64,000 bases of DNA. Origin: Oryzomonas sagensis. Its GTDB lineage: Bacteria > Desulfobacterota > Desulfuromonadia > Geobacterales > Pseudopelobacteraceae. How positions within the stretch are numbered: the first letter of the stretch is position 1; each line of letters begins with the position of its first letter. Positions 1 to 64,000 of this stretch are shown piece by piece. The notes below the pieces were generated by a model that saw only the letters and a list, made by a program, of their open reading frames with translations, was not told the origin of the DNA and ran no database searches. Location: contig NZ_VZRA01000001.1 of the NCBI RefSeq assembly GCF_008802355.1, forward strand, positions 1,172,525 through 1,236,524, given 5' to 3'. The position numbers were made by a program, and so were the translations under genes.

Positions 1-2
1 AT

Positions 3-320
3 CGTGAACCACGCTTACCCAATGCCTTTAGTTTTTCCAATACATCCTCAAATGACTTTTTCTCTCGCCAATGCAAAGAACGAGGCATAATTCCGCATCC
101 AGCAAGAATGCCAATGGGGTTGGCAGAATTTTTTATTCAGTATTTAACTGACCCTGATGATGTTGTCCTCGACCCGTTCGCTGGAAGCAACACAACGGGT
201 TATACTGCTGCCAGACTTGGCCGTAAATGGCTTTCAATTGACGCCAAAGAAGATTACGCCATTCAATCAAGGATTCGCTTTGAAGACCCCATACTATCAG
301 ATGGGCTACAGGAGGATTGA
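3..320 (+). CDS. DNA methyltransferase, C-terminal part (N4-cytosine/N6-adenine type)
   Basis: Only the last ~105 codons lie in the window; the frame is open from base 3. The fragment has the S-adenosylmethionine-binding motif I (DPFAGSNTTG, near base 180) followed by an ERK-like stretch (GRKWLSIDAKEDYA) at the very C-terminus. Having motif I last is the circular order of beta-class N4/N6 DNA methyltransferases, where the catalytic DPPY-type motif comes earlier and so lies outside the window. The stop at 318-320 is one base before the ATG of the HerA-like gene, whose ribosome-binding site sits inside this gene, so the two are very likely co-transcribed. The DNA is A+T-rich like the next two genes. 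The methylated base and recognition site cannot be inferred. Confidence 0.82.
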   Translation, partial: REPRLPNAFSFSNTSSNDFFSRQCKERGIIPHPARMPMGLAEFFIQYLTDPDDVVLDPFAGSNTTGYTAARLGRKWLSIDAKEDYAIQSRIRFEDPILSDGLQED

Positions 321-321
321 A

Positions 322-2361
322 ATGCCCGAAAGCATTATTAGTCTTTTAACCCAAGTTGATTTATTCAAGCGCAGACAAGAGAGTGAAGACCTTGTTTGGG
401 ATACAGGCTTGTTTGTGGGACGCCCCTTCAAGCTCAGTTATGGAAAGGCTGAAATTTTGGTCGCTGATGCGTGGAAGCAGCGAGCGGGGGGGATTCCGCA
501 GGGTTGTTTTCTTTTGGCATATTACGACAACGAGCCTTCCGACTCTTCTGCTTTTGAAGCGATTCTACTGCGGGTTATACAACCTACTAGCCTTCCGACA
601 GACTCAACAGTTATTAGCAGCATGGTTGAATACTATAAGGATAATATCCGTACCGGCACTAACGCTCGTTCACAACTTGACACATTTACCCGGTACGAAT
701 TTTCCTTTAGTGCTCTGGAATGCTCCGTATTGGGGTCCTTTTACAAGGATGAGAATGGTAATGGGAAAATAAGGTTTGGGGCAGACCTGGAAAACTTTTT
801 TAGTGCCCATAACTATTCAATTATCAAGCCGTCTCCTGAAATCCTCAAATCAATCGTGAATTATCGTGAAAGTGGCGCTCCGGGTGGAACTGGCGATATT
901 CGCATCGGCAAGGTCAGGTATAGTTCCAGCCGGCGACGCCAACAATCAGAGGAGGTTGTGCCAGTATATGTTCAGGCCCCTGATTTTGCGGGAAAACGAA
1001 CAGCCCTGTTTGGCATGACCAGAACAGGAAAATCCAATACAGTCAAAAAGATTATACAGGCGTGCGTTGAAATGAGTGAAAGCGCCCCGCTGGTCCTCGA
1101 CCAAAGCCAAGAATCAACAGCAGAAGTCCTCAAACCGCTTACTGAAAACAATACCCCCAAGTATCCAATTGGCCAGATAATTTTTGACATAAATGGAGAA
1201 TATGCTAATCCAAATTTGCAGGACCAAGGCACCGCCATTTTTGACATGTATCGTAACAAAACAGTACGATATTCAACCGTTGAAAAAGGTGACGACTTCA
1301 AGGTGATGAAGGTCAATTTTTATAATGAAGCAGGCACAGGGTTTGAGCTTGTAAAATCCTATCCAACAATTGCCGATGATACAACTCGCTTTGTAACAAA
1401 CTTTAAAAATGTAATTTTGGAAAAGCCTGAAGATTATGATTCCAATAGATCTGCAAAAGAAAGGCATGACAGAAGGGTAGCGGCCTATTTTTGCTGTCTC
1501 TATCGTGCTGAATTTCCGGCTCCAAGAAATTTTAAGGTGAAATTCACTGCAAATGAAAAAGTTAGAGAAGCCGTAAATCCAAATATTGACCCGGCTAATG
1601 GGTTGTCACTGGAGGATGCCTCAAACTGGTGGGATAAGCTGTGGGAAGTCTATCCAAGCGCTCCATGCTTCGAGGAATATAAGCGTACCAAACAAAAAGA
1701 ATGGGCAGATGACGATTTAAAAGCGGTTTTAACAATTTTGACTAGAAAGCGTGACCCAGGAACTGGGAGATCTGATTGCGCTGGTTTCCGAATCCTTAAA
1801 AATGTTAAAGATCAGCACACTTCTCAGACACAGGAACCGTTCGACCAAGACATTCTTAAGCAATTGCGGGCAGGTAAAATTGTTATTGTTGATTTGTCTT
1901 TAGGGGAAGAAAGTGTTCAGAGAATGTTTTCTGAGCGTATAACCAGAAAAATATTCCAAGACAGCATGAGTCGATTTACAAGTACAAAGCCAAACAATTT
2001 CATACAGTTCTACTTCGAAGAAGCACATAATCTCTTTCCCAAAAAAGAAGATAAAGATTTGTCCCAGATTTACAACAGGCTGGCCAAGGAGGGTGCAAAA
2101 CTCAACCTCGGTCTTATTTATGCTACACAGGAAGTTAGTTCAATAAGTAGCAATATCCTGAAGGCAACGCAGAACTGGTTTATCTCCCATCTTAATAATG
2201 ATGATGAAATCAGAGAATTGAGAAAATATTACGACTTCAGCGACTTTGCGGAAAGCTTGATACGTTTTAGCCAGGATACCGACAAAGGTTTTATCCGTAT
2301 GAAAACCTACAGTAACCCCTTCGTCATTCCAGTACAGGTTGACCGATTTCCTTCTGATTAA
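322..2361 (+). CDS. HerA-like DNA-translocating ATPase (DUF87/FtsK-HerA family)
   Basis: About 679 residues. The ATG at 322 is preferred over an upstream in-frame ATG at 157 because GGAGG lies just before it (311-315) and the earlier start would overlap the methyltransferase deeply. Walker A (GMTRTGKSNT) is near residue 230, a FDINGEYAN motif typical of HerA/DUF87 proteins follows about 70 residues later, and a Walker B-like FYFEEAHNLF is near residue 564; a late GLIYATQE is the sensor-like motif. HerA hexamers pump DNA and work with a NurA nuclease in archaeal end resection; bacterial homologues often sit in defence loci. The next gene is NurA-like, 20 bp downstream. Role in phage defence is inferred from context only. 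Confidence 0.85.
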   Translation: MPESIISLLTQVDLFKRRQESEDLVWDTGLFVGRPFKLSYGKAEILVADAWKQRAGGIPQGCFLLAYYDNEPSDSSAFEAILLRVIQPTSLPTDSTVISSMVEYYKDNIRTGTNARSQLDTFTRYEFSFSALECSVLGSFYKDENGNGKIRFGADLENFFSAHNYSIIKPSPEILKSIVNYRESGAPGGTGDIRIGKVRYSSSRRRQQSEEVVPVYVQAPDFAGKRTALFGMTRTGKSNTVKKIIQACVEMSESAPLVLDQSQESTAEVLKPLTENNTPKYPIGQIIFDINGEYANPNLQDQGTAIFDMYRNKTVRYSTVEKGDDFKVMKVNFYNEAGTGFELVKSYPTIADDTTRFVTNFKNVILEKPEDYDSNRSAKERHDRRVAAYFCCLYRAEFPAPRNFKVKFTANEKVREAVNPNIDPANGLSLEDASNWWDKLWEVYPSAPCFEEYKRTKQKEWADDDLKAVLTILTRKRDPGTGRSDCAGFRILKNVKDQHTSQTQEPFDQDILKQLRAGKIVIVDLSLGEESVQRMFSERITRKIFQDSMSRFTSTKPNNFIQFYFEEAHNLFPKKEDKDLSQIYNRLAKEGAKLNLGLIYATQEVSSISSNILKATQNWFISHLNNDDEIRELRKYYDFSDFAESLIRFSQDTDKGFIRMKTYSNPFVIPVQVDRFPSD

Positions 2362-2381
2362 GCTTAAGCCTGGAGGCTTCA

Positions 2382-3731
2382 ATGTCATACTCAGCAGGTC
2401 GCCGACCTTACGAGGCAGCGAGCAAGGCTTCCCACCACCACATTATTAATGATTCAGCCGTTCAATCTCTGATGGGGCGAATCTATATGCCACGTCGGGA
2501 CGATGCAATAAATCCTCTGGATATTTGTTGTGACTACTTGCCACCTCAAACCAATCCTGTAGAGGCCGTTATTGCTGTTGATGGTGGCTATACAGAAGTT
2601 GTTGTTGAACAAAAGTATCCTTCAAGGCTTATTCACTTCCTTCAGTTCGGGGCATTGATGTTCAAGACTGACGATCTGAGAACTTTGGAAAGAGCGCCTT
2701 TTATTGCACCTGAAGACATGAGCAAACTAAAAAATATTCAGCGACTCAAATTAGCACTTCCAACAAAGGGTATTCGGCTTGATGAAGAAATAACTCTCAA
2801 GGGATCAATTCTCAAAACAATTTATGAGTTTTTTCGAGATAACAACCTCGCTGAAGCTCAAAGTCTTCTTGATACATTGGCTTGGTTTATTTTCAGACGG
2901 TATAAGGGCGGGCAAAGGCAAGATGAAGATAAAAAATGGGTCTTAGCTACTAATCCGTTAAGTCCAACAGGTGAAAGGGTTACTTTGATTGAGTCTCAGA
3001 TGGACTCCGATTACACCTTCCCATGTCCTGAAACGGGTGGACGTATCTTTCTGACGGATGTTTTCCGGTTACATGAAGTCATCGACGAGGAAACAGGGGC
3101 GGGTGGTATCCTGGGTTATCTGGTTAATGCAATCGAGCATCTGATTATTGTTCATCTTGTGCGAAACCTGCTATTACGCCAGCCGGATGTGTTGCAGAAG
3201 GTGTTTTTTATTAAAGATGGGCCAACTGGCTTATTTGGTCAGACAGCAAGACTCCACGAACCCATGAGAGATCTTGTAACTTGGCTTCTTGACAGTCATA
3301 ATATCTATCTTGCAGGTTTTGAAAAAAGCGGTGCATTCGTTGAGCATGCACAAGCCATCCAGCAAATAATCCCTTCGGGTAAAGTAATCATACTGACAGA
3401 CGATTATATTTACCGCCATATTTTACCTGGAAATCCTGATCCTACAGATCCCCCTTATGCTTCAACATCAAATTATGGCCATAAGGTCATTTTTAAAACT
3501 CCTGCTGGTCAAATGCATGTTGTCTCTATCCCTGTCAAGGAATTGAAAAAACAGCCGTCTGTTAATGACATTCCAAACTTACAAGCCATTTTGGCAAACG
3601 TAGAGTTGTTACATTGCGACATGTACGATTCAGCCCTTTTCCCTGTTGCACTTGTCAATAAGCTTGTTAGTCTTTCTGCATATCCGAGTCAGAGAATACT
3701 TCAAAAGTTCGCTACAAGCTCAATTGGATGA
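2382..3731 (+). CDS. NurA-like nuclease domain protein
   Basis: 449 residues, starting 20 bp after the HerA-like gene with a GGAGG-containing site (2371-2375). The pattern fits the NurA fold: an early acidic motif AVDGGYTEV near residue 64, a second FFIKDGPTG near residue 276 in the place of the conserved DG motif, and LTDDYIYRH near residue 337. NurA is a 5'-to-3' exonuclease/ssDNA endonuclease that docks on HerA. Together with the methyltransferase end upstream it suggests a modification plus restriction-like set. The assignment rests on the HerA pairing and these acidic motifs; overall similarity could not be measured. Base composition is A+T-rich, unlike the chromosome that follows. Confidence 0.7.
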   Translation: MSYSAGRRPYEAASKASHHHIINDSAVQSLMGRIYMPRRDDAINPLDICCDYLPPQTNPVEAVIAVDGGYTEVVVEQKYPSRLIHFLQFGALMFKTDDLRTLERAPFIAPEDMSKLKNIQRLKLALPTKGIRLDEEITLKGSILKTIYEFFRDNNLAEAQSLLDTLAWFIFRRYKGGQRQDEDKKWVLATNPLSPTGERVTLIESQMDSDYTFPCPETGGRIFLTDVFRLHEVIDEETGAGGILGYLVNAIEHLIIVHLVRNLLLRQPDVLQKVFFIKDGPTGLFGQTARLHEPMRDLVTWLLDSHNIYLAGFEKSGAFVEHAQAIQQIIPSGKVIILTDDYIYRHILPGNPDPTDPPYASTSNYGHKVIFKTPAGQMHVVSIPVKELKKQPSVNDIPNLQAILANVELLHCDMYDSALFPVALVNKLVSLSAYPSQRILQKFATSSIG

Positions 3732-3742
3732 TTAATCTCTGA

Positions 3743-3832
3743 GGGTGCAATTCCCCGCCTCTTGGGGCGATTGATGCACCCGATAAGGTTATTGATACCC
3801 CGCTGCTTGCGGCGGGGTGATTTATTTTTCAG
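3743..3832 (+). terminator. Nested hairpins and intrinsic terminator at the island edge
   Basis: Two structures follow the NurA-like stop. The first is GGGTGCA (3743-3749) pairing with TGCACCC (3775-3781) around an inner CCCC/GGGG hairpin. The second, about 3797-3818, pairs ACCCCGC with GCGGGGT and is followed by a T-rich tail (GATTTATTTTTC), a normal rho-independent terminator. The A+T-rich DNA ends here and the G+C-rich chromosome begins. Confidence 0.75.
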
Positions 3833-3868
3833 GTCAAGTAGACACTCTGACCTTCCCCCTGTGGCAAA

Positions 3869-5575
3869 CTACACCACCAGCACCCGCAGCCCCCGCCCCG
3901 TCCCGGAGGCGTACACGAAGGTAATCCCCACCGCCCCGTTCTTCCACTCCTCGCAACGATAATCCCTTAAAAACGTACAGCGGAAGGCCTTTACCCGGCT
4001 GTCCGCCGGCAGGTCCGGGGGATTGGGCAGGTCGCGCAGGGCCGGCCAGGTGCAGTCCGCCTGGCGTTCGGCGGCAAAGGAGGGGAGCTTGCCCATGAGC
4101 GGCATCTCGTGGCGGCAATAGTCGAAGAAGAGCGCGTCGTGCAGCAGACGCCGCGTTGCGTCGTCTACCAGCGGCTCCGCCAGACGGGCGAACAGTTCGT
4201 ACACGCGCCGGGTGGAGAGGCCGGAGAGGTTGTCGTTGCCCGCCTGCCGCGCCAGGCGGTCGAAGAGGGAGGCGGTGTCGATGGTGCGCCGCAAGAGCGC
4301 CAGCGTCGCGGTAAAGCCGTCGTGGTTGTAAAACAGGTCCAGCAGGCGCCCGATGGTTTCGATGCGGCTGATGTCGGCAAAGGCGAGCCACGGGTTGCGC
4401 AGGATCGTGTAGGGGGGGAACCCGGAAAAATGGTAGTCGTCCCGGCTGGCGATCTCCCGCATGGCAGAGCCCTTGAGCACCTTGAGCGGTTCGATCTGGA
4501 TCATGTGCGGGTTCAGGTCGGCCACGGCGCGCAGGGAGGCGAGAAAGCCGGTGAAGTCCTCGCCCGGCAGCCCGGCGATCAGGTCCAGGTGCAGTTCGAT
4601 GTTGGTCTCGGCCCGCAGGCGGCGGACGGCGTCGAAGATGCGGCCCAGGTCCGTTTTGCGGCCGACCCGCAGCAGGGTGGTTTCCGAGGCCGACTGGACG
4701 CCGATCTCGAAGCGGAACGTGTCGGGGGGGACGCGCTTCAGCAGGTCCAGGTTCGCATCGGTCAACAGGTCGGCGGAGATCTCGAAATGGAAGTGGCTGC
4801 CCCGGTTGTGCTCCAGGATGAATTCCCAGATCCGGTTGGCCCGCTGGGCGTCGAAGTTGAAGGTGCGGTCCACCAGCTTGATATTGGCCACCTTGTGCCC
4901 CATGAGGAGGGTCAGGTCGCTTTTGATGCGTTCCGGGCCAAAGGAACGGACGTGCCCCTCGGCGGCCGAGAGGCAGAAGGCGCAGGCAAAGGGGCAGCCG
5001 CGGGAGGTCTCGTAGTAGATCAGCGGTTTCTTCAGGTCCACCAGTCCCGCCTCGAAGGGGGAGGGGACCGTGTCCAGCTCCAGAAAATGTTTGCCGAGCG
5101 GGCCGGAGGTGATGTCGTCGCCGTCGCGGAAATACAGGTTGTCGATCTCCCCCAGGGAACGCTCCAGGAGATTGCTGCCGCCGTGCTCCATGAGGGTTGT
5201 GGTCAGCTGGTGGAAGACCCGCTCCCCCTCGCCCTTGACCACGAAGTCCACGGCCGGATTGTCGTGCATCAACTCGAAGATGTTGAAGGATGCCTCCGGG
5301 CCGCCCAGGACGATGCGCGTATCCGGTGCGATCTTTTTGATGTCGGAGGCGATACGCAGGGTCTTTTCGATATTCCAGATGTAGCAGGAAAAGGCCACCA
5401 TGTCCGCCTGTTCGGACATGATATGGCGCAAGAGCTGTTCGCGCGGCTCGTTGGTGGTCCACTCCCGGATGACGACCGCTACGCCGGGGATGGTGCGGCA
5501 GTATGCCGCCAGACAGGGGAGCGCCAGGGAGGCGTGGGAGTATTTGGCGTGGAGCGTGGTAAAGAGGATTTTCAT
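3869..5575 (-). CDS. B12-binding radical SAM protein
   Basis: 568 residues. The N-terminal ~140 residues look like a cobalamin-binding Rossmann domain (LGGPEASFNIFE; later VVKGEGERVF). The radical SAM cluster motif C-x3-C-x2-C is CPFACAFC near residue 194, preceded by YYETSRG as in B12-dependent radical SAM enzymes, and the barrel contains DLIAGLPGED. The C-terminal third probably corresponds to DUF4080. Members of this large class do methylations and other radical chemistry; the substrate here is unknown. The start lies one base past the stop of the CapA-like gene, so the two form an operon. A T at the end of the next gene's terminator region marks the end of the cluster. Confidence 0.85.
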   Translation of the reverse strand: MKILFTTLHAKYSHASLALPCLAAYCRTIPGVAVVIREWTTNEPREQLLRHIMSEQADMVAFSCYIWNIEKTLRIASDIKKIAPDTRIVLGGPEASFNIFELMHDNPAVDFVVKGEGERVFHQLTTTLMEHGGSNLLERSLGEIDNLYFRDGDDITSGPLGKHFLELDTVPSPFEAGLVDLKKPLIYYETSRGCPFACAFCLSAAEGHVRSFGPERIKSDLTLLMGHKVANIKLVDRTFNFDAQRANRIWEFILEHNRGSHFHFEISADLLTDANLDLLKRVPPDTFRFEIGVQSASETTLLRVGRKTDLGRIFDAVRRLRAETNIELHLDLIAGLPGEDFTGFLASLRAVADLNPHMIQIEPLKVLKGSAMREIASRDDYHFSGFPPYTILRNPWLAFADISRIETIGRLLDLFYNHDGFTATLALLRRTIDTASLFDRLARQAGNDNLSGLSTRRVYELFARLAEPLVDDATRRLLHDALFFDYCRHEMPLMGKLPSFAAERQADCTWPALRDLPNPPDLPADSRVKAFRCTFLRDYRCEEWKNGAVGITFVYASGTGRGLRVLVV

Positions 5576-5576
5576 G

Positions 5577-6602
5577 TCAGAAACTCACAAAGTATGACTT
5601 GTCGTGGGATTTGATCTCTGTTGTAAGCGCTTTCGACAGGGAATTCAATCGTTCTATGACGCTTGCGGCCGGTTTCCCCGACAACAGCCGGGGCTGAAAC
5701 CCTACCCGTCGGTAGAGTACGTCCAGCGGCAGTATTTCCGCCTCGCGCCGCGTGTCGTCCAGGCGCAGGCGGATGATGACGCTCTGGTCGGCTGTCCTGC
5801 TCGTGCTGGCAAAGGTGAAGTTGCCCAGGCTGTAGAAGATGATGCCCTTTTCGTAACGCTCGATGCCCTGCAGCACATGGGGGTGGTGCCCGATGATCAC
5901 GTCCGCGCCCGCGTCGATGGCCTTGTGGGCGATGCTGCGTTGAAAGGGGGTCGGCGTGGCCTGCCCCTCCTTGCCCCAATGGAAGGAGACGATCACGTAA
6001 TCCGCCTCCCTGCGCGCCTTGGCAATATCGGGGGTAAAGATGGTGTCGTAGCCCGGTGCGGTTCCGGGGCGCTGCCGGGCGGCGAAAAACTCCACCGGCT
6101 GGGTCAGGGAATAGCCCAGAAAGGCGATCTTTTTCCCCTTGACGGTAAAGAGCGCCATCCTGCGCGCCTCGGCCAGGTTCTCGCCGGCGCCGATCCAGGT
6201 GATGTCGGCCGTCTCCAGGTTGGCCATGGTCTCGGTCAAAGCCGCGGCGCCGAAATCCATGCTGTGGTTGTTCGCCAGGGTGACCAGGTTGAAGCCCGCC
6301 GTGCGCACGGCCCTGGCCACCTCCGGCTCGGCCCGGAAGCGGAATTTTTTGGTGGTGAATTCTCTCCCCCGGTTCGCGATGGGGGATTCCAGGTTTGCCA
6401 GGTTGATGTCGCTCCCGGCCAGGGCCGCCGTCACCCCGCCAAAGGGGTGGTCGTACCCCTTGCTCTTCAGGAACGGTGCCCACCGGCCGGCCAGCATGAT
6501 GTCGCCGACCGCGCCGATGACGATCTCCTGGCCATGGACGCACAGCGGCATGGCGACGAGCAGGATTGCGGTTAGTATGGCGAGGGCTGATATCCGTTTC
6601 AT
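5577..6602 (-). CDS. CapA-family metallophosphoesterase-like protein
   Basis: 341 residues with an N-terminal signal peptide (hydrophobic core ALAILTAILLVAMPL, then HGQE). The body has the CapA/PgsA signatures: GDIMLAG near residue 35, NLANLESPI near residue 70, LANNHSMDFG, FHWGKEG, GADVIIGHHPHVLQGIE and FYSLGNFTFA. CapA-like proteins contain a calcineurin-like fold and are known from poly-gamma-glutamate capsule export, but many bacteria carry them without capsule genes, as here. It is the first gene of a two-gene minus-strand unit with the radical SAM gene. Exported location is likely; the true substrate is unknown. Confidence 0.85.
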   Translation of the reverse strand: MKRISALAILTAILLVAMPLCVHGQEIVIGAVGDIMLAGRWAPFLKSKGYDHPFGGVTAALAGSDINLANLESPIANRGREFTTKKFRFRAEPEVARAVRTAGFNLVTLANNHSMDFGAAALTETMANLETADITWIGAGENLAEARRMALFTVKGKKIAFLGYSLTQPVEFFAARQRPGTAPGYDTIFTPDIAKARREADYVIVSFHWGKEGQATPTPFQRSIAHKAIDAGADVIIGHHPHVLQGIERYEKGIIFYSLGNFTFASTSRTADQSVIIRLRLDDTRREAEILPLDVLYRRVGFQPRLLSGKPAASVIERLNSLSKALTTEIKSHDKSYFVSF

Positions 6603-6681
6603 GGGGCTCTTTTACATTGACGTAGGGCGATGCAGGTGCTAAAAAATACACTTTTAATCCCTAAAAATAAAGGTGTTTCAG

Positions 6682-7950
6682 ATGCTTGACATGAAATTTA
6701 TCCGTGAAAACCTGGACGAGGCCGAACGCCGTCTGGCTACCCGCGGGGGCGCTCCCTACCTGGAACGGTTCCGTAACCTGGATGAGCGGCGCCTCGCGCT
6801 GCTTCGGGAGGGCGAATCGCTCAAGGCCGTCAAGAATAGCGTCTCCGAGGAGATCGGCAAGGTCAAGGACAAGAGCCTGGTTCAGGACAAGATCCTGGAG
6901 ATGCGCGAGGTGTCCGGCAGGATCAAGGCGCTGGACGAGGAACTCAAACAGGTGGATGACGAGTTGACCGGCGTCCTCATGACCGTGCCCAACCTGCCCG
7001 ACCCCACAACGCCGCTGGGGAGATCGGAAAACGACAACGTGGTGGTCAGGAACTGGGGCGAGCCGAAGCCGCTCGATTTCCCGGCCAAGCCCCATTGGGA
7101 GATCGGCGAGGGACTGGGCATCTTGGATTTCGAACGGGCCGCCAAGATCACCGGCGCGCGCTTCACCCTCTACCGGGGCGCCGGGGCGCGCCTGGAACGC
7201 GCCCTGACCAGCTTCATGCTCGACCTGCATACGGAACAGCACGGTTATACGGAGGTGCTGCCCCCCTTCATGGTCAACCGCGACTCCATGACCGCCACCG
7301 GCCAGCTGCCCAAGTTCGAGGAAGACCTGTTCAAGCTGGCGGACCCGGAATACTTCCTCATCCCCACGGCCGAGGTGCCGGTGACCAATATCCACCGGGG
7401 CGAGATCCTCAAGCGTTCCGACCTGCCGATCTGCTACACCGCCTATACCCCCTGTTTCCGGCGCGAGGCCGGTTCCTACGGCAAGGATACCCGCGGACTG
7501 ATCCGGCAGCACCAGTTCAACAAGGTGGAGCTGGTCAAGTTCACCCACCCCTCCGAGTCGGCGACCGAGTTGGAAAAGCTGACGGCCAACGCGGAAAAGG
7601 TCCTGCAACTGCTGGAACTCCCCTACCGGGTGATGGCCCTGTGCAGCGGCGACATCGGCTTTTCCGCCGCCAAGACCTATGACCTGGAGGTCTGGCTGCC
7701 GGGGCAGAGCTGCTACCGCGAGATCTCCTCATGCAGCACCTTCGGCGATTTCCAGGCGCGGCGGGCCGGTATCCGTTTCCGCGAGGACGAAAAGGCCAAG
7801 CCGGAGTTCGTCCACACCTTGAACGGCTCGGGCCTGGCCGTAGGCCGGACCGTGGTGGCCGTGCTGGAGAACTACCAGCAGGCGGACGGCTCGGTGCTCG
7901 TCCCTGCCGTGCTGCGCCCCTACATGGGGGGGCTGGAGCGGATCGCCTGA
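6682..7950 (+). CDS. serS: Seryl-tRNA synthetase
   Basis: 422 residues, charging tRNA-Ser. The ATG at 6682 ([10 protein letters not shown], the usual SerRS start) is preferred to a GTG at 6673, which would overlap the AAAGG ribosome-binding site. The N-terminal ~110 residues form the long helical arm that grips the tRNA-Ser variable loop. Class II motif 2 ([15 protein letters not shown]) is near residue 250 and motif 3 ([10 protein letters not shown]) near residue 388. The gene is followed directly by a tRNA-Ser gene with its own promoter, an apt pairing of enzyme and substrate. Confidence 0.97.
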
Positions 7951-7956
7951 TACCCT

Positions 7957-7985
7957 TTGAATTTCGGGGGAGAGTATGCTATAGA
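7957..7985 (+). promoter_or_regulatory. Sigma-70 promoter of tRNA-Ser
   Basis: TTGAAT (7957-7962), a 17-bp spacer and TATAGA (7980-7985). Transcription would start near 7992, about a dozen bases before the tRNA. Confidence 0.7.
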
Positions 7986-8003
7986 AATTGAACTTGAGTG
8001 TCT

Positions 8004-8091
8004 GGAAGGGTGGCCGAGTGGTTTAAGGCAGCGGTCTTGAAAACCGCCGAGGTGCAAGCCTCCGTGAGTTCGAATCTCACCCTTTCCGCCA
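8004..8091 (+). tRNA. tRNA-Ser, anticodon UGA
   Basis: 88 nt including an encoded CCA (8089-8091). The acceptor stem GGAAGGG pairs with CCTTTCC (one G-U), with discriminator G. The anticodon arm is GCGGT/ACCGC around CTTGAAA, giving anticodon TGA at 8038-8040, which reads UCN serine codons. The long variable arm (about 8049-8062) is the class II tRNA hallmark of tRNA-Ser, and the T arm carries GTTCGAATC. It lies about 50 bp after serS. Confidence 0.97.
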
Positions 8092-8120
8092 TAACCATTT
8101 AAAACCATTTGGTTTTTAAA

Positions 8121-8156
8121 AAGGGGTCGTGAGCCGCAGCTCATGACCCCTATTTG
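8121..8156. terminator. Bidirectional hairpin between tRNA-Ser and the MFS gene
   Basis: AGGGGTC-G-TGAG and CTCA-T-GACCCCT form a strong stem with loop CCGCAG. It lies between two convergent transcription units; A-rich sequence on the left (TTTTTAAAA) and ATTTGTT on the right could serve as tails on either strand. Confidence 0.65.
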
Positions 8157-8193
8157 TTACTGCCGCAGCTGTTGACGTGAAGAGGTGGCTCGC

Positions 8194-9414
8194 TTAGACC
8201 ATCCGACTGATGGGGCGGGCCATGACAAGTACGGCGGTAAGACAAATGGTCGAGCAGACGGAGAGTGCCCTGGCAGCACCTACGGTCGTGGTCAGCAAGC
8301 CCATCAGGAAATGACCAAAGGGGGCCATGCCGATCAGCACGAGGGTATATATCCCCATGACCCGGCCGCGCAGGACGTCGGGACAGCGCCGCTGCAGCAG
8401 GCAACTGGTCAGTGCAAGCAGGAGGACGATCCCGGCGCCGATAAAGAGCAGCGCCAGCATGGAGGCGAAGTAGGCCTGCGAGCGTGCGAAGACCAGCAAG
8501 CAGACCGCAAATACCAGACCTGCAGCCACCAACAGTCGGCCCTTATGCGGCAATTCGCCTCGCAGGGCGATCACAACTGCTGCTGCCAGGGCGCCGGCGC
8601 CAGAGGAAGACCCTAGCATACCCAATCCTTGCGGACCGACGTGCAAGATACCATCGGCAAAAAACGGGAGCAACGGGACAAAGGGTATACCGAAAACGCT
8701 GAGTATCGCCACTAGGACAATGATTCGGGCAATGTCTTTTTCGGCGGCAACATAGCGCAGTCCGTCGTACAATTCATCCCGGTAGCTGTTGCGGGTTCCC
8801 TTCGCCTTTGCTGGTGGCGTGCCGGCGGCATGTTCCATGGCCAACAACGTGCCGATGCCAACCATAAAGCTGGCTGCATTCAGGTAAAAACATGTGGCGG
8901 TGCCCCAAGCGGCAATGATGCTTCCGGCCAGCAACGGCCCCATGATGCGGGTTGCGTTGAAAACAACGGCGTTTAGGGAAAGGGCGCTCAACAGGCATTC
9001 CGGTTGGACCAGCCTGCCCCACAGAGCCTGACGGGCCGGCAGGTCAAAAGCGTTGACCGTTCCCGTAATCAGGGACAGAACCACGATCCAGGGAGCCGTG
9101 ATCATTCCGTTTTGAGTCAGGAGACCCAACAATAGTGCCGGCAGCAACGCCACTGCTTGCGTGATGATCAAAAGCCGCCGCCGGTCGCCGCGGTCCGCCT
9201 GTGCCCCTCCCATGAGAGCCAACAGGGAAACGGGCGCAGTCAAGGCTACCGCCGAAAGCGCCAGCCAGAAGGGGGAGTGCGTCAGGCTGTAGATTAACCA
9301 GCCCTGGGCAACCGACTGCATCCAGGTGCCGGAAAGCGAGACCAGTTGCCCTCCCAGATAGAGGCGTACGTTACGTTCTTCCAGTATGGTGAGGCATGCT
9401 GGACGGCCCATCAT
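8194..9414 (-). CDS. MFS transporter (EntS/DHA3-like exporter)
   Basis: 406 residues, about 12 hydrophobic helices. The N-terminus (RNVRLYLGGQLVSLSGTWMQSVAQGWLIY) and the loop 2-3 motif (GGAQADRGDRRR) are typical of the 'transmembrane secretion effector' MFS group that includes the enterobactin exporter EntS and macrolide exporters. The ATG at 9414 follows an AGGGGGA site. It lies 61 bp downstream of the flavocytochrome gene on the same strand with a perfect hairpin between them, so it may be a weakly coupled last gene of the respiratory module or independent. The substrate cannot be told from sequence. Confidence 0.82.
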   Translation of the reverse strand: MMGRPACLTILEERNVRLYLGGQLVSLSGTWMQSVAQGWLIYSLTHSPFWLALSAVALTAPVSLLALMGGAQADRGDRRRLLIITQAVALLPALLLGLLTQNGMITAPWIVVLSLITGTVNAFDLPARQALWGRLVQPECLLSALSLNAVVFNATRIMGPLLAGSIIAAWGTATCFYLNAASFMVGIGTLLAMEHAAGTPPAKAKGTRNSYRDELYDGLRYVAAEKDIARIIVLVAILSVFGIPFVPLLPFFADGILHVGPQGLGMLGSSSGAGALAAAVVIALRGELPHKGRLLVAAGLVFAVCLLVFARSQAYFASMLALLFIGAGIVLLLALTSCLLQRRCPDVLRGRVMGIYTLVLIGMAPFGHFLMGLLTTTVGAARALSVCSTICLTAVLVMARPISRMV

Positions 9415-9434
9415 GGTCCCCCTGCGATGGTTGC

Positions 9435-9461
9435 GACGGGGCGGAGTATCCGCCCCGTCGC
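9435..9461. terminator. Perfect hairpin between flavocytochrome and MFS genes
   Basis: GACGGGGCGGA and TCCGCCCCGTC form an 11-bp perfect stem with a GTA loop. A short T run follows only on the plus strand, so on the minus strand, where both flanking genes lie, it would be a partial terminator or mRNA-stabilising structure rather than a classical terminator. Confidence 0.55.
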
Positions 9462-9475
9462 CTTTTAAAACGTGT

Positions 9476-11257
9476 CTACTTCTTTTCTATGGCTTGTTTG
9501 GCTGCATTTACACCGGCAATGCGCCCAAAGGTGATGGTTTGGGAAATGGAGTTGCCGCCCAGACGGTTCGCACCATGCACCCCGCCGGTTCCCTCACCCG
9601 CTGCATAGAAACCGGGAATCGGCGTGCCGTTTTTGGCAATGACCTGGGCAGCGGCATTGACCTTAAGCCCCCCCATGGTGTAGTGCACGCCCGGCTTGAC
9701 CTCAATGGCATAGTATTTGGCGGTTCGCAACGGACGGGGGATGTCGGGACGCTTGAAGTCCGGATCGTTTTTCCCGTCGTAAGCCTTGTTGTAGGCCGCC
9801 ACTGTTGCATCCAGGGCATCCGCCGGAACCTTGATGGCAGTGGCAAGTTCCTGGATGGTGGCGCTTTCCTTCACCAGTTGCAGGTGAAAATAGCCGTCGA
9901 TCTGCTTGAGGCTCTTGCGGATACCTTCATCGAACACCAGGAACGCCGATTTGCCATTCTGGGCCAGAATAGCGGCCGATGCCTTGTCGCGGGTCGTCAG
10001 TTCGTTAACGAAACGCTTCCCGTCGTGATTTACCAAAATGGCGCCATTGCCGCGCACCGCTTCGGTGATCAGGATCCGGCTGCCGGCCGCAACGGTCGGG
10101 TGAATCTGGATCTCCTTCATGTCCTTCAACTCGCCGCCGGCGCCGACACCCAGGTCAATGCCGTCGCCCGTTGCGCCGGGTTGATTTGATGTGGTCATCC
10201 CTTTATAATCGGGCCGATAATAAGCCACTTTCTCGGGATTGGCGGAGAAACCACCGGTGGTCAGCACCACCGACTTGGCCTTGATGGTATAGAGACCGCT
10301 GTGTTTGCCTTCCACCTGAACCGCGACAACTCGCCCCTGTTTGTCCTCAATTAGCTTGACTGCCTTGCTGTTGACCCGAATGTCGATATTGCGATAGGCG
10401 GCGTTCCTGCGCAGAACGTCTATTACGTGTGCTCCTACCGCTGATCCGCCGTTGGGGCGATGAGTACGTGCGACGCTGGCGCCCCCCATCCTGCCCACGT
10501 CACTCATGTCTGCGCCGATGGAGGATAGCCAGTCGACAGAGGCGGCCGAGTTTGTTGCCAGTATCCTTGCCAACTCGGGATCGTTAATGTTGTGGCCGCC
10601 CTTCATGGTGTCCTGATACATGAGCTCCACGGAGTCGGCAATCCCCTTGGCCTTCTGAAAAGACGTCCCGGCGGCATTCATTCCGCCAGCGGCCAGCATG
10701 CTGTTCCCGCCCGTGATCGGTTGCTTTTCGAGTACCACGACCTTTGCTCCGGCGTCATGGGCAGTAATAGCGGCTGTCAAGCCGGTAGCTCCCGCACCAA
10801 TAATGATGACATCAGCCTGCTCGGCCTGGCGGTTGCCGGCTTTTCCTTTTTCCGCGGCCGGTGGCAGTTTTTGCCAAGGTTGTCCCCCGCCAGCGGGTAT
10901 CTTCATATCGTAGGTATGGCAGTTAAGGCAATAGGCCCACGATGAAGCATGCCCGTGATGACAGGTGGTACAATTGATTTCGCCCAGATGAGACTTGTGC
11001 GGATTGATGTGCTCCTTGGTATGCGTCGCCATTTCGGCAAGTGAGCCGTGGCAGGCGGTACAGTTCTTGTTGACGGTTGTTTCGTTGTCATCGACCGTAA
11101 TCTTCTTGTCGTTTCCATGGCACGCCGCACATTTGAATTCCTTTTTCGCATGCAGGTCGGCAAGCATACCATCGCCGGTGGCGGCCCACACCATAGGTGT
11201 CAGTACGACCAATGCTGGGAAAAATAGCAACGGCACACTCCGTTTGAAACGTTTCAT
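9476..11257 (-). CDS. Tetrahaem flavocytochrome c fumarate reductase
   Basis: 593 residues; the ATG at 11257 (MKRFKRSVPLLFF) follows AAGGAG, so an upstream frame extension to 11320 is rejected. A signal peptide is followed by four CxxCH haem sites (CAACH, CTACH, CTTCH, CLNCH, about residues 42-116), then an FAD-binding domain with GAGATGLTAA near residue 152. The catalytic regions of soluble Fcc3-type fumarate reductases are all recognisable: HPT (substrate His), TEAVRG, TTRDKAS (catalytic Arg), GVHYTMGG and GANRLGGN. Length and layout match periplasmic Shewanella Fcc3/Ifc3 rather than membrane Frd. It probably reduces fumarate or a similar enoate in the periplasm. The porin upstream and the sigma-54 regulator suggest an inducible system. 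Confidence 0.92.
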   Translation of the reverse strand: MKRFKRSVPLLFFPALVVLTPMVWAATGDGMLADLHAKKEFKCAACHGNDKKITVDDNETTVNKNCTACHGSLAEMATHTKEHINPHKSHLGEINCTTCHHGHASSWAYCLNCHTYDMKIPAGGGQPWQKLPPAAEKGKAGNRQAEQADVIIIGAGATGLTAAITAHDAGAKVVVLEKQPITGGNSMLAAGGMNAAGTSFQKAKGIADSVELMYQDTMKGGHNINDPELARILATNSAASVDWLSSIGADMSDVGRMGGASVARTHRPNGGSAVGAHVIDVLRRNAAYRNIDIRVNSKAVKLIEDKQGRVVAVQVEGKHSGLYTIKAKSVVLTTGGFSANPEKVAYYRPDYKGMTTSNQPGATGDGIDLGVGAGGELKDMKEIQIHPTVAAGSRILITEAVRGNGAILVNHDGKRFVNELTTRDKASAAILAQNGKSAFLVFDEGIRKSLKQIDGYFHLQLVKESATIQELATAIKVPADALDATVAAYNKAYDGKNDPDFKRPDIPRPLRTAKYYAIEVKPGVHYTMGGLKVNAAAQVIAKNGTPIPGFYAAGEGTGGVHGANRLGGNSISQTITFGRIAGVNAAKQAIEKK

Positions 11258-11649
11258 AATGTTTCTCCTTAACCATTTGTTGAGTTCGCCATAAGGCTCA
11301 TGTTCAATAATGCGTGTCATCAGTTCCGTCGCGGCGTGGCAAGCGGATTACCCTGACGTGCAGAGCGAAGTCCTTGTCGTATTTGCGGGCGGCCGCCAAG
11401 ATGATCGGACCCCCGGCTGTTTTGAGCTGATGCCGGCCGCCTTCGTGGCCCTTGTGATTGATACCCGGTCGTCGATCTTCTCCAGAAGGCTGATCGGGTA
11501 AACGTCCTGTCCGCCCTGTGCTTACCACGACCGCGCCTGCGGCAGACTCGGAATTGGTCAAAATTATTTAGGAAATGTCACCCCTGTAGAGTACATGACA
11601 CGCTGCCCGACGTGGCGCAGCGTGTCATGTACTCTTCCTGTGGGCCTGA
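11258..11649. other. 392-bp gap between flavocytochrome and porin genes
   Basis: No convincing gene. A minus-strand reading frame of 85 codons (11304-11561) has no recognisable motif, no clear ribosome-binding site and low-complexity charged composition; it could be a small gene but is not called. The notable element is the 19-bp perfect inverted repeat at 11588-11635, listed separately. Confidence 0.6.
11588..11635 (-). terminator. 19-bp perfect inverted repeat after the porin gene
   Basis: AGAGTACATGACACGCTGC (11588-11606) is matched exactly by its reverse complement at 11617-11635, with a 10-base loop. It starts 14 bp past the porin stop on the minus strand. There is no T tract, so it may be a processing or mRNA-stabilising hairpin, or a protein-binding palindrome, rather than an intrinsic terminator. 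Confidence 0.7.
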
Positions 11650-12936
11650 TTAGAACTGCATCTGGACCTGGAAACGCACCTGCTGATCGTCGGTGGCGTT
11701 TTTGCCGCTCGTGGAGGCGATGGCGGCCTGCTTGTGGATATTGGTGTAATCGGCCTGGATCTTCAGATTTTGTTTGTTGATGTACCACGACACCGCGCCG
11801 GTGTTCTCCACCCAGTGGTCGTTGGTCACATCCCGGTTCGGGTCAATGTATGAATAGCGGTAGGCCAACTCGACCGTCTTGGGAATCACAAAATAGCCGG
11901 CCTGGGCGTAGAAGCCATCGGCGCGCAGTCTGTTCTTGGAGGTCTGGCCATCGGCTTCTGCGAAAAAGTATTCCCCGGTGGCCGAAAAACCACGCCATTT
12001 GAAGACCGCATCCGCGCCGGCCGTGTTGAAGTCGAGCGGTTCGCCGGCGCTGAATTTCTTTGTCATGAGGCTGCTGCCGAGCCCATACCAACTGGTGCTC
12101 TTGGCAAAGAAGAGGTTGTTGGTTTCGCCGTTGTAGATAGTGTCCCGGAAGAAGTTGGCGCCGAAGGATACGAGCGGGTTCACGCTGTATTCCACGTCGG
12201 ATTCGGAGTATTTCACGTCGCCCAGGGGGTTGACGGCGAGCCGGGCGGCAAAGGAGTTATCCGTGGTGGTGCGGTAGGTGTTCTGCCCCACCCCGCCATA
12301 ACCGCCGATGTTGTAGTTGACCAGGCCGCCGGCAATCTTGCCGTGGATCATCACCCCGGTGTCATATCCCGGGACAAAGGCGCTCGTTACCGCCGACGTA
12401 TCGACGAACTGCTGGGCATCGGAAGATGTGATCCACTGCCGGCCGAACTGGACCTTGTCCTGGCCGAAACGGAGCTGGATCTCGTCGCGCAGGCGGTAGT
12501 TCAGCCAGGCAAACTCCAGTAGGCCGCCATTGTTGGTGGTGCCGCCGGCGATGTTGGCGAAATTCAGTTGCATCTTGTAGGTCAGGTCAGGGGAATAGGC
12601 ATAGCCATTGAAGTGGAGCTTGATGCGTTTCAGTTCGAATTTGCTGTAGTCCTGTGCCCGTTTGGCGGCGGTGTTGTTAACATCGTCCAGATCCATCAGG
12701 GTGTAGCGGAGCTGATACACACCCCCAATGGAAGTGCTGAACTTCCCGTCGGCCGAGGTGAAGGTGAACCCATCACCCAGCTTGTATTTAATCGGGCTGC
12801 TCTTCTGAATATTTTTGTAATCATCCTCGGTGATGACACCCTTCTCCTTCAGCACGTCCTCAAGGCTCTTCGCCGAAACAGGGCCGGCCTGGGCCGCGAT
12901 CAGGGCCACCCCCAGCAAAACGCCCAACCTTTTCAT
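11650..12936 (-). CDS. Phosphate-selective porin O/P-family outer-membrane porin
   Basis: 428 residues. Signal peptide MKRLGVLLGVALIAAQAGPVSA, then a short helical segment (LEDVLKEKGVITEDDYKNI) and a beta-barrel rich in alternating aromatic strands, ending in aromatic VQMQF as outer-membrane proteins do. The motif FELKRIKLHFNGYAYSPDLTYKMQL and GQDKVQFGRQ match the OprO/OprP family. It has AAGGAGGTTGGT before the ATG and a sigma-54-type promoter about 60 bp upstream. The pairing porin then flavocytochrome resembles the ifcO/ifcA arrangement known in Shewanella frigidimarina (from memory), so it likely passes the reductase's anionic substrate into the periplasm. Confidence 0.88.
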   Translation of the reverse strand: MKRLGVLLGVALIAAQAGPVSAKSLEDVLKEKGVITEDDYKNIQKSSPIKYKLGDGFTFTSADGKFSTSIGGVYQLRYTLMDLDDVNNTAAKRAQDYSKFELKRIKLHFNGYAYSPDLTYKMQLNFANIAGGTTNNGGLLEFAWLNYRLRDEIQLRFGQDKVQFGRQWITSSDAQQFVDTSAVTSAFVPGYDTGVMIHGKIAGGLVNYNIGGYGGVGQNTYRTTTDNSFAARLAVNPLGDVKYSESDVEYSVNPLVSFGANFFRDTIYNGETNNLFFAKSTSWYGLGSSLMTKKFSAGEPLDFNTAGADAVFKWRGFSATGEYFFAEADGQTSKNRLRADGFYAQAGYFVIPKTVELAYRYSYIDPNRDVTNDHWVENTGAVSWYINKQNLKIQADYTNIHKQAAIASTSGKNATDDQQVRFQVQMQF

Positions 12937-13371
12937 ACCAACCTCCTTGTGTTTGATGAGCCTGATAGCCCACGTTTGTATTTGCCCTGTATGAGCATCG
13001 AGTGTGCCAAAGCCGTTAAAACGAATAAATGGCTAATATTATTAGTAAAAACAGGGTGTATCGAGTTTTGCCTCTATAACGTGTTGCTATAGCCTGTGTA
13101 AAAGAATATTGATTTTACTTAATTATTTCTATAGTTTGAGTTTGTTATAATTAAAGATTATATTTATAACATTACGTTATACCTGTTCAGTTAGACCGAT
13201 CTCATGGCAAAATCGGCTCTCATGATTTGTCGCCCCTTTGCCAATGCACTGCGAACTTTTCAATATGGGTGTTTGTTCGAGCTCTACTCCGTTATTCGAG
13301 CACGATCTCCTGCTACGGATTCACTGGTGATATGACGACAAGGCAAAGTATGCGTGGAGGGGATTGCTATT
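12937..13371. promoter_or_regulatory. 435-bp divergent intergenic region
   Basis: Lies between the porin gene (minus) and the histidine-kinase gene (plus). It contains the sigma-54 promoter at 12994-13009, then a very A+T-rich stretch (about 13020-13195) suited to activator binding, DNA bending or the kinase promoter. No gene is visible in it. Confidence 0.6.
12994..13009 (-). promoter_or_regulatory. Sigma-54 (RpoN) promoter of the porin/flavocytochrome genes
   Basis: On the minus strand the sequence reads TGGCAC-N5-ATGCT, with the invariant GG (-24) and GC (-12) exactly 10 bases apart, as required by sigma-54. Transcription would begin near 12983, giving a ~45-nt leader before the porin ATG. 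The adjacent divergent operon encodes a GAFTGA-containing sigma-54 activator, which supports the call. Confidence 0.72.
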
Positions 13372-15180
13372 GTGGCACGGGATGGGACTATGCGTCTTCA
13401 TGACTTGATTTTATATCGAACGGGAATGTGCCCCTTCGTGGAAAGGTTTTTCCACCTTTTCATTATGGTTTCGTTCTCCATTGCGATCATTGCCGGCGAG
13501 GCCGAGGCAGACGGCCTCTCGGCGCCCAATGGACACCAGGCTATTATCGTCGGTGGCGACCGGGATTACCCCCCGTATGAATTTATTGACAAGAATGGCC
13601 AACCGGCAGGGTTTAACGTTGATCTTACCAAGGCCATTGCCGATGTTATGGGGATGAAAGTAGCGTTTAGGCTCGGCGGATGGTCAGAGATGCGCTCCGC
13701 TCTGCAGAGTGGTCAGGTAGACGTTCTGGAGGGGACGTCATATTCGGAAGAACGAGCCAAAGAGGTCGATTTTTCTCTGCCTTATGCCATGATCAACCAC
13801 GCAGTATTTGCCCGTCGTGATTCACCACGAGTAAACTCACTCGCTGAACTGGCTGGGAGGTCGGTTGCCGTCATCCGGGGCGGGATCATGCACGACCTGT
13901 TGGAGCGGGAAGGATTTAACGGCCGGCTTCAACTCACACCAACTCCCGCCGATGCCCTGCGTTTTTTGGCAGCAGGGACTACCGACTATGCCATCGTCGC
14001 CATCGTGCCGGGCATGTACATTATCCGCGAATCGAAACTGTCCAATCTCGTTCCGGCGGTGCGTAATGTGGCAACGCAACGTTTCTGCTATGCCGCTAAA
14101 AAAGGAAATGATGAACTGCTGTCCCGGTTCAACGAGGGCTTGGCCATCCTTAGGAAGACTGGCCAGTATGATTTGATTTACAATAAATGGCTCGGCGTGA
14201 TGGAGCCGGAGCATGTCGATTGGCGGACCATTTCCAAATATGTGGCACTAGTCGTTGTCCCGCTGGTAGCGTTGCTGGGAGGGTTTGCCCTTTGGTCGCG
14301 AACGCTGCACCGGCAGGTTGCCGTGCGTACTGCCGATCTGACGCGGGAGATTGCCGAGCGGAAACATGCCGAGGAAGAGTTGCGCATTAATCAGCAACAG
14401 CTTGTCCAGGCCGATAAGTTGGCCGCACTGGGAGTCCTTGTTTCGGGAGTAGCCCACGAGATTAACAATCCGACCGGCTTGATCCTGCTCGACGTTCCAA
14501 TCCTGAAACGAGCAAACAGCGATACGGAGCGCATCCTTGAAGGGTATTACGCGGCGCATGGCGATTTCACCATCGGCGGACTTCCTTATTCCGAAATGCG
14601 CGATGAGATCCCAAAAATTCTGGACGCGATGCAGGATGGAGCAAAACGTATCAAGCGGATAGTTAGTGATTTGACTGATTTCGCCCGGCGGGATGATGTG
14701 GCCGACAAAGTGCGCATCGATTTTAATATGGTTGTTCAAACGGCGCTACGGCTCGTTGACCCGACGATCCGCAAGTCGACGAACCGTCTGCATGTCGATT
14801 ATACTGAAGAGATGCCGTCGATATTGGGCAACAGCCAGCGGATCGAACAAGTGGTTGTCAACCTGATTCTCAACGCCTGTCAGGCCCTGCCGGATGCGGA
14901 CAGGGGGATTTCGATCACTACCCGGTACAACCATGCGACCATGAGTGCCATCCTTATGGTCCGTGACGAAGGTGTCGGTATAGCCCCGGAAAATTTGCCA
15001 CGCCTGACGGATCCCTTTTTTACCACCAAGCGGGAGAGCGGTGGAACGGGACTCGGTTTGTCGGTATCCGACGGTATCATCAAAGAGCATGGCGGCCATC
15101 TTAACTTTGAATCAACCATTGGCTCCGGCACCACCGTGACCCTGTCGATACCCGTAATTGAAGAGGAGCAGATGACGTGA
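13372..15180 (+). CDS. Sensor histidine kinase with periplasmic SBP-type sensor domain
   Basis: About 602 residues from the GTG at 13372, chosen because GGAGGGG (13356-13362) sits 9 bases before it; an ATG at 13390 is the alternative. An N-terminal hydrophobic segment exports a family-3 solute-binding domain (YPPYEFIDKNGQPAGFNVDLTKAIA), about residues 45-280. A transmembrane helix (ALVVVPLVALLGGFALW) at about 290-310 leads to a short coiled coil, the H-box VAHEINNP near residue 360, and an HATPase domain (DEGVGIAPENLP, GGTGLGLSV). This is an NtrB-like kinase that senses a periplasmic ligand, perhaps an amino or carboxylic acid. It overlaps the regulator gene by 4 bp. Confidence 0.9.
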   Translation: MARDGTMRLHDLILYRTGMCPFVERFFHLFIMVSFSIAIIAGEAEADGLSAPNGHQAIIVGGDRDYPPYEFIDKNGQPAGFNVDLTKAIADVMGMKVAFRLGGWSEMRSALQSGQVDVLEGTSYSEERAKEVDFSLPYAMINHAVFARRDSPRVNSLAELAGRSVAVIRGGIMHDLLEREGFNGRLQLTPTPADALRFLAAGTTDYAIVAIVPGMYIIRESKLSNLVPAVRNVATQRFCYAAKKGNDELLSRFNEGLAILRKTGQYDLIYNKWLGVMEPEHVDWRTISKYVALVVVPLVALLGGFALWSRTLHRQVAVRTADLTREIAERKHAEEELRINQQQLVQADKLAALGVLVSGVAHEINNPTGLILLDVPILKRANSDTERILEGYYAAHGDFTIGGLPYSEMRDEIPKILDAMQDGAKRIKRIVSDLTDFARRDDVADKVRIDFNMVVQTALRLVDPTIRKSTNRLHVDYTEEMPSILGNSQRIEQVVVNLILNACQALPDADRGISITTRYNHATMSAILMVRDEGVGIAPENLPRLTDPFFTTKRESGGTGLGLSVSDGIIKEHGGHLNFESTIGSGTTVTLSIPVIEEEQMT

Positions 15181-16589
15181 CCCAGCAAAACTATCCCGCC
15201 TTTGGTGTTCTCCTGGTCGATGATGAGCCTGCTTGGCTTAAATCTCTTTCCCTTGTCCTGCGGAGTTGCGCAGGGCTCAACAATGTCCGCACCTGTCAGG
15301 ATAGCCGGGAAGTCCTGGGGCTGCTTGCTCGGGGGGACATAGGTCTTGTCATTCTCGACCTCACCATGCCGCATCTGTCCGGGCAAGAACTCCTCGAACA
15401 GATCAGTGAACGGCACCCCGAGGTTACCACCATCGTTGTTAGTGGCCTCAACCAGCTGGAAACCGCGGTTCGTTGCATGAAACTTGGTGCGTTCGAATAT
15501 TTTATCAAAACCGATGAGGAAGACAGGATCGTGGGGGGAGTACTGCGGGCCGTCCGGATGAAGGAGATGCAACGTGATTACCTGGAGGTTTCGACCCGCC
15601 TGGTATCCGGTGAATTGTGTCATCCGGAAGCATTCGCCTCCATCGGCACCAGAAATCGGGCAATGTTGAACGTCTTTACCTATGTGGAGGCGGTGGCGAA
15701 AAGCCCGCAGCCGTTGCTGATCACCGGTGAGAGCGGCGTGGGCAAGGAGCTTATAGCGCAGGCTGCCCATCGGTTGAGCGGTTGTTGCGGCAAGTTGGTG
15801 ACGGTTAATGTTGCCGGTCTTGACGACGCAGTCTTTGCCGATACCCTCTTTGGTCACGTCCGCGGTGCTTTCACGGGTGCCGATCAGCTCAGGCGCGGAA
15901 TGGTCGAGGAGGCAGCCGATGGCACACTCTTCCTCGATGAAATTGGCGACTTGAGAATCGCTTCTCAGATCAAATTGCTGCGCCTGCTGCAAGAGGGTGA
16001 ATTTTTCCCCCTCGGCAGCGACCAACCCAAGTGTCTCAAAGCGCGCATCATAGTGGCCACCCACCAGAATCTCGTGGAAAAGGAAGCGGCGGGAACGTTT
16101 CGCCGTGATCTCTTCTACCGCCTCCGTACCCATAAAGTGTATGTGCCCTCATTGCGGGAACGGCCGGATGACATCCCCCTGCTGCTAGACCATTTCCTGG
16201 GAGAAGCCGCCCAAGTACTGGGAAAAAAGAAACCAACCCCTCCCAGGGAACTGGCTCAGTTTCTGACTACTTATAACTTCCCCGGCAATGTTCGCGAACT
16301 GAAGGCAATGGTCTATGATGCCGTTAGTTTGCATCGCGGCCACATGCTTTCTATGGACTCATTTATCAATGCCGTCGGACAATCCCAACCTGCTAATGAA
16401 GAAACGGCCTCCCGACCCAAGCAGAACCCGTTTGCCGGTTTTGTCGACCTTCCCACATTCAGCGATGCGGCTGGCTTTCTTGTTGCCGAAGCCATGCATC
16501 GGGCTAATGGTAATCAGACCATGGCGGCGCGTCTCCTCGGTATATCCCAACCGGCCCTGAACCGCCGGCTGAAGATGTTGCGGGACTGA
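15177..16589 (+). CDS. Sigma-54-dependent response regulator (NtrC family)
   Basis: 470 residues, GTG start overlapping the kinase stop (GTGA). Receiver domain at about 10-125 with phosphoacceptor Asp in VILDLTMP near residue 60, but a TDEED stretch replaces the usual K-P after the switch Lys (YFIKTDEED). The AAA+ domain has Walker A GESGVGKE near residue 184, the sigma-54 contact loop GAFTGA near residue 230, and DGTLFLDEIGDL as Walker B. The C-terminal Fis-like helix-turn-helix (NGNQTMAARLLGISQPALNRRLK) binds DNA. It most likely activates the divergent porin/flavocytochrome promoter. Confidence 0.93.
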   Translation: MTQQNYPAFGVLLVDDEPAWLKSLSLVLRSCAGLNNVRTCQDSREVLGLLARGDIGLVILDLTMPHLSGQELLEQISERHPEVTTIVVSGLNQLETAVRCMKLGAFEYFIKTDEEDRIVGGVLRAVRMKEMQRDYLEVSTRLVSGELCHPEAFASIGTRNRAMLNVFTYVEAVAKSPQPLLITGESGVGKELIAQAAHRLSGCCGKLVTVNVAGLDDAVFADTLFGHVRGAFTGADQLRRGMVEEAADGTLFLDEIGDLRIASQIKLLRLLQEGEFFPLGSDQPKCLKARIIVATHQNLVEKEAAGTFRRDLFYRLRTHKVYVPSLRERPDDIPLLLDHFLGEAAQVLGKKKPTPPRELAQFLTTYNFPGNVRELKAMVYDAVSLHRGHMLSMDSFINAVGQSQPANEETASRPKQNPFAGFVDLPTFSDAAGFLVAEAMHRANGNQTMAARLLGISQPALNRRLKMLRD

Positions 16590-16741
16590 ACCGCCGGGCC
16601 CTTGTCAGTAACCGATGCAGATGTATTTTACTTCGGTACTGACCGCGCAGTAAGGCGGTTTGCTGAATATGATTGTTGCGCTAGGACTTTTATGATTCGG
16701 CAGGTGCGTCCGTTATACCGAGATGGCCGACAGGGGAGTTT

Positions 16742-17338
16742 TTACGGAGCGGCAATAATTCCCTGGGTAAAGATGGCCGCATACTGGCTGACCAACTGCT
16801 CATCCTGAGCGGGTGAATGATTGGTCAGGGACTCGGTGGCCAGGGTGCTGAGGAAAAAATAATTGATCATGCCGGCAAGGGCAAGTGCGGCGTTCACGGC
16901 ATCGATGCCCGGCCGGAATTGCCCTTGTTGCCTCCCCTCTTCAATCACATCCGCGAGGATTTTTATCACATTGCCGATGGGTGGCGCGACGAGCGTCGCA
17001 AAGTAAGCCGTGGGATTGGTGAGCTCGCTGGTGTAGAATCGCAGGAGGTACGGGTTGCTGCGGTGCCGCTGGATGGTCCAGCGAAGGTAGCCCTCTATCA
17101 CTGCCAGAGGGCTGGCCCCTTGCTGCCGGATATCGCCAATCTGGTCGAAACAGGCAAACTGCTCCTGTAACACCGAACTGTATAAGCCTTCTTTACTGCC
17201 AAAGTAGTACGAGATCATGGAAATGCTCGTCCCTGCCGCCCGAGACAATTCCCTGACGCTAACGCCGTGCAAACCGCGCTCTGCAAACAGTCGTGTTCCC
17301 ACCTCCATCAGTCTGCGGCGGCAATCCGCTTTTACCAT
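16742..17338 (-). CDS. TetR/AcrR-family transcriptional regulator
   Basis: 198 residues. The N-terminal helix-turn-helix is clear: RLFAERGLHGVSVRELSRAAGTSISMISYYFGSKEGLY (about residues 16-53). The C-terminal half is an all-helical ligand domain with no recognisable specificity. It lies 148 bp downstream of the CoA-transferase gene on the same strand, so is probably co-transcribed; a CGAACGTTCG palindrome upstream of that gene is a candidate operator, which would make this an autoregulated unit. Convergent with the sigma-54 activator gene. Confidence 0.88.
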   Translation of the reverse strand: MVKADCRRRLMEVGTRLFAERGLHGVSVRELSRAAGTSISMISYYFGSKEGLYSSVLQEQFACFDQIGDIRQQGASPLAVIEGYLRWTIQRHRSNPYLLRFYTSELTNPTAYFATLVAPPIGNVIKILADVIEEGRQQGQFRPGIDAVNAALALAGMINYFFLSTLATESLTNHSPAQDEQLVSQYAAIFTQGIIAAP

Positions 17339-17486
17339 GGCAATTCCAATCTGCTCGAGATATGTCGGGCCGGCAGCCCGATCCTGCAGCTACCGGCCCC
17401 ATGAGGTACGTAACGCGGAATTCCATGGTTTTTCCAGCCCACTCGGCCTTTTTGCCGCGCCATGGGCTTCTGGCGTGTGGCCGGGC

Positions 17487-19049
17487 TCAGATATCCCAGT
17501 TGTCGATCTTCATTGTACCATTTTTTGCCAGATTGACCTGCATCTTGAAAACCCGATCGAGCAGCTGCGGTTCGTGGCCCGTCTTGCGTGCCAGGCACTC
17601 TTTCTTTGCCACGTCGAAATATTCCTGGAGCAGCGGTTTGTAGTCCGGATGGGCGCATTTATCGATGATGAGCTGTGCCCGGCTTTTCGGGTCCAGACCG
17701 CGCAGGTCGGCCAGGCCCTGCTCCGTCACCAGCACATCCAGGTCGTGCTCCGTATGGTCCACGTGGGGCACGTGGGGCACAACGCAGGTGATACCGGTGG
17801 GATCGGTCTTGGTCGGCCTTGCCGACGGCGTGTGCATGATGGAGAGGTAGGCGTTGCGGAGAAAATCGCCGGAACCGCCGATGCCGTTGATCATCCTGGA
17901 ACCCCCCACGAGGGTGGAGTTCGCATGGGCATAGATGTCGAACTCGACCGGGGTGTTCATGGCAATGCACCCCAGACGGCGGATCGGCTCGGGATGGTTG
18001 GCAATGGAGAGGGGACGCATCAGTACCTTGTTGCTGTACTTGTCCCAGTTGTCGTAAAAACGTTTGAAACCGTCGACCGAATAGGAAAGCGAGACCGTCG
18101 AGGCGAAATCAAGTTTTCCCGAATCGAAGAGGTCGAGCATGGTGTCCTGCAACACCTCGGTCCAGACGTTCAAGCCGGTGAATGGTCCTTTCGCGAGTCC
18201 GCCGATAACCGCATTGGCGATGGAGCCGACCCCCGACTGGAGCGGCAGCAGGTTCTTGGGCAGGCGCCCCATCTTCACCTCGTTGGAGAAGAAGTCGATG
18301 ATGTGGGCCGCGATGGCCTCCGAGGTCTCGTCCTGTTCGCTGAAGGAACGGCCTTTATCGGGGCGATCCGATTCGATGATGGCCACGATCCGGTCCGTAT
18401 CCACCCGCACGTACGGGGAACCGGCCCGGTCGTCCACCCGGCTGATGAGATACGGTTGCCGGTGGGGCGGGTTCACCGGCTCGATGATATCGTGCAGCCC
18501 TTCAAAGCTCGGTATGGAGGTGTTGATCTCTATGATGATCTTGTCGGCGATCTGCACGATCTCCGGCACGGCGCCGCAGGAGGCGGTCAGCACCAGCCCG
18601 CCGTTTTCCGTGATGGCGGAGCACTCGATGATGGCGATATCCAGGCGTCCGCCGTTATCCTTGGTGTAGAAGCCATACCCCAGGTCCTGGGCAAACATGG
18701 AGAGATGTTTGTCCCCCATGCGGATGCGCCCTTCATTGATGCCGGCCTGGATATTCTTGCCGGTCTGGTAGGGCCAGCGGCGGTCGATCATGTCGAGGGC
18801 GGCCCAGCGGTCCTCCGTCTCGGTGCCGACCGAGGCGCCGATGAACAGGTTGAATTTCAGTTTGCCCTGCAAGCCGTTTTTCTCCACGTGATCTGCCAGG
18901 GCGATCGGCACCATCTTGGGGTAGCCGGCGGGGGTAAAGCCGGACCAGCCGATGTTCATGCCGGTTTTGAACAGGGGAATAACATCCTCGACCTTTTTGA
19001 TCCGGGAGTGGAGATTGGTTTTTCTGATTCTCTTGAGCAATTCTGACAT
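17487..19049 (-). CDS. Acetyl-CoA hydrolase/transferase family (succinyl-CoA:acetate CoA-transferase-like)
   Basis: 520 residues, full length for the family. Recognisable parts are GWSGFTPAGYPK near residue 35, the glycine-rich SGVGSIANAVIGG near 270, WTEVLQD just after it (the Glu is the likely covalent catalytic residue by family analogy), and VTEQGLADLRG near 450. In Geobacter, enzymes of this family exchange CoA between succinyl-CoA and acetate, closing the TCA cycle and activating acetate in one step. Acetate or propionate specificity cannot be set from sequence. The ATG follows a GGAGAAT-type site; a TetR gene lies downstream. Confidence 0.87.
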   Translation of the reverse strand: MSELLKRIRKTNLHSRIKKVEDVIPLFKTGMNIGWSGFTPAGYPKMVPIALADHVEKNGLQGKLKFNLFIGASVGTETEDRWAALDMIDRRWPYQTGKNIQAGINEGRIRMGDKHLSMFAQDLGYGFYTKDNGGRLDIAIIECSAITENGGLVLTASCGAVPEIVQIADKIIIEINTSIPSFEGLHDIIEPVNPPHRQPYLISRVDDRAGSPYVRVDTDRIVAIIESDRPDKGRSFSEQDETSEAIAAHIIDFFSNEVKMGRLPKNLLPLQSGVGSIANAVIGGLAKGPFTGLNVWTEVLQDTMLDLFDSGKLDFASTVSLSYSVDGFKRFYDNWDKYSNKVLMRPLSIANHPEPIRRLGCIAMNTPVEFDIYAHANSTLVGGSRMINGIGGSGDFLRNAYLSIMHTPSARPTKTDPTGITCVVPHVPHVDHTEHDLDVLVTEQGLADLRGLDPKSRAQLIIDKCAHPDYKPLLQEYFDVAKKECLARKTGHEPQLLDRVFKMQVNLAKNGTMKIDNWDI

Positions 19050-19148
19050 CTTCCTTCATTCTCCTTATGGTGTAATGGTTGCTTTCTGCGGCTCCGTGAC
19101 GGCCCGTTCCCACAAAGGGGCGCGGACTCGCGTGATATGTCAATGCAT

Positions 19149-19158
19149 CGAACGTTCG
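19149..19158. promoter_or_regulatory. Candidate TetR operator upstream of the CoA-transferase
   Basis: CGAACGTTCG is a perfect 10-bp palindrome about 100 bp before the CoA-transferase start, of the GAACGTTC type often bound by TetR-family proteins. The TetR gene downstream of the CoA-transferase is the natural candidate regulator. Confidence 0.45.
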
Positions 19159-19596
19159 TTTGAATACACAATAACAATACGCAGTTTTGTCTGCAAGAGT
19201 TATTTTGCCGCACTCGCTCCACCACTGGGTTTGCGGGCCGCTATGCCGCTTTTAAAGAGAGCGGACCGGGTTGTCGCGCGGCCGGCTGGACGACGGTTTC
19301 GATGGCGGTTCATATGACGAGCCGGCGGTTGCGGATACCGGCTGCGGCATGGGGAGTTGCCGCAAGCAAGGCACGGGGCTGGCCTGCAGCCGCCTGCTTT
19401 CAGCAGAAAAGCGGCGGCCCCCCGGGACGGGGATTCCCCTGGGGGCTGGTGCAGCCAGACGCAATGGAAGGAAGAGGGATGAAACATGCCGCAGGACATG
19501 CCTGGGAACAACGAAGCAGCGATTTAAGCACGGTCCCCATACTCGTCAACGAGTGGTTGCCGCGCTTGGCCAGCCCACCTTTCGGAAGCTGAAATT
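19159..19596. other. Gap upstream of the CoA-transferase operon
   Basis: About 440 bp with reading frames in several phases but none with protein-like composition, motif or ribosome-binding site. No RNA gene or repeat was recognised. Confidence 0.5.
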
Positions 19597-19857
19597 TCAG
19601 CGATCCTCCACGGGGGTATCCAGAAAAGCCATGATCGAATGGTACATTGAAACGGGCAACTCCTTATGGCCTTTCCCGGGAGCAAAGACCTTGTCCCAGC
19701 CGTACCCCTGCAGATCCACCGCAATCACCCTGCCGGCGCCACGCGTATTGATGTGCGGGGTTATCTGTTTCACCACCCGCTGCCCAGGCTTTCGATTGAA
19801 AAAGTTGTGTTCTTCCTCTATATGCCGGATCAGTTCTACAAGTTGAGTAATGGTCAC
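19597..19857 (-). CDS. Conserved-looking hypothetical protein, 86 residues
   Basis: GTG start, preceded on the minus strand by a GAGG stretch. The sequence has balanced, globular composition: an N-terminal helix (TQLVELIRHIEEEHNFF) and later GAGRVIAVDLQGYGWDKVF. No known domain, signal peptide or membrane segment was recognised. Two hairpins (19896-19929 and 20118-20169) separate it from the cytochrome genes upstream on the same strand, so it is probably transcribed alone. Plus-strand frames over the same bases look like shadows. Moderate confidence that it is a gene; function unknown. Confidence 0.5.
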   Translation of the reverse strand: MTITQLVELIRHIEEEHNFFNRKPGQRVVKQITPHINTRGAGRVIAVDLQGYGWDKVFAPGKGHKELPVSMYHSIMAFLDTPVEDR

Positions 19858-19895
19858 AGAGATGCGGCCTCGCTACGATCAGAGTCTTTCCCACA

Positions 19896-19930
19896 AGAGA
19901 AACCCCCCAAGCAGCCTCATCGCCTGGGGG
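19896..19930 (-). terminator. Intrinsic terminator upstream of the 86-residue gene
   Basis: ACCCCCCA and TGGGGGGT pair around a GC-rich inner hairpin. On the minus strand a TTTCTCTTG tail follows, so it would stop transcripts coming from the octahaem cytochrome side. Confidence 0.6.
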
Positions 19931-19965
19931 GTCCGGTGCATCACACAAATGAAGGAGGGTAAAAC

Positions 19966-20037
19966 ATGACACCGGGCGCGGCAGAAGTCAACCGCAACAA
20001 GGATTTGCACAATGTTTCCCCATTTTTGCCGCCTTGA
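19966..20037 (+). CDS. Possible 23-residue small protein or leader ORF
   Basis: An ATG is preceded by a near-ideal GAAGGAGGGT ribosome-binding site at 7-base spacing, giving a 23-codon frame ending TGA at 20037. The region lies between two minus-strand hairpins, with no following plus-strand gene, so a leader role is hard to argue. The strong ribosome-binding site is the only evidence; it may be chance. Confidence 0.22.
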   Translation: MTPGAAEVNRNKDLHNVSPFLPP

Positions 20038-20117
20038 GCCCCCACGCCAAACCGTTCTCGAATGAACCGGCAAAAAATCGGGTGCCCGCCTCTGCCCGAT
20101 GTCGCGGCCGAATAAGA

Positions 20118-20169
20118 AAGGCCCCGCTCCCTCTGCGCAGTGGTGCGTCGCACGGGGGCTCAGGGCCTT
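20118..20169 (-). terminator. Structured terminator after the octahaem cytochrome gene
   Basis: AAGGCCC (20118-20124) pairs with GGGCCTT (20163-20169), with an inner GTGCG/GCAC hairpin. On the minus strand the stem is followed by TTTCTTATT. It lies about 105 bp past the cytochrome stop; the stretch 20038-20274 holds nothing else recognisable. Confidence 0.55.
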
Positions 20170-20274
20170 CTCCGGGGAAACGGTGGCGAACCGTGAGATC
20201 AGCGGGGCGCCCCGCGCCCCGCCTGCACCTGTGACGGCGCCACCCCCGCATGTTTCACGGGATACCGTCCCGTC

Positions 20275-21648
20275 CTAAAAATCGTCATTCTCGCGTTGTT
20301 TTTTGAGCATCTTTTCCAGATACAATTCCGGTGAGGTGAGCTTCGCAACTTCCGCCTCGTTGTAACCCAAGGCACGGAAGTTCAACACGCCGTTGACGAT
20401 ATGGCAATTCTCGCAACTGAGGGCCTTCGTCTTCGTCACGAGGTGGCTGCTGGAGAAGTAGATGGTTTGCCAGCCCGGCTCCGCCTGGTACTTCTTTATC
20501 CCCAAGGTCTTGGCCGCCGAGGCTACCCCGGCCAGGGTATCGCCGTTGGCCATGGGCTGGGCAAAGTCCATGGCAAGCAGGTTGCCGGTCAATTTGTCGT
20601 AATAGGCCTTACCCTGGAAGATCTTGAAGGGGTAGATCTTGCTGGCCGCGTCGCCCCGGCTCCCCTTGGGGCCGATGAAATGGGGCTCGTTCCGGACGGT
20701 CCTGTTGTACCACGCGTACACCGGGATCGTCTCGTTGGCTTCCTTCTTCAGGGTTGAAGGCTCGTAAAACCCGTTGGCCAGTTTTTCCCATTTGGTAAAA
20801 TCCTTGGCGCTCGCCCCGCCGGTTCTGGGGATATGGCAGGTCTGGCAGGCGATCCGCGCCGTATGGCGGTTGTAGGCATCATCCTTGTGGGGGCGCTCCG
20901 GGTGGCAGCCGGAGGTGGTGCAGGTCAACCGGGTACCGTCATTGGCCCAGTTGTTGGGGTCGTAGCCGGTGGGAAAGCGGTGGTCCCTGGCCTTATGACA
21001 GTCCGCGCATTCCATCTTCTTGGCGGCGTGCACATCGTTCGCCGCGGTAAAGGCGAAGCCGCGCTTGATATAGACGCCGCCGCCGGCCGCTTCGTGGCAG
21101 ACCATGCAGTTTTTGACCTTGGGCTTGGCAATGGCCAGCGCCGCCTTGGTGCTGCGGTCCTGCCCCATGACGATCCGCCCTTTGTCATCCTTGTACGGCT
21201 TGCGGTTGCTGAAGTCGTAGGCCGACGAATGACAGATCAGGCAGTCGATGGCCGCCTCCGCCTCGGGCCCCGTGCTCCCGACATCACTCACGTGGTTCCC
21301 GGGATGGCAGGTGTTGCACCCCGTATACTTGGTCTTGCCGGCGGCGTTCATCGGGATCTCTTTCAGATTGTTGACGATGTCGTTACCGTTGCACATGGTG
21401 TAGATGCGGTTTTTCATCCCATATTCTTTGCCCGCCTCCAGATTGTCCACGTTGTCAACCTTTGAAGCGTGTTTCCAGTGGACCGTTTCAAGAAACTTGT
21501 GCGCGGTCCCCTGATGGCACTCTTCGCAGGTCCCGGGACCTTTGTATCCGTTTTTCTCGATGTAGTCGCGCCCGGGATGCTCCGCCGCCTGGACGATGCC
21601 GGATAGCCCACACAGTACTGCCGCCGTTGCCAACAAGTTGAGATTCAT
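20275..21648 (-). CDS. Octahaem c-type cytochrome, tetrathionate reductase (OTR)-like family
   Basis: 457 residues with signal peptide (LLATAAVLCGLSGIVQA). Eight haem sites are visible in order: CEECH, CNTCH, CLICH, CMVCH, CADCH, CTTSGCH, CQTCH and CENCH. The sixth is CX4CH rather than CX2CH. The spacing, the early HW, the IDCLICH and the ACQTCHIP motifs resemble the octahaem tetrathionate-reductase family of Shewanella, which can reduce tetrathionate, nitrite or hydroxylamine in vitro. It is periplasmic or outer-membrane associated. It lies 76 bp after a second multihaem cytochrome, with its own possible promoter in the gap. The physiological substrate is not known; an electron-conduit role is the alternative. 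Confidence 0.75.
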   Translation of the reverse strand: MNLNLLATAAVLCGLSGIVQAAEHPGRDYIEKNGYKGPGTCEECHQGTAHKFLETVHWKHASKVDNVDNLEAGKEYGMKNRIYTMCNGNDIVNNLKEIPMNAAGKTKYTGCNTCHPGNHVSDVGSTGPEAEAAIDCLICHSSAYDFSNRKPYKDDKGRIVMGQDRSTKAALAIAKPKVKNCMVCHEAAGGGVYIKRGFAFTAANDVHAAKKMECADCHKARDHRFPTGYDPNNWANDGTRLTCTTSGCHPERPHKDDAYNRHTARIACQTCHIPRTGGASAKDFTKWEKLANGFYEPSTLKKEANETIPVYAWYNRTVRNEPHFIGPKGSRGDAASKIYPFKIFQGKAYYDKLTGNLLAMDFAQPMANGDTLAGVASAAKTLGIKKYQAEPGWQTIYFSSSHLVTKTKALSCENCHIVNGVLNFRALGYNEAEVAKLTSPELYLEKMLKKQRENDDF

Positions 21649-21676
21649 GGTCCCCTCCGAGACAAAAATTTCTTTA

Positions 21677-21704
21677 AATATACAAAATACTATATATATG
21701 TCAA
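21677..21704 (-). promoter_or_regulatory. Possible internal promoter of the octahaem cytochrome gene
   Basis: On the minus strand TTGACA (21704-21699), a 16-bp spacer and TATATT (21682-21677) lie in a very A+T-rich 76-bp gap between the two cytochrome genes. Confidence 0.5.
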
Positions 21705-21724
21705 TACAAATTTATATATAATAG

Positions 21725-23473
21725 TCAGTGGATGATGTGGGGCTTTCCGGAGCTCATGGGAAGGCCCTTCAGCGCGGCATATCCCTTCCGGTCCCTGAGG
21801 GGAGGGAGGGAAAAGTCCCCCTTCACCTGCCACGCGTCCTTCAGATAGACCCAAGGAGCAAGGGCCGACAGGGTGTAGCCCGGTTCGAGTTCGATCTTTT
21901 CTGAGCGGATGGCGCGGATGAACAGGCCGCTCTTGTCGGCGATCACCTCATGGCTGCCGTTGAACGGCAGCGCGCCGGGGTCGCTGTACTCCCAGGCAAC
22001 CTGCTGCCGCTGCACCCCCTGGGGGTCGCCGTGGCAGGAGTCGCAGCCGCGGCCGGGGCCGTACTTGTGGGACATCTTGTCCAACTGGATCCAGAGCAGG
22101 GCTTTGTTGTTCTCCGGCAGGCCGTCGAAGAGCCCCACATAGGCCCAGGCGTCGTCCGTGCGTTTCAGGTCGGGAAGGTCGGCGGGGAAGCGCCAGTGCA
22201 GCCCGGGCGTGAAGGGTGACGACGTCTGGTTCATGACCGCCATGGGAAACGGTTTGACCGGAATCCAGCGCCCCTTCTGGTCTTTGATCAAAAAAGGCTC
22301 GGCCATGATCCCGTAGTAGGCTTTGAACTTGAAATAGGGGGTTGCTGCGCCGGCCAGTTTGCCCGGCCCCCAGTAGGTTCCCTGGTAGCCCCCCACATTG
22401 CGGATATGGCAGGCTTCGCAGGTCAGGCGTTTGTGCAGGGAGGCGGCATGGTTCCTGACGATCTCCCCATGGCAGCGGCCGCAGGAGTCCTGGGCCTGGC
22501 GCCTGACCATGGCGTGGCCGATGGCGGGGTTGCTTTTGCTGCTTTCGTGGCAGTCGAGACAGCCGACCTTGGCGGCCACGTGGACATCCGGCGTTCCCCC
22601 CTCGGGGAAGGAGAAGCTGCCGCCGAAATATCCCGCGCCGCGGCGCCGGTCCTCGGGTCCGGCGTGGCAGACCGAAGCGCGGCCATTGCCGTAGCAGCTC
22701 TCCGGCGAGGGGGTCTTGACAAAGGTGTGCACGCCTTTGGCCGGGTCGGTCCCGCTTTTGGGCTGGGGGGCGTAGTGGCAGTCCAGGCACCCCACATGGC
22801 AGGTGCTGCAACTCTTCTGCCCCAGGGCGGCGGCCTGGTCGCTGAATGGCTGCGCCGTTGCATTCCGCATCGCCCCCACGTTCCCCTCGAACCACGGGCC
22901 GCAGTTGTGCGGCCCGCGCTCAACGTCAAGCCACCCCCCGTACTGGCTCTGTTTGCCGTTTTGCGCCATGGTGCTGCGGCTGAACTCGGCAAATTCCCGC
23001 TGGTGGCAGGCGCCGCAGGTTTGCTCCATCATGGCGAAATTCTGCGACAGGGTGTCGCCCCGCTTGTCATGGTAGAGGAGCGCGGTCACCGAGGCATCCC
23101 TGACCTTCTTCCCACCCTTGTCGGTACTGACGATCAGGCGGGAGGCGGGGGCGGCGCCGAATTCCAGCGGGTAGCTGCGGGGGCTGGTCATGACGGCGAA
23201 GCCTTTCCGGGCCACCGGCATGAGGCGGCCCATGCCCCGATGGGCCTCGCCCGGCACGCGGGCGGACGGGTTGCCCCGATGGCACTCGCTGCAGGTGGCC
23301 GGCATACCGCTTTGGGCTGCCACCTCTTTTTGCGTGACCGTAAAACCGGGATAGCCCAGCTTTTTCATCGCCTGGCCGTCCTCGTGGCACTCCCGGCAAC
23401 TGTCCAGAGGCCAGGCGGTCAGGGGGACAAGAATCCAGAGCACCAGTGCCAGGCTTATTGCCGACACGTTCAT
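21725..23473 (-). CDS. Multihaem c-type cytochrome, about nine haems
   Basis: 582 residues from the ATG at 23473, 5 bases after GGAGGT; a GTG at 23488 would overlap that site. Signal peptide NVSAISLALVLWILVPLTAWP, then nine canonical CxxCH sites (CRECH, CSECH, CGACH, CSTCH, CLDCH, CLDCH, CGRCH, CEACH, CDSCH). Between the fifth and sixth is CYGNGRASVCH, a CX8CH arrangement that may bind a tenth haem, followed by EDRRRGAGYFGG. No lipobox or membrane anchor is seen. The family is not recognised beyond 'Geobacter-type multihaem cytochrome'. It heads a minus-strand pair with the octahaem gene, divergent from a large porin gene, suggesting a shared role in electron transfer across the envelope. Confidence 0.82.
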   Translation of the reverse strand: MNVSAISLALVLWILVPLTAWPLDSCRECHEDGQAMKKLGYPGFTVTQKEVAAQSGMPATCSECHRGNPSARVPGEAHRGMGRLMPVARKGFAVMTSPRSYPLEFGAAPASRLIVSTDKGGKKVRDASVTALLYHDKRGDTLSQNFAMMEQTCGACHQREFAEFSRSTMAQNGKQSQYGGWLDVERGPHNCGPWFEGNVGAMRNATAQPFSDQAAALGQKSCSTCHVGCLDCHYAPQPKSGTDPAKGVHTFVKTPSPESCYGNGRASVCHAGPEDRRRGAGYFGGSFSFPEGGTPDVHVAAKVGCLDCHESSKSNPAIGHAMVRRQAQDSCGRCHGEIVRNHAASLHKRLTCEACHIRNVGGYQGTYWGPGKLAGAATPYFKFKAYYGIMAEPFLIKDQKGRWIPVKPFPMAVMNQTSSPFTPGLHWRFPADLPDLKRTDDAWAYVGLFDGLPENNKALLWIQLDKMSHKYGPGRGCDSCHGDPQGVQRQQVAWEYSDPGALPFNGSHEVIADKSGLFIRAIRSEKIELEPGYTLSALAPWVYLKDAWQVKGDFSLPPLRDRKGYAALKGLPMSSGKPHIIH

Positions 23474-23867
23474 CAGGCACCTCCTCACTACGGGTTATGG
23501 GGGTTGGTCCGGTGGTTTCGCTGGCGTCGGGGAAAAGGCGGCAGCGCTTTCGCGGCTCATGCCGGATGGCGGCACGCCTCCGGCAGTTGCTGCAACGCCA
23601 TAAATATTCAAATATCAATATGTTGCAATATAATGGGAGCCGGTCCACAGTATGGGCATTTTTTTTGCTTAATTCAACATTTTATATATGCGAGTAAAGA
23701 AATGTTTCACTATTTATATAAAATGATACAATGCGGCAAAAAAAGTTCAAGGCGGCCAGACGCGCGGGAAGGGGGGGAAAGGCGAAACCGGCCGTAAACC
23801 GCGCAGTGGAACGGGAGAATGGCGGCGCGTCGCGTGCCGCCACAACACACACAAAAAGGAGGAGACC
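23474..23867. promoter_or_regulatory. 394-bp divergent promoter region between cytochromes and porin
   Basis: No gene is visible. The central part (about 23598-23735) is A+T-rich with several TATAAT-like hexamers, for example TATAAT at about 23628, surrounded by G+C-rich flanks. Promoters for both divergent units must lie here, but individual -35/-10 pairs are not clear enough to call. Confidence 0.5.
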
Positions 23868-25571
23868 GTGAAGAACAGAATGTTGTCCATGCTTTTGGTC
23901 GGGTTGATTGCAGGGATGAGTCTTCCCCTCTCGGCGCAGGCTGCCGATGAGGAGCTGCTGCAAAAGGTCGACAAGCTGTACAAGGAGATTGAAACCCTGA
24001 AGGGCTCGGTCAAGAAGGTGGAGGACAAATCCATCGGCAGATGGCTGACCATCGGCGGAGATTACCGTTTCAGGTACGATTATCTGAGTGGCCGCACCAA
24101 ACCGTTCACCGATGTGAACGCCACCTTCAACAACGCCCAGAGCCAGATGCAGTCAAATTTTTTCTCTGCAAGCGCTTCGGGGGCTCCTGTTAATGGTTAT
24201 TCCGCAGCCCAGTGGGCTGGGGCCCTTTCCCAGATGATGACGTTTTCACAACAGATGGCGCAGGTAAAGACGTATAATCAGGCCAATGCGTTTCTGGGTG
24301 CTAATCAGGCCCTGTTGGGTTCCCTGCAAAACTTTGCCGTACAGGTCCCTTCCTACAAGCCGGAAAACGCCACCCTCTATACCAACCGGCTCGGCCTGGA
24401 CCTCCACGCCAAGGCCACCAAGGACGTTACGGTCAATACCCGCCTCGTCATGTACAAGGTCTTCGGTTCCCAGGATGACCAAGCCGTCACCAACGGCAAC
24501 TCCGCTCCCTATTTTGCCGACCGCGTCGGCGTGTTCGACGGCACCCTCGGCCATGTCCCCTCCAACAGCTATCTGGATGTGGACCGGGCTTACGCCACCT
24601 GGAGCAATATCGCCGATCAGCCGCTCTGGTTCTCGGTCGGCCGTCGTCCCTCCACCAATGGCGCCCCCAGCAACCTGCGCCTCAACAACGAGCGCCCCGG
24701 CAATGGCGGCACCCCGTCGCTCCTGGTGGATTACGCCTTTGACGGTATGACCCTCGGCTATGCCCCGGACATCGAAATGCTTCCCGGCGCCTATGCCAAG
24801 GTGTGTTACGGCCGCGGCTTCGAGAGCGGCTTCCGTTCGACCCCCACCAACTCCGTCGCCGATACCGACATGCTCGGCATCGCCGTGATCCCGGTCGACA
24901 CCGACCCGCTGCGCGTCTGGCTGCAGTGGAACCGCGGTTTCAATATCTTCGACGCCCCGAGCATGAGCAACACCTACTTCGGCAACACCGCTCCGAAAAC
25001 CAACCTGGGCGATATCGACTGGTGGGGCGCCGGCGCCATGAGCACGCTCAAGAAGGTCGGCCCGGGCGATCTGAACTTCTTCACCGACGCGGCACTGAGC
25101 GTAACCCACCCCAACAGCAATGTTTCCTCGCAATTCGGCTTCCAGGGCCTCATGACCGGCGCCTTCTTCAATCCGGAAGCGCCGACCAGCAAGACCGGCT
25201 GGGCCGTATCCGCCGGCGTCCGGTACGACCTGCCGTCAAAGACCAAGCTGGGCTTCGAGTACAACCACGGCTCCAAGAACTGGATTACCTTTGCCCCTGC
25301 CGCCGACGACATGTGGACCTCGAAGGTCGGAACCCGCGGCAACGTGTATGAAGGGTACGTCATCCAGGAGTTGAACCTGAAACCGATCTCTTCCTACTTC
25401 AGCAAGACCTTTTTCCGCGTAGGCTACCAGTTCTATGACTTCGAATACACCGGCAGCAACAACTGGGTCGGCGCACCGGTCAAGATCTCCGATGTAAAGG
25501 GCCAGATGATGACCACCACCCCGCTGGAATACGCGCACAACGTGTATGCAACCTTCGAGGTGCATTTCTAG
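23868..25571 (+). CDS. DUF3373-like outer-membrane porin
   Basis: 567 residues from a GTG start after AGGAGGAG. Signal peptide ending SAQA, then a short coiled coil (DEELLQKVDKLYKEIETLKGSVKKVEDK), then a long beta-barrel rich in aromatic and Gly strands (GGDYRFRYDYLSG, WFSVGRRPSTNGAPSN, GFEYNHGSKNW), ending YATFEVHF with the C-terminal Phe of outer-membrane barrels. This layout matches the DUF3373 proteins common next to cytochromes in Geobacteraceae. It is divergent from the two cytochrome genes and could be the outer-membrane channel of a porin-cytochrome conduit, though direct evidence is lacking. A strong terminator follows. Confidence 0.75.
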   Translation: MKNRMLSMLLVGLIAGMSLPLSAQAADEELLQKVDKLYKEIETLKGSVKKVEDKSIGRWLTIGGDYRFRYDYLSGRTKPFTDVNATFNNAQSQMQSNFFSASASGAPVNGYSAAQWAGALSQMMTFSQQMAQVKTYNQANAFLGANQALLGSLQNFAVQVPSYKPENATLYTNRLGLDLHAKATKDVTVNTRLVMYKVFGSQDDQAVTNGNSAPYFADRVGVFDGTLGHVPSNSYLDVDRAYATWSNIADQPLWFSVGRRPSTNGAPSNLRLNNERPGNGGTPSLLVDYAFDGMTLGYAPDIEMLPGAYAKVCYGRGFESGFRSTPTNSVADTDMLGIAVIPVDTDPLRVWLQWNRGFNIFDAPSMSNTYFGNTAPKTNLGDIDWWGAGAMSTLKKVGPGDLNFFTDAALSVTHPNSNVSSQFGFQGLMTGAFFNPEAPTSKTGWAVSAGVRYDLPSKTKLGFEYNHGSKNWITFAPAADDMWTSKVGTRGNVYEGYVIQELNLKPISSYFSKTFFRVGYQFYDFEYTGSNNWVGAPVKISDVKGQMMTTTPLEYAHNVYATFEVHF

Positions 25572-25609
25572 CAGGTTTCAAGTGTCCGCTTTCGTGATGC
25601 GGACAGTAC

Positions 25610-25652
25610 ACCGGGGGAGTGGAACCGTGCCTCCCGCTCCCCCGGTTTTTTT
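25610..25652 (+). terminator. Intrinsic terminator of the porin gene
   Basis: ACCGGGGGAG (25610-25619) pairs with CTCCCCCGGT (25637-25646), followed by a run of T. Confidence 0.85.
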
Positions 25653-25731
25653 ACCGGTTTGAGTCCTCTCCGTCTCCCGCCGGGGGGGGGCGGAGAAAAA
25701 TACACCTACACCGTAAAAAAGGAGCAAGCGC

Positions 25732-26055
25732 ATGAAAAAGATTCTCTCTGCCGTCGTTATGGCGGCCTTGTTGGTGTTCACCTCCCTGGCAGTCGTCACA
25801 ACCGCCAGCGCGGAAGATGTCAAGATGGTCGGCGTCATCTCCAAAATCGAAATGGCGGCAGACGGCAAGTCGGCTACGGCAACCCTCAAGGACGGCAAAA
25901 GCGGGGAAAGCGTGACCATCATCATCACCGACGACCTGACCCTCGACAAATTCAAGGACAAACGCATCGTCGAGGGTGATGAGATCCGCTGCAAGTTCGA
26001 GAAGGCGGGCGGCAAGAATAGCAGCAAGATCTTCAAGAAAACGGCAGGATGTTAG
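25732..26055 (+). CDS. Small exported hypothetical protein
   Basis: 107 residues with AAGGAGC before the ATG. A clear signal peptide (KKILSAVVMAALLVFTSLAVVTTASA) leaves a ~80-residue mature protein with alternating strand-like segments (MVGVISKIEMAADGKSATATL, ESVTIIITDD), possibly a small beta-barrel, and a lone C-terminal Cys. Similar small periplasmic proteins are frequent around cytochrome clusters in this group; the function is not known. It has its own spacing from the porin terminator, so it is probably a separate unit. Confidence 0.75.
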   Translation: MKKILSAVVMAALLVFTSLAVVTTASAEDVKMVGVISKIEMAADGKSATATLKDGKSGESVTIIITDDLTLDKFKDKRIVEGDEIRCKFEKAGGKNSSKIFKKTAGC

Positions 26056-26137
26056 ACTAACCCCTCGCGAGGAGGGGCCGCATGACTGCCAGGCCGTTCC
26101 TGCTGCCGAGTAATGCACTTTTCAGCAGTTCAAACAG

Positions 26138-26175
26138 AGAGAGCCATGTCGCGTGACGTGGCTCTCTTTGTTTTT
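26138..26175 (+). terminator. Intrinsic terminator after the small exported protein gene
   Basis: AGAGAGCCATGTC pairs with GACGTGGCTCTCT (one G-U), loop GCGT, followed by TTGTTTTT. Confidence 0.8.
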
Positions 26176-26201
26176 GCGCTGGCGGTTCCCGTGCATATGA
26201 A

Positions 26202-26236
26202 AAGCCCACCATGTCGTTCGGTGGGCTTCTTTTCTT
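26202..26236 (+). terminator. Second tandem intrinsic terminator
   Basis: AAGCCCACC (26202-26210) pairs with GGTGGGCTT (26220-26228), followed by CTTTTCTTTT. Only about 35 bases after the first terminator. Confidence 0.75.
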
Positions 26237-26578
26237 TTGTGTCTCTTTGTGTGCTTTTCAAGCGGTTTCCCGATGCCTAGTGCCATCGGGCCACGTGCGC
26301 CTTCTATTTCGGGAACCAGCACGGCGGAGTGACTTCCATAGATTAGTAAGCCTCCTTTGCCTGGTTTGTACTGCTTTGCTGCTGATATTACTATAACATT
26401 AATGAGCTTAAATGGTAGTCTGTTTTTAAATAATCATAAAGAGTATACTAAAAAAATTGGCGCGGGCGCCGCTGCCGGGTGTTCGTGGGGCGTCACCACT
26501 TCTCCTGCACTGGCGGCAAGCGATAGGGGAGGGGCGGTACGTTAGTCTGTTGGTGGTTCTGATCGGGTTAATTTAATT

Positions 26579-26597
26579 GAAAATAATAATCAAAATC
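26579..26597. promoter_or_regulatory. Fur box
   Basis: GAAAATAATAATCAAAATC matches the 19-bp Fur consensus at 15 of 19 positions. It ends one base before the -35 hexamer of the promoter for the next gene, a typical position for iron-dependent repression. Confidence 0.65.
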
Positions 26598-26598
26598 A

Positions 26599-26627
26599 TT
26601 TACATTTAAAATCGGATTGGGTACTAT
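26599..26627 (+). promoter_or_regulatory. Sigma-70 promoter under the Fur box
   Basis: TTTACA (26599-26604), a 17-bp spacer and TACTAT (26622-26627), about 35 bases before the transcript leader and 41 bases before the ATG at 26668. Confidence 0.7.
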
Positions 26628-26667
26628 ACAACCATAAGTAGTACCAAAAATTCAGAGGAGGTAAGCC

Positions 26668-26991
26668 ATGAACAGCATAGCAAGAACGATGACGGTAATC
26701 GCGGCATCTATGCTCTTTTCGGCCGTGCCGATCCTTGCCGATGAAGGAAATATGGGATCAATGGAGTCGCAGGTTCCGCAGGCGCAGGAAGGGACGAGGG
26801 ATGAATGTCTGCTGGTTGCAATGAACTGTGGGAAAGACGTTGACTCTATTCAGGAACGGATTGATCGACTGAATGCTGAAATCGGCCGGGGAACGGACGT
26901 GTACACGCCGGAAGAGTTGAAAAAGCTTCAAGATCAGGTGAATGATTACAACAAGCAATTCGAACTTATCATTGAAAACGGCGGCGGTTAA
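26668..26991 (+). CDS. Small exported protein behind a Fur-type promoter
   Basis: 107 residues; GAGGAGG precedes the ATG. Signal peptide ending AVPILADE, then a mature ~80-residue chain with two Cys (DECLLVAMNCGKDVDS) seven residues apart and a predicted coiled coil (DSIQERIDRLNAEIGRG, EELKKLQDQVNDYNKQFELI). The family is not recognised. The Fur box over its promoter suggests it is made under iron limitation or tuned by iron, which in an iron-reducing lifestyle could tie it to metal uptake or envelope homeostasis. It is followed by an intrinsic terminator and looks monocistronic. Confidence 0.78.
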   Translation: MNSIARTMTVIAASMLFSAVPILADEGNMGSMESQVPQAQEGTRDECLLVAMNCGKDVDSIQERIDRLNAEIGRGTDVYTPEELKKLQDQVNDYNKQFELIIENGGG

Positions 26992-27040
26992 AAGGGGTAG
27001 TGGCGGAATGTCTGCAACCCGGATGTAGCACGAAAAAGAA

Positions 27041-27073
27041 AGGCTGTGCGGCGAAATGCCGCGCAGCCTTTTT
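27041..27073 (+). terminator. Intrinsic terminator
   Basis: AGGCTGTGCGGC (27041-27052) pairs with GCCGCGCAGCCT, loop GAAAT, followed by TTTTT. Ends the Fur-type small gene. Confidence 0.85.
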
Positions 27074-27261
27074 ACGTCCCGATCAGGGCGATTGAATACT
27101 GTACTCTTTGCGAAAACAACGGTATGCTGTGTCCAACACCGACAACGCCCATAGATTATACCTCCCGGCAGGTTTTCGTGAAAGTGCTCCAACAGGGCTT
27201 GGGCCCTTTCTCGCCGGACGGCCTGTCGGGCGCCCGGCCCGAAGTGAAAGGAAAGGGATGC

Positions 27262-27465
27262 ATGTCGTTTCAGATTACGAGTGAGCACATCAAGCTGGAC
27301 AGTTTTCTCAAGGCGGTCAATGTCGTCGGTTCTGGCGGAGAGGCAAAGCTGATCATTGGGGAGGGGCATGTGCGGGTAAACGGTGCCGTCGAATTGCGCC
27401 GGGGTCGCAAGCTCCGTCCCGGCGACCGGGTAGAACTGGATGGCCATGCCTTTCTGGTGGAGTGA
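27262..27465 (+). CDS. S4-domain RNA-binding protein (YbcJ-like)
   Basis: 67 residues from the ATG at 27262; the frame is open further upstream but runs into the preceding terminator, so the longer start is rejected. AAAGGGA precedes it. The whole protein is one S4 fold: IKLDSFLKAVNVVGSGGEAKLIIGEGHVRVNG and RRGRKLRPGDRVELDG, as in YbcJ/YaaA-type proteins. Such proteins bind structured RNA or ribosomes; the precise target is unknown. It stands alone between the Fur-type gene and hemE. Confidence 0.88.
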   Translation: MSFQITSEHIKLDSFLKAVNVVGSGGEAKLIIGEGHVRVNGAVELRRGRKLRPGDRVELDGHAFLVE

Positions 27466-27511
27466 CGGCGTCGTTTGGTGAGCCCCGGCGTTGGCCGCAC
27501 CTCAAATTGAT

Positions 27512-27541
27512 TTGACTTTTCCGGTGGTGTCGAACTAAAAT
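27512..27541 (+). promoter_or_regulatory. Sigma-70 promoter of hemE
   Basis: TTGACT (27512-27517), an 18-bp spacer and TAAAAT (27536-27541), about 50 bases before the hemE ATG. Confidence 0.65.
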
Positions 27542-27592
27542 CCCCCTCTATTTTGCTATTTTACCTGCAGCTATCACGTCCTGGGAGATGAT

Positions 27593-28624
27593 ATGAACAC
27601 ACGTTTTCTCGATGCTTGTTGGGGTAAGCCGGTGGACCGTACGCCGGTCTGGCTGATGCGCCAAGCGGGCCGCTACCTGCCGGAATACATGGCGGTGCGC
27701 TCGAAATGCACCTTCCTCGAATTGTGCAAAACCCCGGAGCTTGCGGCCGAGGTGAGCATTCAACCGGTGGACATCCTGGGTGTCGACGCCGCCATCATGT
27801 TTTCCGACATCCTCACGCCGGTGGAACCGATGGGGATGAAGCTGGATTTCGTGCCGGGACCGGTTTTCGAACACCCCATCAGAAGCATGGCCGACGTGGA
27901 CCGGCTCCGCATCCCGCAGATGGAGCAGGACGTGCCCTATGTTCTGGAGACCATCAAGATCCTCCGTCGTGAACTGGCCAACAAGGTGCCGTTGATCGGT
28001 TTCGGCGGTGCCCCCTTTACCCTGGCCTGCTACATGGTGGAGGGCAAAGGCTCCAAGGATTTCGCCCAGATCAAGCGCATGATGTACTCTGCGCCCGATG
28101 TCTATGCGGCCCTCATGGAAAAGGTCACCATGATGGACATGGAGTATCTCAACGCCCAGATCAAGGCCGGAGCCCAGGCCATCCAGATCTTCGACACCTG
28201 GGGCGGCATCCTGGCGCCGTCGGATTACGAGACCTATGTCCTCCCCTATACCACCAAACTGATCAACGGCCTCAACCGGACGGAGACGCCGGTGATCCAC
28301 TTCGTCAAGGGTGCCGGCGCCATGCTGGACTCGGTCAAGAAGGCCGGCGGCGACGTGATGGGGCTGGATTGGCACGTCAATCTGGGCGCGGCGCGCGATC
28401 TGCTCGGCCAGGGGATGGCGGTGCAGGGAAACCTGGACCCCACCGTGCTCTACGCGCCGAAAAAGGTCATCGAGGCGGAGGTCAAGCGGGTTCTGGACGA
28501 AAACGCCGGCCGGCCGGGGCATATCTTCAACCTGGGACACGGCATCCTGCCGACGGTCCCCCCCGAGAACGCCATCCATATGGTCGAGTGCGTACACCGG
28601 CTGTCGCAAAGAGCGGCACATTAA
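27593..28624 (+). CDS. hemE: Uroporphyrinogen decarboxylase
   Basis: 343 residues. It removes the four acetate carboxyls of uroporphyrinogen III to give coproporphyrinogen III in the cytoplasm, a haem pathway step important for a cytochrome-rich cell. The N-terminal signature RTPVWLMRQAGRYLPEY (residues 17-33) carries the active-site Arg, and the catalytic Asp lies in IMFSDIL near residue 70; GFGGAPFTLACYMVEG and FDTWGG are further family motifs. Its own promoter lies about 50 bp upstream. A VOC protein gene starts 21 bp after the stop and is probably co-transcribed. Confidence 0.97.
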   Translation: MNTRFLDACWGKPVDRTPVWLMRQAGRYLPEYMAVRSKCTFLELCKTPELAAEVSIQPVDILGVDAAIMFSDILTPVEPMGMKLDFVPGPVFEHPIRSMADVDRLRIPQMEQDVPYVLETIKILRRELANKVPLIGFGGAPFTLACYMVEGKGSKDFAQIKRMMYSAPDVYAALMEKVTMMDMEYLNAQIKAGAQAIQIFDTWGGILAPSDYETYVLPYTTKLINGLNRTETPVIHFVKGAGAMLDSVKKAGGDVMGLDWHVNLGAARDLLGQGMAVQGNLDPTVLYAPKKVIEAEVKRVLDENAGRPGHIFNLGHGILPTVPPENAIHMVECVHRLSQRAAH

Positions 28625-28645
28625 CCGATTGGAGAATGGGGCTTC

Positions 28646-28999
28646 ATGACCGTATCGATGAAAAACGTGGTTATCTTCGTCACCGACCTGGCCAAGGCCA
28701 AGAGGTTCTATGTCGAACTGCTCGGCCTGCCGGTTGCCGGGCAGAGCGAGATGGTGATGGAGTTCTTTCCCGGCACGCCGACCACCCTCGGCGTATCGTT
28801 GGCGCTCCACGAAGATGCCCGCAGGCTGGTGGGACGCCATACCGGCATCACCCTGCGGGTCGAGGGGATCGAGGCGCTGTGCGAATCCCTGCGGGCCGGC
28901 GGCGTTACCTTCGTGGAACCGCTGGAGTCGAGCCCGTGGGGCAAGATGGCGGTGGTCGCCGACTTTGACGGGAACCAGTTCGCCCTGGTGGATCGCTGA
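28646..28999 (+). CDS. VOC (glyoxalase/dioxygenase) superfamily protein
   Basis: 117 residues, one vicinal-oxygen-chelate domain made of two beta-alpha-beta-beta-beta modules: VVIFVTDLAKAKRFYVELLGL at the start and FVEPLESSPWGKMAVVADFDGNQFALVD at the end. The family includes glyoxalase I, fosfomycin resistance and extradiol dioxygenase proteins, acting as dimers with a metal. The usual Glu near the C-terminal strand is replaced in the FDGNQFALV motif, so metal use is uncertain. It follows hemE by 21 bp, with a GGAGAAT site. Confidence 0.85.
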   Translation: MTVSMKNVVIFVTDLAKAKRFYVELLGLPVAGQSEMVMEFFPGTPTTLGVSLALHEDARRLVGRHTGITLRVEGIEALCESLRAGGVTFVEPLESSPWGKMAVVADFDGNQFALVDR

Positions 29000-29188
29000 T
29001 CCATAGTTATCGTTCTTAAGAACCGTCGCTGAGGCGCAAGATAAAAAGCGCGGCAGGCAACACGGGGGGAGGGGATACGTCGGGTGAGTTTTTTTCCGTC
29101 TATCCCCTTCATTCCTGGTGACCGGCTTCTCCGTCGCCCCGTCGCTGCGGCGGATTGCCCGCCGCGCAAATCATGGAGAATGGGATAG

Positions 29189-29659
29189 ATGAAGATCGTA
29201 ACCGCCGAACTGTTGCGCCAGCTTTCCGAACAAGCCTGCACCTCCCCCCGTCTGCGCAAGAATCACAACATCCATCGCTGCGACGAATCCCGTTGCCATC
29301 GCCTCCTGAATGCCGTTGAACCGGCCTCGTACATTCGCCCCCACCGTCACCTGGACCCGGAAAAGGATGAGGCCTTCATCCTGATGAACGGCAAGCTGGG
29401 CATTGTCACGTTCGCCGCCGACGGGACCATTGCGGAGACGGTTCTGCTCTCGCGGGACCAGGGCAACCTTGCCGCCGACATCCCCGCGGGCACCTATCAT
29501 ACGGCGGTGAGCCTCGAGCCGGGAACGGTCTTCTACGAGGCCAAGGCCGGGCCTTACCTGCCGCTCGGCGATGCCGAGAAGGCGGCGTGGGCGCCCGGCG
29601 ATGACGAGCCCGGAGCAACGGCGTACCTGGAGCGGCTGCGGGGACTCTTTCCGGGGTGA
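29189..29659 (+). CDS. WbuC-type cupin-fold protein
   Basis: 156 residues. The N-terminal segment (RLRKNHNIHRCDESRCHRLLNAVEPASYIRPHRHLDPEKDEAFILMNGKLG) has the closely spaced His-x-His and Glu that form a cupin metal site, and the middle AADIPAGTYHTAVSLEPGTVFYE is the second cupin motif. The whole matches the WbuC cupin-fold metalloprotein family, first noted in O-antigen clusters but with no proven reaction. A GGAGAAT site precedes the ATG. The next gene starts 13 bp later. Confidence 0.82.
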   Translation: MKIVTAELLRQLSEQACTSPRLRKNHNIHRCDESRCHRLLNAVEPASYIRPHRHLDPEKDEAFILMNGKLGIVTFAADGTIAETVLLSRDQGNLAADIPAGTYHTAVSLEPGTVFYEAKAGPYLPLGDAEKAAWAPGDDEPGATAYLERLRGLFPG

Positions 29660-29672
29660 GGCGGTCACGGCG

Positions 29673-30284
29673 ATGAAGAGGTACGCACTGGCGATCACCC
29701 TGCTGCTCCTGATGGCCGCACCGGCGGTTTCCCAACCGCCGATGCGCCCGTACAGCGGCATCGGCGTGCTGCTCCTGACGACGGAACATGACGAGAGCGG
29801 CGTTCAGCAGGAGCCCCTGTACCTGTACGAGGAACCGGCCGTCCAGCGTATCGGAGCCCTGGACAGCGGCCGGACGCCCCCCTACGAGTGGCTCTTCACG
29901 GGGAACACTTCCGGGGTGCCGCTGATCGTGACGGCCCGTAAGGGGGAGTGGCTGCGGGTGGCCTATGACGATGCGGGCCGCCTGGGGTGGCTGGAACCGC
30001 GGCACCGGGGCGAGGTTCAGCCGTGGAGCGCCTTGCTGAAGGGGAAGCCGTGCCGGTTGCTGCCCGGCCTGCGTAAGCAGTATTACCAGATATTCCGGCA
30101 GCCGGGCAGGATGCCCTTGGCGCTGCCGGCATTGGCGAAGCAGTCGTTCAGGGTTGTCAAGCTGGACGGCGACTGGGCGCTGGCCATGCCGGACCAGAGT
30201 ACGCTCGGCTGGCTGCGCTGGCGGGACGAGGACGGCCGGCTGCTGATCTCCGTGGGAATGGCCCCCGGCCCACAAAAACGTTGA
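29673..30284 (+). CDS. Exported hypothetical protein with SH3-like strand pattern
   Basis: 203 residues; the ATG at 29673 is preferred because a longer in-frame start would overlap the cupin gene and lose the signal peptide (KRYALAITLLLLMAAPAVS). The mature part has repeats of short beta strands with conserved Gly and Trp (GEWLRVAYDDAGRLGWLEPR, GDWALAMPDQSTLGWLRW) that look like two SH3b-type units. No enzyme motif is seen. It probably forms an operon with the cupin gene. Its final codons contain the -35 hexamer for the downstream attenuator promoter. Confidence 0.72.
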   Translation: MKRYALAITLLLLMAAPAVSQPPMRPYSGIGVLLLTTEHDESGVQQEPLYLYEEPAVQRIGALDSGRTPPYEWLFTGNTSGVPLIVTARKGEWLRVAYDDAGRLGWLEPRHRGEVQPWSALLKGKPCRLLPGLRKQYYQIFRQPGRMPLALPALAKQSFRVVKLDGDWALAMPDQSTLGWLRWRDEDGRLLISVGMAPGPQKR

Positions 30285-30310
30285 CGCCGACATGCCGGAT
30301 GTGGTATAGA
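30281..30310 (+). promoter_or_regulatory. Sigma-70 promoter driving the Ala-rich leader
   Basis: TTGACG (30281-30286), an 18-bp spacer and TATAGA (30305-30310). The predicted start point, near 30316-30318, falls only 1-3 bases before the leader ATG at 30319, so the leader mRNA may be almost leaderless. Confidence 0.6.
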
Positions 30311-30318
30311 AAAAACCT

Positions 30319-30408
30319 ATGTTTACTACGATGATTACCGCCATTGCAGCAGCACGAGCTATCAGCGCCGCGGCGAGCGACGCCGCTGGAGTGAGTTCTG
30401 CCCGGTGA
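30319..30408 (+). CDS. Ala-rich leader peptide (29 residues)
   Basis: 29 codons with 11 Ala, including three runs (codons 10-12, 17-19 and 22-23), plus 3 Ile. It has no ribosome-binding site but starts at the predicted mRNA 5' end. It is followed by a transcription terminator and then an aminotransferase gene of the alanine-forming AlaA/AlaT type. The last codons (TCTGCCC, 30397-30403) can pair with GGGCAGA (30442-30448), which overlaps the terminator, so a ribosome stalled on earlier Ala codons would favour an antiterminator while one at the stop codon would allow the terminator. This is the standard logic of amino-acid attenuation. Confidence 0.6.
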   Translation: MFTTMITAIAAARAISAAASDAAGVSSAR

Positions 30409-30435
30409 TCATTGTATGATCAGAATACCTTTACC

Positions 30436-30475
30436 AGCCGTGGGCAGAGAAGCCCGCGGCTTTTTTGTTTTTACG
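30436..30475 (+). terminator. Attenuator-type terminator after the Ala-rich leader
   Basis: AGCCGTGGGC (30436-30445) pairs with GCCCGCGGCT (30452-30461), loop AGAGAA, followed by TTTTTTGTTTTT. Its left arm and loop overlap the competing pairing partner GGGCAGA. A separate hairpin (CGTTTCCG 30491-30498 with CGGAAACG 30516-30523) lies between it and the aminotransferase. Confidence 0.85.
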
Positions 30476-30561
30476 ACGCTCTCGCCGCTCCGTTTCCGGT
30501 CCGGCGGGGGGATAGCGGAAACGATAAGGTGCATGTATCTATATAGTGAGAGGAGACGGCT

Positions 30562-31866
30562 ATGCGTATCGATCTGGTAAGCCCCGGAACGGGGGAGTTG
30601 ACCTACGAGATCCGCAATATTGTCAATGTGGCTGAAAAACTGCAAAAGTACGGCGTGAAGATCAACTGGGAGAATATCGGCGATCCGATCGTCAAGGGGG
30701 AGGTCATCCCTGGCTGGATGAAGGAGATCGTGGCCAATGCGGCCGCGGACGACGCCACCTGGGGCTATTGCCACACCCGCGGCGTACTGGAAACCCGCGA
30801 GTTCATCTGCGACATGACCAACCGGCGCGGGGGGGCCCGGATCACCCCGGAGGACATCATCTTCTTCAACGGCCTGGGGGATGCCATTGCCAAAATCTAT
30901 GGCTGTCTGCGCCCCGAGGCCCGCGTGCTGATGCCGTCCCCCTCCTACACAACCCATACCCTGGGGGAGATCGGCCATGCCCATGCCGCCCCGGCCCTTT
31001 TCCGGCTCAAACCCGAGGAAAACTGGTATCCCGACCTGGATGACCTGCGCAACCATATCAAGTATAATCCCAACATCTGCGCCATCATGATCATCAACCC
31101 CGACAATCCCACCGGCATGGTCTATACCGAGAAGACGCTGCGCGAGATCGTGGCGGTGGCCAAAGAGCACAACCTGTTCATCATTGCCGACGAGGTCTAC
31201 ACGAACATCGTGTATAACGGCGAAACCGCCGTTCCCATCAGCGATGTGATCGGCGACGTCCCGGCCATCTCGTTGCGGGGGATCTCCAAGGAATTCCCCT
31301 GGCCAGGGTCGCGTTGCGGCTGGATCGAGGTGTATAACGGCCACGACGACCCGCAGTTCCAGAAGTACGTCAACCTGATCCTGACCAGCAAGATGAACGA
31401 GGTCTGCTCCACGACCCTGCCCCAGACCGTCATCCCCGCCATCATGCAGCATGCCGGCTACGCCGGGTACCTGGCGGAGCGCATCGCCAGCTACGAGAAG
31501 ATGAGCAACATCACCTACGATTTTCTCAAAGAGGTGCCCCAACTCCAGGTCAACCGCACCAACGGCGCATTCTACATGGCCGTGGCGTTCAAGGCGGGGC
31601 TCTTGACCAACCGCCAGTCGATCCCCATCGCCAACAGCGAGGTGCGCGACCTGGTAAACGGCCTGGTCAACCAGCCCGGCGTCTCCCCGGACAAGCGTTT
31701 CGTCTACCACATCCTCGCGGCGACCGGCATCTGCGTGGTGCCGCTCTCCTCGTTCTCCACACCGTTGCAGGGCTTCCGCGTCACCCTGCTGGAGAAGGAC
31801 GAGAACGAGTGCCGCCGGATCTACAGCACGCTGGCGGAGAAGATCGGCGAATACCTGGCGTCGTAA
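30562..31866 (+). CDS. Pyridoxal-phosphate aminotransferase, AlaA/AlaT-like
   Basis: 434 residues, class I/II fold type I aminotransferase. The PLP Asp region is NPDNPTGMVY near residue 178, the cofactor-linked Lys is in SLRGISKEFPWPGSRCGW near residue 243, and the family-typical ADEVYTNIVY lies between them. Close motifs occur in alanine and broad-specificity branched-chain aminotransferases (AlaA, AlaT, AvtA). The Ala-rich attenuator in front argues for an alanine-producing role: pyruvate plus glutamate to alanine. GAGAGGAG precedes the ATG. A terminator follows at 31891. Confidence 0.8.
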   Translation: MRIDLVSPGTGELTYEIRNIVNVAEKLQKYGVKINWENIGDPIVKGEVIPGWMKEIVANAAADDATWGYCHTRGVLETREFICDMTNRRGGARITPEDIIFFNGLGDAIAKIYGCLRPEARVLMPSPSYTTHTLGEIGHAHAAPALFRLKPEENWYPDLDDLRNHIKYNPNICAIMIINPDNPTGMVYTEKTLREIVAVAKEHNLFIIADEVYTNIVYNGETAVPISDVIGDVPAISLRGISKEFPWPGSRCGWIEVYNGHDDPQFQKYVNLILTSKMNEVCSTTLPQTVIPAIMQHAGYAGYLAERIASYEKMSNITYDFLKEVPQLQVNRTNGAFYMAVAFKAGLLTNRQSIPIANSEVRDLVNGLVNQPGVSPDKRFVYHILAATGICVVPLSSFSTPLQGFRVTLLEKDENECRRIYSTLAEKIGEYLAS

Positions 31867-31890
31867 TTTTCTGTAAATTCGCAAGTTGTC

Positions 31891-31928
31891 ACGGGGAAGG
31901 GCTCGGGGAGTCTTTCCCCGTTTTGTTT
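31891..31928 (+). terminator. Intrinsic terminator of the aminotransferase gene
   Basis: ACGGGGAA (31891-31898) pairs with TTCCCCGT (31914-31921), followed by TTTGTTTT. Confidence 0.75.
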
Positions 31929-32068
31929 TGATCTTTTGTGGGGCGAGGCTAGGAGCCAAGGGGAGGATTTTGTGTAACGTCAGGTTCTGTGGTATATAAA
32001 GCGATCATGACGTGTCACTTAATATCAAATTTTGAAAAATTGAGAGCGAGACGGGGTGAGGCTATCTC

Positions 32069-32593
32069 ATGAACGACAAACCGAAAATCGTCATCATCGC
32101 CGGACCCAACGGAGCAGGTAAAACAACCTTTGCCCGTGAATTCCTCCCCCATGAGGCGAACTGCCCCGATTTCATCAATGCCGACCTGATTGCCGCAGGG
32201 CTTTCGCCGTTCAGACCGGAAGCGGCAGCATTTCGGGCCGGCCGTCTGATGCTGGAAGAGATGCACGAGAAAATCCTCAACAACAAGAGCTTTGCCTTTG
32301 AGACAACGCTGAGCGGCCGCACGTATGTAAAGCTGCTGCGGGAATGTCGCAATCGGGGCTACCATGTTTTGCTGGTCTTTTTAAGCCTGCCGACGGATGA
32401 CATGGCGGTGGCGCGGGTAGCGGCCCGTGTGGCGCAAGGGGGCCACAACGTGCCGGAGGCCGATATCCGCAGACGATTCGGCGTGGGGCTGAAAAACTTC
32501 CATGAAGTTTACAAGGAGGCCGTTGATGGATGGACGATGTACGACAACTCTGGTAATATACCCAGAGTGATCGAGCGAGGAGAAAACAGATGA
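32069..32593 (+). CDS. Zeta-toxin-like P-loop kinase
   Basis: 174 residues. Walker A AGPNGAGKTTFARE at residues 11-24; INADLIAAGLSPF and FAFETTLSG match zeta-like ATPases (COG4185), whose members include UDP-GlcNAc-phosphorylating toxins. The sequence is compact and lacks the long C-terminal lid of epsilon/zeta plasmid toxins. It overlaps the next small gene by 4 bp (ATGA). If the pair is a toxin-antitoxin system, toxin comes first, unlike epsilon/zeta. It could instead be a housekeeping kinase with a small regulator. Confidence 0.8.
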   Translation: MNDKPKIVIIAGPNGAGKTTFAREFLPHEANCPDFINADLIAAGLSPFRPEAAAFRAGRLMLEEMHEKILNNKSFAFETTLSGRTYVKLLRECRNRGYHVLLVFLSLPTDDMAVARVAARVAQGGHNVPEADIRRRFGVGLKNFHEVYKEAVDGWTMYDNSGNIPRVIERGENR

Positions 32594-32802
32594 GCACAAA
32601 GTCTATGTTGCCGATGAATGCAGAATTTGCTGCTATTGATACCGCTCTGAAACGGGCCGCCAAGGCCGCCCATCTGCTGGCCCGCAAGACCAAAACCCCC
32701 TGCTATATCTGGAAAGGCGGCGAGATCGTGGATATTGCCGGATGGCAGAAAACGTCTGTGCAAGTCGATAGAACGGCAGGAAAGAAAAAAATCCAGCAAT
32801 AG
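32590..32802 (+). CDS. Small partner of the zeta-like kinase (70 residues)
   Basis: Starts in the ATGA overlap with the kinase gene, a sign of translational coupling; its ribosome-binding site GAGGAG lies inside the kinase gene. The chain has a helical, Ala/Lys-rich first half (FAAIDTALKRAAKAAHLLARKT) and a short strand region (CYIWKGGEIVDI). No known domain. It may be an antitoxin or accessory, inferred only from the overlap. Confidence 0.68.
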   Translation: MSTKSMLPMNAEFAAIDTALKRAAKAAHLLARKTKTPCYIWKGGEIVDIAGWQKTSVQVDRTAGKKKIQQ

Positions 32803-32828
32803 AATTTGAAAAAGCTGAAAGAAATAAA

Positions 32829-32860
32829 AAGGGGGGAAAGGCATCGCGCCTTTCCCCCTT
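32829..32860. terminator. Bidirectional terminator between kinase pair and tatA
   Basis: AAGGGGGGAAAGGC pairs with GCCTTTCCCCCTT (one unpaired G), loop ATCGC. On the minus strand it is followed by a T run (from AAAAA at 32826-32830), so it primarily ends tatA. Confidence 0.75.
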
Positions 32861-32890
32861 GGTAATTCATCCGGGATCGACAAACCCCGA

Positions 32891-33082
32891 TCAGGCTTTT
32901 TTGTCGTCCTCGCCGTCCTTCTTGGGCTTGATCTCGATCTCGTCCTTCCCTTCGGACGCTTTTTTGAAATTGCGGATGCTCTTGCCCAGTGCGCCCCCGA
33001 TTTCGGGAAGTTTCCCTGCACCGAATACGACCAGAACGATGACTAATATGATTATCAGTTCGGGCATGCCAAATCCAAACAT
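32891..33082 (-). CDS. tatA: Twin-arginine translocase subunit TatA
   Basis: 63 residues: short periplasmic start (FGFGMPELI), one transmembrane helix ([13 protein letters not shown]), the [20 protein letters not shown] hinge/amphipathic helix typical of TatA/E, and a charged, flexible tail. TatA forms the pore for folded proteins with Arg-Arg signals, used for cofactor-loaded redox enzymes. No tatB or tatC lies next to it here. GGAGGAT precedes the ATG on the minus strand. Confidence 0.95.
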
Positions 33083-33251
33083 GTGATCCTCCTAAAACAT
33101 TTCGGTAAATAATTTTGTCAGTATCGCACTGGCGCGCAAAAAAATCAAGTATTGCTGATGTCTCCCCGCCGGCTTGCCCGGCAGTGCGGGCGCACGGAGC
33201 TGATTTTATTCCATGTCTTTGAAATTAAAGATATTGTTTGCCCCTCATTCG

Positions 33252-33280
33252 TTGACAGCCTGTGGTCGGCATGATAAAAA
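33252..33280 (+). promoter_or_regulatory. Sigma-70 promoter of the chemotaxis-type receptor
   Basis: TTGACA (33252-33257), a 17-bp spacer and TAAAAA (33275-33280). It lies downstream of an alternative upstream start at 33213, which argues that translation starts at 33318. Confidence 0.6.
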
Positions 33281-33317
33281 CGGTGAACTTCACATCGTTT
33301 CGCAAGGGTGGTCATGT

Positions 33318-35021
33318 ATGGCAAACGAACGGCAGGCAAGCTTGTCGGCACTCAACAGCAAGATGGTGGCCGTTTCGCTGGGTATAGCGATCGTGGCGGC
33401 GGGCGGCCTGATGGCGGCCGGAGGCGGCGGTATCCCGGCCATTGCCGCTGTCGTCGTTACGGCGCTCTTCAGTTCGCTGGCGTGTGCCAGAATCTTTGCC
33501 GGGGGCGTTGCCGCCGCCCGCCTCGAACAACTCGCCGTGGTGGAAAAGCTCGGTTTGTCCGGTGAGGTATCCGGCTATGTGGAAGAAAACGACGACCTGA
33601 GATCCTTGCTGTCCCGCAGCGGCTTTATCATGGCGGTGCTGGACGCACGGCTGCGCGAGCATCGGCAGCTTCTGGCCCAGATCGTTGCGGCGGAGGAAAA
33701 CCTCAAGGTCGTCATGCACAGCCTGTCGATCAGCGACGAGAAGGAGCTTGTCCAGGTGCGCGATGCCGTGGCCGCCATGGAGAGTATGGACGGCGCCTTT
33801 GCCACGGTTATCGGCGATATCGACGAACTGTCGGGGCGCAGCGCCGAGCAGGAAACCCTGTCGACCAAGATGAGTACGACCACCGACGGTATTGCCGACA
33901 ATATCAATCAGTACTCCAGTTTTGTCATCGAGACCTCCAGCTCCATCGAGCAGATGGTCCGCGCCATCCGGGAGATCGCCGACAACATCCGTGGCCTGTC
34001 CGCCTCGACCGAAGAAACCGTGTCCTCCATCAACCAGATCAGCGTTTCCCAGGCCAAGGTGCGCAACAATGCCGAGCGCGGCGCCCTTGCCTCCGAAAAC
34101 GTCCGCGAACAGGCCCAGAGCGGCTTGCGGAACATGGCCGCCACGCTGCGGGCAATGCAGGAGATTGAAAAGAGCAACGTGGAGTCCTTCGATGCCATCA
34201 ACCGGCTCTCACGGTATTCGGCCCGTGTGGGCGAGTTCCTCAACGTCATCCAGGAGGTGGTGGAGCAGACCAAGCTCCTCTCCCTGAACGCCTCGATCAT
34301 TGCCGCCCAGGCGGGCGTGCGGGGGCGGGCGTTTGCCGTCGTCGCCGAGGAGGTCCGTTCCCTTGCCTCCCGCACATCGGCCTCCACGCGGGAGATCGAG
34401 GAGTTGGTGCGCAATATCCAGAAGGAAACCGCCGCGGTGCAGCGTTCGGTGACCCAGGGGAAAGACAAGGTCAAGGAGGGGGTGAAGATATCCTCTCTGG
34501 CCAACGAAGCGCTGGTGAAGATCGAGAAGAGCGCCGACGAGGCCTCCCACATGGTGGCACGGATTGCCGCCGAAGCGGCGGAGCAGACGGTCGGCATCCA
34601 GCGTATCACCGAAGAGGCCGAGAAGAACCTCGAACGGGTCCAGCAGATCACCCTGAGCACGGAGAACCAACAGGACGGGGCCAACCTGATCGTCAGAAAT
34701 CTGGAGCACATGCGGGATCTGGCCCATCGCATCAATATGACGGCCCAGGAGCAGGCCAAGGAGAACCGCCTGTATCTGCAGGGCGTCATTGAGCACAACG
34801 AGCGGACCAAGGGGCTGAAGGAAAACGTTTACCACCAGCTGGTCGTCGCGGAAAAGGCGGTAGAAGCCGTGTGCAAGGTGGACGACATGATCTCGGCCAA
34901 TACCGTAGAAACCCGGAAGATCCTGGGGGCTGTCACGGCTTTGACGCGCGTGATCGACCTGCACCGCGGCGAGGCGGGCGCCGAAGCGGGTGAAGGTGAG
35001 GAGGCGGTCCGCTATGAATAG
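33318..35021 (+). CDS. Methyl-accepting chemotaxis-type receptor
   Basis: 567 residues. Two hydrophobic stretches near the N-terminus ([41 protein letters not shown], about 15-58) form a hairpin with almost no periplasmic loop, so sensing is likely cytoplasmic or membrane-based. Long coiled coils follow, and the signalling tip is [42 protein letters not shown] near residues 316-358, with the conserved E-VR-LA-R. It deviates from the standard LNAAIEAARAGE hairpin, having [11 protein letters not shown]. No CheR/CheB-binding tail. It lies directly upstream of, and overlaps, a DUF3187-like gene. Confidence 0.87.
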
Positions 35022-36021
35022 GATGCTGCCGGTATCCCTGCTCCTCCTGCTCGCCATGGCCGGTCCGGCGGCGGCAGAGGATATGGAGATCACCCCCTTC
35101 CGCACCGTCAACCAGAGCCCGCTGGTACAGATCTTCGGACTTCCCCCACAGTCGGAGGCTACGGTCGCCCCTTCCGGGAAGACCGTCGTTAGCCTTGTGC
35201 AGGATGTGGCCAGCGACTACACCGTCAGTTCCACGTCCCGGGAGCAGATCCATCTGGACGGCGAATCCTACCGGTGGACCCTGGCGGCCCGCCATGGTTT
35301 CGGCGGACGTTTCGATGCGGGGTTTGAGATCCCCTATGTCCTCTACGGCGGCGGTTTTCTGGACAGCTTCATCATCGAATGGCACAAATTTTTCGGCCTG
35401 CCCCAGGGGGGACGCACCAGCGCCCCGAAGGGCCGCCTGCTCTTCAGCTATACCAAGGACGGCGTACAGAAACTCAAGATGGACCACGCCGATTCCGGCC
35501 TCGGCGATATCAGCCTGACGGGCGGGATGCAACTCTACGAGGCCCGGGACGGGGAATCCCACGACAGCCTGGCGCTGCGGGCCTCCCTCAAGCTGCCCAG
35601 CGGCGACAGCAATTCCCTGCGGGGCAGCGGCAGCACCGATGCCACCCTGGCCCTGTGCGGCAGTATGAACAACTTCACCGAATGGGGTTCCCTGGGCGTC
35701 TTCGGCTCCCTGGGGGGGATGGCCATGAGCGATGGGGATGTGCTGCGCGACCAGCAGCAGCACCTGGTCGGCTTCGGCACCGTCGGCCTGGGGTGGGGGC
35801 CATGGTCGCGGGTATCCTTCAAGTTCCAGCTCAACGCCCATACGGCCTTCTACCGGGGAAGCACCCTGGACGAACTCTCCAAGCCGTCTTTGATGCTGGT
35901 TTCCGGCGGGGCGATCAAGCTCCCCGGCGATTACCGGCTCGACATCGGCGTTTCCGAGGATGTGGCGGTTGCCACCGCCCCGGATGTGGCCTTTCACCTG
36001 GGGGTGAGCAAACAGTTCTGA
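35014..36021 (+). CDS. DUF3187-like outer-membrane/exported protein
   Basis: 335 residues; the ATG at 35014 follows GAGGAGG (34998-35004) and overlaps the receptor gene by 8 bp. Signal peptide [18 protein letters not shown], then a beta-rich chain with many Gly/aromatic strands ending FHLGVSKQF, the terminal Phe of outer-membrane barrels. Segments such as [28 protein letters not shown] and [12 protein letters not shown] match DUF3187. Function unknown; the overlap with a receptor gene is unusual and suggests translational coupling. Confidence 0.72.
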
Positions 36022-36058
36022 CCGGCTGGCGGACCCCGTCCGGCCCTCTGACGATAAA

Positions 36059-36087
36059 AAAGAGCCCCGCTTTCGACGGGGCTCTTT
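36059..36087. terminator. Bidirectional terminator between DUF3187-like gene and leuD
   Basis: AAAGAGCCCCG pairs perfectly with CGGGGCTCTTT, loop CTTTCGA region. A-rich left flank and T-rich right side allow use from both strands. Confidence 0.85.
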
Positions 36088-36116
36088 GCGTTTCCAGGCT
36101 TTGTTGTCTCGCCGGA

Positions 36117-36644
36117 TCAGTAGTTCTTGTCGGCGTAATCGACCCAGCCGCCGGCCAGCACCAGGGCCTTGTCGAACGGTGACAGGCTGAAGCTGAAGGT
36201 CTTCTGTTTGCCGCCGCCGCTCACGGTCAGGCTCTGGGCCTCGATGTCGATGCCGATGGCGGTGTCAGCGTCGTCGGCGTGGGAGAAAATCTGGTCCAGG
36301 TCCGCCTTGGGCAGCTCGATGGCGGCCATGCCGCAGTTGAACATGTTCTGGCGGAAGATGCGGGCAAAGGACTCGGCGATCACGGCGGTGATGCCGTTGA
36401 CCTCGAACACCCAGGGGGCATGCTCCCGGGACGAGCCGCAGCCGAAATTGGCGCGGGAGACGACCACCCGGGCCGATTTCGTTCGCGGCCCCTTGGGGTC
36501 GAAGCCGGGCAGCTTCAGGTCTTCAAGTATGTAGGGTTTCAGGTCTTCCTTGGTGATCTCGGTCAGGTACTTGGCCGGGATGATCTCGTCGGTATTGATG
36601 TCGGAACGGTCGAGGAAGAGGGCCGGGCCTCCGAATGTCTTCAT
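36117..36644 (-). CDS. leuD: 3-isopropylmalate dehydratase small subunit
   Basis: 175 residues, the short (archaeal/HacB-like) form rather than the ~200-residue enterobacterial type. It carries the swivelling domain of aconitase-type enzymes: DINTDEIIPAKYL near residue 16 and NFGCGSSREHAPWV near residue 67 contribute substrate binding. Works with LeuC in leucine synthesis. It lies about 190 bp after leuC on the same strand, with an inverted repeat in the gap, so the operon is interrupted by a mobile-looking repeat. A LysR gene lies upstream. Confidence 0.93.
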   Translation of the reverse strand: MKTFGGPALFLDRSDINTDEIIPAKYLTEITKEDLKPYILEDLKLPGFDPKGPRTKSARVVVSRANFGCGSSREHAPWVFEVNGITAVIAESFARIFRQNMFNCGMAAIELPKADLDQIFSHADDADTAIGIDIEAQSLTVSGGGKQKTFSFSLSPFDKALVLAGGWVDYADKNY

Positions 36645-36688
36645 ATGGTCAACTCCTTGAAAGAATTAATTCTCTAAAAACGTAAATC

Positions 36689-36826
36689 TGCCACAGAGAC
36701 ACGGAGACACAGAGGACGTCAAAATCAAAAGCGATATCAAAAGAAACTCGAATGGTTGAAAAGCATGTTTGCCGTTTGAGGTTTCGAATTTCTCCGTGTC
36801 TCTGTGTCTCTGTGGCAGGTTTTCTT
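36689..36826. repeat. Inverted repeat of the CAGAGACACAGAG type between leuC and leuD
   Basis: CTGCCACAGAGACACGGAG (36689-36707) is mirrored by CTCCGTGTCTCTGTGTCTCTGTGGCAG (about 36799-36825) around a ~90-bp A+T-rich centre. The arms contain the 6-mer/12-mer GAGACAC tandem. Repeats of this kind are widespread in environmental bacterial genomes. It separates two genes that are usually adjacent. Confidence 0.7.
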
Positions 36827-36834
36827 CTGTGCCC

Positions 36835-38118
36835 TTACAGGTACTTCCTCGGGTCGGCGATCTTGCCTTCAATGGCCGAGGCTGCCGCGGTGGCCGGCGA
36901 CATGAGGTGCACCATGCCCCCCTTGCCCATGCGTCCCATGAAGTTGCGGTTGGTGGTGGAGGCGCAGACCTCGCCCTCGGCCAGCACGCCGTTGCTCATC
37001 CCGAGGCAGGCGCCGCAGGTGGGGTTGGTGATGCAGAACCCGGCCTCCATGAAGGTGTCGATCAGCCCTTCGTGCAGGGCCTCCTGGTAGATCTTCGGCG
37101 TGGCGGGGGAGAGGATGCCGCGCACCGTGGGGGCGATCCGTTTTCCCTTCAACACGTGTGCCGCGATGCGCAGGTCTTCCAGGCGGCCGTTGGTGCAGGA
37201 GCCGAGGTAGACCTGGTCGAGCGGCGTGTCCGGCAGGTCGGCCACAAACTTGACCTGATCCGGTTTATAGCCGAAGGTGGAGATCGGCTGGAGCGTGGTG
37301 ACGTCGATGTCGATCACTTGGTCGTACTCGGCGTCGGCATCGGCGGCCCACCTGGAGTATTCGGCCAGCGCGGCCTCCTTGGAGGCGAATTCTCCCTGGA
37401 TGAAGGGCCAGAGGAACTCCACGGTGGTCGCGTCGGGCTGGCAGATGCCGGAGGTGCCGCCCGCCTCGATGGCCATGTTGCACAGGGTCATGCGGGACTC
37501 CATGGTCATGGCGCTGATGGTGTCGCCGTGGAATTCCATCACCCGGTCCGTGGCGCCGTTGACGCCGATCCTGCCTATGATGTGCAGGATGACGTCCTTG
37601 GCGTAGACCCCCTTGGGCAGGGCGCCGGTGACGTTGAACTTGATGGTCTTGGGCTGGCGGAAGGCGCAGACCCCTTTCAGGATGCCGACCTCCAGGTCGG
37701 TGGTGCCGATGCCCGCGGCAAAGGCGCCGAACGCGCCGTGGGTGCAGGTATGGGAGTCGCCCATGATGACCGTGTTGCCGGGGCGGATGAAGCCCTTTTC
37801 CGGGAACAGGGCATGGCAGACGCCGTTGGCGCCGATATCGAAGAAGTCGCGGATCGCGTGGCGGCGGGCCCAGTCGCGCAGGATCTTGGCCTGGGTCGCG
37901 GTCTTGCTGTCCTTGCTGGGGGTGACGTGGTCGATGACGGCCTTGATCCTGGACGGGTCGAAGACCCGGTCCTTGCCGCGCCGCACCAGGTCGTCGATGG
38001 CGATGGGGGTGGTGATTTCGTGGCACAGCACCACGTCCAGTTTCAGCACCTTGGTGCCGGGGAAGGGCTCCTCGACCAGGTGCGCCTCAAAGATCTTTTC
38101 CGCTGTGGTTTTACCCAT
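36835..38118 (-). CDS. leuC: 3-isopropylmalate dehydratase large subunit (HacA-type LeuC)
   Basis: 427 residues from the ATG at 38118 (MGKTTAEKIFEAH), preceded by GAGGT; a longer in-frame start at 38205 adds a tail the family lacks. Three cysteines for the 4Fe-4S cluster are recognisable: LGSCTNGR (near 303), and NPTCGACLG (near 362). HTCTHGAFGAFAAGIGTTD contains the conserved His/Asp motif. The ~420-residue length is the archaeal/Geobacter type. With LeuD it isomerises 2-isopropylmalate to 3-isopropylmalate. LysR gene 110 bp upstream. Confidence 0.95.
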   Translation of the reverse strand: MGKTTAEKIFEAHLVEEPFPGTKVLKLDVVLCHEITTPIAIDDLVRRGKDRVFDPSRIKAVIDHVTPSKDSKTATQAKILRDWARRHAIRDFFDIGANGVCHALFPEKGFIRPGNTVIMGDSHTCTHGAFGAFAAGIGTTDLEVGILKGVCAFRQPKTIKFNVTGALPKGVYAKDVILHIIGRIGVNGATDRVMEFHGDTISAMTMESRMTLCNMAIEAGGTSGICQPDATTVEFLWPFIQGEFASKEAALAEYSRWAADADAEYDQVIDIDVTTLQPISTFGYKPDQVKFVADLPDTPLDQVYLGSCTNGRLEDLRIAAHVLKGKRIAPTVRGILSPATPKIYQEALHEGLIDTFMEAGFCITNPTCGACLGMSNGVLAEGEVCASTTNRNFMGRMGKGGMVHLMSPATAAASAIEGKIADPRKYL

Positions 38119-38227
38119 GGGTTCATACCTCGCTTCAATCTGTAATGGTTCCCTGTATACCTTATTCTTTTCGCCAACAAAAGCAGTATATGGTGACGTT
38201 GCCATCGTGAACGGCGATGGCAGCCCC

Positions 38228-39118
38228 CTATGTTTCCGGTTGTCTGAGATGATCGACGAGGAGCCGGGCGGCGGCGTGCAGGGCAGCGCAGGAGCGGACG
38301 CAGAGCTTCAACTCCCGGCGGGCCCAGGGTTCGTCCAGGGCCACCGGGCGGATGCGCAGCCCTTTGAAATAGGGCTTGGCGGCACCCTTGGGGACGATCC
38401 CGATGCCCAGGCCGGCCTCCACCATCAGGCAGAGGGCATCGAAGCTGTTCACCTGGATACGCAGCTTGGGGGTCCGGTCCAGTTCCTGGGCGGCCCGCAG
38501 CACCTGGTTGTGGAGCGCGCTCCCCACGGTCAGGCCGACGAAATCGAACTCCAGGGTCTCCTGGAATGAAACGGACCTCCTCCGGGCCAGGGGGTGATCC
38601 TTGGGGGTGATGACGATGAGCTGGTCCGAGTGGTACGGCAGGAATTCCAGATCCTGGCGGTAGGTCCCCATGGTGATGATGCCCACGTCCGCCGCTCCCT
38701 CGGCCACGGATTTCATGATGGTCTCGCTGATCGCCCCCTCCAGGTGCACGTGTATCTGGGGGTGCAGGTCCATGAACGACCTGATCTCCGCCGGCAGGAA
38801 CTGGTTGATGGCCGAGATGTTGGCGCACAACCTGACGTGGCCGCGCACGCCGCTGGAGTATTCGCTGATCTGCACGTAGAGGTTGTTCATGTCGTGCAGA
38901 ACCCCCCGGGCAAGTTGCAGCAGGGTAATCCCCGCGTCGGTCGGGGCAACCCCCTTGTTCGTCCGGTGGAGCAGGGGGGTCCCGAAGCCCTCCTCCAACT
39001 CGCTGATCCGCTTGCTGACGGCCGACGCGGCGATATGCTCCCGTTCCGCCGCCCCGGCGATGGTGCCCTCTTCCACGATGGTGACGAACAGTTTAAGCGA
39101 CAAGGGGTCGATAATCAT
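38228..39118 (-). CDS. LysR-family transcriptional regulator
   Basis: 296 residues; ATG at 39118 (MIIDPLSLKLFVTIVEEG) is the usual LysR start, so the longer frame is rejected. N-terminal winged helix (GTIAGAAEREHIAASAVSKRISELEEGFGTPLLHR, about 18-52) and a C-terminal effector domain (LDLHPQIHVHLEGA..., GTYRQDLEFLPY). It sits directly upstream of leuC on the same strand, so may regulate leucine synthesis and be co-transcribed, but the effector is unknown. A hairpin (TGCCATCG/CGATGGCA, about 38180-38205) lies in the gap between it and leuC. Confidence 0.9.
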   Translation of the reverse strand: MIIDPLSLKLFVTIVEEGTIAGAAEREHIAASAVSKRISELEEGFGTPLLHRTNKGVAPTDAGITLLQLARGVLHDMNNLYVQISEYSSGVRGHVRLCANISAINQFLPAEIRSFMDLHPQIHVHLEGAISETIMKSVAEGAADVGIITMGTYRQDLEFLPYHSDQLIVITPKDHPLARRRSVSFQETLEFDFVGLTVGSALHNQVLRAAQELDRTPKLRIQVNSFDALCLMVEAGLGIGIVPKGAAKPYFKGLRIRPVALDEPWARRELKLCVRSCAALHAAARLLVDHLRQPET

Positions 39119-39340
39119 GGTGTCTCGCTGGTCCGCCCTATTCCCGGCGGCCTGGGCCGCCCGGTTCCCTGGATCGGGCATAACAGTAAACCAATATCCT
39201 GGCATGCAACAACAATTTTTATCCGCAGCCTCGGCCCAGGGAAATAATCCGGGATTTCCCCTTGTCGCAATTCACGGAAATTTCAGGTGGAAAGCGTTGG
39301 GGGCGTGGTGTATAAACGAGGTTCGAGAGGTAAAGCAACC

Positions 39341-40090
39341 ATGACACCCGATCAACTCAAACTATTGTTGGATTCCGTCAAAGAGGGCACCGTCCCGGTC
39401 GAGCAGGCCGTCGAGCGGCTGCGGCAGCTGCCGTTCCAGGACGTGGGGTGCGCCCAGGTGGATCACCACCGGGAATTGCGCCAGGGCATGCCCGAGGTCA
39501 TCTTCGGCGAAGGGAAAAAAGACGAGCAGATCATCACCATCATGGGAGCCATGGCGGAAAACGGCAGCAACGTCCTGGTGACGCGGATCGATGCGGACAA
39601 GGCGCAGCGAATCCAGCGGACCTTTTTCGGCGCCCTGTACCACGCCAATGCCCGCTGCCTGACCCTGGAACAGCGGCCGGCGGAGGCCAAGGGGCGGGGG
39701 ACGATCCTGGTGGTCTCGGCCGGGACCTCGGACCTGCCGGTGGCGGCCGAGGCGCTGGTCACGGCTCGTTTTCTGGGCAACGAGGCCGAGCATATCTACG
39801 ACGTGGGCGTGGCGGGCATCCACCGCCTGTTGGCCCGGCACGAAGAGCTTGCCGCCGCTTCGGTGCTCATCGTGGTGGCCGGCATGGAGGGGGCGCTGCC
39901 CACGGTGGTGGGCGGGCTGGTGGACAAGCCGGTCATCGCCGTGCCGACCTCCATCGGCTACGGAGCGGCCTTCGGCGGCATCGCGGCGCTTCTGGGGATG
40001 CTCAACTCCTGCGCCGCCGGTGTTACGGTGGTCAACATCGACAACGGTTTCGGCGCAGCCTGCGCGGCTTCGCTGATCAACAGGGCCTAG
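39341..40090 (+). CDS. larB: Nickel-pincer cofactor biosynthesis protein LarB
   Basis: 249 residues from the ATG at 39341, following GAGAGGT. LarB carboxylates and hydrolyses nicotinic acid adenine dinucleotide to make pyridinium-3,5-biscarboxylic acid mononucleotide, the first step of the nickel-pincer cofactor of lactate racemase. The C-terminal domain is PurE-like: SAGTSDLPVAAEA, GVAGIHRLL, VVAGMEGALPTVVGGLVDKPVIAVPTSIGYG. larC follows by one base. larA and larE are not in the window. Confidence 0.95.
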   Translation: MTPDQLKLLLDSVKEGTVPVEQAVERLRQLPFQDVGCAQVDHHRELRQGMPEVIFGEGKKDEQIITIMGAMAENGSNVLVTRIDADKAQRIQRTFFGALYHANARCLTLEQRPAEAKGRGTILVVSAGTSDLPVAAEALVTARFLGNEAEHIYDVGVAGIHRLLARHEELAAASVLIVVAGMEGALPTVVGGLVDKPVIAVPTSIGYGAAFGGIAALLGMLNSCAAGVTVVNIDNGFGAACAASLINRA

Positions 40091-40091
40091 C

Positions 40092-41279
40092 ATGACAATC
40101 GTCTATCTTGACTGCTACGCCGGTATCTCCGGCGACATGACCGTGGGGGCGCTCCTGGATCTGGGGGTGCCGCTGGAACACCTGCAGGCCGAACTGGCAA
40201 AGCTCCCGCTCCCCCCCGGCTCCTACGCCCTCTCCGCAAGCCGCACCGAACGGCGCCACGTTCCGGCGCTGAAGTTCGACGTGGCCGTGCACGACCACCA
40301 CACCCACCGCCACTACGGCGGCATCGACGCCATGATTGCCGGAAGCTCCCTGGCCGATGCGGTCAAGGAGCGGGCGCGGCGGATCTTCCGCCGGTTGGCC
40401 GAGGCCGAGGCCACGGTGCACGGCGTAGCCATTGAAGAGGTCCATTTCCACGAGGTGGGGGCGGTGGACTCCATCGTCGATATCGTCGGCACGGCCATCT
40501 GTTTGGATTACCTGGGCGTTACGGAGGTCTCTGCCGCGGCGCTGCCCCTGGGGGGCGGTTTCGTGGAGACCGCCCACGGCCGGCTGCCGGTGCCGGCCCC
40601 GGCCACGGCGGAGTTGCTGCGCGACCTGGCCGTGCACGGCGACTGCGGCGACGGCGAACGGGTCACCCCCACCGGCGCGGCCATCATCGCCGCCCTGGCC
40701 GCAGGGACGGGGCAGAGGCCGGCCATGCGCCTGGAACGGATCGGCAGCGGCGCCGGCGGCAAGGATTTCGGCGATTGCCCCAATATCCTGCGGGCCTTTC
40801 TCGGCACGGTTGAAAAAGGGGCGGGCGGCGACGACCCGGTCATGGTGGCCGAGACCAATATCGACGATTCCACACCCGAGGTCCTGGGGTACGTGATGGA
40901 GCGGCTTTTGGCGGAAGGTGCGCTGGATGTGTTCTTTACGCCGGTGCAGATGAAGAAGAACCGGCCGGCCACGCAACTCTCCTTCCTCTGCCGGCCGGAA
41001 GAGTTGGCAAACCTGGCGCGGCTGGTGCTGGCCGAAACCTCGGCCATCGGCCTGCGCCATTACCCTGTCGGCCGCATCGTCCTGGAGCGGCGAGTGGAGG
41101 AGTTGCAGACCCCGTTGGGCCCCGTGCGCTTCAAGCTGGTCTTCGACGGCGGCCTTTTGTTGCGGGCCGCCCCGGAATACGAGGATTGCCGCCGCATCGC
41201 CCGGGAACGGGGCATCCCCTGCCGCGAGGTCATGGAACAGGTGGCGGCGTGGCGGCGGGCCGGCGGGGAGGCGTCATGA
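40092..41279 (+). CDS. larC: Nickel insertion protein LarC
   Basis: 395 residues as one continuous frame; in Lactobacillus the gene needs a ribosomal frameshift, here it does not. LarC puts nickel into the pincer cofactor using CTP. Family motifs are DCYAGISGDMTVGALLDLG at the start, a His-rich loop HDHHTHRHYGGID near residue 60, HFHEVGAVDSIVDIVG near residue 118, and ETNIDDSTPEVLGYVMERLL near residue 257. It overlaps cinA by 4 bp. Substrates of any dependent racemase are unknown. Confidence 0.95.
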   Translation: MTIVYLDCYAGISGDMTVGALLDLGVPLEHLQAELAKLPLPPGSYALSASRTERRHVPALKFDVAVHDHHTHRHYGGIDAMIAGSSLADAVKERARRIFRRLAEAEATVHGVAIEEVHFHEVGAVDSIVDIVGTAICLDYLGVTEVSAAALPLGGGFVETAHGRLPVPAPATAELLRDLAVHGDCGDGERVTPTGAAIIAALAAGTGQRPAMRLERIGSGAGGKDFGDCPNILRAFLGTVEKGAGGDDPVMVAETNIDDSTPEVLGYVMERLLAEGALDVFFTPVQMKKNRPATQLSFLCRPEELANLARLVLAETSAIGLRHYPVGRIVLERRVEELQTPLGPVRFKLVFDGGLLLRAAPEYEDCRRIARERGIPCREVMEQVAAWRRAGGEAS

Positions 41280-42526
41280 GAATATCCACCCTGAGCATCG
41301 GCAGTGAGTTGATCAGCGGCGAGGTGACCGATACCAATGCCGGCCGCATCGCCGAACTCCTGCTGGGATGCGGCCTTCGCGTGCTGCGCCATATGGTCGT
41401 GGGGGATTCCGAGCCGGATATCGGCGAGGCCCTGAATGAACTTGCCCTGAAAAGCGACGCCGTCATCGTTACCGGCGGCCTGGGGCCCACGGTGGACGAC
41501 GTGACTGCCCTGGCGGCAGCCCATGCCACCGGCCGACGCCTGGTGGTCAACGAGGAGTTGAAGGAACATATCCGCAGCTTTACGGCCAAGCTGGGGGGCG
41601 GCCATGCCTCCGACCGGCAGGCCATGATCCCCACCAAGTCGACGATCATCCCCAATCCGACCGGGACCGCCTGCGGTTTCCATTTCATCCACGGGGGGTG
41701 CTTTTTCTTTTTTCTCCCCGGCGTTCCCTCGGAGATGGAGCCGATGCTGGGCGATACGGTACTGCCGTTTCTCTGCGAACGGGTGATGCACAAAAAGGTG
41801 ATCCTTTCTTCGTTCCAGAACGTCTATGGCCTTTCCGAGCCTGAGGTGGACGGGCTGCTGAAGGGGGCCTTCTCCGGCAACCATGCCGTGCAGATGAGTA
41901 TCTGCGTCACCTTTCCCTGGATACGCGTAACCCTGCGGGTCGATGGGGATACGGAAACCGCGGCCCGAACCCGTCTCCAGGATGCGGTGGAACTGGTGCG
42001 GGAACGGCTGGGGGCTGCGATCTTTTCCGAAGGGCACGAGACCATGGAGCAGGTCGTGGCCGGACTCTTCGGCCGGCGCGGCCTGACCCTGGCCCTGGCC
42101 GAGTCGTGCACCGGCGGCCTGATCGCCAAACGGCTCACCGATGTGCCCGGCAGTTCCGCCTTTTTTCTGGAGGGGGCGGTGACCTACAGCAATGCCGCCA
42201 AGCAGCGCCTGTTGGGGGTGCCGCAGGTTGTTCTGGAGACCCGGGGAGCGGTCAGCTCCGAGTGCGCCGCAGCCATGGCCACCGGGGCGCGCGCCGCTGC
42301 GGGGAGCGACCTGGGGCTGGCCGTGACCGGCATTGCCGGTCCTGACGGTGGGACGGCGGACAAGCCGGTGGGCACGGTCTTCATCTCCCTGGCGGCGCCG
42401 GACGGCTGCTGGACCAGAGGGTTCCGGTTCGGCGGCAACCGGGAAGATGTGCGCACCTTGACCGCCTGGACGGCCCTGGACTGGGTGAGGCGTTATCTGG
42501 CGGACGGCAGTCCGTTTCCCGTATAA
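41276..42526 (+). CDS. cinA: CinA-family protein (nicotinamide-nucleotide amidase / damage-inducible)
   Basis: 416 residues; ATG at 41276 overlaps the larC stop. N-terminal MoaB-like domain (LSIGSELISGEVTDTNAGRIAELL, VTGGLGPTVDD) and C-terminal CinA domain (LALAESCTGGLIAKRLTDVPGSSAFFLEGAVTYSNAAK, GAVSSECAAAMA, GIAGPDGGT). The latter hydrolyses NMN to nicotinate mononucleotide in several bacteria, so linkage to LarB, which uses a nicotinate nucleotide, is fitting. The classical neighbour recA is 212 bp downstream, past a repeat element. Confidence 0.93.
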   Translation: MRISTLSIGSELISGEVTDTNAGRIAELLLGCGLRVLRHMVVGDSEPDIGEALNELALKSDAVIVTGGLGPTVDDVTALAAAHATGRRLVVNEELKEHIRSFTAKLGGGHASDRQAMIPTKSTIIPNPTGTACGFHFIHGGCFFFFLPGVPSEMEPMLGDTVLPFLCERVMHKKVILSSFQNVYGLSEPEVDGLLKGAFSGNHAVQMSICVTFPWIRVTLRVDGDTETAARTRLQDAVELVRERLGAAIFSEGHETMEQVVAGLFGRRGLTLALAESCTGGLIAKRLTDVPGSSAFFLEGAVTYSNAAKQRLLGVPQVVLETRGAVSSECAAAMATGARAAAGSDLGLAVTGIAGPDGGTADKPVGTVFISLAAPDGCWTRGFRFGGNREDVRTLTAWTALDWVRRYLADGSPFPV

Positions 42527-42529
42527 TAC

Positions 42530-42653
42530 CGATTCCAAATCAAGGCGCTATCTTCGTTGGCTCGTTTTGGGCTCCTCAGCGTACTGCTTGGTACGCCTTC
42601 GTCGCCACAAGCCTCGCCGCCTTGATTTCATCCTTGATTTGAAGTCGGTATAA
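42530..42653. repeat. Dispersed palindromic element, copy A (cinA-recA gap)
   Basis: About 124 bp. The ends pair: TACCGATTCCAAATCAAGG at the left against the complement of CCTTGATTTGAAGTCGGTA at the right (17 of 19). The core is CTCAGCGTAC-TGCTTG-GTACGCC, a 6-bp stem with flanking CTC/TTCG. It shares the GCGTA...TACGC core with three other elements in the window. Confidence 0.7.
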
Positions 42654-42737
42654 ACCCTTGCGGGAAAACCGCCGGATATGCTACCGTAACACCCCCCATT
42701 CATCCACGTTCATCCCACTTTCAGGAGACATGCAACC

Positions 42738-43745
42738 ATGCAGGAAAAAAACAAGGCGATTGAACTGGCCCTGAGCCAGATCGAGAAGCAGTTCGGCAAG
42801 GGCGCCATCATGCGTTTGGGCAATGACGAGGCGCTGCCGGGCGTGGAGGCGATCTCGACCGGCGCCATATCCCTGGACATGGCCCTGGGGGTCGGCGGGG
42901 TGCCCCGCGGCCGGGTGGTTGAGGTCTACGGCCCGGAATCGTCCGGCAAGACCACCCTGGCGCTGCATATCGTGGCCGAGGCGCAGAAGACCGGCGGCAT
43001 CGCGGCGTTCGTGGATGCGGAGCACGCCCTGGACATCGGCTATGCCCGCAAGCTGGGGGTCAAGACCGATGACCTGCTGGTATCCCAGCCGGACACCGGC
43101 GAGCAGGCGCTGGAGATCGCCGAGACCCTGGTGCGCAGCGGCGCCATCGATGTGCTGGTGATCGACTCGGTGGCGGCCCTGGTTCCCAAGGCCGAGATCG
43201 AGGGCGAGATGGGCGACTCCCATGTGGGGCTCCAGGCGCGCCTCATGTCCCAGGCCCTGCGCAAGCTGACCGGCATCATCAGCAAGTCCAACTGCTGCGT
43301 CATCTTCATCAACCAGATCCGCATGAAGATCGGCGTCATGTTCGGCAACCCCGAAACGACGACCGGCGGCAACGCCCTCAAATTCTACGCCTCGGTGCGC
43401 ATGGATATCCGCAAGATCGCCACCCTCAAGCAGGGGGACCAGGTGATCGGCTCCCGCACCCGCGTCAAGGTGGTCAAGAACAAGGTCGCCCCCCCCTTCA
43501 AGGAGGTCGAGTTCGACATCCTCTACGGCGAAGGAATCTCCCGCACCGGCGACGTGCTCGACCTGGCGGTGGACAAAGGGATCATCGAAAAGAGCGGCGC
43601 CTGGTTCTCCTACGGCAAGGAGCGGATCGCCCAAGGCCGGGAGAACTCCCGCACCTGGCTGACCGAACACCCTGAAACCCTGGCCGAAATCGAAGGGAAG
43701 CTCTTGGCGCTGGTCAAGGGACCGGCGCCTGTAGAGGCCGCCTGA
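42738..43745 (+). CDS. recA: DNA recombinase RecA
   Basis: 335 residues. Walker [10 protein letters not shown] near residue 66; Walker [11 protein letters not shown] near residue 142; the DNA-binding loop 2 region [30 protein letters not shown] is intact. RecA pairs and exchanges DNA strands and triggers LexA self-cleavage. AGGAGACA precedes the ATG. Downstream genes pilT and recX are on the same strand. No clear LexA box was recognised in the 85 bp between the repeat element and the start. Confidence 0.98.
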
Positions 43746-43842
43746 TTCGGCCGGCATTCGAGTGCTGAGATAGTGGGCATTGCCCTCTGCTCATCATCTT
43801 GAATCCACGTCGGCACGGCAGACCTGAATTGGGGAGGCACGC

Positions 43843-44997
43843 ATGGATCTGGACGAAATTCTCACTATCGCCGTCAAGGCCAAGGGCTCGGATATTCATA
43901 TCAAGACCGGCCTTCCCCCCATCGTGCGCATCGACGGGCGGCTGCACCCCATTCCCAACACCCAGCGCCTCTCGCCGGATCTGGTGGTGGACATGTGCCA
44001 GTCCATGATGAACGACCGCCAGCGCCGCCTGTTCGAGGAAAACTCGGAGGTGGACCTGGCCTATGCCGTGCCGGGGCTGGGGCGATTCAGGGTCAGCGCC
44101 TACCGCCAGCGCGGCACGGTGGCCATGGTATTCCGTACCATCTCCTTCACCATACCGACGCTGGATGGCCTGAACCTGCCGCCGGTCCTGAAGAAGATCT
44201 GCCAGGAGGAGCGCGGCCTGATCCTGGTGACCGGCACCACCGGTTCCGGTAAGTCGAGCACCCTGGCGGCCATGATCGATTTCATCAACCAGAACCGCAC
44301 CGCCAACATCATCACCATCGAAGATCCGGTGGAGTTTCTCCACCGGGATAATAAGAGCATCATCAGCCAGCGGGAAGTCGGCACCGACACGCCGAGCTTC
44401 TCCGCGGCGCTTAAAGGCGCCCTGCGCCAGGACCCGGACGTCATCCTGGTGGGCGAGATGCGCGATTACGAGACCATCGAAACCGCCATGACCGCCGCCG
44501 AGACCGGGCACCTGGTCATGTCGACCCTGCACACCATGGATGCGGCCGAGACCATCAACCGTATCATCGGCGTTTTTCCCCCGTACCACCAGCGCCAGGT
44601 GCGTATCCAGTTGTCCGGCATCATCAAGGGGGTCGTCTCCCAACGGCTGGTGCCGCGGGCCGACGGCAAGGGGCGCGTCCCGGCAGTGGAGGTCATGCTC
44701 GGTACGGCCAGGGTCAAGGAGTACATCGACGACAAGGAAAAGACCAAACAGATTCACGATGCCATCTCCCAGGGGTTTGTAACCTACGGCATGCAGACCT
44801 TCGACCAGTCGTTGATGAAACTGTACACCTCCAAACTGATCAGTTACGACGAGGCCCTGCGCCAGAGCACGAACCCGGACGATTTCGCCCTCAAGATATC
44901 CGGCATCTCCTCGACCTCGGATGCATCCTGGGAAAGCTTCGAATCCCAGGAGGAAGAGGCCGGTGAGCCCCGGAAGCTCGACATTGAAAAATTCTGA
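43843..44997 (+). CDS. pilT: Type IV pilus retraction ATPase PilT
   Basis: 384 residues. GSP_II_E-type ATPase with Walker A GTTGSGKSSTLA near residue 130, Asp box IITIEDPVEFLH, Walker B DPDVILVGEMRDYETIETAMTAAETGHLVMSTLHT with the His box. The AIRNLIRE motif of canonical PilT is not present; here the region reads KEKTKQIHDAISQGFVTYGMQTFDQSL, closer to PilU or a paralogous PilT of which Geobacter carries several. GGGGAGG precedes the ATG. recX begins within its last 35 bases. Confidence 0.92.
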   Translation: MDLDEILTIAVKAKGSDIHIKTGLPPIVRIDGRLHPIPNTQRLSPDLVVDMCQSMMNDRQRRLFEENSEVDLAYAVPGLGRFRVSAYRQRGTVAMVFRTISFTIPTLDGLNLPPVLKKICQEERGLILVTGTTGSGKSSTLAAMIDFINQNRTANIITIEDPVEFLHRDNKSIISQREVGTDTPSFSAALKGALRQDPDVILVGEMRDYETIETAMTAAETGHLVMSTLHTMDAAETINRIIGVFPPYHQRQVRIQLSGIIKGVVSQRLVPRADGKGRVPAVEVMLGTARVKEYIDDKEKTKQIHDAISQGFVTYGMQTFDQSLMKLYTSKLISYDEALRQSTNPDDFALKISGISSTSDASWESFESQEEEAGEPRKLDIEKF

Positions 44998-45466
44998 ACC
45001 GTCGTCCCCGGAACGGGCCTTTCAGGCCGCGTTGAAGCTGCTTGCCCCACGGGATTACACTTCGGCGAAGCTGCGGGAGAAATTGGCCCGGCGGGGATTT
45101 GACGAAGCGGCGATCGAGGAGGCTGTGGCCCGCCTGGAGGGCCAGGGATGGCTCAGCGATCGCCGTTTTGCCGAGCGTTTCGCCGAGATGGCCGTGAACG
45201 GCGGCCGTTTTTTCGGCCCGCGCCTGCGCCTGGAGATGCGCCGCCACGGGGTCCCGGCCGAGCTGGTCGAGGAGACCCTGGGGCGTCTGCGCCACGAACG
45301 CGACGAACAGGACGACCTGCGGAGTGTGATGGAGCGCCGGTATCCCGGTTTCTCCTTTGCCGTGGCCGACGACCGTGAAAAACGCCGGGTAATCGCCTTC
45401 CTGCAGCGGCGCGGTTTCGGGCTCGGGGCGATCATGAAAATTTTGAAGGTTGAAGAAATTTACTAA
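44963..45466 (+). CDS. recX: RecX-family regulator of RecA
   Basis: 167 residues from a GTG at 44963 with AGGAGGA upstream; it overlaps the end of pilT. The tandem three-helix repeats of RecX are visible: AALKLLAPRDYTSAKLREKLARRGFDEAAIEEAVARLEGQGWLSDRRFAERF, and a later RVIAFLQRRGFGLGAIMKILK. RecX binds within the RecA filament and limits strand exchange. recA lies 1.2 kb upstream on the same strand, separated by pilT. Confidence 0.9.
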   Translation: MSPGSSTLKNSEPSSPERAFQAALKLLAPRDYTSAKLREKLARRGFDEAAIEEAVARLEGQGWLSDRRFAERFAEMAVNGGRFFGPRLRLEMRRHGVPAELVEETLGRLRHERDEQDDLRSVMERRYPGFSFAVADDREKRRVIAFLQRRGFGLGAIMKILKVEEIY

Positions 45467-45498
45467 AATTACCGTGAGTGCTGTATATGAGGAGACCG

Positions 45499-48144
45499 AT
45501 GACAGGGAATGAGATTCGCGCACGTTTTCTGAAATTTTTTGCCGACCGGGGGCATACGGTGGTGCCCAGTTCGGGCATCATCCCCAAGAACGACCCGACC
45601 CTGATGTTCACCAACGCCGGCATGAACCAGTTCAAGGACTGCTTCCTCGGGATGGAAAAACGGGAGTACCGCCGGGCGTGCAGCTCGCAGAAATGCGTGC
45701 GCGCCGGCGGCAAACACAACGACCTGGAAAATGTGGGGCGCACGGCCCGCCACCATACCTTCTTCGAGATGCTGGGCAATTTTTCCTTCGGCGATTACTT
45801 CAAGAAGGAGGCCATCGCCTATGCCTGGGAGTTTCTGACCAGGGATCTGGGGCTGGACAAGAGCCGCCTGTATGTGTCCGTGTACAAGGAGGATGACGAA
45901 GCGGCCGACATCTGGCACCTCCAGGAGGGGATTCCCCGGGAGCGGATCTTCCGTTTCGGCGAGAAGGACAACTTCTGGTCCATGGGGGACACCGGTCCCT
46001 GCGGCCCCTGCTCGGAGATCTTCTACGACCAGGGACCCGAGGCGGGGTGCGGCAGCCCGGACTGTACCGTCGGCTGCGACTGCGATCGCTACATGGAGAT
46101 CTGGAACAACGTCTTCATGCAGTTCGACCGGTCGAGCGACGGCGTCCTGACGCCGCTGCCCAGGCCCTCGGTGGATACGGGCATGGGGCTGGAGCGTATC
46201 TCTGCGGTTATGCAGGGGGTCATCTCCAACTACGACACCGACCTGATGCAGGGCATCATCAGGCACGTGGAGCGGCTGGCGGGGAAAAAGTACCGGGCCA
46301 ACGAGAAGGACGACGTCTCCATGCGGGTCATCGCCGATCACTCGCGGGCGACAACCTTCCTGATCTGCGACGGGGCCCTGCCGAGCAACGAGGGGCGCGG
46401 TTACGTGCTGCGCCGCATCATGCGCCGGGCCGCACGCCATGCCAAGATGTTGGGCTTTGCCGAGCCGATGCTCTACCATACGGTGGACGCGGTCCGCGAC
46501 ATGATGGGTGACGCCTACCCGGAACTGCTGGAGCGGGAGGCCTACATCAAAAAGGTCGTCCTGGCCGAGGAGCAGCGTTTCGCGGAAACCCTCGACCGCG
46601 GCCTGGCCATCCTGAACGACGAGGTCGCCTCCCTGCGCGCCGCCGGGAAGAACGTCATACCGGGCGATACACTCTTCAAATTGTACGATACCTACGGCTT
46701 CCCCACCGACCTCACCGCGGACATCGTGGAGAGCGAGGGCTTTACCATCGACGAGGCCGGCTTCGAGGCCTGCATGGAAAAACAGCGGGAACAGGCCCGG
46801 GAACACTGGAAAGGGTCGGGAGAAGAGGGGATCGCCCAGGTGTTCAAGGCGCTTCACAAGCGCGGGGTGCGCAGCACCTTCGTGGGATACGACGAGATGT
46901 CGGTCTACGGGCCGGTGGTGGCCATCGTCAGGGATGGGGTCGAGGTAGACTCCGCGGTCGCCGGCGACTCGGTCGGGGTGATCACGGAAGCGACCCCCTT
47001 CTACGGCGATTCCGGGGGGCAGAAGGGGGATGTGGGGATCATCTCCACCGGCAATGCCCATCTGGAGGTCTGCGCCACCAGCCGTCCCTACCCCGATCTG
47101 ATCGTGCACCACGGGGTGGTGAAGGAGGGGGCGCTCAAAAAGGGTGACGCCGCGGACCTGAAGGTGGCCCAGGCCAGCCGGAACGCCACGGCCCGCAACC
47201 ATACCGCCACCCATCTGCTCCAGTCGGCACTGCGCCGGGTCCTGGGCGATCATGTCAAACAGGCCGGGTCGCTGGTCTCCGCCGATCGCCTGCGCTTCGA
47301 CTTCACCCATTTCTCGGCCATGACCGCCGACGAGATCTGCCGGGTCGAGGATATGGTCAACGCCTACATCATGGGCAACGATCAGGTGGTCACGAACCAG
47401 ATGCAGATAGCGGAAGCCATCGAGGCCGGGGCCACGGCGCTCTTCGACGAGAAGTACGGCGACACGGTGCGCGTGGTCAAGGTCGGCGACGTCAGCATGG
47501 AACTGTGCGGCGGCACCCATGTGCGCGCTGCCGGGGATATCGGATTGTTCAAGGTCGTCGCCGAGACCGGCATCGCCGCCGGGGTGCGCCGCATCGAGGC
47601 CCTGACCGGCACCGGAGCCCTTGCCTTTGTCCGGCAGCTGGAGGATGAACAGCGGGCCATGGCCGCGCTGCTCAAGGCCGAGGGGGGCAATCCCCTGGAA
47701 CGGCTTGAACGGCTCCTCGCCCGGCAGAAGGAGTTCCAGCGGGAGATCGAGGCCCTGCAGGGCAAGCTCAACGCCGCCGCCTCGGGCGATCTGCTCGCGC
47801 AGGTCGTGGAGGTGCGGGGCATGAAGCTTTTGGCCGTCAAGGTGGCGGTGGAGGATGTCAAGGCGCTGCGCGATCTCTCCGATACGCTGAAAGAACGTAT
47901 CGGCGAGGGGGTCCTGGTTCTGGGCGCCGCCATCGGGGGTAAGGCCAACCTGCTGGTGACGGTCACCAAGGGCCTGGTTGCCACCGTCAAGGCCGGTGAT
48001 ATAATTAAGCGTCTGGCGCCTCTCATCGGAGGCAGCGGGGGGGGCAAACCCGAGTTGGCCCAGGCCGGCGGGTCCCAGCCCGAAAAGCTCGAAGAAGCCT
48101 TGTCCGCCGCCGCACAGATGCTGTCGGAGCTGGTGGGGCCATAA
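45499..48144 (+). CDS. alaS: Alanyl-tRNA synthetase
   Basis: 881 residues, the usual length, from the ATG at 45499 following GAGGAG. Class II core at the start ([40 protein letters not shown]), editing-domain zinc site HNHTATH near residue 568 and CGGTH near residue 668, and the C-Ala domain at the end. Next to the Ala-codon attenuator at 30.3 kb this is a second Ala-linked locus, though 15 kb away. recX is 32 bp upstream. Confidence 0.98.
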
Positions 48145-48170
48145 TCTGAACAGGATGGACAGATCGCTAA

Positions 48171-49283
48171 ATGACGTTGCAGACACTGCATAACGGGGAC
48201 TCCCCGTCGCCGGACAGGCCGGAAACGGTCCTGATCGTGGATGATGAACGGGTTATCCGCGAGTTGTGCGAAAAGGTCCTCAAGGAGTATCATGTCCTTC
48301 AGGCCGGCAGTTGCGCAGAGGCGCTGCACATCTACCAGAAGGAACATTGCGATCTGATCCTGACCGACGTGATGATGCCGGGCGGGTCGGGTATCGACCT
48401 GCTCAGCCAGGTGAAGACGCTGGACCCCAACGCGGTCGTGGTCATCATGACCGGCTTTTCCCAGAAGGAGATCATCCTCAATGCCCTCAGGGAGGGAGCG
48501 GACGATTTCATCAACAAGCCCCTCAACCTGTTGCAGCTTCGGACCGCCGTGGAAAAGTCTCTGGCCAGAAAACGGCTCAGGGAGGAGTTGGCCAGCCTCA
48601 AACGGCTCGACCGCTTCAAAAGCAACTTTCTCTCGCTGATTTCCCACAAACTGCGCACCCCGATTACCGCGATCTCGCTCTTTCTGCAGAATGTGGAAAA
48701 GGGTATCTACGATCAGAACGACCAGATCTTTCATCAGAATATCCGGCTGGTCAATAACGAAGTCGAGTATCTGGGGCGCCTGGTGTCGGACCTGCTCTCC
48801 TTCAGCAAGGTCATGGAGGGGCGTGAGGGGTTGAACCTGGAACCGTGCGACCTGAACAGCATTCTGGTGGAGGTCATAGGGGGAACGCAACGCAAAGAGG
48901 GGATCGAAACCGAGTTCAAGCCATCGCCGCTGCCCTTACTGCGGCTTGACCGGGGGAAGATCACCTTCGTCTTTCAGCAGGTCATCGAAAACGCCTACAA
49001 GTTTTCCGGCGAAACCGGGCATGTGTCCGTCACGCTGCGCATCGCCGGAGACGCCGTCCATGTGGTTGTCGCCGATACCGGCATCGGCATCCCCCGGGAG
49101 GAGTTGTCCAAGGTGTTCGAGAAGTTCTATCAAGCCGCCCCCGATAATGCCGGTCAGGTGCGGGGCTTCGGCCTGGGGCTGTTCTACGCCCGCGAGTTTG
49201 TGCACCAGCATGGCGGCTCCATTGCGATCGACAGCGAACCCCAGCGGGGAAGTACGGTCACGGTGACGTTGCCGCTGCAATAA
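48171..49283 (+). CDS. Response regulator-histidine kinase hybrid (REC-HisKA-HATPase)
   Basis: 370 residues. Receiver domain first (VLIVDDERVIRELCEKVL; phospho-Asp in LILTDVMMPGGSG near residue 63; FINKPLN with the switch Lys), then a dimerisation domain with H-box LISHKLRTP near residue 162 (SHKLRTP rather than SHELRTP), and an HATPase domain (FQQVIENAYKFS, DTGIGIPREELSKVFEKFYQ, GFGLGLFYAREFV). No transmembrane segment, so it is cytoplasmic. Its input is not visible. It begins 27 bp after alaS. Confidence 0.88.
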   Translation: MTLQTLHNGDSPSPDRPETVLIVDDERVIRELCEKVLKEYHVLQAGSCAEALHIYQKEHCDLILTDVMMPGGSGIDLLSQVKTLDPNAVVVIMTGFSQKEIILNALREGADDFINKPLNLLQLRTAVEKSLARKRLREELASLKRLDRFKSNFLSLISHKLRTPITAISLFLQNVEKGIYDQNDQIFHQNIRLVNNEVEYLGRLVSDLLSFSKVMEGREGLNLEPCDLNSILVEVIGGTQRKEGIETEFKPSPLPLLRLDRGKITFVFQQVIENAYKFSGETGHVSVTLRIAGDAVHVVVADTGIGIPREELSKVFEKFYQAAPDNAGQVRGFGLGLFYAREFVHQHGGSIAIDSEPQRGSTVTVTLPLQ

Positions 49284-49366
49284 CCTTTTGAGATTTTGCC
49301 CGCTTTACGGTAAACTGCCACCTTTCCGGTCGGCAGTTTTATTTTTGGGGGATCAAGGTACGCGCT

Positions 49367-50251
49367 ATGCTGATGGAACACCTGATAGGGAAGGCCAATA
49401 CGCTGATGGAGGCGCTGCCGTACATCAGGCGTTTTTCGGGAAAGACCTTTGTCATCAAGTACGGCGGTCATGCCATGGCGGACGAAAGGCTGAAGGCCTC
49501 GTTCGCCCTGGATGTGATCATGCTCAAGTCCCTGGGGATCAACGCGGTCATCGTGCACGGCGGCGGCCCTCAGATCAACCAGACCCTCAAGCGCTACGGG
49601 ATCGTCTCCGAATTTGTCCGCGGCATGCGGGTCACCGACGCGGAAACCATGTCGGTGGTGGAGATGGTACTGGTGGGCCAGGTGAACAAGGAGGTCGTCG
49701 GCTACCTGAACCAGCACGGCGGCCGGGCCGTCGGCCTCTCCGGCAAGGACGGCACCCTGCTGTTGTCCAAGAAGATGCTCCAGGAGGTCAAGGCGGAGGA
49801 CGGCTCCCGCGAGTTGGTGGACATCGGCTATGTGGGGGATGTGGTCAAGGTCAACACCGACCTGATCAGGACCCTGGAGAGCGGGAAATACCTGCCGGTG
49901 ATCGCCCCGGTGGGGGTCGGACCGGAGGGGGAGAGCTACAACATCAACGCCGACCTGGTGGCCGGCCGGGTGGCGGCCGCCCTGAACGCCGAGAAACTGA
50001 TCCTGTTGACCGATATCGAAGGGGTCAAGGACAAGAACGGCACGCTGCTGGGCAGCATCGCCGTGGCCGGCATGCACCGCCTGATCGAGGAAGAGGCCAT
50101 TACCGGCGGCATGATCCCCAAGGTGGTCTGCTGCGCCGACGCCCTGAACGAAGGGGTCAAAAAGGCCCATATCATCGATGGCCGGGTGGAGCACGCCGTG
50201 TTGCTGGAGATCTTCACCGACGGCGGCATCGGCACGGAGATCGTGAAATGA
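49367..50251 (+). CDS. argB: Acetylglutamate kinase
   Basis: 294 residues. Phosphorylates N-acetylglutamate, the second step of arginine synthesis. The Gly-rich motif KYGGHAM near residue 31, HGGGPQINQ near residue 64 and the [10 protein letters not shown] loop near residue 218 are typical. Length is that of the Arg-inhibited hexameric type. It begins an arginine gene run: argB, argD, argF, argG, argH, all on the plus strand but separated by 150-220 bp gaps that hold repeats, so coordinate control is likely but one operon is uncertain. Confidence 0.96.
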
Positions 50252-50253
50252 AA

Positions 50254-50430
50254 CCTGAATCCGTGACGCCTCCATGCCTCCGCTGGTCCGGAAGGCCTCT
50301 GCCTTTGCCTTTGAAGAGTTTGCGACGATCAGGCGGGGTGCCAGCCACGTGAGTGATCTGTTGCGGCAAGGCGGCGTGCGGGCTCCGGCTCTTCCGGACA
50401 CTATGGCATTCCGCCGTCACGAATTCAGGT
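50254..50430. repeat. 177-bp element with 15-bp terminal inverted repeats (argB-argD gap)
   Basis: CCTGAATCCGTGACG (50254-50268) and CGTCACGAATTCAGG (50416-50430) are inverted copies with one mismatch. Matching extends inward in patches (TCCGGAAG/CTTCCGGA, ATGCC/GGCAT). There is no ORF inside. It looks like a miniature inverted-repeat element. Confidence 0.7.
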
Positions 50431-50469
50431 ACAGGGCCAAATAAACGCTTTTCATAGATTGGAAACGCA

Positions 50470-51666
50470 ATGAACACACAACAATGGATAGAAAAGTCGG
50501 ACAAATACATCATGAGGACCTACGGACGCTACCCCATCGTGCCGGTCAAGGGGCAGGGGTGCCGGCTGTGGGATGCCGACGGCAAGGAGTATCTGGACTT
50601 CCTGGGCGGGGTCGCGGTCAACAACCTGGGGCACTGCCATCCCGCGGTCGTCGCCGCCCTGCAAAAACAGGCCGCCGAACTGATCCACTGCTCCAACTAT
50701 TACCAGATCCCGCAGCAGATCGAACTGGCCGAGTTGTTGTGCAGCCATTCCTTTGCCGACAAGGCCTTTTTCTGCAACTCCGGGGCTGAGGCCAACGAGG
50801 CGGCCATCAAGCTGGCCCGCAAGTACAGCCGGGACAAGTTCGGCCCCGAACGCTACGAGATCATTACCGCCGCCGAGTCGTTCCACGGCCGCACCATGGC
50901 GACCGTTTCCGCCACCGGCCAGGAGAAGGTGCAGCGTTTCTTCGATCCGCTGCTGCACGGCTTCAAGCACGTCCCCTTCAACGATGTCGCCGCCCTGGAG
51001 GCGGCCGTCACGCCCAACACCTGCGCCGTCATGCTGGAGCCGATCCAGGGGGAGGGGGGCGTCAATGTGCCCTCGCCCGGCTATTTCCGTGAGGTGCGCC
51101 GCATCTGCGACCAGCACGGCCTGATCCTGATCTTCGACGAGGTGCAGGTGGGCATGGGACGTACCGGCAAGCTCTTCGCCTACGAGCACTTCGACGTGCT
51201 CCCCGATATCATGACCCTGGCCAAGGCCCTGGCCGGCGGTGCGCCCATCGGCACCATGCTGGCCCGGGACGAGTTTGCCGCCGCCTTTGTGCCCGGCACC
51301 CACGGCTCCACCTTCGGCGGCAACCCGCTGGTCTGCGCGGCGGCCATCGCCACGGTACGCACCATCCTGGAAGAGGGGATTCTCAACCGCACCGAGGAGA
51401 TCGGCGAGTACCTGCTGGGCGAGTTGACCGCCCTGGGAAAGAAGTACCCCTTTGTCAAGGAGGTACGCGGCATCGGCCTGATGATCGGCATGGGGCTGAC
51501 GATCCCCGGCGCCGAGATCGTCAAGAAGGGGCACAGCCGTGGCCTGCTGCTCAACGTGACCCATGACACGGTGCTGCGTTTCGTGCCGCCCTTGGTGGTG
51601 ACCAAACAGGAAATAACGCAAATGATAGCGATCCTCGACGGCATTTTTGCCGAGGTCGGGGCTTAG
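50470..51666 (+). CDS. argD: Acetylornithine aminotransferase
   Basis: 398 residues, class III PLP aminotransferase converting N-acetylglutamate semialdehyde to N-acetylornithine. The PLP-binding Lys is in MTLAKALAGGAPIGT near residue 253, with the catalytic Asp in LIFDEVQVGMGRTG. NSGAEANEAAIKLARKYS and FHGRTMATVSATGQ are family motifs. GGAAACG precedes the ATG. Confidence 0.96.
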   Translation: MNTQQWIEKSDKYIMRTYGRYPIVPVKGQGCRLWDADGKEYLDFLGGVAVNNLGHCHPAVVAALQKQAAELIHCSNYYQIPQQIELAELLCSHSFADKAFFCNSGAEANEAAIKLARKYSRDKFGPERYEIITAAESFHGRTMATVSATGQEKVQRFFDPLLHGFKHVPFNDVAALEAAVTPNTCAVMLEPIQGEGGVNVPSPGYFREVRRICDQHGLILIFDEVQVGMGRTGKLFAYEHFDVLPDIMTLAKALAGGAPIGTMLARDEFAAAFVPGTHGSTFGGNPLVCAAAIATVRTILEEGILNRTEEIGEYLLGELTALGKKYPFVKEVRGIGLMIGMGLTIPGAEIVKKGHSRGLLLNVTHDTVLRFVPPLVVTKQEITQMIAILDGIFAEVGA

Positions 51667-51679
51667 GGACTCGGAACGT

Positions 51680-51845
51680 GCCAATATACCGTTTTTGCAT
51701 CTCGTCTTTAGGCCATCTTTGCCGCTCCCTCAATCGTAAAATCCTCAGCGTAGCTCTGGCTACGCCTACGGTTTTACTCAATCGGGAACGACAAATCTGA
51801 CCTAAATCTGAGCGCAAAAAAAACGGCACATCGACAAATTCCAAG
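51680..51845. repeat. Dispersed palindromic element, copy B (argD-argF gap)
   Basis: About 165 bp. Core GCGTAGC-TCTG-GCTACGC (7-bp stem), flanked by TAAAATC/GGTTTTA complementary arms, and outer ends CCGTTTTTGC against GCAAAAAAAACGG. The core is shared with copies A and D. Confidence 0.65.
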
Positions 51846-51865
51846 TCCCATAAACGGAGGAAATA

Positions 51866-52777
51866 ATGGCGCGGCACTTTCTGGCGTTGCACGATTACAA
51901 CAAGGCGGAACTCGACGGCATGCTGACCCTGGCGCGGGAGCTGAAGGAGAAGCAGCAACAGGGCGTCCCCCACCGGCTTCTGGACGGCAAGGCCCTGGCC
52001 ATGATCTTCGAGAAGTCTTCCACCCGGACCCGCATCTCCTTCGAGGTGGGGATGTTCCAACTGGGGGGCCACGGCCTCTTCATCTCCAACCGTGACTCCC
52101 AGATCGGGCGCGGCGAGCCGATCAGGGACACGGCTCGGGTCATGTCCCGCTACTGCGACGGCGTGATGATCCGTACCTTCGGCCAGGAGATCGTGGACGA
52201 ATTCGCCCGCTACGCCTCCGTGCCGGTCATCAACGGCCTGACCGACCTGTTCCATCCCTGCCAGATCATGGCCGACCTGCTGACGGTCGTGGAACACAAG
52301 GGCGCCTACGAGGGGCTGAAGTTCGCCTGGGTGGGGGACGGCAACAACATGGCCAACACCTGGATCGAGGCGGCGGCCATCTTCGGCTTCGACCTGGCCC
52401 TGGCCTGCCCGGCCGGCTACCGGCCGGACCAGGCGGTGCTGGCCTGGGCCGATGCCAAGGCCCCGGGCAGGATCATTGTGACGGACGACCCGAAGGCGGC
52501 GGTGAGAGATGCCGACGTGCTCAACACCGATGTGTGGGCCAGCATGGGGCAGGAGTCTGAGCAGAAGGAGCGGGAACGGGCCTTTGCCGGCTACTGCCTG
52601 GATGACGCCCTGCTGGCCCTGGCCAAGCCGGACGCAGTCGTCCTGCACTGCCTCCCCGCCCACCGCGGCGAGGAGATCTCTGATTCGGTCATCGAGGGGA
52701 AGAACTCGGTGGTGTGGGACGAGGCCGAGAACCGGTTGCATGTGCAGAAGGCGATCATGGCCACGCTCATGAAGTAG
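51866..52777 (+). CDS. argF: Ornithine carbamoyltransferase
   Basis: 303 residues. Carbamoyl-phosphate motif SSTRTRISFE near residue 51; DLFHPCQIMADLLT near residue 125; ornithine/zinc-side motif VVLHCLPAHRGEEIS near residue 260. Makes citrulline from ornithine. AGGAGGAAATA precedes the ATG. Confidence 0.96.
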   Translation: MARHFLALHDYNKAELDGMLTLARELKEKQQQGVPHRLLDGKALAMIFEKSSTRTRISFEVGMFQLGGHGLFISNRDSQIGRGEPIRDTARVMSRYCDGVMIRTFGQEIVDEFARYASVPVINGLTDLFHPCQIMADLLTVVEHKGAYEGLKFAWVGDGNNMANTWIEAAAIFGFDLALACPAGYRPDQAVLAWADAKAPGRIIVTDDPKAAVRDADVLNTDVWASMGQESEQKERERAFAGYCLDDALLALAKPDAVVLHCLPAHRGEEISDSVIEGKNSVVWDEAENRLHVQKAIMATLMK

Positions 52778-52905
52778 AAACGCCGCTTTTCCGCCATGCC
52801 GGCGTTGCCCTGCGGGAACTCCTTGTGCGACGTGGCGCTGCCACGTTTCCGCGGGTTCCCTTGGGCGCCTTGGCCTGACGAAAAATCGACGCTTCTTGGG
52901 GAAAT
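52776..52905. repeat. Dispersed palindromic element, copy C (argF-argG gap)
   Basis: About 130 bp. Core ACGTGGC-GCT-GCCACGT, flanked by GCGGGAAC / GGGTTCCC arms. The core sequence differs from the GCGTAGC copies by compensatory changes that keep the stem, so the fold rather than the sequence is conserved. Confidence 0.6.
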
Positions 52906-52959
52906 ACAACTACACCCCTTTGGGAAATTCATACAAACCTGTCAAAGGAGAACCACAAC

Positions 52960-54189
52960 ATGGCAAAAACTCAGAAGCAGGAAATCAAGAAGATCGTCCT
53001 GGCCTACTCGGGCGGCCTGGATACCTCCATCATCCTCAAATGGCTCAAGAACGAGTACGGCTGCAAGGTGGTCGCCTTTTCCGCCGACCTGGGGCAGGGG
53101 GACGAACTGGCGCCGATCCGCGAGAAGGCCCTGGCCACCGGTGCCGACAAGGTCTACATCGACGACCTGCGGGAAGAGTTCGTGCGGGATTTCGTATTCC
53201 CCATGTTCCGCGCCAGCGCCATCTACGAGGGGCATTACCTGTTGGGGACCTCCATCGCCCGGCCGCTGATCGCCAAGCGCCAGATGGAGATCGCCGCCAA
53301 GGAGAAATGCGACGCCGTCTCCCACGGCGCCACCGGCAAGGGGAACGACCAGGTCCGTTTCGAGCTGGCCTACTACCACTTCGACCCGGCCATCAAGGTC
53401 GTGGCCCCCTGGCGCGAGTGGGATCTGAACAGCCGCCAGGCCCTGATCGAATACGCCAAGAAGAACGGCATCCCGATCCCGGTCACCAAGAAGCGCCCCT
53501 GGTCCTCGGACCGCAATATGCTCCACATCTCCTTCGAGGGGGGCATCCTGGAGGATACCTGGGCCGAGGCGCCCGAAGAGATGTACGTATTGACCACCTC
53601 GCCGGAAAAGGCCCCCAACAAGCCGCAGTACGTGGAGATCGAGTTCAAGAACGGCAACGCCGTGGCCGTGGACGGCGAGCAGATGACGCCGGCCCAGTTG
53701 CTGGCCCACCTCAATTACCTGGGCGGCCAGCACGGCATCGGCCGGGTGGACCTGTTGGAAAACCGCTCGGTGGGCATGAAGTCCCGGGGCGTGTACGAGA
53801 CCCCCGGCGGCACCATCCTGCGCGAGGCCCACTCGGCGGTTGAGCAGATCACCATGGACCGCGAAGTCCTGCGCATCCGCGACAGCCTCATCCCCGAGTA
53901 CGCCCGCCAGGTCTACGGCGGCTACTGGTTCTCCCCCGAGCGCCAGATGCTCCAGACCCTCATCGACGATTCCCAGAAGTGCGTCAACGGCGTGGCCCGC
54001 GTCAAGCTGTACAAGGGACTCTGCCGCACGGTGGGGCGCAAGTCCGATACCGACTCGCTCTTCAATCTGGATTTCGCCACCTTCGAGAAGGACCAGGTCT
54101 ACAACCAGGCCGATGCGGAAGGCTTCATCAGGATCAATTCGCTCAGGTTGCGGATCAGGTCGCTGATGCAGGCCAACCGGAAGAAATAG
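52960..54189 (+). CDS. argG: Argininosuccinate synthase
   Basis: 409 residues. ATP-binding PP-loop AYSGGLDTS near residue 15 and the aspartate/citrulline motifs [14 protein letters not shown] near residue 127 and [14 protein letters not shown]. Joins citrulline and aspartate to argininosuccinate. AAGGAG precedes the ATG. Terminator follows. Confidence 0.97.
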
Positions 54190-54224
54190 GGGCATCAGAC
54201 GCAGATCGTTTTGTTTGCACACGA

Positions 54225-54252
54225 AGGGGCATGACCATGTTATGCCCCTTTG
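54225..54252 (+). terminator. Intrinsic terminator after argG
   Basis: AAGGGGCAT pairs with ATGCCCCTT around GACCATGTT, followed by TGCTGT; a weak T tail. Confidence 0.6.
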
Positions 54253-54394
54253 CTGTATCCGATCCCCTTCCCTTGCCGGAAGCGTTATCGCCAGGAAGAA
54301 AAAGCCGTACGTCTCCGCTTTGAATTTATCCATTTTTCACGTATAGTAGCGCCCGACATCAACTTTACTCCCAAACACGAGGAACCGAGATACC

Positions 54395-55771
54395 ATGTCC
54401 AAAGACAAGCTGTGGGGCGGCCGCTTCACCCAGCCCACCGATAAGTTCGTCGAGGAGTTTACCGCCTCGATCCAGTTCGACAAGCGCCTCTACCATCAGG
54501 ATATCCGGGGCTCCATCGCCCATGCCCGCATGCTGGGCAAGCAGGGGATCATCCCCATGGAGGATGTGGAGCAGATCGTCCACGGCCTACAGCAGATCCT
54601 GCAACAGATCGAGGCCGGCGAGTTCGACTTTTCCATCGCCTTGGAAGACATCCACATGAATATCGAGGCCAGGCTCTCCGCCAAGATCGGCGAGGCGGGC
54701 AAACGCCTGCATACCGGCCGCTCGCGCAACGATCAGGTGGCCCTGGATATCCGCCTCTACCTGCGGGACGAGATCGTGGAGATCGCCACCTATCTGGACC
54801 TGCTGATCGACGCCCTGTTGGGGCAGGCCGAGGCGAACCTGGATGTGATCATGCCCGGCTTCACCCACCTGCAGACCGCCCAGCCGATCCTGTTCAGCCA
54901 CCACCTGATGGCCTACGTGGAGATGCTCAAACGCGACAAGGGGCGCATGGAGGATTGCCTGAAACGGGTCAATGTCCTCCCCCTGGGGGCGGGCGCCCTG
55001 GCCGGCACCACCTTCCCCATCGACCGGGAGTACGTGGCCGAGCAACTGAACTTCCCCGCCATTACCCGCAACTCCCTGGACTCGGTCTCGGACCGGGATT
55101 TCGCCCTGGAGTTCCTGGCCGCGTCGTCGATCCTGATGATGCACCTGTCCCGTTTTTCCGAGGAGTTGATCCTCTGGTCCACCAGCGAGTTCAGGTTCAT
55201 CGAGCTGTCGGACGGCTTCTGCACCGGTTCGTCCATCATGCCCCAGAAGAAGAACCCGGACGTGCCCGAACTGGTCCGGGGCAAGACCGGCAGGGTCTAC
55301 GGCAACCTGATGGCGCTTTTGACGGTGATGAAGTCGCTGCCGCTGGCCTACAACAAGGACATGCAGGAGGACAAGGAGCCGCTTTTCGACACCATCGACA
55401 CGGTCAAGGGGAGCCTCAAGATCTTTGCCGACATGATCAGGGAGATGCGGGTCAACGGGGAGACCATGCGCCGTGCCGCCGGTTACGGTTTTTCCACCGC
55501 CACCGACGTGGCCGACTACCTGGTGCGCAAGGGGCTGCCCTTCCGCGACGCCCACGAGGTGGTGGGGAAGGCGGTGGCCTACTGTGTGGAGAACGAGATG
55601 GACATCACCGAGCTCTCCCTGGCCGAGTGGCAACTGTTTTCGGCCAAGGTCGACAATGATATCTTCGCGGCCATCACCGTCGAGGCCAGCGTCAATGCCC
55701 GCAATGTCCCCGGCGGCACCGCCAGGGCGCGGGTCGAGAGCGAAATTCGCGCCGCGCGAGAGGGAAAGTAG
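54395..55771 (+). CDS. argH: Argininosuccinate lyase
   Basis: 458 residues, fumarase/aspartase superfamily. The signature [16 protein letters not shown] lies near residue 282, [17 protein letters not shown] near residue 107 and [10 protein letters not shown] near residue 156. It splits argininosuccinate into arginine and fumarate, the last arginine step. The GspA-like gene starts 6 bp later, possibly co-transcribed. Confidence 0.97.
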
Positions 55772-55777
55772 CGTCCG

Positions 55778-56641
55778 ATGTATTGTGATTTTTTCGGATT
55801 CACCGAAAAGCCGTTTACGATCACGCCCAATCCCCACTTTATCTACCTGAGCGGCAACCATCGGGAAGCGTTTGCCCACCTCCTGTACGGCATCGACAGC
55901 CATGCCGGTTTCATCGCCATGACCGGCGAGGTCGGAACCGGCAAGACCACGGTGCTGCGTACCCTGTTGTCGCAACTGGACCCGGAAAAGTACAAAAGCG
56001 CCCTGATCTTCAACCCCTGCCTGTCGGGCGAACAGCTCCTGGCCAGCATCTGCCGCGATTTCGGCATCGAGACCGCCGAGAAGAACAGTTTTGCCTACCT
56101 GGAGGCCCTCAACCGTTACCTGCTGGAGCAGAATGCCGCCGGCCGCACCCTGGTGCTGGTCGTCGACGAGGCCCAGAACCTGGCACCGGAGGTCCTGGAG
56201 CAGGTGCGCCTCATCTCCAACCTGGAGACGGAGCAGGATAAGCTGATCCAGATCATCCTGGCCGGGCAGCCCGAGCTCGACGATGTCTTCAATCGCCACG
56301 ACCTGCGGCAGCTCAACCAGCGCATCACGGTCCGCTGCAGGCTGTCCCCCATGGGGCTGGACGACACGAAGGAGTATATCAGCCATCGCGTGAAGATCTC
56401 CGGAAGCCGCATCCCCCGCCTCTTCTCCCCTGGTGCGGTGAAACAGATCTACCGCTTTTCGGGCGGTATCCCCCGCCTTATCAACGTTGCCTGCGAACAG
56501 GCGCTGCTTTTGGCCTGGACGCGGGAAAGCCTGACGGTAACGCCGGACATCGCCGCCCGGGTCATCGCCGCAGCAGGGGCCGTGGCCCCCCGCAGGGGAC
56601 TGTGGGAACGAATCACCGGACGATTCTTCTCGGGAAAGTGA
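55778..56641 (+). CDS. GspA/ExeA-like AAA ATPase
   Basis: 287 residues. N-terminal signature YCDFFGFTEKPFTITPNPHFIYLS, Walker A GEVGTGKTT near residue 50, Walker B LVVDEAQNL near residue 130, and a later LAGQPEL and GIPRLINVACEQALL. Members of this family either help assemble type II secretion (ExeA/GspA with GspB) or occur as general MSHA-biogenesis ATPases. It lacks the peptidoglycan-binding and transmembrane C-terminal half of Aeromonas ExeA, ending after the AAA domain. The GspB-like gene follows 10 bp on. Confidence 0.85.
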   Translation: MYCDFFGFTEKPFTITPNPHFIYLSGNHREAFAHLLYGIDSHAGFIAMTGEVGTGKTTVLRTLLSQLDPEKYKSALIFNPCLSGEQLLASICRDFGIETAEKNSFAYLEALNRYLLEQNAAGRTLVLVVDEAQNLAPEVLEQVRLISNLETEQDKLIQIILAGQPELDDVFNRHDLRQLNQRITVRCRLSPMGLDDTKEYISHRVKISGSRIPRLFSPGAVKQIYRFSGGIPRLINVACEQALLLAWTRESLTVTPDIAARVIAAAGAVAPRRGLWERITGRFFSGK

Positions 56642-56651
56642 ATAGAAATCT

Positions 56652-57368
56652 ATGAGTTATATCCTCGATGCCTTGAAAAAACTGGAGAGCGAGAAGGAAC
56701 GGAAGGCCCGCGGCAACGGCATGATCAACATTGCCGGGGAGCTGTTCAAAAACGGTCCGGCCCCCCAAAAGGAACGGAGGAACTGGCCCATTGTCCTGGG
56801 GCTGGTGCTGCTGGCATCGCTCATAACCTTCGGTGCGACCTTCCTGTTCCTGCACGGGGGCAAGGGGAAAAGGCATGCCGCTTCTCCGATTGTGCTGCCG
56901 CCGCCATCGGTGCCCCCTGCGCCGGCACTACCGTCGCTTCCCGCCAAACCGGCGATGCCCGAGCCGCCGCCCGGTCCGCCTGCGGCGGTTGCTCCGCAGA
57001 AAGCCGCGCCGCCTCCGGCACGGGTGCCGAAAGCCGCCAAGCCGCCCGTGCCCTGGCACCCCCCGGTTGCCCGGCCGGCACGACCAGTGGCACCGGCAGC
57101 CGAGGAAAACGCCCCCGCTGAGCCCGCCCGGCCCGCAGCCACTGCCCTTGTCGCCGCTCCCGCCGATATTAAGGTATCGGGCATCGCCTGGCAGGAACGT
57201 CGCGGTGCGTCCCGGGCGGTGGTGAATGGCTTCCTCCTGCGGGAGGGCAATACGGTTTCCGGCGCCAGGATTGTGGAGATCTTCCAGAACAAGGTCCGTT
57301 TCAGTTCAGGCACGGGAACCTTCGAAGTGTATCTGGTCGCCACCGGTTTGCCGGCGGCACCGAAATAG
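56652..57368 (+). CDS. GspB-like inner-membrane protein
   Basis: 238 residues. Start SYILDALKKLESEKERK is the hallmark of GspB/ExeB proteins. One transmembrane helix (WPIVLGLVLLASLITFGATFLFL, about 44-67), then a long Pro/Ala-rich linker (about 75-165), and a C-terminal GspB domain (IKVSGIAWQERRGASRAVVNGFLLREG, VRFSSGTGTFEVYL). Partners the ATPase gene upstream. The type II secretion genes themselves are not in the window. Confidence 0.85.
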   Translation: MSYILDALKKLESEKERKARGNGMINIAGELFKNGPAPQKERRNWPIVLGLVLLASLITFGATFLFLHGGKGKRHAASPIVLPPPSVPPAPALPSLPAKPAMPEPPPGPPAAVAPQKAAPPPARVPKAAKPPVPWHPPVARPARPVAPAAEENAPAEPARPAATALVAAPADIKVSGIAWQERRGASRAVVNGFLLREGNTVSGARIVEIFQNKVRFSSGTGTFEVYLVATGLPAAPK

Positions 57369-58148
57369 ATGGGTATCGAGGTGCGCGTGGGCATTCGCTT
57401 TCTGCTGCTTTTCATGCTGTTTTCGCTGCTCTCCGGGTGCGGGAAGAAGGGGCCGCTGCTCTATCCCGACATGCTGGTCCCGGCCGCTGTGACCGCCTTG
57501 ACGGCAAACCAGAGCGGCGCCGGCGTCAAGATCGCCTTTGAGTTGCCGGATAAGGACATGGCCGGGCGTTCGCTGCGGGATCTGGCCGGCGTAAGCGTCT
57601 TCAAACGGGTGGAATCATCGCTCCAGCAGCCCGATTGCCCCGCTTGCACCGATGATTTCCGGCTGTTTCGCAAGCTCTATCTCGATCTGCCCGATGCCAC
57701 CCAGATCTACGGCAACAAGGTGGTGCTCCTGGACGGCGAGACGCGCAGGAATACCGCCTATAGCTACTACGTCGTCCCCTTTGCCCGGGATAACTCCGCG
57801 GGGGCGAGCTCGGCGCCGGTACGCGTTCGGGTCACGTTGCAGCCGTTCCCCCCGGTTCTCCAGGTCCTGCCGGCACCCACGGAAATCAAGCTGGAATTCG
57901 TGGCCATTCCGCCCGAGGAAGGCTCCTTCGTGGGGTATAACGTCTACCGCACCGCCAGGAACGAGCCCATGCCCTATCTTCCGCTGAACAAGGAACCGCT
58001 TACGGGCACCACGTACACCGATTCGGGGCTGGAGCGCAAGACGGTCTACCGCTATGTGGTCAGGACGGTGGTGCGCATGCCGTGGGGCGGGGTCGCCGAG
58101 AGCGGGGCCTCGAACGAGGCGGAAGGGGCTTTGAAGGAAGAGGAGTAA
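57369..58148 (+). CDS. Lipoprotein with LptM-like N-terminus and FN3-like domains
   Basis: 259 residues, starting at the base after the gspB-like stop. A signal peptide ends LSLLSGC-GKKGPLLYPD: the lipobox Cys followed by GKKGPLLYP is the short motif of LptM/YifL lipoproteins. The rest folds as two beta-sandwich units with fibronectin III features (TAYSYYVVPFARDNSAGASSAPVRVRV, TTYTDSGLERKTVYRYVVRTV). LptM helps LptD mature in E. coli; here the motif heads a much larger protein. It may serve outer-membrane assembly or the secretion machinery upstream. Confidence 0.78.
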   Translation: MGIEVRVGIRFLLLFMLFSLLSGCGKKGPLLYPDMLVPAAVTALTANQSGAGVKIAFELPDKDMAGRSLRDLAGVSVFKRVESSLQQPDCPACTDDFRLFRKLYLDLPDATQIYGNKVVLLDGETRRNTAYSYYVVPFARDNSAGASSAPVRVRVTLQPFPPVLQVLPAPTEIKLEFVAIPPEEGSFVGYNVYRTARNEPMPYLPLNKEPLTGTTYTDSGLERKTVYRYVVRTVVRMPWGGVAESGASNEAEGALKEEE

Positions 58149-58277
58149 TAACAGGTTGTTGAAAAACAGCCATCTCGCCGCCGTCCTCGAATGCCTTTTT
58201 GTGCGGCGTAGCGCTGCTACGCCTCCGCGGGGCGTTCTGCGGGTGCGACGATCTGACTATTTTTGAACAACCTGAGT
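58148..58277. repeat. Dispersed palindromic element, copy D (before atpE)
   Basis: About 130 bp. Terminal ends CAGGTTGTTGAAAAA and TTTTTGAACAACCTG are inverted copies with one mismatch; core GCGTAGC-GCT-GCTACGC. It starts at the stop codon of the lipoprotein gene. Confidence 0.75.
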
Positions 58278-58301
58278 TGAAAGACGAAAGAAACAGAAGA
58301 A

Positions 58302-58336
58302 GCAAAAAAGGGCATCCGACGGGATGCCCTTTTTTG
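58302..58336. terminator. Bidirectional terminator of atpE and the lipoprotein gene
   Basis: AAAAAAGGGCATCC pairs with GGGATGCCCTTTTTT through a GAC loop; A and T runs on both sides suit both strands. Confidence 0.9.
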
Positions 58337-58366
58337 CTTGCATGTTGATGCCGCTGCCGGGAGAAA

Positions 58367-58642
58367 TTACTTGGCGACGGTTTCGGCCAGCTTGGTGGCG
58401 ATTTCTTTGTAGGGGTTGGCGAACAGGATGATCAGGCAGACAACCAGGGCGTAGATGGCCAGGGACTCGATCATGGCCAGACCGATCATCATGGTGGTCA
58501 GGATTTTGCCGGAAGCGCCGGGGTTACGGGAAACGCCTTCTACGGCGCTTTTAACTGCCAGCCCCTGACCGATGCCGGTACCCAGGGTGCCCAGTGCCAT
58601 GCCGATACCTGCTGCCAGAACGCACATTGTGAAAAAGCTCAT
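58367..58642 (-). CDS. atpE: ATP synthase F0 subunit c
   Basis: 91 residues, two hydrophobic helices joined by a short loop. The proton-carrying Glu sits in MIGLAMIESLAIYALVVCLIILF of helix 2, and helix 1 (ALGTLGTGIGQGLAVKSAVEG) has the Gly-rich packing face. The Glu-type ion site without the extra Na+ ligands suggests a proton ring. It is the last gene of an atpZ-like, atpI, atpB, atpE order on the minus strand; the F1 genes are elsewhere. Confidence 0.96.
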   Translation of the reverse strand: MSFFTMCVLAAGIGMALGTLGTGIGQGLAVKSAVEGVSRNPGASGKILTTMMIGLAMIESLAIYALVVCLIILFANPYKEIATKLAETVAK

Positions 58643-58734
58643 TGTTACTTCTCCTCTCTTCGTATGGTAGTTATCCTAAACAGTATAGGATGCGTAAACT
58701 TGCTTGGGGACGCCTTGTTGCGTCCGGAAAACGC

Positions 58735-59424
58735 CTAGTGTGCCTCTTCCAGCGATCCCTGGATGTAGATCATGGCCAGAAGCATGAAGACGAAGGCCTG
58801 GATGAAGGAGACCAGCACGCCCATGAGCATCATCGGCAGCGGCACCAGGAAGGGGGCCAGGCCGAAGAAGATCATCAGGACCAGTTCATGGCCGTTCATG
58901 TTGCCGAAGAGACGCAGGGTGAGGGAAACCGGGCGGCTCAAGTGGCCGATGACCTCGATGAAGAACATGACCGGAGCCAGCCAGGCGATGGGGCCCATGA
59001 AATGTTTCAGGTAGTGCAGGCCGTGGTGCTTGATCCCGACCACATGGGTCGAGAGGAAGACGATCACGGCACAGGCGGCCGTGGTGTTGATGTTGGCGGT
59101 GGGTGGGAAGAAGCCCGGGATCAGACCGGTCAGGTTGGAGACCAGGATAAAGATCGCCAGGGTGGCTATCAGCGGGAAGTAGGGACGGCCATGTTCGCCC
59201 ATGGTCTCGACGATCATGTTTTCAATGCCGCCGACAACCACTTCCATGAAGTTCTGCAGGCCGCCGGGGATCGCTTTGAGCGCCGACGTGGCCAGGACGG
59301 AAAGCACCAGCAGCAGCACGATGATCAGCCAGGTGTAGGCGATGGCATCGGCGCTGGCCTCGTTGAGATGCAGCGGCGCCAGCAGGTTGCGGAAAAACTC
59401 GAGAAACAGTAAAGGGTGAACCAT
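58735..59424 (-). CDS. atpB: ATP synthase F0 subunit a
   Basis: 229 residues from the ATG at 59424 with GGAGGT upstream; a longer frame to 59469 is rejected. Five to six transmembrane helices; the proton-path Arg is in [19 protein letters not shown] near residue 170. Sits upstream of atpE, 92 bp away on the minus strand, overlapping no gene but 5 bp from atpI's stop. Confidence 0.95.
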
Positions 59425-59428
59425 GGAG

Positions 59429-59812
59429 CTAACCTCCCGTGCGCAAGGCACTATATAATGAAAGTGCAATTATGTTGGCAACGATAACGGACAGTCCCAC
59501 CAGCAGCCCTGCCAGCGAGAACCATCCCGAAGTGATGATGACATACAGTACCAGGCCGGTGACGGTGATACGGCCCACGAACCGGATTTGGGCGTACAGA
59601 TTCGGTTTGGCCGGCATCAGTCCGAGGATGCGCTGGAGCACGTTGCGCAGCCAGGCGAAATTACTGATGGCAATGATGCCGCCTGCCAGGATGCCCATGC
59701 CGGCCTTGGCCGAAAAAAAGGCGAAGCCCCCGATGCTCAGAACCGCCAGCAGGGCCAGGCTCCCTTTGATGATGACGGCGAAGAGGTTATCTTCGTTGAT
59801 CGCTGTCGTCAT
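59429..59812 (-). CDS. atpI: ATP synthase subunit I-like protein (AtpI)
   Basis: 127 residues with four predicted transmembrane helices ([63 protein letters not shown]). The pattern matches the ATP_synt_I family, thought to help c-ring assembly or Mg2+ supply. It overlaps the AtpZ-like gene by 26 bp and precedes atpB. Confidence 0.85.
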
Positions 59813-60029
59813 CTCTGCGGATCTCCCTGCCGGCTATCACGTAAATATTCTTGAAACCGGCCGCAATCCCGATAAATAAAAAGATATAAAAGAACCACGG
59901 CTTGGTGCCAAGCCACCGGTCGAGCGCCAGGCCGAACCAGACGCCGATCCCTATTGCCAGGACGACCGAGATGCCCATGCTGGACACCATGGACAGGCTC
60001 CTGAGCAGATCGCGTTTGTCACGATCCAT
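59787..60029 (-). CDS. AtpZ-like F-ATPase accessory protein
   Basis: 80 residues, two transmembrane helices (SMGISVVLAIGIGVWFGLALDRW; PWFFYIFLFIGIAAGFKNIYVIA). Matches the AtpZ/AtpQ family that sits before atpI and forms an ion-channel helper. The gene order AtpZ-AtpI-a-c is classical. Confidence 0.82.
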   Translation of the reverse strand: MDRDKRDLLRSLSMVSSMGISVVLAIGIGVWFGLALDRWLGTKPWFFYIFLFIGIAAGFKNIYVIAGREIRRDDDSDQRR

Positions 60030-60124
60030 GATCAGAACCCCCGCCCGAAGTTGATACCAAAATCGATATTCCTTAGCATGGCAGCGCTCGTAATGTCAAA
60101 CAAAATAACAGAATAACGTTTGAC

Positions 60125-61411
60125 CTAGGCGATGAGCCGGAAGCATTTCGCCGCGGCGGCGATGGTTTTTTCGATATCGGCATCGCTGTGGGCGGCCGAC
60201 ACGAATGCGGTCTCGAACTGGGACGGCGCCAGGTAGATCCCTTCATCCAGCATGGCCAGGAAGTATGTGGCGAACGCCTTGGTGTCGCAGGCGGAGGCGG
60301 TCGGCCAATCGTGGACCTCGTTCTTGCTGAAGAAGGCGCAGAACATGCTGCCGACCCGCGTGGAATAGATCGGGTAGCCGGCGGTCTTGGCGGCCGCGGC
60401 GATGCCCTCCGCCACCTGGCGGCTCTTCTCTTCCAGTTTTTCATAGAAGCCGGGCTGTTTGAGCAGCGTAAGGGTCGCGATGCCGGCCGACATGGCCAGC
60501 GGGTTGCCGGAGAGGGTGCCGGCCTGGTAGATGCCGCCGGACGGAGAAAGTTTTTCCATGATTTCGCGCTTGCCGCCAAAGGCGCCCACCGGCAGGCCGC
60601 CGCCGATGATCTTGCCCAGGGTGGTCATGTCGGGGGTGATGCCGAACAGGGACTGGGCGCCGCCGTAGGCCACCCGGAAACCGGACATGACCTCGTCGAA
60701 GATCAGGATGATCCCCTCGTTGGTGCAAATCTCGCGCAGCCCTTCCAGGAAACCTTCCCGGGGGGGGACGGTTCCCATGTTGCCGGCCACCGGCTCCACG
60801 ATGATGCAGGCGATGGTGCCCTTGTTTTCGGCCACCAGTTTTCTGACCGAGTCGAGGGAGTTGTATTCCGCCGTCAGGGTGTGTTTGGCAAAATCGGCAG
60901 GCACGCCGGGCGAATCGGGCACGCCGAAGGTGGCCGCGCCGGAGCCGGCCTTGACCAGCAGGGAGTCTGCGTGGCCGTGATAGCAGCCGGAAAATTTGAG
61001 GATATTGTCCCGCCCGGTGTAGCCGCGCGCCAGGCGGATGGCGCTCATGGTGGCCTCCGTCCCGGAGCTGACCATGCGCACCATCTCTATGGAGGGGACG
61101 GCCTCGATCACCATGCCGGCCAGGATGGTCTCCTGCTCCGTCGGCGCGCCGAAGCTGGCGCCGTTGTCCATGGTCCGCTTGACCGCCTCGATCACCTGCG
61201 GGTGGCAGTGCCCCACGATCATCGGCCCCCAGGAGCCGACGTAGTCCACGAAGGCATTGCCGTCTTCATCGTAGATGGCGCTCCCGGCCGCCTTTTTGAT
61301 GAAAAGGGGGTCGGCTCCCACGGACTTGAACGCCCTGACCGGGCTGTTGACGCCGCCGGGGATTGCTGCTTTGGCCTGCTGGAAGAGAGCGCTGGAACGG
61401 GTGTGATTCAT
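60125..61411 (-). CDS. hemL: Glutamate-1-semialdehyde 2,1-aminomutase
   Basis: 428 residues from the ATG at 61411 with an AGGGG site. Converts glutamate-1-semialdehyde to 5-aminolevulinate for haem. The PLP Lys is in [18 protein letters not shown] near residue 265; [16 protein letters not shown] and [14 protein letters not shown] are family motifs. It has its own minus-strand promoter and lies 95 bp from the AtpZ-like gene. Confidence 0.96.
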
Positions 61412-61466
61412 GGTGGAAGGACCCCTCATATTTTATTTTGAAATGAGCTTGCCAATGGGGTGTTTT

Positions 61467-61495
61467 GAATAGCACACCCTCCTCGATATTGTCAA
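61467..61495 (-). promoter_or_regulatory. Sigma-70 promoter of hemL
   Basis: On the minus strand TTGACA (61495-61490), a 17-bp spacer, then CTATTC (61472-61467), about 50 bases before the hemL start. Confidence 0.55.
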
Positions 61496-61584
61496 TCGCA
61501 AAGAAGGTTTTTTATTTTGATTTTAGTAGGTTGTGGGTAATGGCGGGGTATTTTGCGCGGCCCGAAAAAGGGGGAAAAATCTGC

Positions 61585-61638
61585 TTGACAAAGAAAATCA
61601 AATAACCTATTTTGACAACGTTTTGTATACAGTATACC
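61585..61638 (+). promoter_or_regulatory. Tandem promoters of the nuo operon
   Basis: A first pair is TTGACA (61585-61590), 17-bp spacer, TATTTT (61608-61613). A second perfect TTGACA (61612-61617) lies 15 bp before TATACC (61633-61638). AGGAGGG follows before the nuoA ATG. Confidence 0.6.
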
Positions 61639-61661
61639 GCAAGTAATTAGGAGGGTTTCCG

Positions 61662-62018
61662 ATGCTTGGTGCATATCTCCCCATACTTCTCCTGGTCATA
61701 GTCGCCGTGTTGTTCGGGCTGGTTTCCATCGTCCTGTCCTCGCTCATCGGCCAGAAGAAGCCTTCCCCCGTCAAGCTGGCTCCGTACGAGAGCGGCTGCG
61801 TGCCGGTCGGAACGGCCCGGGAACGTTTCTCGATCAAGTTCTACCTGATCGCCATGCTGTTCATCCTGTTCGACATCGAGGCCGTGTTCCTCTATCCCTG
61901 GGCGATCCTCTACAAGAAGCTCGGCGTGTTCGGCCTGGTCGAGATGGGAACCTTTATCGTCATTCTCTTTGTCGGTTACATTTACGTCTGGAAAAAAGGA
62001 GCACTGGAATGGGAGTAG
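61662..62018 (+). CDS. nuoA: NADH-quinone oxidoreductase subunit A
   Basis: 118 residues with three transmembrane helices. [45 protein letters not shown] carries the Glu/Asp residues of the ND3-like subunit (Cys-x on the loop, [12 protein letters not shown]). First gene of the complex I operon; ends overlapping nuoB by 10 bp. Confidence 0.96.
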
Positions 62019-62524
62019 ACAATCCGCTTGGCGACAACATCATAACCACGTCCTTGGATGCGCTCGTCAACTGGTCGAGGAAGTCGTCCATCTGGCCCAT
62101 GACCTTCGGCCTGGCATGCTGCGCCATCGAGATGATGGCCGCCGGCGCTTCCCATTACGACCTCGACCGTTTCGGCATCATCTTCCGTGCCTCCCCCCGG
62201 CAGTCCGACTGTATCATCATCGCCGGTACGGTCACCAAGAAGATGCTGCCGGTCATCAAGACCGTCTATGAGCAGATGCCCGAGCCGAAATGGGTCATCG
62301 CCATGGGCGCCTGCGCCTGTTCGGGCGGGATCTTCGATACCTACAGCGTTGTGCAGGGGATCGACGAGGCGCTGCCGGTGGATGTCTATATCCCCGGGTG
62401 CCCGCCGCGCCCCGAGGCGCTCCTGTACGGCCTGATGAAACTACAGGATAAGATCATGCATGACAAGAACTCGTTTGGCTCCGCCATCGGTCTGGGCAAC
62501 AGAATCGAGTCGGCTGCAGCGTAA
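62009..62524 (+). CDS. nuoB: NADH-quinone oxidoreductase subunit B
   Basis: 171 residues. The N2 cluster cysteines appear as [10 protein letters not shown] near residue 35, [13 protein letters not shown] near residue 100, and [12 protein letters not shown] near residue 130. The N2 cluster hands electrons to quinone. Overlaps nuoA. Confidence 0.97.
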
Positions 62525-62574
62525 GTCACCGGGTACACTGAATATATCAAATCCCAGACAAAGGGTCGAATGCC

Positions 62575-63063
62575 ATGGCAGAGAACAATCGCGCAGTAGT
62601 CAAGTTGAAAGAGAAATTCGCCTCTTCCATCGTCGAGGTCGTCGAGTTTCGCGGTGAAGTGACGGTGACGATCAAAAAGGAAGACCTTCTGGCCGTTCTT
62701 GCCTTTCTGAAGCAGGCCCTCCAGTTCAATCTGCTCACCGACGTGACCGCGATCGACTATCTGGGCAAGAGGGAAGAACGCTTCATGATGGTCTACCTGC
62801 TGTACTCCATCCCCAACAAGGACCGGTTGCGCATCAAGGCGGCCGTTTCCGAGGCGGAGTGCCATATCGAGAGCGCGACCCAGGTCTGGGCTGCCGCCAA
62901 TTGGCTGGAGCGCGAGGTCTACGACCTGTTCGGCATCACGTTCGACAACCACCCCGACCTGCGGCGCATCCTGATGACGCCCGATTGGGAAGGTTATCCG
63001 TTGCGCAAGGACTACCCGCTTCAGGGGCCGGACCGGGAACCCTATAAGGGCCGCCTGTCGTAA
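62575..63063 (+). CDS. nuoC: NADH-quinone oxidoreductase subunit C
   Basis: 162 residues, 30-kDa subunit. The signature WLEREVYDLFGITFDNHPDLRRILMTPDWEGYPLRKDYPL near residues 105-145 is diagnostic. It stands separate from nuoD rather than fused as in E. coli. Confidence 0.96.
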   Translation: MAENNRAVVKLKEKFASSIVEVVEFRGEVTVTIKKEDLLAVLAFLKQALQFNLLTDVTAIDYLGKREERFMMVYLLYSIPNKDRLRIKAAVSEAECHIESATQVWAAANWLEREVYDLFGITFDNHPDLRRILMTPDWEGYPLRKDYPLQGPDREPYKGRLS

Positions 63064-63112
63064 GTTCCCGCACCAACGTACTTCGTATCTACGATCATAG
63101 AAGAGGCGATAT

Positions 63113-64000
63113 ATGGCTACTACGGAAAAGATGACGCTGAATATGGGGCCGCAGCACCCCAGCACCCACGGGGTTCTCAGGCTCGTTCTCGAACTGGACG
63201 GCGAAGTGATCACCAAGATCACCCCGGACATCGGCTACCTGCACCGCGGGGTGGAGAAGCTCTCCGAGCACCGCACCTACCACCAGGTCCTGCCGCTGAC
63301 CGACCGCCTCGACTACCTGGCCCCCATGCACAACAATCTGGGGTATATCCTGACGGTTGAGAAGTTGCTGGATATCCAGGTCCCGGAGCGGGCCCAGACC
63401 ATCCGCATCATCATGGCCGAACTGACGCGCCTCGAGTCCCATCTGGTGTGGCTTGCCACGCATGCCCTCGATATCGGCGCCATGACGGTCTTCCTCTATG
63501 CCTTCCGCGAGCGCGAGGTCATCATGGAGACCTATGAACTGATCTCCGGCGCCCGCATGACTTCCAACTTCTTCCGCGCCGGCGGCCTCTCGCAGGATGT
63601 GCCGCCCGAATTCGAGAAGAAGGTGCGTGATTTCATCGATGCCATGCCCGGCAATCTGGATCAGTACGAGGGGCTCCTGACCACCAACCCGATCTGGCTC
63701 AAGCGTACGATCGGCAACGGCGTCATCACGGCCGAGGACGCCATCGACATCGGCATTACCGGCCCGGCCCTGCGCGGTTCCGGCGTGGACTGGGACCTGC
63801 GTCGCGACAATCCCTATTCCGGGTACGAAAACTACCAGTTTCAGGTTCCGGTGGGGGAAAAGTGCGATACCTTCGACCGCTACAAGGTGCGCCTGGTGGA
63901 GATGCGGGAAGCATGCAAGATCGTCACCCAGGCCCTCGACCGGCTCAAGCCGGGCCCGGTGCTGGCCGATTGCCCCCAGGTCTGTTACCCCCCCAAGGAA
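63113..64000 (+). CDS. nuoD: NADH-quinone oxidoreductase subunit D (5' part, runs off the window)
   Basis: The ATG at 63113 follows AGAGGCG; the frame is open for 296 codons to the window edge. The 49-kDa subunit is recognised by NMGPQHPSTHGVLRL, GYLHRGVEKLSEHRTYHQVLPLTDRLDYL, ELTRLESHLVWLATHALDIGA and GPALRGSGVDWDLRRDNPYSGYENYQF. It lines the quinone pocket with NuoB. The remaining nuo genes are expected beyond 64000. Confidence 0.96.
   Translation, partial: MATTEKMTLNMGPQHPSTHGVLRLVLELDGEVITKITPDIGYLHRGVEKLSEHRTYHQVLPLTDRLDYLAPMHNNLGYILTVEKLLDIQVPERAQTIRIIMAELTRLESHLVWLATHALDIGAMTVFLYAFREREVIMETYELISGARMTSNFFRAGGLSQDVPPEFEKKVRDFIDAMPGNLDQYEGLLTTNPIWLKRTIGNGVITAEDAIDIGITGPALRGSGVDWDLRRDNPYSGYENYQFQVPVGEKCDTFDRYKVRLVEMREACKIVTQALDRLKPGPVLADCPQVCYPPKE

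Follow-up and report, generated by a model that had tools for sequence, protein, structure and literature searches.

A very probable alanine-codon leader element, likely a transcription attenuator, upstream of a PRK06855 aminotransferase gene in Oryzomonas sagensis and across its class

Analysis of a 64,000-nucleotide stretch of the Oryzomonas sagensis genome (the window) revealed a short alanine-rich reading frame and an intrinsic terminator between a candidate promoter and an aminotransferase gene. Comparison with relatives indicates that this alanine-codon element is very probably real, and it is highly likely to act as a ribosome-mediated transcription attenuator that senses charged tRNA-Ala. 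Ribosome-mediated attenuators are known for the His, Trp, Leu, Thr, Phe, and Ilv operons in Proteobacteria; the mechanism proposed here is the textbook one, and what would be new is alanine as the amino acid, on a probable biosynthetic gene, in a new family of elements. Attenuation had been put forward in a sequence-only reading of the locus and was supported by its anatomy, its conservation, the leader frame, mutually exclusive RNA pairings, and covariation in relatives. The parts of the locus in the window are as follows.

30281 to 30310, plus strand: candidate promoter, with the -35 box TTGACG at 30281-30286, an 18-nt spacer, and the extended -10 TGG-TATAGA TGGTATAGA at 30302-30310
30319 to 30408, plus strand: leader peptide ORF MFTTMITAIAAARAISAAASDAAGVSSAR of 29 codons including 11 Ala, probably leaderless, with conserved frame and Ala positions
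30327 to 30340, plus strand: 5' strand of the lock (start-stop) helix, forming 14 pairs with 30403-30416
30346 to 30354, plus strand: first Ala run, GCA GCA GCA at codons 10-12, with CGA (30355-30357) directly after
30349 to 30352, plus strand: region 1, GCAG, which pairs with CTGC at 30398-30401
30367 to 30387, plus strand: second and third Ala runs (codons 17-19 and 22-23), containing the internal hairpin H1 (30370-30375 with 30381-30386)
30397 to 30406, plus strand: region 2, the antiterminator 5' strand, in which TCTGCCC pairs with 30442-30448 and GGT (30404-30406) with GCC (30437-30439)
30406 to 30422, plus strand: small hairpin TGATCAT/ATGATCA, which begins at the leader stop codon and is enclosed by the antiterminator
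30436 to 30470, plus strand: intrinsic terminator and T-rich tract, the stem at 30436-30461 providing arms 3 and 4
30551 to 30555, plus strand: Shine-Dalgarno-like AGGAG of the structural gene, from its sequence
30562 to 31866, plus strand: aminotransferase of 434 aa, NCBIfam NF005334 (PRK06855) and Pfam Aminotran_1_2

The coordinates of the sequence-only reading were right, including the leader at 30319-30408 with Ala at 11 of 29 codons in runs at codons 10-12, 17-19, and 22-23, and the complementarity it had noted between TCTGCCC (30397-30403) and GGGCAGA (30442-30448) was confirmed, with a surrounding duplex of -16.4 kcal/mol. The terminator had been described as a perfect 10-bp G+C-rich stem, which held for the 10 pairs at 30436-30461, the eight G-C pairs among them, and the T tract, but not for perfection as one pair is a G.U wobble (30441-30456). 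The leader ATG lies 8 nt past the -10 box and the aminotransferase starts 100 nt past the terminator stem. A generic terminator scan of the stretch found one terminator compared to 1.0 expected in shuffled sequences (i.e., not above chance), and a generic promoter scan of the stretch did not call the candidate promoter. As the terminator alone was no better than chance expectation, the case for the element depends on its relatives.

An orthologue of the aminotransferase was identified in 73 of 76 genomes of the window's family (E ≤ 1e-150) and in 250 of 277 genomes of the class (E ≤ 1e-120). The order is taken here to be the Geobacterales; f1, f2, g21, and similar labels are the family and genus labels of the search tool, with g21 presumably Geomonas. 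From the 76 family matches, 74 upstream stretches were read, leaving out G014, which has a match to the model R1 (below) before its gene, and G041, which has a weak match only, on another contig. In 42 of the 74 stretches there was a short ORF encoding, in frame, an Arg residue within an Ala-rich motif. The 32 stretches lacking the module include L041, which holds just 41 nt upstream, and among stretches longer than 41 nt the leader was absent from 31 of 73. For 30 of these 32 stretches, the distance between the end of the preceding ORF and the gene was measurable and ranged from 14 to 115 nt, which suggests loss of the module by deletion and not by decay. Second copies of the aminotransferase gene at L277 (G094), L097 (G067), and L032 (G055) had no leader in the stretch read, the other copy having one.

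A covariance model built from the 42 family leaders (R1) matched 89 of 141 order genomes at E ≤ 0.01, and its weak matches are probably chance hits. Of 40 R1 regions fetched, 39 of them from other families, the orthologue lay downstream in 39 (38 of 39 for the other families), and as these regions were found by the model the fractions give no rate of presence. The R1 match at L173 (G077) was false and does not precede the orthologue. R1 listed ten places in the window's genome (G000), and the three best besides the true one (35.9, 24.6, and 18.3 bits) were rejected as second copies, being gene ends beside unrelated terminators. In G076 (L172, L284), a gene of ~1 kb that appeared methyltransferase-like by eye sits between the Ala leader and the aminotransferase. 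The g21 genus comprises 19 genomes, of which 12 were read together with G098 and G131, and 14 of 14 displayed an Ala-run ORF of type MYTNNVTSRGTVHAAAAARPF with a terminator-like repeat; R1 misses leaders of this type, and their layout differs. The leader was absent from three of three f2 orthologue upstream regions.

Judged from sequence, the element is widespread across the class and missing in some lineages. It was present in all nine further class families sampled, at very different rates, and 12 of the 13 that scored best among the listed orthologues from other orders of the class have it, the exception being L291. Three f6 genomes (L253-L255) with the element were found by R1. Loci in f5, f122, and f114 were judged by eye from the best Ala-rich ORF. 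In f5, the element occurred at 25 of 26 loci with enough upstream DNA (L303 and L306, with 55 nt, were excluded), the exception being L325 with a terminator-like repeat at the edge of the stretch, and for four of the 25 (L302, L314, L316, L319) the scan gave no terminator between leader and gene. The f122 loci included seven of 12 with a three-Ala run, four more with Ala pairs only, and L332 with none, and the element was present at two of ten f114 loci (L343, L344) and absent from the other eight, excluding the partial match L350. By eye, L262, an orthologue with 56% identity from a different class of the phylum, was preceded by an Ala-rich stretch and a repeat resembling a terminator, and no leader was seen by eye in 330 nt before homologues in two Calditerrivibrio records and one spirochaete record. 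Among records of cultured relatives, those of Oryzomonas japonica and Trichlorobacter thiogenes contain the leader, which was absent from the 330 nt read for Pelotalea chapellei. Conservation lifts the element above chance (42/74 in the family, 39/40 model-found regions, 14/14 of g21 type, and the class-level cases), the genome counts not being independent events. By eye, five phylum-level R1 matches (L256, L257, L258, L259, and L265) have short leaders in which Tyr/Phe codons form runs, with G+C-rich terminator-like repeats behind them, and these are probably aromatic amino-acid attenuators.

The aminotransferase had its best family match to PRK06855 (NF005334, "pyridoxal phosphate-dependent aminotransferase"; E 2e-221, 735 bits against a cut-off of 443), to which NCBIfam gives no substrate, followed by the alanine aminotransferase family PRK08363 (E 1.1e-57, 196 bits, cut-off 534). 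The best two solved structures by sequence were 1xi9 (putative transaminase) and 4cvq (glutamate-pyruvate aminotransferase AlaA, E 3.3e-39), and the protein is 99% identical to its Oryzomonas japonica counterpart. The gene had earlier been described as AlaA/AlaT-like; its nearest named relatives are alanine aminotransferases (PRK08363 and 4cvq), and its best-matching family lacks an assigned substrate. No match to alanine dehydrogenase TIGR00518 was found in the window's genome at E ≤ 0.001, this family being above cut-off in eight of 40 family genomes, and matches at E ≤ 1e-60 of the genome's four more distant aminotransferase-fold proteins included no alanine aminotransferase. The enzyme would make alanine, for which the leader itself is the strongest hint. 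A Zeta-toxin/AAA_33-like ORF lies at 32069-32593, ~200 bases downstream of the aminotransferase.

Translation of the leader was approached through 80 f1-f4 leaders identified from nucleotide patterns (CGAG[CT]T, a stretch like H1, TTGAC, and TGnTA), with a promoter spacer of 17 or 18 nt; L080 is missing from this promoter set as its contig holds no promoter. The first ATG and the CGA codon were 27, 30, 33, 36, 39, or 42 nt apart in 78 of the 80, and in the two exceptions a second ATG, 8 nt past the -10, brings the frame back. Such length steps of three are what translation of the leader demands. Codons were counted after the CGA in 95 of 96 leaders (L093 was dropped and the 14 g21-type leaders were left out), giving Ala at position +1 in 93, at each of +4, +5, and +6 in 94, and at +9 and +10 in 82 and 80, respectively, such that the supposition of conserved Ala runs survived the comparison. 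Within the variable stretch from the ATG to the motif, Ala accounted for 123 of 905 codons in frame versus 12 and 21 of 810 in the two alternative frames, in leaders that are related rather than independent and in a stretch part of which can pair with the stop region. Mean entropy in f1-f4 was 0.67, 0.67, and 0.92 for the three codon positions. Frame and Ala conservation point to translation of this short ORF, which is rich in codons of the presumed product amino acid. A gap of one base in the H1 loop puts L160 and L169 out of frame beyond the second Ala run, and in both a stop codon still occurs near the usual place.

The Arg codon after the first Ala run was CGA in 42 of 42 family leaders, which had been chosen by their peptide motif and not by this codon. 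This invariance would suit a leader that senses some other signal, such as the CGA codon itself, a nascent peptide that induces stalling, or slower translation in general, with the Ala codons merely tolerated or structural; some of them do lie inside the G+C-rich H1, and their wobble base is fixed at +1 and +5 in f1-f4. Such a signal is nevertheless unlikely, since the in-frame enrichment of Ala extends to the variable N-terminal part, Ala codons +4 (entropy 1.37) and +6 (0.73) differ in their wobble base among leaders, longer Ala runs are written in different letters outside the order, and the nearest named relatives of the downstream enzyme are alanine aminotransferases.

In 76 of 80 leaders, 6-9 nt separate the -10 from the first ATG, and in the remaining four another ATG is found at 8 or 9 nt. 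This spacing of the start codon suggests a leaderless start, and at the 8 nt observed in the window there would be no room for a ribosome-binding site if transcription begins at the usual distance. The leader mRNA is probably leaderless in the window's order, beginning at the AUG or a few bases upstream of it, and in the window the transcript start is predicted at the leader ATG at 30319 or a few bases 5' of it. The apparent lack of a ribosome-binding site remarked upon previously thus goes with a fixed promoter-to-ATG distance in the order. By eye, in three leaders outside the order (L287, L290, L292) the promoter and the ATG are much further apart and a GGAG- or GGGGA-like stretch precedes the ATG and, as these leaders apparently possess a ribosome-binding site, the leaderless layout may be derived in this order. 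Leader peptides on leaderless transcripts are also described for the Streptomyces leu, trp, and ilv leaders (available text of PMC8079986), and in Sinorhizobium meliloti the trpL transcript has the ATG of the leader peptide as its 5' end (available text of PMC7298713). The latter resembles the present leader in the predicted transcript 5' end at the leader ATG, and differs in being a Trp leader before trpE(G), i.e., a different gene and peptide (same source).

The likeness of this start to that of rnTrpL, with its 5' end at the trpL ATG (PMC7298713, available text), also brings in the alternative that the leader RNA or peptide acts in trans as in the Sinorhizobium rnTrpL/peTrpL pair, with or without attenuation. 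This would be compatible with attenuation and is very unlikely, as in one f3 genus (L143, L146, L150, L171) the stop has moved up to the end of H1 and the peptide ends there, while GCCCGC or ACCCGC of region 2 and its pairing with the terminator are kept downstream.

Consensus folding of the whole alignment of the 42 family leaders with RNAalifold returned the 1:2 pairing, H1, and the terminator. After removal of the right arm, the 2:3 antiterminator appeared in alignment segments starting at columns 1, 17, and 45, and the segment from column 30 (30-108) gave another fold with no antiterminator. In the termination structure, 99.0% of the terminator cells, 97.6% of H1, and 85.7% of 1:2 were paired (region 1:2 having just four contiguous pairs in the window), and the covariation score of 0.158 was reached by none of 500 shuffles. 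Several helices and strong nucleotide conservation could also belong to a metabolite riboswitch or protein-binding leader whose conserved letters are open in one frame by accident. That is highly improbable given that the length varies in threes with the start codon kept, that Ala is retained though some wobble bases vary, and that positions 29000-32500 gave no match at E ≤ 1 to any of 4227 Rfam families.

The antiterminator paired in 89.0% of cells in the window's family and, counted together with H1, displayed no covariation there, the paired-cell value being reached in 190 and the score in 212 of 500 shuffles. Among 34 of the 38 f2-f4 leaders (L143, L146, L150, and L171 left out), 91.2% of the antiterminator cells were paired and the covariation score of 0.192 was reached in none of 500 shuffles. 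Columns 42/108 of this alignment held A-U in 10 leaders, G-C in 10, G-U in five, and no pair in nine of 34; columns 41/109 were unpaired in nine of 34; and columns 52/98 held C-G in 31 and U-A in three. Two less clear measures were the both-side changes (reached in 31/500 shuffles) and the further pair types (342/500), and slid controls were far lower in paired cells and score. The f2-f4 terminator was paired in 99.7% of cells, and in 98.4% when combined with H1 (0/500 shuffles). Conservation of the antiterminator in relatives, as anticipated by the sequence-only reading, was hence borne out by compensatory changes in f2-f4 but not by covariation in the window's own family.

A generic test of duplex energy between region 2 and the terminator arm, in a set that leaves out the 14 g21-type leaders and in which the L093 segment began too early, gave an own pairing better than the shuffled mean in 83 of 94 leaders, within the best 5% in 27, and better than the cross-lineage mean in 60. 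Own duplexes averaged -18.9 versus -13.8 for shuffled ones in f2 and f4, and -17.2 versus -12.3 (shuffled) and -13.4 (cross-lineage) outside the order; the test was weak in f1 (own -15.2 vs. cross-lineage -15.5) and f3 (-15.0 vs. -14.0). Owing to this weakness, the pairing argument rests on the position-wise counts. Outside the order the letters differ, yet most leader ends match their own terminator arm, as in L295 (13 pairs, one mismatch), with weak matches in L289 and L294. The stem could instead be an insulator or simply terminate the gene before it, the aminotransferase being transcribed from a start downstream. This would agree with the 100 nt between stem and gene and with the roughly one terminator expected by chance, and is highly improbable because a promoter of fixed geometry precedes the leader and the terminator left arm covaries with the leader end in f2-f4.

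Folding of the window RNA with an assumed ribosome extent gave the antiterminator when the stretch under a ribosome stalled on the first or second Ala run was withheld from pairing and the RNA ended in the terminator loop, and the terminator when the ribosome was placed at the stop codon. Mutually exclusive structures, as expected from the alternative pairings proposed earlier, were therefore seen in the window. With the U tract included, the terminator was the minimum-energy fold even with the stalled-ribosome stretch withheld, and since it wins energetically once its right arm exists, antitermination must rest on timing, with the antiterminator forming first.

A further pairing beyond the sequence-only reading is the lock helix, in which codons 3-8 pair with the ORF end and the bases after it (14 pairs, 30327-30340 with 30403-30416). 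For 22 of 42 family leaders, the own pairing ranked in the top 5% relative to mononucleotide shuffles, compared to 4 of 42 for control segments, and it was stronger than the cross-genus mean in 34 of 42 compared to 21 of 42 for the control; it was weaker in f2-f4 (8/38 vs. 3/38 for the control). The stop region was also able to pair with the stretch before the terminator in 11 of 42 family and 6 of 38 f2-f4 leaders. The lock helix fits a protector that would keep termination as the default without a ribosome.

From these features we infer the start site, ribosome stalling, read-through, and enzyme product of the attenuator as follows. RNA polymerase would start at or next to the leader AUG, such that a ribosome begins on the 5' end itself. 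With ample Ala-tRNA, the ribosome would reach the stop codon (30406-30408) and cover region 2 (30397-30406), allowing the terminator at 30436-30461 to form. When Ala-tRNA is short, the ribosome would stall in the first or second Ala run and leave region 2 free to pair with the left arm and loop of the terminator (30437-30439 and 30442-30448) before the right arm is made, and transcription would then proceed into the aminotransferase that presumably makes alanine. In the absence of a ribosome, the lock helix (30327-30340 with 30403-30416) and the 1:2 pairing would hold region 2, leaving termination as the default. A tentative extension, which is rather doubtful, is a two-input switch in which termination is the default unless a ribosome starts on the fresh 5' end, the gene thereby reporting on tRNA-Ala charging as well as on the cell's ability to initiate on leaderless mRNA.

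The general mechanism of ribosome-mediated attenuation is set out in the available text of PMC1183508 and PMC2965389. The present element shares with the His, Trp, Leu, Thr, Phe, and Ilv attenuators a leader rich in the presumed product amino acid, the 2:3 and 3:4 pairings along with a putative 1:2 pairing, an intrinsic terminator, and a probable biosynthetic gene, and differs from them in alanine, in the aminotransferase directly behind, and in the probably leaderless start in the window's order. The nearest alanine case in print is AlaL before alaS in Streptomyces lividans, with six Ala among 22 residues, which is listed as an attenuator of a type not described before according to its authors (PMC8079986, available text). 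AlaL is likewise an alanine-rich leader peptide but, in the text available, concerns Streptomyces, an aminoacyl-tRNA synthetase gene, a different peptide, and one RNA-seq case described with neither comparative nor mutational tests (PMC8079986). The sequence-only reading named no alanine attenuator and is corrected on this point by AlaL (PMC8079986, available text). No alanine attenuator on a biosynthetic gene was found in the open-access literature searched, nor in Rfam. The aspC motif SRC-45-1 also precedes a putative amino acid aminotransferase (PMC11109978, available text) and, compared by description only, is unlike the present element in its three-stem junction, few conserved letters, and position immediately before the start codon (PMC11109978, available text).

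The attenuator would add alanine, on a probable biosynthetic gene and with comparative support across a bacterial class, to the amino acids under leader-peptide attenuation, and could enter Rfam as a family. It gives the PRK06855 aminotransferases a testable function in alanine formation. If the two-input reading were true, this would be a distinct attenuation layout, possibly derived in the order from leaders lying further from the promoter with an apparent ribosome-binding site. The many natural leaders, whose peptides are probably translated from leaderless mRNAs, would also allow the choice of start site and attenuation to be studied jointly.
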